Made by a program: the position numbers and the translations under genes. Below, one piece after another: positions 1-26,396 of a stretch of DNA of 26,396 bases. Within the stretch, counting starts at the first letter, position 1. Each line of letters begins with the position of its first letter. This stretch comes from a virus. Below the pieces are notes generated by a model that did no database searches, had not been told where the DNA came from, and saw only the letters and a list, made by a program, of their open reading frames with translations. The stretch lies in IMG/VR virus record IMGVR_UViG_3300029923_000094, positions 1 through 26,396 of that record; one strand, given 5' to 3'.

Positions 1-3000
1 TCGCAATAGTAGCTACTAAATCACGGCCTTTAACTCTGAATTCTCCACCTACTGCCACATTGTTTGATTTAAGCATCCCACGCAGTTTGTCTAACGGTGC
101 CACGACTTCCGGATTATTACTTGCCCCGGGATATTCACCCATAAGACCTAGCGTTGGCCCTGATATAACACCGCCATTAGCAAAAGGCATAACGCCTATT
201 CCCTGTGTTATAGTTGTTGCCGCGGCAACAAATCCCGCTGCTATTCCAAATCCGACGAAAGGTAATGACGCGTGAGCCGCAAAATATTCGGCGCTTGCCA
301 ATTCCATAAAAGACGCAGTAGCTAATTTATTCGCAACAATAACCGGTAAAATTGCTACAGCGGCAGCCGCCTGGGCAGCCGCATCTATGCCAGTAGCAGT
401 TGCCGTCGCACCAGTAGCTACAGCTTCCGCTGTTTTGGCCGCCGCGTGTGCCGTTGTAGCAGTAGTTAGCAAATTAATAATACCTACTATGGTACTAATG
501 CTTTCATACAATTGTATAAAACCATCTATAATCCCCGTAATCTTCTGCCAAGCATTTCCATTGCTGTTTAATGCACTAGTTATATTATTTATTCCGTCTC
601 CAAAACCTTTTATACCTTCCCAACCTTCTTTATATGTTGCAAAACTATGAGCCACCGTACTACGCCAACTTTCATACGTTCCTATAAGATTCTCAATATC
701 TTTGCGTTGATTCTCAGTAGGAGGATTGTTTACATCATTTAATTGCGTTTGTAAGTCTTTAATTTTCTCTTTTAATTCATCAATACCAATACCTCGTACT
801 TTTAGCTTAAATTCTTTACTGCTAAGGCCGCTAATCTGAGCTACTTCTTTTTGCATAGCTGGTATATCTATACCCCTCTGCAAAGCTTTTCTTTTAGCCT
901 CTAAAGCATCTATAGTTTTTTGGGTATTCTGAATTTCATCAGCGCTCTGTCTTTTTTGCAAATCGCCATAATAGTTAATAGCCTCATCTAAATCAAAAAT
1001 GCTATTAAGTGTAGATATATCTCCTGGCTTCTTTAAATCACTTTGTATATCATCCCATTTCTTTTTAAGATCGTCAAGTGCATTGATCTGGAGTTGTATT
1101 TTTGTTCTTTCTGCGGCCGTTGCTGTAGTAAGGGCCTCGTTGTAGTATGATAATTCTTGATTTAATTGTTCATAAGTCTTAATAGATTCTATCGGTATCG
1201 TCGTGTGACCGCTTCTTTCCATTTGCTTACGCAAATCTTCTAACCGCTTAATCTCCGTATCAATGGCGTATATAGACTCTGTATTGGCTGACTCACGTAG
1301 CGATTGTTGGTACTTAATTTCATTATCAACGTCTTGCAAGGTTTTTAATTCTGTCGGACGTTCCATAGAAGCTCTTAATAATTCTAAACGCTTAATCTCA
1401 CTATCTATTCCGGATATAGATTTTTTACTAGCTGTTTCACGCAAAGTCTGCTGATACTTAATTTCATTATCAACATCTTGCAGATTATTTAAAGATAATG
1501 GCCTTTCAGCCGCCTTTTGAGCTAGTTCAATAGCTTCCTTTTGTTTTGTCCATTTGGCAATTTTCTCACGGATTATTTTTTGTTCTTCCGTATTTTCTCC
1601 GGTAAGCTTTTTCTTATATATATCAATATTCGTTGATAATTGCTCATACGTTTTTGGATCCGCAACAGCAACCCTAGTTTTCTTTTTTGCATTTAGATCC
1701 GGTATTTTATCCGAACCCCTAACTTTAAATTTAATATTATTAGATTCTGTAACGGCACTCGATAATTGATTTTTGAGATTCTTAACCCCAGCGTTATTAG
1801 ATTTTATTTTAGCATTTACTTTATCTAAGTCACTGCTTCCTTTTACTTCTACCGTCGTGTAAATAGGCAGTATTTTACCGTCTCCGGCATTTACCTGTCC
1901 TGTTACTATATCTTTCGTTTCTTTTTTTGTACTGTATTTATTTTTATTACCCTCGTTATTATAGATAAGATTATGTGTCTCTTGTTCCTTCTGCGCAATC
2001 TGATTAGCTAAAATTCTAGTTTTAGCCTCTAAAACCATTTGTCGGCAGTATGCCTCACTATTTTTTATTAAAGCATTATACCAAGATGCTACACTAGAAA
2101 AATACCCCATCGTTTTACCGTAGGTATTATTCATTTCTTCGATAATAGTTTTTTCTTTTTGTTTAGACCCCCTGAAATCTTTAAGTCTTGCTATATCTAT
2201 CTCTAAAGCTGCTCTCGATTGTTGCAAAGCTTCTGTTTCTGCATTACGAGCGGCTTCAGTATCTTCTATTTTTTTCTTCGCCTTTTCTTCTTCACTCATA
2301 AATACCCCAGACGCATCTGCGGCCTTATTACTAGAGTTAACAAAATATTCAATCAGCATTGTAACTCCAGCTATGGCCGCACCTACTCCTGTAGATATCA
2401 TTAATCCTCTGAGCGCAATTTTAAAAGCCGTAGCTGTAAAAGCCCCAGATGTCATAGCAGCCGAAAAAATACGAGTAACTACAGCAGTTTGAGATGTACG
2501 CAAACCTAATAATATCATACTTACACTAGCGGCTTTATTTTTAAGGTCCCAAGCAGTAGTTGAAAAAATAAGGGCCTTAATACCCGCTGATAATTTAATA
2601 ACGGCTCCTAAAGCGATTGCGGACTGAGCTGCCATCGTAACAAATGGCAAGCCACCCTGCACCAGGCTTCCTAACTTATTTTTTATACCTGATATTTGAT
2701 TTTCTAATTGTTTCTGCTTTCCTATGTCGGTCTTACCTAATTCGGCATTCATATTACCGACATTATCCGTAATAATCTGAGCCAACATAGCCGCACGCTG
2801 ACTTTCATCGCCATACTTCATTACATGATCCTGAGCGTCGGTAAAAGTAATACCTACACGACGTAATGCTGTTGTCTGACCCTGCATGGCTTTACCCAGC
2901 ATATTACCGGCTGCATAGGCATCCTCTTGTGAAGCTTCTAAACCTCTTTGCTGCGCTATAAGATTATTCATAGCTGGTATCAAGGTTTCTAAACTCTTTC

Positions 3001-3415
3001 TTTGATTTAAAAAGGTCGCTAACTGCTGAGCTCCTCTTTTCTGAACTGTTCCACCTATAACACCTAGGTCCTTCTGCGCACTAATAAGATCTCTGATACT
3101 TTGTATATCAGCATCATTTGCATTCATACGCTGGTGCATTACCGTTATCAATTGCGTATCAGCCTGCTTTGCCGCGGTATAACCGGCTGTTAAGTCTTTC
3201 ATAGTAGCCTGCAATTGCACTAAACTACTTTGCATCTGATCAATACCAGTAGCTAAGGCAGCAAAATTAATTGCGTTTGTATTGAATTTCTGTGCCTCCA
3301 TCAAGGTAGAACTCAAGACCTTCTTTAAGCCGTCAGCGTCGTTGGCTAACTGCTTAAATCCCTTTCCGTCTCCGTCGAGCTTAAACGTTATTGATATGGT
3401 GCTTTTACCGGCCAT
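1..3415 (-). CDS. Phage tail tape measure protein (3' end outside window)
   Basis: One uninterrupted leftward frame of 1,138 codons starts at the ATG at 3415-3413 and is still open at base 1. Tape measure proteins set tail length and help DNA enter the cell. The N-terminal third is helical and Gln/Ala-rich, followed by hydrophobic Ala/Gly-rich segments, a long charged coiled-coil region with a 48-residue tandem duplication, and a second Ala-rich hydrophobic stretch. The last part carries a Gly-rich motif (FANGGVISGPTLG) followed by NPEVVAPLDKLRGML, which is typical of the C-terminal end of this family, so probably only a short piece is missing. It follows the tail assembly chaperone pair, the standard order in siphophages. 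By the usual rule of about 0.15 nm per residue the tail would be near 170 nm, which is inference. Confidence 0.9.
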   Translation of the reverse strand, partial: MAGKSTISITFKLDGDGKGFKQLANDADGLKKVLSSTLMEAQKFNTNAINFAALATGIDQMQSSLVQLQATMKDLTAGYTAAKQADTQLITVMHQRMNANDADIQSIRDLISAQKDLGVIGGTVQKRGAQQLATFLNQRKSLETLIPAMNNLIAQQRGLEASQEDAYAAGNMLGKAMQGQTTALRRVGITFTDAQDHVMKYGDESQRAAMLAQIITDNVGNMNAELGKTDIGKQKQLENQISGIKNKLGSLVQGGLPFVTMAAQSAIALGAVIKLSAGIKALIFSTTAWDLKNKAASVSMILLGLRTSQTAVVTRIFSAAMTSGAFTATAFKIALRGLMISTGVGAAIAGVTMLIEYFVNSSNKAADASGVFMSEEEKAKKKIEDTEAARNAETEALQQSRAALEIDIARLKDFRGSKQKEKTIIEEMNNTYGKTMGYFSSVASWYNALIKNSEAYCRQMVLEAKTRILANQIAQKEQETHNLIYNNEGNKNKYSTKKETKDIVTGQVNAGDGKILPIYTTVEVKGSSDLDKVNAKIKSNNAGVKNLKNQLSSAVTESNNIKFKVRGSDKIPDLNAKKKTRVAVADPKTYEQLSTNIDIYKKKLTGENTEEQKIIREKIAKWTKQKEAIELAQKAAERPLSLNNLQDVDNEIKYQQTLRETASKKSISGIDSEIKRLELLRASMERPTELKTLQDVDNEIKYQQSLRESANTESIYAIDTEIKRLEDLRKQMERSGHTTIPIESIKTYEQLNQELSYYNEALTTATAAERTKIQLQINALDDLKKKWDDIQSDLKKPGDISTLNSIFDLDEAINYYGDLQKRQSADEIQNTQKTIDALEAKRKALQRGIDIPAMQKEVAQISGLSSKEFKLKVRGIGIDELKEKIKDLQTQLNDVNNPPTENQRKDIENLIGTYESWRSTVAHSFATYKEGWEGIKGFGDGINNITSALNSNGNAWQKITGIIDGFIQLYESISTIVGIINLLTTATTAHAAAKTAEAVATGATATATGIDAAAQAAAAVAILPVIVANKLATASFMELASAEYFAAHASLPFVGFGIAAGFVAAATTITQGIGVMPFANGGVISGPTLGLMGEYPGASNNPEVVAPLDKLRGMLKSNNVAVGGEFRVKGRDLVATIA
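1199..1486 (-). repeat. 144-base tandem duplication inside the tape measure gene
   Basis: Two adjacent copies of 144 bases (48 codons), 1486-1343 and 1342-1199, encode closely matching segments that begin NLQDVDNEIKYQQTLRE and TLQDVDNEIKYQQSLRE, each continuing into (I/A)D(S/T)EIKRLE and ending in MER. The copies stay in frame, so the duplication lengthens the coiled-coil part by 48 residues. A shorter motif, KTYEQL, also occurs once before and once after the pair, which suggests a longer series of degenerate repeats in this part of the protein. Confidence 0.9.
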
Positions 3416-3426
3416 TGTAATAATTT

Positions 3427-3729
3427 TTATATTGTCTTACCTAACTTATTAAGTATCTTATCCATCCGTTCACGTTTCTCTTTCGATGTCATTTGCTTAG
3501 ATTCTGCGATACCGAATGTCTTTTTATCCCAGGCAAAAGGTAATAGTTTTTGCGCTGTAATTTTTTGTTTAACATGCGGCTGTATAGTAATCGTTGCTAA
3601 TAAACGTATACGTTCCCAATTTTCTTTATATTCGGCATCGCGAGTTTCTTGCCAAGCCTTGCAAACTGCTTCAAACTCTTCGGGCGTACATTTGCAAAAA
3701 TCTTCGTATGAGATATGGACACGACCCAA
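3427..3729 (-). CDS. Tail assembly chaperone, downstream (-1) frame
   Basis: This frame has no ATG near its beginning; the first possible start is a TTG at 3729. It is open upstream as far as the nine-A run at 3764-3772, where it lies exactly in the -1 frame of the preceding chaperone gene. Reading through by a -1 slip gives KPFEIIELLGIALGR followed by VHISYEDFCKCTPEEFEAV. That pattern (LG.ALGR....S.EDF...TP.EFEA) resembles the tail assembly chaperone family of gene transfer agents and siphophages (Phage_TAC type). It is therefore best read as the T part of a G/GT pair, made only as a fusion from 4073 to 3427 of roughly 215 residues. It sits directly before the tape measure gene, where such pairs always lie. 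Independent initiation at TTG cannot be excluded. Confidence 0.75.
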   Translation of the reverse strand: MGRVHISYEDFCKCTPEEFEAVCKAWQETRDAEYKENWERIRLLATITIQPHVKQKITAQKLLPFAWDKKTFGIAESKQMTSKEKRERMDKILNKLGKTI

Positions 3730-3749
3730 CGCGATGCCTAATAATTCAA

Positions 3750-4073
3750 TTATTTCAAAGGGCTTTTTTTTTGTCCCTTATTTTTATCTTCAGTTTCTGA
3801 TTTCTGTGCTGATTCTTGTATAGCCTGACTCCATACTGTCATATCTTCCGGTGAAATACTATCCGCGAAATCTATTATAGATAGATTAAAATCGACACCG
3901 TCATGTTTACACGCAGATACTATACAACACCACAAGTAAATACACAAATCGCTAAATCCACCATCGATGTCTGTGACTTCTTTGCCGGTTTCATTTTTAA
4001 AACGAAGCATAGCCCCCATAGTTGGCCTACAAGGGTATGCTTTTCCGTCAATAGTTATTTCTATTTTCATCAT
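3750..4073 (-). CDS. Tail assembly chaperone, upstream (G-like) frame
   Basis: A 107-residue protein beginning MMKIEITIDGKAYPCRPTMG, with a short beta-strand start and the core ML.FK.ETGKEVTD followed by a helical Leu/Cys-rich middle and a Lys-rich tail. This layout matches small chaperones that bind the tape measure protein during tail assembly. It starts 4 bases after the tail tube gene's stop. Its last codons carry the nine-A slippery run, so a minority of ribosomes should continue into the next frame to make the longer GT-like product. The family call rests on motif layout and gene order; sequence identity in these chaperones is low. Confidence 0.75.
   Translation of the reverse strand: MMKIEITIDGKAYPCRPTMGAMLRFKNETGKEVTDIDGGFSDLCIYLWCCIVSACKHDGVDFNLSIIDFADSISPEDMTVWSQAIQESAQKSETEDKNKGQKKSPLK
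3764..3772 (-). promoter_or_regulatory. Slippery A9 run, likely programmed -1 frameshift site
   Basis: The minus strand has nine consecutive A. In the upstream gene they are read CAA AAA AAA AGC, which contains the classic A AAA AAA heptamer in the right phase for a -1 slip. After the slip the next codons are AAG CCC TTT GAA and the downstream chaperone frame is open. The zero frame stops shortly after, at the TAA at 3752-3750. A weak hairpin (AATAAT, loop TGA, ATTATT; 3754-3740) begins 9 bases after the run and might stimulate slipping, but its stem is all A-T. Confidence 0.75.
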
Positions 4074-4077
4074 AGTC

Positions 4078-4551
4078 TTATGGTGCTACTACTGTATTTT
4101 CCGTGATAGCCGTTTCATCCAATGTATCAGGCTCTCCGTCATTGTCAAGTGAAATACTATAAGTGCTATCATCCTGAGCAGGATCAACACGCTCCAGAGA
4201 TGCGATAACGAAGTTGCCTACAAGATAAGGCTTATCGCTATTTTCTCTTTCCATACATTTTACCTCTATGCTCTTTCCGGCTTTCCAGGCTACGAATAAT
4301 TCCTTATACCCGGCTTCGGTTTCGTCGTAGAAGTTAAGACCTTCTGCGGAAATAGAAATACTAAGGCCTGTAACGCCCTTGCCCTTCCATAGTCCAGCGG
4401 AAATACCCTTATTAGCTACCGGTTTTACGGCGCGGTCTTTCGTTTCAGAACTAAGAGTAGTAGTATGTGTGGTACAGTGCCCGCAAGCTTTCCCCGCTAG
4501 GTACAGTAGCATATCACTACCGTTACAATAACCTGATTTTGTTGTACTCAT
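4078..4551 (-). CDS. Major tail tube protein (TP901-1 type)
   Basis: A 157-residue protein that forms the stacked rings of the tail tube. Its start (MLLYLAGKACGHCTTHTTT, residues 14-32, then SSETKDRA) is the typical opening of TP901-1-family major tail proteins, followed by a central segment KGKGVTGLSISISAEGLNF and YKELFVAWKAGK, and a C-terminal half (SIEVKCMER..., YLVGNFVIASLE) that fits the same fold. The ATG at 4551 follows an A/T-only leader typical of Bacteroidetes initiation. It lies between the tail terminator and the tail assembly chaperones, which is the usual position. Confidence 0.85.
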   Translation of the reverse strand: MSTTKSGYCNGSDMLLYLAGKACGHCTTHTTTLSSETKDRAVKPVANKGISAGLWKGKGVTGLSISISAEGLNFYDETEAGYKELFVAWKAGKSIEVKCMERENSDKPYLVGNFVIASLERVDPAQDDSTYSISLDNDGEPDTLDETAITENTVVAP

Positions 4552-4569
4552 TTTTTTAATTTTTAATTT

Positions 4570-4965
4570 TTATATTTTAACACTGAACACTAATTGCTGT
4601 ACGTAGGCATCATCTTGCCAAGCTTCTTCGCTATCACTAAGTGTGCAGCTACGCATAGTCAAGCCATCTAATTCTCCTTGCGCATAATCTAAAGAAGCTC
4701 TTACCGCTTCTGCCATTTCTACGCCATCTTTATATTTATCAGTAAAGCATAAAACTTCTATCTGTACGGTGTCTGCGCCGGGTTGCTTTGTCTTGTTCGG
4801 ATTATGTTCTAAAGACGTACGTCTATATAATATATAGGGCAATACCGCTGTATCAGTAGCGACAGGAAATATGTTTGTAGTTATATTCCTAACGATCTCA
4901 TCCTCTAATAGTATTGCACGTATAATACTACCTGCGCTTAATGATGTTTTTTTACTTGCAACCAT
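4570..4965 (-). CDS. Tail terminator / tail completion protein (DUF3168-like)
   Basis: A 131-residue protein with an N-terminal helix (AGSIIRAILLEDEIVRNI), then PVATDTAVLPYILYRRTS and a beta-strand with VQIEVLCFTDKYKDG, followed by a helix MAEAVRASLDYAQ and a final strand VQQLVFSVKI. This order is that of DUF3168 and other tail terminators, which cap the tail tube at the head-proximal end. Its ATG at 4965 overlaps the end of the gp10-like gene by 14 bases, which suggests coupled translation. Confidence 0.75.
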   Translation of the reverse strand: MVASKKTSLSAGSIIRAILLEDEIVRNITTNIFPVATDTAVLPYILYRRTSLEHNPNKTKQPGADTVQIEVLCFTDKYKDGVEMAEAVRASLDYAQGELDGLTMRSCTLSDSEEAWQDDAYVQQLVFSVKI

Positions 4966-5476
4966 ACTTTTCAGCTATCTTTTGTACATTATTAATAACT
5001 TCATTCTGTAGATTCTCCGTTACGCTATCTCTTACATCAGAAAGAGTTTGACGCATAAATCCGTATCGTTTCATCCTACCCGTAGCGTGCCCTTTTCTTG
5101 CACGCATATAGATCTTTGTTTTACTTTTTGTTTGCCTAGGCGCAGTTCCTTCTTCTGCCCAGATAAGTATTGGCTTTTTAAGACCCTGGCGGTTTTTATG
5201 AAATCCGTAATCTTTACCACCACTCTTAGTAGCTTTCTTAGTACCTATAGTAACACGAAAACCAGAAGTACGTTTAAAGACAATAGCCCTAACTCCGCTT
5301 TCCATATCCTTATCGGTTCGGATGCTTCCGCGCAGATTGTTTAATGCCGTCTTACGCACTTGGTTTGCTTCTCTCCGAAAAGCCCCTTTAAGTGCCTGCA
5401 GCCTCTGCTTTACGTCCATTTCAGCGAATAACCGCTGCAAATTATTATCGTCGTATGTTATAGCGCTTTGTCCCAT
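4952..5476 (-). CDS. HK97 gp10-like tail/connector protein
   Basis: A basic 174-residue protein. It has an N-terminal helical part (NLQRLFAEMDVKQRLQALKGAFRREANQVRKTA), a middle with VRAIVFKRTSGFRVTIGTKK, a segment PILIWAEEGTAPRQTKSK and a C-terminal helix. The pattern of an early helix with R.EA..VRK, then a strand and W.EEGT.PR, is that of the HK97 gp10 family of neck/tail proteins. I place the start at the ATG at 5476, which shares one base with the stop of the head-closure gene (TAATG). A TTG 21 bases upstream would add seven residues but is a less likely start. Confidence 0.75.
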   Translation of the reverse strand: MGQSAITYDDNNLQRLFAEMDVKQRLQALKGAFRREANQVRKTALNNLRGSIRTDKDMESGVRAIVFKRTSGFRVTIGTKKATKSGGKDYGFHKNRQGLKKPILIWAEEGTAPRQTKSKTKIYMRARKGHATGRMKRYGFMRQTLSDVRDSVTENLQNEVINNVQKIAEKYGCK

Positions 5477-5796
5477 TATTCGTTTACTCTTACACAAATT
5501 AAAGTATTCATACCACGATCGATGTTAGGTATAATATTTGTTATGGTATAAAGATAGCCGCCTTTCTGCTGTAGTCTCCAATTTTCTTGTATCGGATGCG
5601 CATCACGTATATTAAATTCGGCATTATAGTCTGGAAAATGTTCACCTACTTCCTCACTACGGTGACCCGTAGCTTTGCTACGTTCTGCATGCACGGTCCG
5701 AGTAACTACATATTCTGTAGCCTCTTCTCCGTACTCATTCGTAGTCTTTTTTGGCTCTAATAGCGTAATGCTATATTTCATTCTACCAGCTTGCAT
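5476..5796 (-). CDS. Head-tail joining / head closure protein
   Basis: A 106-residue protein starting MQAGRMKYSITLLEPKKT, then EYGEEATEYVVTRTVHAERSKATG, and a C-terminal strand pair (GYLYTITNIIPNIDRGMNTLICVR). This matches the SPP1 gp16/HK97 gp9-like head-tail joining family: aGr....it...p....d.yGe....w....t..A......g, then a strand with Y.I..i......r...l...c. It closes the connector after packaging. The gene lies between the connector and the gp10-like gene, the standard order. Confidence 0.8.
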   Translation of the reverse strand: MQAGRMKYSITLLEPKKTTNEYGEEATEYVVTRTVHAERSKATGHRSEEVGEHFPDYNAEFNIRDAHPIQENWRLQQKGGYLYTITNIIPNIDRGMNTLICVRVNE

Positions 5797-5810
5797 TTTC
5801 TATGTGTTTG

Positions 5811-6134
5811 TTATGTTGGCGTAATGTCATCCACTAACTTACGATAAGGTTTAATTAAGGCCTGTAGTGTGTCTGGAACTTCATACATTTGTGTAGTACT
5901 AACACTTTCTCTCTGGTTATACCAGTGTGCGGCTAACACCATTATAGCATGCTGTAGGGTTGACGGAAATGTTCCTTTACCCATTTCTGTTAATTCCGAT
6001 TCTGAACGATTCGTAGCATTAATAACGCTTTCTTGGGCAGCATCTATAAGATGCTGTAAATACGTATCATCGTCGGCGAAATCATCCGATCTAACATGCT
6101 TTTTAAAAATTTCCAAACTTACTACGCTGGCCAT
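5811..6134 (-). CDS. Head-tail connector (gp6-like)
   Basis: A 107-residue, mainly helical protein with the phage connector signature: MASVVSLEIFKKHVR, then DDDTYLQHLIDAAQESVINA, and a long helix TLQHAIMVLAAHWYNQRES followed by PDTLQALIKPYRK. In HK97-type phages this adaptor forms a ring below the portal. It lies directly after the capsid gene and before the head-closure gene. The 32-base gap upstream holds no recognisable site. Confidence 0.85.
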   Translation of the reverse strand: MASVVSLEIFKKHVRSDDFADDDTYLQHLIDAAQESVINATNRSESELTEMGKGTFPSTLQHAIMVLAAHWYNQRESVSTTQMYEVPDTLQALIKPYRKLVDDITPT

Positions 6135-6166
6135 AATTAAATCCTAACTTTAAATTTATGTATTAC

Positions 6167-7474
6167 TTACACCGCAGGTACTACCTTACCAAGTTTAAAC
6201 GCCTCCTTTCGCAGTGTCTTAGTACCGTAATCGGTATTAAGTACAAAATCTACCGCGTCCTTACGTGCCTGGCTGTATGGATCCACGATAAAACGTAGGG
6301 TGCCAAACAAACCCATAGGCTGGTATCTCCAGTCGCCTAATCCGATGTACTCAGTTACTACAGTAACCTTAGCAATTTTGCCACCAACCGGAGTAGTAAT
6401 ATCGGCCAAAGCGTGTCCTACTGAATCCCCTGTTACTTCGTATGTAACTGCATCGCCCTCTACTAATGTATAAGGTGCCCAGGCGTTAGTACTTCCTGCC
6501 GTGTATTTCTGATAAGATATAACACGCGGACTAATAACGTTAGTCGTGTAGACAGGTAAACCACACATTACGTGATTCTGAGCCATCGGAATGTAGACAC
6601 CCGAACTATTAATTGGGGTACCCTCCAAAATAGCTTCTAGGCTCTTACTCATAATCCAACAAAGATGCTCGCCGTCAATTCCGGTACTAAGCACAGCTGC
6701 TTTCATTTTGGAATTAAGCTGCGTAAATGTAGGTACAGACGAAAGTGCTACCGCGTTATCTACCAATCCTACAAAAGGCCCAACCAAATTAGTAGCGCCA
6801 TTTACCTTTGTTGTGCTGAACAAGATCTTATTAAGCAGCAAACGGATAGACATTGGCATGATTTCGCGGATAATAGTTTCCAAGATCCCTACACTTTGAT
6901 TCAGCGATTGATTAGTTACAGGTATAGCAATACCCATGCGCTCAGGAGCTGCCTGCATCTTGCTGAATGGTATCTTAGTGTCGCCAAGTGCCACGCCCTC
7001 ACCAGCAATCTGCGCTTCTACCATTTCATACATAGGCCAAACGTAGTCACCAGCCAAGCCAGTTGGCATCGACAAACCTACTTTGTCCAAAATAAAGCCC
7101 TCTGTCAGCGGCTTTAGGATATCTTGTATATTAAGCGGTACTGTAGCGCCGCTGGTAATATCAGATACCATCATCAGATCGCGGACAAAAACAAGTTCTG
7201 TTTTCTTTCCGTTTGTAGCGTTTTCACGAATAATCTTAATAGCATCCTCGCGGGCGTTAGGATTTTCGCGTAAATGCTCCGCTGTCGCAGCCTGCATTTT
7301 CATACTAAGCAACTGATTTTCGCGCGCCAGGGTTTCGTACTCTTTGGTTTCGCCCTCGGTACGCTCGCGCTGCTCCTTTTCGCACGTATCAGCCATTTCG
7401 GTGATACGATCGCAGTTCGCTTGATATTGGTTAACCAATTCGCGAACATTCAAAGTTTTCTTTTCTTTTGGCAT
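6167..7474 (-). CDS. Major capsid protein, HK97 fold
   Basis: A 435-residue capsid protein. Residues 1-100 are Glu/Gln/Arg-rich and helical (the scaffold-like delta domain expected to be cut off by the neighbouring protease). After residue ~100 comes the HK97 core: PLNIQDILKPLTEGFIL, GDYVWPMYEM, the E-loop-like segment with KIPFSKMQAAPERMGIAIP, a spine helix ILETIIREIM, and later a C-terminal part with WRYQPMGLFGTLRFIVDPYSQARKDAV. Position after the protease and portal supports the call. This stretch is more GC-rich than the tail genes, common for highly expressed structural genes. Confidence 0.93.
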   Translation of the reverse strand: MPKEKKTLNVRELVNQYQANCDRITEMADTCEKEQRERTEGETKEYETLARENQLLSMKMQAATAEHLRENPNAREDAIKIIRENATNGKKTELVFVRDLMMVSDITSGATVPLNIQDILKPLTEGFILDKVGLSMPTGLAGDYVWPMYEMVEAQIAGEGVALGDTKIPFSKMQAAPERMGIAIPVTNQSLNQSVGILETIIREIMPMSIRLLLNKILFSTTKVNGATNLVGPFVGLVDNAVALSSVPTFTQLNSKMKAAVLSTGIDGEHLCWIMSKSLEAILEGTPINSSGVYIPMAQNHVMCGLPVYTTNVISPRVISYQKYTAGSTNAWAPYTLVEGDAVTYEVTGDSVGHALADITTPVGGKIAKVTVVTEYIGLGDWRYQPMGLFGTLRFIVDPYSQARKDAVDFVLNTDYGTKTLRKEAFKLGKVVPAV

Positions 7475-7505
7475 TTTCTAAAACTTTTATTGTTAAACAT
7501 TGTCG

Positions 7506-8204
7506 TTAAATTATATGCCCGGCAGCGCGGCGCATTTCGCGCACCTGCTCGCGCATTTTCGTTGTTTTTTCTTTGTCGTCCTGCTGCTGAGGCTTAGCCG
7601 ATTCATGCAATTTACTAGCAAAGTCGCGGGCTTCCACAGAAGTGTCCGGATATGCCGGATCGGCCGCGAGTGTAAAATCGTAAATTCCCGTGACTGCCTT
7701 AACGTTATAGGTGATCATAGTTACACCATTGACTACATTAGCGGCACGTTCTACGCAGGCGTCATCATAATAGCGCGTACTAAACATAAAACTACATCCT
7801 GCGATGTCGCCGCGGCGTATCAGTTCCAAAGCTTTGTCCCCGTCGGTAGTATTTGGCGCCTCAAACTCAAAGCTAACTCCCTTATCATCCACATTGTATT
7901 TTAATGTCCCCTGTCCCTTGTTACTACGCGCCAATATCAACTGTCTGTCATGGAACATAGTAAACTTAATGTCCTGCCCATCTAACAGTTCTTTGGTTAT
8001 CGCTTCTTTGGCTATTACTTCGCGCGCCTCACTTTCATCATCGCACCAAATCGGATTAGATGGCACACCAAAAAGTATAGCATAACCGGTAATAGTTCTG
8101 CTGGGTTCTTCACCCGCACCAGCTTCGCGTATCTGTACGTCGCTACAGGTATGCAGCATCCTTATTACTACTTTGTCTTTATTATTCTTTGTTTCCATCA
8201 CCAT
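7506..8204 (-). CDS. HK97-type prohead maturation protease (S78)
   Basis: A 232-residue serine protease that matures the procapsid. The opening SRTITGYAILFGVPS (residues 35-49) is typical of the family. The catalytic His is in FHD (H85) and the nucleophile is the Ser in GCSF (S138), with the usual spacing between them. The C-terminal ~50 residues (AKPQQQDDKEKTTKMREQ...) are charged and probably disordered. The start at 8204 overlaps the portal gene's end by 23 bases; ATG codons at 8204 and 8198 are both possible. Confidence 0.9.
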   Translation of the reverse strand: MVMETKNNKDKVVIRMLHTCSDVQIREAGAGEEPSRTITGYAILFGVPSNPIWCDDESEAREVIAKEAITKELLDGQDIKFTMFHDRQLILARSNKGQGTLKYNVDDKGVSFEFEAPNTTDGDKALELIRRGDIAGCSFMFSTRYYDDACVERAANVVNGVTMITYNVKAVTGIYDFTLAADPAYPDTSVEARDFASKLHESAKPQQQDDKEKTTKMREQVREMRRAAGHII

Positions 8205-9477
8205 CGTTATTTTCGTTGTTACTATCGTTTTTGTCCACAGGAGTCGTAGGCTTTGCGGGCGCTGCTAGGGCCTCATTTATGCCTCTAAGGTTAGCTGATA
8301 CCAGTACGGCATCTCCGCCCTTAACAGGCTCTTTATTTTCTTCTCTACGCCATTCATTAACTGTATAGATTCCCGCGGCTATCGTCTGTGTCTGATACTT
8401 AACACGACTATCCAGGTCACACGCATACAGGCCGCGCCGGTCAAACTGAAATTTACGTTTAGTTGCTAATGACGGCGCAATAAGTTTGCGCAATAACTCA
8501 GTTTCTATCTTCCGCAAATAAGGATTTAATGTAGTACTTAGAAAAGCTACGTTAGCCATTTCGGCAGACTTATAGTTATTACTCGTGTCATCAAATACAA
8601 AAGACGGATGCACCCCAAAAAATCTACAGATCTCGCGTACTGTAAATTTTCGGCTTTCCAAAAACTGCATGTCGGTGCTACTCAAAGATATTTGCTTAAA
8701 ATCTACTTGACCAGGTAGGCTAACGATATGCTGGCCGGCGCTAAATTTAGCATCTACGTCAACAGCTGTTTTTTGTAACTGCTTATCCTGGTATTCACCA
8801 AATCCGCGTACACTAGTGTCATTACTTACAATACCGCGTACGTTACCCCCGTTAGCAAATCGTTTTAACGTTTCATTATCTCCAGTAGCAGCAATGCCCG
8901 CCGTTAATCGAGCAAATGACAAAACACTAAGGCCGTTTTTACCGTCTAGTGTTAATCCTTTAATGTGTATTACTTCCGATTCATCAAACACTCCGTATAT
9001 TCCATTAGTAAAATCACTAATAGTGTATCTATCATACGTGGTATCGTGCATAACACAGCCTGAATTGCATAACGCCAGGCGGTCGGCTTCCAGGGTTACC
9101 GAGTTATATATGGGTACTATATAAGCATTACCAGTTAGTAATACATTCTGTACTATCTGTACCCAAAAATCGAAAGCATTTGTATTATTATCAGGCTGTA
9201 TGTTAAGTAAGTAATTTAATCGGCTGCTATTGTCAGCTGTAAACAAATCGCCTTTAAGACGCATGACTTGTATAGGTAGATTCGCTACGCTCTCACTGAG
9301 TAGCTTAACACAGCGAAAAACTGTAGCTATATTAAGCGCCATTTGGTCGTTTCCGTACATAAGATAAGACGTATCGCCAGTACGAGCCGGGGAACCGATA
9401 CTACTAGTACCGCTTCCTTCGGTCGTAATGGCTGTTTCACGTCTAAACCACCGTACTATGTTATTCAAAAAACCCAT
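8182..9477 (-). CDS. Portal protein, HK97 family
   Basis: A 431-residue portal. Visible family signatures are the N-terminal MGFLNNIVRWFRRE, then NIATVFRCVKLLSESVANLP (residues ~50-70), LTGNAYIVPIYN, EVIHIKGLTLDG and the clip/stem region LSSTDMQFLESRKFTVREIC followed by FFGVHPSFVFDD. The tail end is Asn/Asp-rich and probably flexible. It follows the large terminase gene after 128 noncoding bases that hold four phased AAGGTA repeats. Confidence 0.93.
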   Translation of the reverse strand: MGFLNNIVRWFRRETAITTEGSGTSSIGSPARTGDTSYLMYGNDQMALNIATVFRCVKLLSESVANLPIQVMRLKGDLFTADNSSRLNYLLNIQPDNNTNAFDFWVQIVQNVLLTGNAYIVPIYNSVTLEADRLALCNSGCVMHDTTYDRYTISDFTNGIYGVFDESEVIHIKGLTLDGKNGLSVLSFARLTAGIAATGDNETLKRFANGGNVRGIVSNDTSVRGFGEYQDKQLQKTAVDVDAKFSAGQHIVSLPGQVDFKQISLSSTDMQFLESRKFTVREICRFFGVHPSFVFDDTSNNYKSAEMANVAFLSTTLNPYLRKIETELLRKLIAPSLATKRKFQFDRRGLYACDLDSRVKYQTQTIAAGIYTVNEWRREENKEPVKGGDAVLVSANLRGINEALAAPAKPTTPVDKNDSNNENNDGDGNKE

Positions 9478-9544
9478 TTTTCTTAGCTAAAAATTAAAGT
9501 ACTTCTATAATTCGCACAAAACATTAGCTAAGGGGACCACTACT

Positions 9545-9584
9545 AAGGTACGTTAAGGTACGTTAAGGTAGACTAAGGTACACA
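9545..9584. repeat. Four AAGGTA units at exact 10-base spacing
   Basis: AAGGTA occurs at 9545, 9555, 9565 and 9575, with the first two units identical over ten bases (AAGGTACGTT). They sit in the 128-base gap between the large terminase and the portal gene, upstream of the head genes. A 10-base period places every unit on nearly the same face of the helix, as expected for cooperative binding of a protein. No consensus Bacteroidetes promoter was found in the gap. The function is unknown. Confidence 0.6.
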
Positions 9585-9605
9585 TAAATAAACATTTATA
9601 CTTCT

Positions 9606-11327
9606 TTAACGTTCGTAGTCGATAAACAGACGCAAACACATTAGCATAGTTATGACACCGTCTATCCTTTGTGTCTGTTTTCTCTTGACAGGCTTGCAAT
9701 TTTCCAACTTATCGGTTGATAAAACAGCATTTCCAAAACAGTAGGCATTAATTGGGTTATCATTAATAAAAATATGGCCTGTCTTAATTCCATGTTCGAA
9801 AGATTCTACGGGAGCCGTAAAATATCCGTATGTCTGCTTTATGCCTTTCAGAATGTTATCGGCTCCAGACGCGGCCAACATGTTAATTACTTCCTGACTC
9901 TTCCACGGGTCGTAACCGATATTAAGTATCGTAACTACGTCATTAAGTCGTAGCACATAATCTACGATAGTGCGATAGTCAATAACTTCACCAGGAGTTA
10001 ATATTAAATACCCTTTTTCAACCCATACGCGATACATTTTTTCATTTGGGTGCTTGGATAATGCCCCCTCCGGAAAGAAATACGCGGTATGATAGTAGAA
10101 ATTCTTTTTTGCCTCCTCATACATACCTGTAGTAACGGCGCTAAAGTCTCCGCTTTCGCTGAGGTCTATAGATACCATCGCCGCGGGCCTATTCTTTATT
10201 GCGTCTAACGGCATCGGTATACTAACTCTACGCGCTAAAGTGCTACTTATCCAGCATTTTTGTTCATTCTCAGCATATATGTTAAGTAACTTAGTGCGAA
10301 AGGCAAGCATTGCCTCCGCGCCATTTCGGATAGCCTTTTTATATTCTTGCCGATAAAAATCCATAGATACAGTAATACCCAAATGCGGCTGCACCTTTCT
10401 CCAAGTATTTTCGTCATCCTCCGCGTCGTCAAGATCGGGTTCAAACAGGTGTACAAACAGACTGTCGTCGTCGAAATCACCCAGTAGCATAGATTTATAA
10501 CCTTGTAGCATTTCATAAAATGGACCGTCGAATACATCAGACGCCGTAGTAATGATCATAGTTAACGGGTTATCCCTAATACCCATCGACGTAGTAAGTA
10601 CAGTTAACAATTCACTATCTCGTGCCTGGCTAAACTCATCCATTACTACGGTACTGGCATTTAATCCGTCCTTTGTGCGGGCGTTGGCTGTTAAGCACTG
10701 GGCAAAAGCCGTACGGTCTTTGCGCCGGCTCTTTATCGTTTGTTCATTCACGGTGTATCGTCGCTGCTTCGGGTCTAATTTTCTAAAGCATCCACGTATG
10801 ACGTCAAAACATTTTTTGGCCTGATCGCTACTATTGGCACCGGTGTAACACTCCGCGTTTGCATCGCCGTAAAGTACATCGTAAACGATAGGTGCGGCGC
10901 TGCTGGTTGTCTTACTATACTTACGAGGTACGTATAAACACACTTCGCGTACTACTCGTCTGAGTACTCTATTTTCATCCTCTTGCCAAAATCCGTATAT
11001 GCTAGCAAACTGAAACGTTTGTACAGGCGTTAATCTATAACACTGCTGCCCAGTCTTACCGGGAAAATATAGATTTTCATAGCAGGCTATAAACTTTTTT
11101 ATTTCCGTCGCATTAAGTCCGTATTTATCCGTCAGTCTAAAAAAACGACGTACTGCTAACTGCTCATATAAGTTGTGCGCGTCCGGGTGCGTAGCTACTT
11201 CGGTAGTATATTCTACCAAGCGTGTATCTACGACATCTAAATTATAGTCCTCTATAGGTAGCCGGGCCAGCAATTCGCTAACTTCTTCTTTCGCGGTGTG
11301 CAGTCGGTCTTTTTCTTCTTCTGTCAT
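9606..11327 (-). CDS. terL: Terminase large subunit, HK97 type
   Basis: A 573-residue packaging motor. The ATPase has a Walker A-like PRKYSKT (residues 134-140), with Ser where many relatives have Gly, and Walker B VVMDE (227-231), followed by the coupling segment MIITTAS (257-263). The nuclease half begins with VSIDLSESGDFSAVTT, carrying the metal-binding Asp residues D388 and D394. Length and layout fit Terminase_1/HK97 terminases used by cos-type phages. The ATG overlaps the TGA of a possible 45-residue reading frame (ATGA). The HNH and small terminase genes lie just upstream. Confidence 0.93.
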   Translation of the reverse strand: MTEEEKDRLHTAKEEVSELLARLPIEDYNLDVVDTRLVEYTTEVATHPDAHNLYEQLAVRRFFRLTDKYGLNATEIKKFIACYENLYFPGKTGQQCYRLTPVQTFQFASIYGFWQEDENRVLRRVVREVCLYVPRKYSKTTSSAAPIVYDVLYGDANAECYTGANSSDQAKKCFDVIRGCFRKLDPKQRRYTVNEQTIKSRRKDRTAFAQCLTANARTKDGLNASTVVMDEFSQARDSELLTVLTTSMGIRDNPLTMIITTASDVFDGPFYEMLQGYKSMLLGDFDDDSLFVHLFEPDLDDAEDDENTWRKVQPHLGITVSMDFYRQEYKKAIRNGAEAMLAFRTKLLNIYAENEQKCWISSTLARRVSIPMPLDAIKNRPAAMVSIDLSESGDFSAVTTGMYEEAKKNFYYHTAYFFPEGALSKHPNEKMYRVWVEKGYLILTPGEVIDYRTIVDYVLRLNDVVTILNIGYDPWKSQEVINMLAASGADNILKGIKQTYGYFTAPVESFEHGIKTGHIFINDNPINAYCFGNAVLSTDKLENCKPVKRKQTQRIDGVITMLMCLRLFIDYER

Positions 11328-11461
11328 AGTCTACTACGTACGTTTATATAGTGTCTATTCTGCTTATTGTATAACAGAATAGGCAACTTCTTTTTTGATT
11401 CAGCTAGAGAACGCCTGCCTAATTGCTGTGCGTTATCTTTTCTTACCTCGTGACTCATCAT
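11324..11461 (-). CDS. Possible 45-residue basic protein between terS and terL
   Basis: A short frame from ATGATG at 11461 overlaps the last 29 bases of the small terminase gene and ends in TGA sharing ATGA with the terL start. The peptide is basic (MSHEVRKDNAQQLGRR at its start, NRHYINVRSRL at its end). The coupled stop/start and the otherwise unexplained ~100 bases argue for a gene or for a translated leader that couples terS to terL. Against it, the region also contains a good inverted repeat and I know no relative. Confidence 0.35.
   Translation of the reverse strand: MMSHEVRKDNAQQLGRRSLAESKKKLPILLYNKQNRHYINVRSRL
11352..11385. repeat. Inverted repeat in the terS-terL gap
   Basis: CTATTCTG (11355-11362) and CAGAATAG (11375-11382) form an 8-base stem around a 12-base loop; on the + strand the stem extends to 11 pairs with one G-T. 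There is no T-run on the minus strand after it, so it is not an obvious terminator for the leftward genes. It could be an RNA element controlling the step between the terminase subunits. Confidence 0.45.
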
Positions 11462-11861
11462 CGCCGGCGATATTATGTTTAACGATGACCGGGTTTTTTC
11501 CGGCATTTTTTACTTTGTTCGTCAAATCCACCAACGGATCATCGTCCATTTCACCGGATAGATCGGCGGCAGTTAGTCCTAATGCCTTCATTTGCCTAGT
11601 TACACTGTCCTGAGCATCACGTTGTACTCTAAAAGCGGGGTGTGGCGCCATCTTCTTACCGTACCTGGTTGTTTCCAGTATTGTGGTAACGTCTAGTGTG
11701 TCTATCTCATCGTTGGCCAAACCTAATGTACGCAGCGCAGATGCTAACGATATTATCTGTATATCCAGCGATTTACTATAATTTCCGCACGATTTTAGTG
11801 CATTTTTGACTATTTTTTGATAGTCCGATACTTTTTTTGACATATTTGTATATTTATTCAT
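11433..11861 (-). CDS. terS: Terminase small subunit, P27 family
   Basis: A 142-residue DNA-recognition subunit of the packaging terminase. The central and C-terminal pattern LASALRTLGLANDEID, then HPAFRVQRDAQDSVTRQMKALGLT, is the P27-type signature (HPA....r.a.....r....lGLTP). The N-terminal helices (residues 8-60) form the likely DNA-binding part and the C-terminus is Lys-rich. An ATG at 11843 (MSKKVSDYQ) is an alternative start that removes six residues. It lies immediately after the GC-rich dyad region that may be cos. Confidence 0.85.
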   Translation of the reverse strand: MNKYTNMSKKVSDYQKIVKNALKSCGNYSKSLDIQIISLASALRTLGLANDEIDTLDVTTILETTRYGKKMAPHPAFRVQRDAQDSVTRQMKALGLTAADLSGEMDDDPLVDLTNKVKNAGKNPVIVKHNIAGDDESRGKKR

Positions 11862-11901
11862 TCTCTGTATAAAAGTTCCGCAAATCCAAAAATCAACTCA
11901 C

Positions 11902-11982
11902 AAATTTTTTAAGGTTGGGGTGAGGTTTAACGGGGCATACCCCCTTTTAAAAAAATGGCCCCCGGCCTCACTCAAAAAATTT
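11902..11982. other. GC-rich dyad region, candidate cos site
   Basis: Nested inverted repeats lie around the HNH-terS gap: AAATTTTTT (11902-11910) with AAAAAATTT (11974-11982), GTGAGG (11920-11925) with CCTCAC (11966-11971), and GGGG (11932-11935) with CCCC (11941-11944). The core has runs of G and C that stand out in an A/T-rich genome. HNH endonucleases next to P27/HK97-type terminases act with the terminase at cohesive ends, and cos in such phages lies beside these genes. The right arm overlaps the end of the HNH gene. The exact cut cannot be read from the sequence. Confidence 0.5.
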
Positions 11983-12300
11983 TTTTATGATTTTTTTAAC
12001 ATATTCATTATTTCTCTTACGCGTTGCCTCTTTGCCACTCCTGCCCATCTGTGTATGTATTTTAACATGACATTCGTGACATAAGGCCCGTAGATTAGTA
12101 GAGTCATACATTAGTCGTACTTTCTCCCTGTATGTTACAGCACTTTCTACTGCTACTATGTGATGTACTTCGGATGCTGGTGTTATGTAACCATCATCCT
12201 TGCATTGCTCGCAAAGTGGGTGTTTAGTAATAGTATCACGCCTTAACTGTAGCCATTGTGCTGTGTGAATTAGCATAATATAATCTTTATCTTTTGCCAT
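11968..12300 (-). CDS. HNH endonuclease (packaging-associated)
   Basis: A 110-residue HNH nuclease. Zinc-binding pairs CEQC (C30, C33) and CHEC (C74, C77) frame the catalytic segment EVHHIVAVE (H46, H47), followed by TNLRALCHECH with Asn69 and the His of KIH (H82). In HK97-like phages the HNH protein beside the terminase is needed for cos cleavage, and its position directly before terS fits that role. An internal ATG (MLIHTAQWLQLRR) is an alternative start. The C-terminus is basic (RKRNNEYVKKIIKKFF). Confidence 0.9.
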   Translation of the reverse strand: MAKDKDYIMLIHTAQWLQLRRDTITKHPLCEQCKDDGYITPASEVHHIVAVESAVTYREKVRLMYDSTNLRALCHECHVKIHTQMGRSGKEATRKRNNEYVKKIIKKFFE

Positions 12301-12302
12301 AA

Positions 12303-12602
12303 TTATATATCTTTAGTGTTCTTATTATGTCTGACCGGTACAATACCATCCGGTGTGTGTTCCCAATTTCCAAAGTCATTAAACATGCGGGTTATTACTT
12401 CTTTGTCCGTAATCCTATCCGATTCACTATGTCCACCACGTTTATCTGCTGCGTCTATATACTGGCATAGTAGATTGAGCAATGCCGTGTTAAATTCACA
12501 CACATTCTTAAATCCGTATTCATTCTTAATACACTGCAATCTTTGATACATTTCATCATCTACAGATATCTTAATACGTCGTCTTTTCTTATTGTCATTC
12601 AT
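12303..12602 (-). CDS. Small protein with ribbon-helix-helix-like N-terminus
   Basis: A 99-residue protein. After a basic start (MNDNKKRRRIKISVDDE) comes strand-helix-helix spacing (RIKISVDDEMYQRLQCIKNE, then NVCEFNTALLNLLCQYID) that resembles ribbon-helix-helix DNA-binding proteins. The C-terminal part (ITDKEVITRMFNDFGNWEH) is not recognised. I use the ATG at 12602; a GTG at 12608 is possible. It overlaps the stop of the helicase gene by 8 bases. Between helicase and HNH genes a small regulator is common in related phages, but the DNA-binding role here is inference. Confidence 0.6.
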   Translation of the reverse strand: MNDNKKRRRIKISVDDEMYQRLQCIKNEYGFKNVCEFNTALLNLLCQYIDAADKRGGHSESDRITDKEVITRMFNDFGNWEHTPDGIVPVRHNKNTKDI

Positions 12603-13977
12603 AGTCACAGTATTTACGAGTTAAATAATTAAGACTATCCAATAGACTTTGCTGCACACCGGTCTTACTATCCAATGCAGCATTTGCGCGTTCATCTACA
12701 GTATTAGCGCATAATAATTTATATACTGTTACAGGGTGCTGTTGGCCCTGCCTGTGTAGGCGTGCGTTAGCCTGTAAAAACAGTTCCAAATTCCATCCTG
12801 TTCCAAACCATGCTATATAGTGTCCACCCTGCTGCATATTAAGTCCAAATGCAGTAGCAGCAGGATGCGCAAGTAGTACGTCTATCTTTCCAGCATTCCA
12901 AGCTAATAGTTGTCTTTCATCTTTATAGGCTTCTACTTTATAGCCCTTTAGTTTCTTTGTAATTCTAGTTACATCATGTTTATACTGATAGAATACTAAA
13001 ACGCTATTTCCGTTTGCCGCTTCTACGATCTCTGCTAACTTATCCAATTTCTCGTTATGTATATCGTGCACGTTCTTTTCTTCATCATAGATAGCGCCAT
13101 TAGCAAACTGACTAAGTTTATTCATAAGACCTGCAGCACTGTTGGCCAACACATTTGCGGGTTCTCCCGCATGTGCATCGTTAAACTCTATCACTTTTTC
13201 TTTCTCAAATTTAGTATATGCTGCCATTGTTGTAGTTGATAATTCTATTTTTATTGTGTGCATCAATAATTTAGGTAACTGCAAATAATCTTTGGCCTGC
13301 ATAGACAAACAAATATCTTCTATTTTTGTTTTTATAATATCATCGCATCCTTTCTTTACGTCGCACCGCACTACGATATTATTCCATTTGTGAGTTTCAA
13401 AGTATGTTTCCCGATACTTTGATATGCTTTTTCCTAATCTCTGACCCATATCTAAGCAATACATTTGCGCCCACAAATCAATAAGCCCGTTTGGCGCTGG
13501 AGTACCTGTTAAACCAATAACACGTTTAACTGTTGGTGTTGCCATGCGCATCGCTTTAAATCGCTCGCTCTTCGCAGATTTAAAGCTGGTTAATTCATCA
13601 ATAACCAATACGTCAAACGGAAGCATGCCGCCGTATATTCCTACCAGCCATACAAAACTATCTCGGCCGATAACATAAACATCTGCTTTCTGCTCTAGGG
13701 CTAGTCGGCGCTGTTTTTCGGTTCCCATTACTTTAGCCACTTTGAGTGTTTTTAAATGATTCCATTTTTGTGCCTCTGTCGTCCAGGTAGTTTCAGCTAC
13801 TTTTTTCGGGGCTACTACTAAAGATTTACTAATTTCGCAATCGTCCATAAGTTCCTGTATGGCGGTTAATGTACTAACCGTTTTACCTAAACCCATATCT
13901 AGAAAAAGACCGCATCGTTTGTGATTCAATATCCAATCCTTCGCTGTTTTTTGATATTCGTAAGGTTTATATTGCAT
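12595..13977 (-). CDS. SNF2-family DEAD/DEAH-type helicase
   Basis: A 460-residue superfamily 2 ATPase. Motif I is DMGLGKT (residues 27-33), motif II VIDELTSFK (DEL at 127-129), motif III GLTGTPAPNG (155-164), and the C-terminal RecA domain ends in QANARLHRQGQ (402-412), the SNF2-type motif VI. It is the compact phage form that usually lies between a VRR-NUC nuclease and the packaging genes, where it is thought to act in replication or recombination. The gene overlaps the VRR-NUC stop by 11 bases and the next gene by 8. Confidence 0.92.
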   Translation of the reverse strand: MQYKPYEYQKTAKDWILNHKRCGLFLDMGLGKTVSTLTAIQELMDDCEISKSLVVAPKKVAETTWTTEAQKWNHLKTLKVAKVMGTEKQRRLALEQKADVYVIGRDSFVWLVGIYGGMLPFDVLVIDELTSFKSAKSERFKAMRMATPTVKRVIGLTGTPAPNGLIDLWAQMYCLDMGQRLGKSISKYRETYFETHKWNNIVVRCDVKKGCDDIIKTKIEDICLSMQAKDYLQLPKLLMHTIKIELSTTTMAAYTKFEKEKVIEFNDAHAGEPANVLANSAAGLMNKLSQFANGAIYDEEKNVHDIHNEKLDKLAEIVEAANGNSVLVFYQYKHDVTRITKKLKGYKVEAYKDERQLLAWNAGKIDVLLAHPAATAFGLNMQQGGHYIAWFGTGWNLELFLQANARLHRQGQQHPVTVYKLLCANTVDERANAALDSKTGVQQSLLDSLNYLTRKYCDYE

Positions 13978-14290
13978 TGTTATATGTATTTATTACATTA
14001 TCTACTGATTCTTTGCTGTCACATATATACACGTCGTATCCTAAATTGTTGAGTGACTCATGACGTATTTTCTGTAACTTTGTGGCGTGCTTATCTTTAC
14101 TTTTAAGTTCCACCCAAATAGTAATTGCGCCAGGTAATAATATTATCCTGTCCGGATATCCGGTCATATTCTGATTTGAATATTTAAGGCATACGCCTCC
14201 AAGCCTTTTTACAGAATCTACCAAATAGCGTTCTATTGCTTTTTCTGATACCTCGGCGTGATTAACTATATTATTTATTTCTTTCTTCAT
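13967..14290 (-). CDS. VRR-NUC domain nuclease
   Basis: A 107-residue PD-(D/E)XK nuclease of the virus-type replication-repair class. The motif GYPDRIIL (residues 44-51, Asp47) and WVELKSKDKHATKLQK (59-74, Glu61 and Lys63) give the catalytic D...ExK, preceded by SEKAIERYLVDSVKRLGG with the N-terminal Glu. Such small VRR-NUC proteins act on branched DNA; the overlap with the SNF2 helicase suggests a shared task. Its ATG follows the iteron-like noncoding region. Confidence 0.9.
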   Translation of the reverse strand: MKKEINNIVNHAEVSEKAIERYLVDSVKRLGGVCLKYSNQNMTGYPDRIILLPGAITIWVELKSKDKHATKLQKIRHESLNNLGYDVYICDSKESVDNVINTYNNAI

Positions 14291-14309
14291 AATCTTAATT
14301 TTTAACTCC

Positions 14310-14572
14310 GGTAAACTCTCACGCGTACGCGCGTAACTTCTACGTGGGTATGTATTTGTATATATTTTATTAAAAAACTACTATATAACATAACTTTATA
14401 CTTTAATATCAATTTATAGTTTACTTAGTTTACTGTACTGTAAGGTGTTTATTTCTAACTGTTTAGCGGTATACTAAAACGGTAAACTGTAATTTTTGTT
14501 TCGGTTTACGTATACTTATATTTTTTAGATCTCGGTATACTTTCATTTCGGTTTACTTTTCTTAGGTTTACC
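14310..14572. repeat. Ten GTWWAC repeats, candidate replication origin (iterons)
   Basis: The 283 bases between the VRR-NUC start and the primase stop contain no gene. GTWWAC begins at 14311, 14419, 14428, 14469, 14482, 14504, 14510, 14535, 14551 and 14566. The fuller form is (C)GGTWWACT: GGTAAACT, CGGTATACT and CGGTTTACT all occur. From base composition fewer than one would be expected. The region is otherwise very A/T-rich (14350-14420 in particular). Repeats next to the primase-helicase, with an A/T-rich stretch, are the layout of a phage origin. No consensus promoter was found. Confidence 0.6.
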
Positions 14573-14573
14573 T

Positions 14574-16997
14574 TTAAATGTCGCTGTCATCTATTTCTTG
14601 TACCTGAATAACACGCCTAAATCCTTTTTGTGTCCCGTAAAGTTTAGCTGCGTGCTTAGTGGTACTTATACGCTCCCATCCCAGCATATTATCTAGATAC
14701 CTGCATACTCGGCGGGCCAGATATTTATATTCCTTATCGGTCATATCACGGCCCAAGCGTTCACAAATAAATTCGGCGGCACATATTCTTTCACGTCGGA
14801 TAGTTCCAATCTCATCCAACGGGTCGGGATTACTGATATAAGCACGTCTACGTTTTAAATCCCAGCTGTCCCAGTCGGCAGGCAATAGCATATCTAAGAA
14901 AGTATCTAACGCGCCCTGCAACGGGTCGTCGCTGTCGTCGCTGTAGTCTTTTTGTCTTAATCTTGCTTCCCCCTCCAGGTCTTTAGGCAGATACAATTTT
15001 TCGCCCTCTTTATAGCGCTGTACTGCTTCGGCCCAAAGTTGGTTACGATTGCCTGCTAAATCAGCATTTGTGTATTTGCGTAGTGACTCATCGGTAGATA
15101 TAACCCAGAATCTACGGTTAGTATCGCCCTTTAAAAAATAGTCTTCATTCGTGGTACCGCAAAAAATACACTGCCTTGGATGCTTTTCTACAACTGTACC
15201 ATACGCAGCCCTGTAGATGTCGTCCCGTCGTGAGATATAGCCCTTGACCTGTTCTACGTCGCTGCGCTTGATACTCGATAATTCGGCTAACTCTATTATC
15301 CATCCGCAGCGCAAAGCTTCCATACCGTTTTTGCCCTCCGTAGTTGTTAGACTGTCACTAAACCAATCGCCGCCCATTGTATTAAATAGCGTTGATTTTC
15401 CCAAGCCCTCTACACCTTGTATGATAAGACAATAGTCGTATTTGCAACCAGGATTAAAAACGCGCGCTACGGCTGCCGTGAAATGCTTACGCGTCATAGC
15501 GCAATTTAACGGCGTGTCCTCGGCCCCCATATAATCTATTATTAATTTATCCAAGCGCGGAACTCCGTCCCATTGCAGGCCTTGTAAATAAGTTTTTATG
15601 GGGTGTATTTGATGTTTTGTTAATACTACGTCTTTTGCGTCTTTGATTTTATCTTTTCCGGTTACGTCGTAATTTTCCTCTAAATATACGCGTAAATTAG
15701 CATCGTCCCTGTTTCCCCATTGCGTAGCTTTTTTATCCCATGGCAAACCGTTTCGTAGCAAGTCAAATCCACTAAATAGATCATGAAATAGGTGGCCCTT
15801 TAATTTTGGATCATTCTCCAGGATGGATATTATATTTTTAGCCGTTGATTTAACAGCACCTTTTCTATCGTAGTCTAAACCAGCCATCCAGTCTGTGTTC
15901 TCTGCTTCGTCGGCTTCAACGTCTACACCATCGAAATCACTATTGGCGTCGGCCTGGCGTTCTTTTGTGAGTAGAACACGAACATTCTTATCTTTAGCAC
16001 AGAAGTCCTGCATTTTAATATAGGATGGAATGTGTGTAATATCTGTTACTTTTGTGCCCTCATCCTCTGCGCCAAATTTATGAATGCGTACCAGGTCAAA
16101 GGCATTACATAACTGTCGGCTCGCCGGATCTGTTTCATGATGGCTATAGGCAAATTTATTTTCATAACATACCAATCCTCCAGCAACACTACCAAGCTTG
16201 TATGTATAGCGGTTGTCTGTAGCCGTTCTTTCGTATTTGTCTTGCAGAAATATGTCTATAGCATCTTCTATAGTATATACGCGGTTAAATGCGCCGATTA
16301 GTCCTGGTTTCTCCAGTGGGTCTCCAGCCTTTCGTATTTCGTGTGCGATAATATCACCCTCACGACTACTTATAGGCCACTGTGAAACATCGTGGAAGTC
16401 CTTATAGGTGCTTAGTATCTTATCTACGTTACAGGCTTTCCCGTCTTGATATTCAAATATGTAAGGCGCGTCCTTGCTTGAAGATGGCCAATAAAATAGC
16501 CGGGGTAATTCGTAGGTTGTGTCATCAAACAGATCTATACCTATTTCGGCAGCTATCTTACGACAAAGGGGCTCGTATTCTGCGGGTGATACTTGGCGGC
16601 TTAACGGAAATACCAAACGAAATCGTGGTTTTTCGTTGGCGTGCTTATGCGTACTATATAGCATGGCTGCGAAGTCATAGGCCATAGAAAAGTCGTCCCA
16701 CACATTTGGTGTTCCATAGTCAATATCTAAAGTAGCCACAGTACGATACATTACGTTAGCATTTTTGCGTATTCCTCCAGATAAATAACCACCTACGAAT
16801 CCTCCGACATCTTTTATTTCGCTCTGTTCATCGCGGCTCATTTTTGTGTATTCTTTAGCTGTTTCATCAGTGCGTTTTGTATCAGCACAACGCGCTAATA
16901 ATTCACTCCATTTCCAGCAGCGATTTTTCCATTTTTTAGATAATCTACTATGCGCTGTAGCTATATCTATTTCTATGTCGTGCTTAATTTCTATCAT
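14574..16997 (-). CDS. Primase-helicase (BT4734-like primase plus VirE SF3-like helicase)
   Basis: An 807-residue two-part replication protein. The N-terminal third looks like an archaeo-eukaryotic-type primase: ATLDIDYG (Asp91, Asp93), then STHKHANEKPRFRLVFPLSR (115-134) and ELPRLFYWPS (163-172), the pattern of BT4734-like/VirE N-terminal domains. A middle segment with CYENKFAYSHHETDPASR follows. The C-terminal part is a VirE-type helicase with Walker A GVEGLGKST (528-536), Walker B WIIELAEL (566-573) and sensor FCGTTN (612-617), followed by FLKGDTNRRFWVIS. It should prime and unwind phage DNA. It lies just upstream of the iteron-like region and 2 bases after the PcfJ gene. Confidence 0.9.
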   Translation of the reverse strand: MIEIKHDIEIDIATAHSRLSKKWKNRCWKWSELLARCADTKRTDETAKEYTKMSRDEQSEIKDVGGFVGGYLSGGIRKNANVMYRTVATLDIDYGTPNVWDDFSMAYDFAAMLYSTHKHANEKPRFRLVFPLSRQVSPAEYEPLCRKIAAEIGIDLFDDTTYELPRLFYWPSSSKDAPYIFEYQDGKACNVDKILSTYKDFHDVSQWPISSREGDIIAHEIRKAGDPLEKPGLIGAFNRVYTIEDAIDIFLQDKYERTATDNRYTYKLGSVAGGLVCYENKFAYSHHETDPASRQLCNAFDLVRIHKFGAEDEGTKVTDITHIPSYIKMQDFCAKDKNVRVLLTKERQADANSDFDGVDVEADEAENTDWMAGLDYDRKGAVKSTAKNIISILENDPKLKGHLFHDLFSGFDLLRNGLPWDKKATQWGNRDDANLRVYLEENYDVTGKDKIKDAKDVVLTKHQIHPIKTYLQGLQWDGVPRLDKLIIDYMGAEDTPLNCAMTRKHFTAAVARVFNPGCKYDYCLIIQGVEGLGKSTLFNTMGGDWFSDSLTTTEGKNGMEALRCGWIIELAELSSIKRSDVEQVKGYISRRDDIYRAAYGTVVEKHPRQCIFCGTTNEDYFLKGDTNRRFWVISTDESLRKYTNADLAGNRNQLWAEAVQRYKEGEKLYLPKDLEGEARLRQKDYSDDSDDPLQGALDTFLDMLLPADWDSWDLKRRRAYISNPDPLDEIGTIRRERICAAEFICERLGRDMTDKEYKYLARRVCRYLDNMLGWERISTTKHAAKLYGTQKGFRRVIQVQEIDDSDI

Positions 16998-16999
16998 AG

Positions 17000-18238
17000 T
17001 TATATGACTTTTTGTAGTTGTAATTGTACTTTTCCTTTGCCTGCATTAAACATTCTTATCTTGTTCATATTCCTCTTCGTGAGATCGAGTATCTTTTGGT
17101 GATGCGAAGTGAAAACATCTTTATAACCATAGCATTGTATAACCTTGAATTTTTTAAGGTCTACCTCGATTGTTTCGATACGTTCTCCTTTTGCATTACG
17201 GGCAGAAAGAATAAGAGATTCTTTCTTCTTGTAATATTCGCAAGAAAATACGCAATGAGACATACATTTACCTTCTTCGAAGAACTCATTGATATCTTTG
17301 AGTACACTGATAAAAAAGTTTCCATCAGAGATAACCATATCATAGAATCTGCGCCTTCTCTTTATATATTCTTCATTCTCCTTAATCTCTTTGTTAAGCT
17401 TTATGAGCTGTTCTTTCTCTGCTTTTATACGAGTAAGTTCCATGAGGATACGACGATCCCCTTCCTTCTTACGAGATACCTTACCAACAAATAAGTTATG
17501 TGTGTAGTCTAGGTTATCTGGTGCTACGTATTTGGGGTTGTGATTATCTTTATGAAGATAAATCATACTGTTGACCATATCAAACCATTTGTGCACATTG
17601 TCTTTATTAAAGACAAATCCATGCTTCTTAGCTATCCTTATACTCGAAAGAAGTTCTTTTGTGTGGGAGTTATAAATAAGCTTATCTATTAACATGTTCT
17701 CTCCTTGATTATACAACGTTTCTCCATACGAAAATTTTAGGACCTTATTAAGACCTTTTGGCTTATCGTGGATACATTTAACCCTTTTACCACCATGCCT
17801 TCTTCTTTCGTATTCAGACAAACTGAAAACGCCACTAATACTATATCCATAGGAATTAAGGTCATTTTTTCTTAACTCTATATTAGAACTGTATGAGAAA
17901 GTATCGTAAGGAACCCAACTATTCATTACAAATCGTTGCTTTGTGAAATATAGTATCTTATCGTCCTTTACGAAGATCCTACCAACCTCCATAATAAGAT
18001 AGACAGGACTTTTTTTATTATTGTAACGGTAAATTCTATAAAGTCTGTCGATAGTCCAATCCTTTCTATTTTCTGTAAGAGTGAAGTAAACAACAGTTTC
18101 TTTTTTATTACCGCCACTACAGTAATAGGAATAGTCCGAGTACTCGACAATCCAATTCTTATCGCAGATGGAAATATCCTCTTTGATTTTTGCGTTTATC
18201 TTTGACGCCTCCTTCTCGATTAATGTGCGTGGTTTCAT
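17000..18238 (-). CDS. pcfJ: PcfJ-like protein
   Basis: A 412-residue protein whose C-terminal third has the PcfJ signature: FFEEGKCMSHCVFSCEYYKK (about residues 317-336), SLILSARNAKGERIETIEVD, then FKVIQCYGYKD and HHQKILDLTKRNMNKI. PcfJ was named from the enterococcal conjugative plasmid pCF10; its biochemical role is not known. The N-terminal two thirds are Tyr/Lys-rich and unrecognised. It starts inside the stop of pcfK (ATGA), so the two are translationally coupled. Arg is often AGA/AGG here, while the packaging and replication genes around it use CGT a lot, suggesting separate acquisition. Confidence 0.85.
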   Translation of the reverse strand: MKPRTLIEKEASKINAKIKEDISICDKNWIVEYSDYSYYCSGGNKKETVVYFTLTENRKDWTIDRLYRIYRYNNKKSPVYLIMEVGRIFVKDDKILYFTKQRFVMNSWVPYDTFSYSSNIELRKNDLNSYGYSISGVFSLSEYERRRHGGKRVKCIHDKPKGLNKVLKFSYGETLYNQGENMLIDKLIYNSHTKELLSSIRIAKKHGFVFNKDNVHKWFDMVNSMIYLHKDNHNPKYVAPDNLDYTHNLFVGKVSRKKEGDRRILMELTRIKAEKEQLIKLNKEIKENEEYIKRRRRFYDMVISDGNFFISVLKDINEFFEEGKCMSHCVFSCEYYKKKESLILSARNAKGERIETIEVDLKKFKVIQCYGYKDVFTSHHQKILDLTKRNMNKIRMFNAGKGKVQLQLQKVI

Positions 18239-18576
18239 AGCATTCCTCCGAATAAATCAAGTTCTATTGCCTTATTACATGAAGCCTTTGAAGTTTTCTG
18301 CTTTCTTTCAACATGAGCAACAGAAGATGGAATACGAGAAACACTGACGTTGTCAATTTTGATGTTCTTTTCTTGATAATAATGAGCAGCCCAGGCAAAA
18401 ACATCAGCATTGGGGACACAAGCAACTCCGGCAATAGCTGATATCCGGGCTTGACTCTCTATGTACTTCATACATTCGTCAATACTTTTATCTTTGTCTT
18501 CAAATCTTTGTTTGAAGTTCTGGTCATCATCTGCCATCTTCTGCAGGTGCATTAAAATTAATTCTTTAGCGCTCAT
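18235..18576 (-). CDS. pcfK: PcfK-like protein
   Basis: A 113-residue protein with a helical start (AKELILMHLQKMADDDQNF), a segment DKSIDECMKYIESQAR and the typical PcfK core PNADVFAWAAHYYQEKNI, ending in ELDLFGGML. PcfK always accompanies PcfJ in plasmids and mobile elements of Firmicutes and Bacteroidetes; function unknown. The pair is coupled by an ATGA overlap. The 47 bases before it are A/T-rich and hold no clear promoter. Confidence 0.85.
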   Translation of the reverse strand: MSAKELILMHLQKMADDDQNFKQRFEDKDKSIDECMKYIESQARISAIAGVACVPNADVFAWAAHYYQEKNIKIDNVSVSRIPSSVAHVERKQKTSKASCNKAIELDLFGGML

Positions 18577-18623
18577 AATTTATTGTGGGATTTTAATAAA
18601 TATTTTGTTATACCCTTAGATGG

Positions 18624-18764
18624 TCATTCCCCATCTTTGTTAATATAATCATTGCAGGCCTCTTGGTCTGATTCTACTATATTGTCTGTGATTCCACAAG
18701 TTCCTGCGTCGTCACAGTCTGAATGATACAGCAGGCATGATTTGCAATTTTCGCAGCCGTTCAT
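18624..18764 (-). CDS. 46-residue Cys-rich small protein
   Basis: The ATG at 18764 overlaps the TGA of the preceding gene (ATGA) and the frame ends in TGA at 18626-18624. The peptide begins MNGCENCKSCLLYHSDC and has six Cys (residues 4, 7, 10, 17, 23, 37). CxxCxxC followed by further Cys suggests bound zinc or an Fe-S cluster. The rest is acidic (DDAGTCGITDNIVESDQEA). The coupled start and the dense Cys spacing make this a real gene, although it is short. I do not recognise a family. Confidence 0.7.
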   Translation of the reverse strand: MNGCENCKSCLLYHSDCDDAGTCGITDNIVESDQEACNDYINKDGE

Positions 18765-19060
18765 ATATTCACCTCCATTATCTTAAAAATTTCATCCGCC
18801 TTTTGTTTGATAATAATTCTCGTATCTCCATCAGATATATCACAGCTTTCGCTCCAGATAGTTACCCAAACAAATAAGATTCTAACTTGTATTTTTACTA
18901 TGTAAGTCATAGGCAAGTCTTTGAATACGTCAGCTTGACTCAATATAATTCCATCTTCTGTTTTAGTGCTCATAGACGCTAATGCCTCGGCAATTGCTCT
19001 AGTATCTTCTATTTCTTCGGTTACGCGTGCGCTTCTTCTATAACTATTTATTACTTTCAT
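18761..19060 (-). CDS. Uncharacterised phage protein, 99 residues
   Basis: I place the start at the ATG at 19060 (MKVINSYRRSARV); a TTG at 19099 would extend the frame through a GC-rich hairpin and is unlikely. The N-terminal half is helical (EEIEDTRAIAEALASM); the C-terminal half has a strand-rich hydrophobic core (MTYIVKIQVRILFVWVTIW) and then SCDISDGDTRIIIKQKADEI. The hydrophobic run alternates with charged residues and is not a clear membrane segment. It is coupled to the following Cys-rich gene by an ATGA overlap. Function unknown. Confidence 0.65.
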   Translation of the reverse strand: MKVINSYRRSARVTEEIEDTRAIAEALASMSTKTEDGIILSQADVFKDLPMTYIVKIQVRILFVWVTIWSESCDISDGDTRIIIKQKADEIFKIMEVNI

Positions 19061-19078
19061 TTTAGGAAGGGTTTTAAA

Positions 19079-19098
19079 TGCCCGGCTAACGCCGGGCA
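19079..19098 (-). terminator. GC-rich perfect hairpin after the C-type-lectin gene
   Basis: TGCCCGGC and GCCGGGCA form an 8-base perfect stem with a 4-base loop (GTTA in the sense of the genes). It starts 20 bases after the stop of the gene at 19119-19787. The following minus-strand sequence is ATTTAAAACC, so the T-run is poor for an intrinsic terminator. In retroelement-diversified genes a short GC-rich hairpin or cruciform just after the variable region is needed for target recognition, and this hairpin has the right position and stem length. Which role applies is open. Confidence 0.5.
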
Positions 19099-19118
19099 AA
19101 GGTTAAACAAATAAACTA

Positions 19119-19787
19119 TTAAGAAATAAATGCTGACACAGGGCGAACTCGACCCGTGGTCGTAGACTTAGTGCCGTTGCCCATGGTGCCGTCGAAAAGA
19201 GTCAGATGCCAGGCATCCGTAGCGCTGTCCTCGGTAGAAGTCCAGTACCAAGCATCAGCAATAATTTGGCCACCTACATATTTCAAAGCTTCATTAAGTG
19301 CTTTTTTGTTCAAGAAAATAAAAAGCATTTGCCCCATAGCAGGTATATATTGTCCATCTTCTAGTATGATATTTTTATTAAGGCCTATTTGTTCTAAATG
19401 CTTAGTATTGCTTTTTCCATTCCAATCTGCTACAGCGTCCGTATAGTTGTCTATATAACCGTCGTATTCTGTTTTATCTTTGCTATTTGTTAGCGTTGTA
19501 TATTCTCCGTCGGCTGCGTCTTTAAGCGCCAAGGCGATAGATTTACTACCCATCTTAATGCCTACTGCTATACAAGCGTCTTTATTGCATCCTGGTTCGA
19601 ATAATACCGGACTACCTACTTTTTTAATAAGGTAGATTCCGTCAGCCATTTCGTTAGGCGTTGATGACGTTCCGGATTCTTTACTATCGGCCATAACAAA
19701 ATCGTATGACTTTTGTGCATTTTCTACGTTGGCGTGGTTCATAACCAGAAGCGCCATTTTCATTTTTTGAATTTCATTTAATACCAT
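19119..19787 (-). CDS. DUF1566/C-type-lectin-fold protein, candidate retroelement target
   Basis: A 222-residue protein without a signal peptide. The C-terminal half has the C-type-lectin/DUF1566 pattern: ILEDGQYIPAMGQM (residues 141-154), a helix LNEALKYVGG, then ADAWYWTSTEDSATDAWHL and the ending GRVRPVSAF (212-220). This is the shape of variable proteins of diversity-generating retroelements. Bases 19141-19260 are 58% G+C by my count, while 19321-19380 are 30%. The residues that would vary have codons ending in C or T (GAC, AGC, GAT, CAT, ACT, CTT, GGC, TCT, ACC, GGT), as if made by changing A in AAC/AAT template codons. No reverse transcriptase or template repeat is seen in the window. 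It starts 4 bases after the ASCH gene; an early-region place is unusual for a receptor-binding protein. Confidence 0.7.
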   Translation of the reverse strand: MVLNEIQKMKMALLVMNHANVENAQKSYDFVMADSKESGTSSTPNEMADGIYLIKKVGSPVLFEPGCNKDACIAVGIKMGSKSIALALKDAADGEYTTLTNSKDKTEYDGYIDNYTDAVADWNGKSNTKHLEQIGLNKNIILEDGQYIPAMGQMLFIFLNKKALNEALKYVGGQIIADAWYWTSTEDSATDAWHLTLFDGTMGNGTKSTTTGRVRPVSAFIS

Positions 19788-19791
19788 AATA

Positions 19792-20172
19792 TTAAAAATT
19801 TATAAGTGAAACATTTTGTGTGATTAATATTTTATTAAGTTTTATAATGAAAGTATCATAACCAGGTGCACCCCAATGAGGATTACCACGGCCGATAACT
19901 ATTTCTTTGATTTCAAATAGCATAGAATGATTCGTATATCCGCGATGGAAGAGCACACGTGAATAACCTTTGAAGCTATATGCTCCGTTAATTGCTTTTC
20001 TGCATTCATTGCAGCCCTCACCGGTACAAGTTTTGCAACGACCGTCAGTAACCCATTCTTCACAAAGTCTCTTAATCCAAAAAGGCTTTATCTTACGATA
20101 TTCTTCTATCTTTTCCCCTGTTACAATCATGTCATACCAGTGGAAGGTTAAATGCAAGTCTAATATTTTCAT
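19792..20172 (-). CDS. ASCH-domain protein with a four-Cys insertion
   Basis: A 126-residue protein with ASCH features: MKILDLHLTFHWYDMIVTGE followed by KIEEYRKIKPFW, giving the family motif GxKxxExR (Gly19 to Arg26), and a C-terminal barrel part with SRVLFHRGYTNHSMLFEI and FIIKLN. ASCH domains bind RNA or act on modified nucleosides; phages often carry one. A short insertion CKTCTGEGCNEC (Cys46, 49, 54, 57) looks like a zinc knuckle. The segment GRGNPHWGAPG is typical of the Bacteroides phage versions. The role in infection is unknown. Confidence 0.8.
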   Translation of the reverse strand: MKILDLHLTFHWYDMIVTGEKIEEYRKIKPFWIKRLCEEWVTDGRCKTCTGEGCNECRKAINGAYSFKGYSRVLFHRGYTNHSMLFEIKEIVIGRGNPHWGAPGYDTFIIKLNKILITQNVSLINF

Positions 20173-20179
20173 AATATTT

Positions 20180-22162
20180 TTAATCTTTTAAATAGTAAGG
20201 TGTGGAATATCCGGAGCCTTTTAGTGGCAAATCACGGCACCAGTCTATGATCTCGCTAAATAAAGCCTCAACACTTTGCAGTGTTTGGCCTGGCTTAGCT
20301 TCTACTATAATTTCATCATGTATATGAAATACTACGTCTAAATTCTGTTTGCGGGCGCGAAGTATTACAATACCTAATATGTCGCGTGCAATGGCTTGCA
20401 CTATGTTCTCTACCAGTTTACCGCCGTAGGTTCTTATTGTTCCCCACTTCTTAGTAGTCTGATTAAGACCCTCGTATTCTATTACTTCTCGGCTTTCTCT
20501 CCATCGGTCGGACTCTTCTCCGATAGCAACACGCGGGTAACAGATTGTTCGCTTTGACGGTAGGGTAATAGTAAGCATACCCAGACGCTTTCCTATAATA
20601 ATATCACGATTAATTTGTACGTCTTTACCGGTCTTAATAGCTGTATAGGCTGCTTTTTCTACGATGGCCCAAAGACGAACTATATGCGGATTAGCTTCAC
20701 GCCACTTGTTAACGGTATCCTTTTCTTCTTCCTCTGTCATACCCAAGCGTGCACCGCCCATAACTTCCAGGGCAGATACACCACCGCCGTAACCTAATGC
20801 TAGTGTAGCTATCTTTCCTTTTTGTCTAAGTTCGGAATTTTGGCCGTGCTTTTCTACCGGCTTCTTAAACATTTTTGATGCCGTGGCGCAATATATATCG
20901 CCCCCGGCTTTAAATACATCTAACACCCAATTCTCACCAGCTAACCAAGCTATAACGCGGCACTCGATAGCGCTAAAGTCGCAAACGTGGAATATACAGC
21001 CAGACTTAGCGATAAATGCCGTACGTATTAATTCACTCAGCACTTGAGTTACGTTATCGTAGTTTAGTTCAAACTCATATAAATCACCCTGCCGGACTAA
21101 ATAGCGTGCATCGTCTAAATCATTTAAGTGATTCTGTGGAAGATTTTGTAACTGTACCAGTCGGCCCGCCCATCGTCCTGTACGTGCTGCGCCATAAAAT
21201 TGCAAAAGCCCGTGCACTCTTCCGTCTTTGCAAACACAATTTAGCATAGAGCTATATTTCTTATTGCTCGTTTTTCCCATTTCTTTGCGAAGCGATAAAA
21301 TTTTTTGCGCTCTCGGAAAAAATGATAGCTGCTTATCTAGGTCATCAAGATTCTTTTTGTTGAGGCTTTCTATAGTCATCCCAGTAGTCTTGCTTAAATA
21401 TGCTTTAATCTGTGCAGGACTATTAGGATTATCCATGCCGGTTAACTTCTGCGCTTCTTTAAGCAGTTGTGATTTGTATTCGGTGTCGAAGCGTTCCGCG
21501 GATTCAACTAACTGCTGATCTATCATAACGCCTCGATCATTTATTTCTTGGTCTGCCGTATATAATTCTTCGTCAAAAGCTGGTACTTCTAGGCGACGTA
21601 CTTTAGCTAATATAGCTTGTTCTACTTCGACGTCTCTTATATTGTAGGATTTAAATACTGCCCATTTTTCGGGGTAATCTTCTGGTAAATGTCTATTAAC
21701 TTTGTTGCCATTGACGAATAAATCCGAATCGTCTTTAGTTGATTTAGTTGGTATAGAAAAGAAACGTATTAAAGCTTTACCTTCTGCCATTTTTTGTTGC
21801 TCTAGGTGTAGTACTTCTCCGCACTGCGCAAGTGATAAGGGCAGGCCCATACGTGCAGCACGTACCATTGTGCAGCGCCACTGGGCGGCGTCTAAATGCA
21901 GGCCGTAGTACTTACTCAGGCAAATCCGTTCAAAAGAGGCATTAAATGCGGTTTTAATTATTTCTGAATTAGTTAGTGCCTGGCATATATTTTCCGGGAG
22001 TGATTCTCCAAGGGCAAAATCTATACATTGTACAGGACCACCGTCGACACTATAAGAAAATAGCAAAATAGTAAAGTCAGAAGCTTCCACGTATTTATAT
22101 ACGCCGCAGTTAATTAAGTCATTGCTGCTATAAGTTTCTATGTCTATACCTAATTCTTTCAT
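20180..22162 (-). CDS. Family A DNA polymerase with 3'-5' exonuclease domain
   Basis: A 660-residue phage replicative polymerase. Exonuclease motif I is GIDIET (Asp7, Glu9), with FNASFERICL (residues 73-82) and YNIRDVEVEQ (173-182) as later exonuclease motifs. Polymerase motif A is VCDFSAIECRVIAWL (393-407), motif B RQKGKIATLALGYGGG (446-461) and motif C HIHDE (614-618). A template-binding segment YGAARTGRWAGRLVQLQNLP (323-342) precedes motif A. There is no 5'-nuclease domain. It lies between the ssDNA-binding protein and the primase region. Confidence 0.93.
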   Translation of the reverse strand: MKELGIDIETYSSNDLINCGVYKYVEASDFTILLFSYSVDGGPVQCIDFALGESLPENICQALTNSEIIKTAFNASFERICLSKYYGLHLDAAQWRCTMVRAARMGLPLSLAQCGEVLHLEQQKMAEGKALIRFFSIPTKSTKDDSDLFVNGNKVNRHLPEDYPEKWAVFKSYNIRDVEVEQAILAKVRRLEVPAFDEELYTADQEINDRGVMIDQQLVESAERFDTEYKSQLLKEAQKLTGMDNPNSPAQIKAYLSKTTGMTIESLNKKNLDDLDKQLSFFPRAQKILSLRKEMGKTSNKKYSSMLNCVCKDGRVHGLLQFYGAARTGRWAGRLVQLQNLPQNHLNDLDDARYLVRQGDLYEFELNYDNVTQVLSELIRTAFIAKSGCIFHVCDFSAIECRVIAWLAGENWVLDVFKAGGDIYCATASKMFKKPVEKHGQNSELRQKGKIATLALGYGGGVSALEVMGGARLGMTEEEEKDTVNKWREANPHIVRLWAIVEKAAYTAIKTGKDVQINRDIIIGKRLGMLTITLPSKRTICYPRVAIGEESDRWRESREVIEYEGLNQTTKKWGTIRTYGGKLVENIVQAIARDILGIVILRARKQNLDVVFHIHDEIIVEAKPGQTLQSVEALFSEIIDWCRDLPLKGSGYSTPYYLKD

Positions 22163-22177
22163 TTTTAATTGTTTTAA

Positions 22178-22217
22178 AACTGCGCGGGTATCGTAATATA
22201 TTATTTCCCGCGCAGTT
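22178..22217 (-). terminator. 11-base GC-rich hairpin before the polymerase gene
   Basis: AACTGCGCGGG (22178-22188) pairs perfectly with CCCGCGCAGTT (22207-22217) around an 18-base A/T loop. It fills the gap between the DUF2815 stop (22232) and the polymerase ATG (22162). The minus-strand sequence after it is TTAAAACAATT, so the T-run is weak. It may be a partial terminator that lowers polymerase expression, or an RNA processing/stability element. Confidence 0.5.
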
Positions 22218-22231
22218 GTTATTTGGATAAT

Positions 22232-22789
22232 TTATAGATCGTCGTCATCTTCGTCATCAATTTCGGCAAAATCTGTCTCAGCTGATACTCGGCCGCCCAA
22301 GTGTTCGTCGTCTTTGAACTTCATAAGATTATTAAGTCCACACGCTACGCCGCGATTTCCGCTAACGTCATAGCCAAAGAAGGTAACTGAAACGATAGCC
22401 CATACTCCGCTATACATTTCTTCCTCGTCCACGATAGGAACTTTGTGTTTATCTACTACTCCAGGACGCGTAACGCTCTTTGCGTTCAGATAGAATTTAC
22501 TTTCGTAAACATCATCGTCGTCTTTTTCGTCTCCATCACGCAGCGGCATATCCAATTTCTTAGGTTCTTTGCCGTTCCACTTACTTATTATTGCTGATTT
22601 CTTTGCCGCCTCGATAGCTTCCTTAATAGCTCCGATTGTCTCTTTCTCATCTTTCGGAATAAGGACGTTCGTCATAAACTTTCCGTTGTCTGTATCTCCA
22701 TCCGGCGCGTATTTTGAAAATACGTGTGTGTAACTCAATCGGCACGGCCCGAATACTACTTTGTTTTCTTTTACAATTGGCTTAATCAT
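22232..22789 (-). CDS. DUF2815 family ssDNA-binding protein
   Basis: A 185-residue protein with the DUF2815 pattern: VVFGPCRLSYTHVFSKYAPD, then KFMTNVLIPKDEKETI, LDMPLRDGDEKDDDDVY, and a C-terminal OB-like strand region YSGVWAIVSVTFFGYDVSGN followed by RGVACGLNNLMKFKDDEHLGG. It ends in a very acidic tail (DDEDDDDL), as in phage ssDNA-binding proteins such as T7 gp2.5, where the tail contacts the polymerase and other partners. It lies between DUF2800 and the polymerase, the standard order of this replication module. Confidence 0.85.
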   Translation of the reverse strand: MIKPIVKENKVVFGPCRLSYTHVFSKYAPDGDTDNGKFMTNVLIPKDEKETIGAIKEAIEAAKKSAIISKWNGKEPKKLDMPLRDGDEKDDDDVYESKFYLNAKSVTRPGVVDKHKVPIVDEEEMYSGVWAIVSVTFFGYDVSGNRGVACGLNNLMKFKDDEHLGGRVSAETDFAEIDDEDDDDL

Positions 22790-22808
22790 ACTTTCTAAAT
22801 TTTAATTG

Positions 22809-23966
22809 TTAAACGTTTATATTTTTAAAATCATCGGCTACGGCATTAAACGCAGGGCGTTTGTCTGTTTCCGGTACCAGAGTTGGTTTACCTTGCGGTT
22901 TGTCAATATAATCCGAGCATAGGGCCGTAAATCTTTTCTTTCCGCACAGGCGTTCCAGATCTGTTATTGTTCTTAGCTCGGCGGGTTTCAGGTAGTCACT
23001 TTCATCAAAGCCGTTATTATCTAGGATGCCGCCTACTTTGTCAGGGTCCGTTATCTTTCTGTTACTGCGTCCCTCAACTATCTTATATCCAACATATTCA
23101 ATACCAGCCAGGGCTTGAGTTAAGGCAAATTCTTCGATTCCTGCCAACCATGTCTTAATCGTGGCTATTCGTGGTAATACAATATTTTGCATGTCATCTT
23201 TGCTAACTAATTTAAGATCATCAAATTTATCAGCGGTATCTACACATTGCATGGCCAGGGCTTTACAGCTACATTTAACGCGGCAGAATTGGCACCACTC
23301 ACCGGGCAATTGTTTACCGTTGCCGTCAAAAGCTTCTTTAGCTTTGGGCGTTAATTTCAGGGCTGCCCATTTCAGTAAATCGTCGGTGGTTAGTTCATAT
23401 TCACTTAGATTGTCTATACGTGGCTGTATTATAGTCATTCGCACCCGGTTAATGTTGTATTCAAAGCTGTATGCTTCATAGGCTCCTAGCGCATAAATCA
23501 TCATTTGCGGATTTTTTTCCGCCGATACGCGTACACCTTTTCCATACTTGAAGTCTATTATCTCCAAACAACCGTCTGCAATGATCATGGCGTCGGCAGT
23601 TCCAAAAGCTTCCGGCACATATTTGGAAAAATCTAATTTTGTTTCGATTCTTAGCTGCGCGTCCTTTGTTTTAGCCCGGGCGGCGTTAAACTTTTCCATT
23701 ACTATAGTGTAGTAGGTGTCCGTGTATTCGTCCATTTCTCCAGTGTGATATTCGGCATCTAGCTGCTTAAATTCTTCTATTTCGCCATCCGTTGGTAGGC
23801 CGAAAAAAGTTTTTAGCTTATAAGCACAATAGGCGTGTGCAAGTGTTCCCTCTTGGGCGTAGGTCGTTTCTTTGTTCGGCGCATTAACCTCTAAGCGTGG
23901 TGCTGCCGTGCAGTTCATCCAGCGATGAGCCGCGGAGGGGCTTAATAGTGCGTGTGTTCCTGGCAT
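22809..23966 (-). CDS. DUF2800 PD-(D/E)XK nuclease (RecB/Cas4-like)
   Basis: A 385-residue nuclease. The start LLSPSAAHRWMNCTAAPR and AQEGTLAHAYC (His44) are family hallmarks. The catalytic core is GTAD (122-125) and IIDFKYGKG (136-144, Asp138 and Lys140), followed by NPQMMIYALGAYEA. Four Cys in CQFCRVKCSC (225-234), with Cys19, may hold an Fe-S cluster as in AddB/Cas4-type nucleases. It probably prepares DNA ends for recombination with the DUF2815 protein. It starts one base after the preceding gene's stop. Confidence 0.88.
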   Translation of the reverse strand: MPGTHALLSPSAAHRWMNCTAAPRLEVNAPNKETTYAQEGTLAHAYCAYKLKTFFGLPTDGEIEEFKQLDAEYHTGEMDEYTDTYYTIVMEKFNAARAKTKDAQLRIETKLDFSKYVPEAFGTADAMIIADGCLEIIDFKYGKGVRVSAEKNPQMMIYALGAYEAYSFEYNINRVRMTIIQPRIDNLSEYELTTDDLLKWAALKLTPKAKEAFDGNGKQLPGEWCQFCRVKCSCKALAMQCVDTADKFDDLKLVSKDDMQNIVLPRIATIKTWLAGIEEFALTQALAGIEYVGYKIVEGRSNRKITDPDKVGGILDNNGFDESDYLKPAELRTITDLERLCGKKRFTALCSDYIDKPQGKPTLVPETDKRPAFNAVADDFKNINV

Positions 23967-23967
23967 A

Positions 23968-24498
23968 TTAGAAAGGACATTTAGTTTCTATTGTTCCGTC
24001 GTCGCCTATTATCAGTTCGTCGCACTGGCTAATAAAAGATCCACGTTTGTCGGAAGGTAAGGCACTGGGCTTGTCTGCTCCAAGCATGGAGCTTATATTT
24101 TTAAAGCTGGCCGTTAATTGCTTGTGGTACTTTTTGTACTTCTCACCGTCGGTATTTTCTTTATAGTCCTCACCTTCAATACGTGTACGTGTTCGGTGCA
24201 TAGCAGCGCGTACGTCCTCTTCGGTTAATTCCTTTTTCTCCTCCTCCGCGGGTGTTTCCTCAGGCTCCGGCGCTGCTGATTCCTCGGCGGTAGCTTCCGG
24301 TTCTGCCTGCTCGACTTTAGATTTACGCGACTTACGTGCCGGCTTTTCCTTTACTGGTGTAGGTGCTTCTTCCGGTGCTGGTTCTGAACTTGTAGCCTCT
24401 ATGGGCTGCGTTTCTTTTCGTAGGATAGCGCTAACTAACGCTACCAAATTCGGCGTTACGCCTAAATTTACATGCACTGTGATTTCAAAATTTGTCAT
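23968..24498 (-). CDS. Uncharacterised early protein with Pro/Glu-rich linker
   Basis: A 176-residue protein in three parts: an N-terminal strand-helix (MTNFEITVHVNLGVTPNLVA, then LVSAILRKE), a low-complexity linker of Pro, Glu, Ala and Lys (residues ~32-90), and a C-terminal domain starting LTEEDVRAAMHRTRTRIEGE with YKKYHKQLTASFKNISSMLG and ending ISQCDELIIGDDGTIETKCPF in two pieces. The C-terminal domain seems the functional part, tethered by the linker. Its position before the DUF2800/DUF2815/polymerase genes suggests a role in recombination or replication; I do not recognise the family. Confidence 0.65.
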   Translation of the reverse strand: MTNFEITVHVNLGVTPNLVALVSAILRKETQPIEATSSEPAPEEAPTPVKEKPARKSRKSKVEQAEPEATAEESAAPEPEETPAEEEKKELTEEDVRAAMHRTRTRIEGEDYKENTDGEKYKKYHKQLTASFKNISSMLGADKPSALPSDKRGSFISQCDELIIGDDGTIETKCPF

Positions 24499-24509
24499 AA
24501 TACAAGGGT

Positions 24510-24620
24510 TTAATAAAAAATGTAGATTATTATACTAAATATAGCGAAAAGTACCAGGGTAAACACTACGGCTAATCCCGCGTCTTTCCATTGTTCTTTA
24601 TTCCATTTCGAAAGGTTCAT
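24510..24620 (-). CDS. 36-residue single-pass membrane peptide
   Basis: From the ATG at 24620 the frame reads MNLSKWNKEQWKDAG and then an unbroken hydrophobic helix (LAVVFTLVLFAIFSIIIYIF) to the end at the TAA 24512-24510. A short amphipathic start plus one membrane helix is the form of many small phage membrane peptides that alter host envelope or exclude other phages. It is spaced 11 bases from the HTH gene and 11 from the next, so it fits the operon. Function unknown. Confidence 0.65.
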   Translation of the reverse strand: MNLSKWNKEQWKDAGLAVVFTLVLFAIFSIIIYIFY

Positions 24621-24631
24621 AATTTTAATTA

Positions 24632-24832
24632 TTATAGGTACATACTCTGCCAGCACTTAATAATTTCGGCGCCGGTTGTTACTTTTTGGTTTCCTGCTTT
24701 GCGTACACGAAAGCGCAGGAGGTTGTTAGCTTCGTAACGCTTAATCGTATGACGTTCTACACGAAGTGCGTCTGCTACCTGTTTCTGTGTATATAGCCCC
24801 GCGGGTTCTACTATAGGGCGTGTCGTTATCAT
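24632..24832 (-). CDS. MerR-like helix-turn-helix protein (Cro/excisionase-like)
   Basis: A 66-residue DNA-binding protein. The HTH is TQKQVADALRVERHTIKRYE (residues 15-34), followed by a wing with LRFRVRKAGNQKVTTGAEI, the layout of MerR/AlpA/excisionase-type winged helix proteins. As the second gene of the leftward early operon, it could be a Cro-like antirepressor or excisionase. Its ATG overlaps the TGA of the first gene (ATGA). Confidence 0.75.
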   Translation of the reverse strand: MITTRPIVEPAGLYTQKQVADALRVERHTIKRYEANNLLRFRVRKAGNQKVTTGAEIIKCWQSMYL

Positions 24833-25032
24833 ACTGGATTCTTTGTTATGGTTAATCGATTGTTAACGTAGTCTGTCTGTACACTAAATTTACAAGGCTC
24901 TAAATTTTGTACTTGATAGGCTGTTGTTTTTCCATTGTCGCACGCCTGCGCACTTGGCAGGTTAAACGTACGCGTTTCGCCTATGGTCATTGCACGCAAA
25001 TGCTCTCTTGTTACTTTTTCAATTTCTTCCAT
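24829..25032 (-). CDS. Conserved small early protein, 67 residues
   Basis: First gene of the leftward operon. I use the ATG at 25032 (MEEIEKVTREHLRAMTIGE); the frame also has a TTG at 25041 but that is less likely. A helical start with REHLRAM is followed by ETRTFNLPSAQACDNGKTTA and a strand pair (FSVQTDYVNNRLTITK). The pattern suggests a small alpha/beta DNA- or protein-binding domain, but I cannot name the family. It sits about 150 bases downstream of the leftward promoter and is coupled to the HTH gene. Confidence 0.65.
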   Translation of the reverse strand: MEEIEKVTREHLRAMTIGETRTFNLPSAQACDNGKTTAYQVQNLEPCKFSVQTDYVNNRLTITKNPV

Positions 25033-25076
25033 AATTGCCAAATTTTATTAATTCTACTTATTTACTTACTTATATC

Positions 25077-25108
25077 TTTGGCGGAAATAAAAAACTATCG
25101 TATATTTG
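25077..25108 (+). promoter_or_regulatory. Rightward Bacteroidetes-type promoter (lysogeny side)
   Basis: TTTG (25077-25080), 20 bases, then TATATTTG (25101-25108) match the Bacteroidetes sigma-ABfr consensus TTTG-N19/20-TAnnTTTG. Transcription would start near 25115 and run about 160 bases before the repressor ATG at 25275. The -7 box lies inside the left arm of the large inverted repeat. Confidence 0.65.
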
Positions 25109-25153
25109 CGGTTGAATTTGTTGTGTTGGGCAAATATGCTCGATAGTTTTTTT
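25089..25153. terminator. Large inverted repeat with A and T ends between the facing promoters
   Basis: AAAAAACTATCG (25089-25100) pairs with CGATAGTTTTTT (25141-25152), and inside it ATATTTGC (25102-25109) with GCAAATAT (25130-25137), leaving a 20-base loop. In a leftward transcript from the promoter at 25188-25218 the whole hairpin forms and ends in a T-run, like an intrinsic terminator in the leader. A rightward transcript from 25115 would begin inside the loop and could not form it. It may be an attenuator of the lytic operon or an operator dyad. Confidence 0.6.
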
Positions 25154-25187
25154 ATGTCGCTTCCGACTTACTTACTTATATCGGTGG

Positions 25188-25218
25188 CAAAGATACGGTA
25201 TTACTCGGTATTACCAAA
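25188..25218 (-). promoter_or_regulatory. Leftward Bacteroidetes-type promoter (lytic operon)
   Basis: On the minus strand TTTG (25218-25215), 19 bases, then TATCTTTG (25195-25188) match the consensus TTTG-N19-TAnnTTTG perfectly, with the common C after the -7 box. The start near 25181 gives a leader of about 150 bases before the ATG at 25032. The spacer holds two tandem 10-base units (CGGTATTACT at 25196-25205 and CGGTATTACC at 25206-25215), a likely operator. It should drive the early genes and perhaps the whole leftward block. Confidence 0.75.
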
Positions 25219-25240
25219 TTTTTTTTAATAAAAAGATAGG

Positions 25241-25270
25241 TATTTAATAGTATTTAACAGTAAATAGTAG
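25241..25270. repeat. Three 10-base repeats before the repressor start
   Basis: TATTTAATAG, TATTTAACAG and TAAATAGTAG follow one another at 25241, 25251 and 25261, ending 4 bases before the repressor ATG. Their place in the leader next to the start suggests autoregulation of the repressor, at DNA or mRNA level. The motif is simple and A/T-rich, so it could also be incidental. Confidence 0.4.
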
Positions 25271-25274
25271 ATTC

Positions 25275-25664
25275 ATGAAGCAAATAGATGTGGTTGAAAG
25301 ACTAAAAACCTTTATGGAATTGGATTGTAGTACGCCTGCCAGTTTTGCTAAATTAGCCGGCGTTGATGCTTCTAACTTCGCAAAAATGTTAGACGGTAAA
25401 CAAACCATAACTGGGCAGACACTTAAAAAGCTGTCGGCTGCCCATTCTATAAATTTTTCCTGGCTACAAACGGGCAAAGGTGATATGCTTACATCCTCTA
25501 ATGGCCCGACTGTTAATACAGGTTCCGGTAGTACGGATAAAGTAGAAACACACGACGATATTATAGCCGTGTATGAAAATCTGATATCGGAATTGCGAGC
25601 CGACAAAGCTAGGCTGTTATCGCAAAACGAAAAGCTAATACAAATGTTAGACAATAAAAAATAA
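25275..25664 (+). CDS. Phage repressor, Cro/CI-type HTH with C-terminal coiled coil
   Basis: A 129-residue DNA-binding protein on the strand opposite to the lytic genes. The HTH lies at residues ~20-60: TPASFAKLAGVDASNFAKML, then GKQTITGQTLKKLSAAHSI and the typical WLQTGKGDM. After a Ser/Gly/Thr linker the C-terminus (residues ~92-129, HDDIIAVYENLISELRADKA, then RLLSQNEKLIQMLDN) is a predicted coiled coil for dimers. It lacks the S24 peptidase domain, so induction is unlikely to work by RecA-stimulated self-cleavage. It is read from the rightward promoter at 25077-25108 and followed after 5 bases by a secreted protein. Confidence 0.88.
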   Translation: MKQIDVVERLKTFMELDCSTPASFAKLAGVDASNFAKMLDGKQTITGQTLKKLSAAHSINFSWLQTGKGDMLTSSNGPTVNTGSGSTDKVETHDDIIAVYENLISELRADKARLLSQNEKLIQMLDNKK

Positions 25665-25669
25665 AGCTT

Positions 25670-26203
25670 ATGAAAAAAGTGATTTTAATTTTTTCCGTAA
25701 TATTATTATCTGTAGCGGCCAGTGCTCAAAATGATAGTATAGGCGTGTATGCTTATATAGATGGCGTGTATAAATCTATTATGCCCATAAATTACCAGCA
25801 AACTAAAATAGGTATTGGAAAAGCATATAATATCTTTGCGGGCGCTACAAGCGTTAATCATTTTAGCAAGCAGGCTAAATTTAGGCTTTATTTCGGTGCA
25901 GTTACTCCGGATAAACTACAGACCTACTTTACTTTTTCTAACGCCTATAGCATCGCAGATTACGGTGTAGGAGAATTTAAGGTGAAAAAAGATAGTAGGC
26001 TGCTGGCCACTGTACGTGGCTCCATCTTTGGAATTAAGGGCGGTACGGTTAAATCAGATAACGTAAATGTACTAACCGATACAGTACGAGCGAGCGTGTA
26101 TGATATAACCGTAGCAGGGAAGCCAGGCGAATACTGTATAATGGTTACACGTAATGGTGCAGGCGCTTATTACGGTGTCTACGATTTTACTATAACAGAA
26201 TAA
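25670..26203 (+). CDS. Secreted protein in the repressor operon (probable lysogenic conversion gene)
   Basis: A 177-residue protein with a clear signal peptide ([20 protein letters not shown], cleavage likely after Ala19) and no lipobox Cys, so it is probably periplasmic. The mature part is strand-rich, with repeated Tyr/Gly and a C-terminal sandwich-like region ([20 protein letters not shown]). No family is recognised. It starts 5 bases after the repressor stop and should be expressed in the lysogen. It may alter the envelope or exclude phages, which is inference. Confidence 0.75.
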
Positions 26204-26267
26204 GCAAAAATCAAGCAAATGTAAAATTAATAACGTAAGTAATTGTAAATCAACAAGTTATAAAATT
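26204..26267. other. Probable right prophage boundary (attR region)
   Basis: Sixty-four A/T-rich bases separate the last phage-like gene from host-like fabG. The phage/host junction should lie in or near this stretch. I see no tRNA, no terminator and no consensus promoter for fabG here, so transcription from the repressor operon could run into fabG. The core att sequence cannot be named without the left end. Confidence 0.4.
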
Positions 26268-26396
26268 ATGGGATTATTAAATGGAAAGACAGCCCTTATT
26301 ACAGGTGCTGCACGCGGTATCGGTAAAGCTATCGCATTGAAGTTTGCATCTGAAGGTGCAAATGTCGCATTCACGGATTTGGTTATTGATGAGAAT
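26268..26396 (+). CDS. fabG: 3-oxoacyl-[ACP] reductase FabG (5' part only)
   Basis: Forty-three codons from the ATG at 26268 run out of the window. The start [20 protein letters not shown] has the short-chain dehydrogenase cofactor motif TGxxxGxG (TGAARGIG, residues 12-19), then the first Rossmann strand-helix continues ([12 protein letters not shown]). FabG reduces 3-oxoacyl-ACP with NADPH in fatty acid synthesis and is a core host gene. A phage gene is unlikely; it marks the host chromosome next to the prophage. Confidence 0.88.

Follow-up and report, generated by a model that had tools for sequence, protein, structure and literature searches.

The closest described systems are those of phages Bacuni F1, F2 and F4 of Bacteroides uniformis (MT635598, MT806186 and MT806185; PMC8143477), in which a diversity-generating retroelement (DGR) likewise has two targets, one near the Avd gene, the template and the reverse transcriptase, and the other distant; the two-target arrangement with a distant target is thus already published. 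In these phages the distant target is a homologue of the gene considered here and adjoins DNA polymerase A, and their genome of ~40 kb is alike in size.

The target of the DGR of Bordetella phage BPP-1 is the adjacent tail protein Mtd. With the BPP-1 system (Guo et al. 2011, PMC3240598) the present one shares a reverse transcriptase, Avd, a template, a lectin-fold target that carries the repeat at its 3' end, and a downstream 8-bp GC hairpin with a 4-nt loop, but it has a second target 29 kb off and its remote loop, GTTA, does not fit the GRNA consensus. One template also feeds two lectin-fold targets in the two-target phage DGRs with tentaclins described in PMC10743442; there, however, the DGR cassette contains both targets, and in one of them the repeat is close to the 5' end of the gene.

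The window (the whole analysed stretch of 26,396 nucleotides, IMG/VR record IMGVR_UViG_3300029923_000094) carries at 19119-19787 a gene that is very probably the second, distant target of a DGR borne by a Bacuni-like temperate phage. Compared with F2, the proteins of this phage are 71% (polymerase), 67% (primase), 66% (reverse transcriptase) and 47% (remote target) identical, which suggests a different genus or a distant member; by these values it is clearly distinct from the Bacuni phages. The gene following the target is a methyltransferase in F1 and F2 and a different one in the window phage.

The prophage and its retroelement

As the original prediction had it, the window contains no reverse transcriptase and no template, there being no second copy of the repeat within it. 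Its edge falls inside the tape-measure gene, so the tail region is missing. A search with the tape-measure end located contig G001 (L070/L079), which overlaps the window over 8584 bp with 0 mismatches and continues past its edge. The map of the joined prophage includes the following features.

1-8584, minus strand: stretch identical to contig G001 (L070); beyond it the contig carries tail genes, the near target, Avd, the template, the reverse transcriptase and an integrase
14574-16997, minus strand: gene for primase/helicase, a conserved neighbour on the downstream side of the remote target
20180-22162, minus strand: gene for DNA polymerase A, a conserved neighbour on the upstream side of the remote target
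26268-26288, plus strand: 21-bp core, probable attachment site, corresponding to the opening codons of host fabG; a second copy adjoins the integrase on G001 (L079:6450-6470)

The continuation encodes a 257-aa lectin-fold near target, the DGR accessory protein Avd (L079:1837-2223; bAvd, E 6e-25) and a 393-aa reverse transcriptase (L079:2446-3627; RVT_1, E 1e-15; PHROG reverse transcriptase, E 4e-75). The layout is that of the Bacuni-like lineage, with the remote target between polymerase A and primase and, following the tail genes, the near target together with Avd, the template and the reverse transcriptase. An adenine-rich template beside a reverse transcriptase, for which a search had been proposed, was therefore found, with an Avd gene, on the continuation of the same prophage. 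The suggestion that the retroelement acts from elsewhere or has been lost is right in that it lies outside the window and wrong as to loss; a host-borne or lost retroelement was rejected, since the phage itself encodes the machinery.

Both prophage ends carry the 21-bp repeat from the 5' end of host fabG (L001:3500-3520 in the phage sense, L001 being the same phage as the window), and this shared att core supports the reading of window and G001 as one prophage of ~40.7 kb. The join of window and template is an identical overlap of two contigs, not one continuous record, and was counted against the two-target interpretation. By coordinate arithmetic, the template lies ~29 kb from the remote repeat in the integrated map and ~11 kb from it across the joined ends.

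The right end of the window (26196-26396) is host DNA, as are L001:2091-3520 and L079:6494-6742; the prophage is inserted at the start of fabG, and a TetR-like gene flanks its other end. The host FabG is at most 88% identical to those of Bacteroidales genomes, from which the host is probably a Bacteroidales bacterium. Beside the repressor gene at the lysogeny end, positions 25670-26203 (plus strand) encode a 177-aa protein with a signal-peptide-like N-terminus and no match in Pfam or PHROG, possibly a lysogenic-conversion gene.

The remote target and its variable repeat

The gene and its repeat are as follows.

19119-19787, minus strand: gene of the remote DGR target; its 222-aa product has two helices at the N-terminus, then a linker and a C-type-lectin-fold domain
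19131-19235, minus strand: variable repeat (VR) covering residues 185-219; it departs from the template at 14 positions, each of them a template adenine

The C-type-lectin/DUF1566-like C-terminus described earlier for this gene is present. The match to Lcl_C (E 3.3e-4) is under the Pfam curated cut-off, and the fold is supported by an AlphaFold model (pLDDT 90.6), in which a linker joins two N-terminal helices to a lectin-fold domain, and by its nearest structure matches, Legionella Lcl (PDB code 8q4e) and a Bacteroides fimbrial protein (4eps). The near target has the same lectin-fold domain, together with a long conserved N-terminus that is absent from the remote target; its own structure model was poor (pLDDT 44) and was left out of the reasoning. 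Between the window phage and F2 the remote target is the more diverged of the two (47% identity vs 64%). The step in G+C content reported at the 3' end is real, with 56% over 19127-19247 compared with 37% for the remainder of the gene and 40% for the window, and smaller than the 58 vs 30 first quoted.

The 105-bp template (L079:2312-2416, identical to G001:C1:18811-18915), which lies beyond the window, aligns without gaps to window positions 19131-19235. All 14 differences fall at template adenines, of which there are 36 in 105 positions (hypergeometric P 4e-8), and 10 of the 11 AAY codons of the template are changed. This is the adenine specificity by which a DGR is recognised, and the repeat of the near target shows it as well (12/12 differences from the template at adenines). 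Judged by this pattern, the gene ends in a true DGR variable repeat and is a target of the phage's own retroelement. Five of the eight residues previously named as variable (187, 191, 194, 203 and 212) agree with the template, while 188, 197 and 208 are constant in it; comparison with the template adds 196, 198, 201, 205 and 210, which had been missed. An automatic template/repeat scan with 90-bp windows recovered the pairs of F2 and none in L001 or L002. Surveys restricted to the surroundings of reverse transcriptases miss distant targets, a limit stated in PMC8144416; the present case is one in which a target far from its retroelement was recognisable from sequence.

In the proposed mechanism, the phage reverse transcriptase and Avd would copy the template RNA and make errors at its adenines; the resulting cDNA would replace the 3' 105 bp of two targets, one near the reverse transcriptase and one 29 kb off in the replication region. 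The homing mechanism, and the hairpin as a recognition aid, are assumed by analogy with phage BPP-1. The predicted product is a soluble C-type-lectin-fold protein with ~11 variable residues.

Relatives bear on whether the retroelement still reaches this gene. Over 15,116 bp, locus L016 departs from L017 at 18 sites, 17 of which are within 70 bp of the remote repeat, and the cultured phages F1 and F2 show 16 differences in 1857 bp around the remote target, all 16 in its repeat. Hedzet et al. (2021, PMC8143477), who call the distant target VR1, likewise place nearly all differences between these phages in the repeats. In about a dozen relatives the substitutions are almost exclusively at adenines of the respective phage's own template. 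For the template of L050, 14 mismatches are at A and 3 are others. The A-specific clustering that had been expected is thus borne out, both in the window repeat and in close relatives that differ almost solely in the remote repeat; these comparisons are direct evidence that the remote target is actively mutated in relatives. Frameshifts in the remote variable repeat or at its end were noticed in L016:3930-3999 (one extra base relative to L017) and L113:9953-10675, which suggests that homing can turn the protein off and on.

The remote repeat could instead be a passive recombination copy of the near target in which diversification has ended. The window and L001 do have the same repeat, and this was counted against activity in the window's own phage, the two being records of one phage. 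A passive copy is nonetheless most improbable, since the remote repeat is 15 sites off the near repeat of the same phage, and it was rejected on the adenine-only differences from the template and on the L016/L017 and F1/F2 comparisons, in which recent changes are confined to the remote repeat. That the window repeat has no non-adenine difference from the template argues for recent homing in this phage also.

The hairpin downstream of the target

19079-19098, minus strand: hairpin TGCCCGGC-GTTA-GCCGGGCA, 8-bp stem, 4-nt loop; presumed DGR target-recognition element

The hairpin lies exactly 20 nt past the stop codon, with the loop GTTA, as originally described. No other perfect stem of at least 8 bp in the window is GC-rich, the rest having at most 4 G/C, and the hairpin's distance of ~31 nt from the end of the repeat fits the geometry of DGR hairpins (7-10 bp stem, 4-nt loop, 4-34 bp from the repeat). 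Nearly all near and remote targets have a GC-rich stem of 7-10 bp ~10-31 nt past the stop codon. Between two genes, a GC-rich stem might also serve as a transcription terminator and be no part of the target; this is improbable, as no T-run follows the hairpin (CATTTAAAACCC) and hairpins of like geometry stand after both targets in most relatives, as in other phage DGRs (PMC3240598).

The loop GTTA does not conform to the GRNA consensus of PMC3240598, and this was counted against the interpretation as a distant target. GRNA loops follow 12 of 14 near and 15 of 25 remote targets, with no significant difference (Fisher P 0.15). Among the departures are GTTA (the window and the near target of L121), GCAA (F2 and others; the remote loop of the Bacuni phages), GTAG, AGCG and TTTT. 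Loops GCAA and AGCG appear compatible with homing, as the GCAA target of F2 differs from that of F1 solely in the repeat and the AGCG-loop targets of L021 and L068 differ mostly there; a GRNA loop is accordingly not a defining feature. In BPP-1, the altered loops put to the test were CTTT and longer ones (PMC3240598). What is added here is a set of several diversified targets with loops outside the consensus (GTTA, GCAA, AGCG), by which the lineage provides natural exceptions to the GRNA rule. The L121 target with the GTTA loop is at L121:9848-10627.

Conserved position and possible role of the remote protein

The early-region placement remarked on from the start is a replication-region one: of the 24 loci that span the interval from DNA polymerase to primase, 22 have the remote target there. 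Some of the loci counted are duplicates, as L001 is the same phage as the window, L016 is nearly identical to L017, and L019 to L020. The target is missing from L057 and L067, whose polymerase and primase are the most divergent of the set. Also added to the published arrangement are the fixation of the remote target in the lineage, its lack of a signal peptide and its fusion to DUF3310 in one relative. With the second target a fixed and actively mutated part of the lineage, its job becomes a well-posed, testable question. DUF3310 is known mainly from phage replication regions; in the single such fusion (L040:695-1522) it is N-terminal to the remote target.

The remote protein has about an even chance of being another virion protein for receptor binding or adhesion, oddly placed on the map, whose diversification widens host range. 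The near target has the same lectin-fold domain, the nearest structures are the fimbrial protein and Lcl, Hedzet et al. propose adhesins resembling fimbrial tips (PMC8143477), and phage DGR targets known so far are mainly receptor-binding proteins, according to PMC10743442. The replication-region location in 22 of 24 loci speaks against an adhesin, as do the missing N-terminus of the near target, the greater divergence and the published host-range change, which followed VR2 and not VR1 (PMC8143477). It is also quite possible that the protein is early and intracellular, binding variable host proteins such as defence or exclusion factors. The early-region position fixed across the lineage, the fusion to DUF3310 and the finding by hydropathy of no signal peptide or membrane segment among 30 homologues favour this, but the fusion is a single case and the fold is typical of adhesins. 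The two readings are nearly even, and the adhesin is slightly favoured because known phage targets are mostly of adhesin type. A lineage of Bacteroidales phages in which one retroelement diversifies two proteins of differing function, a tail adhesin and a lectin-fold binder of variable host factors that acts early inside the cell, and accepts non-GRNA loops in target recognition, is a more doubtful, tentative proposal.

A homologous target occurs also in a second phage group (L002:4000-8644, L105, L107, L109 and L110), with a different reverse transcriptase ~2.7-2.9 kb downstream. No template was found near the reverse transcriptase in this group, including that of L002, 2.7 kb downstream of its target, and L002 was for this reason left out of the evidence. 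In L109 and L110, the same contigs also bear matching adenine-rich templates, placed in a distinct cassette (L128 and L126).
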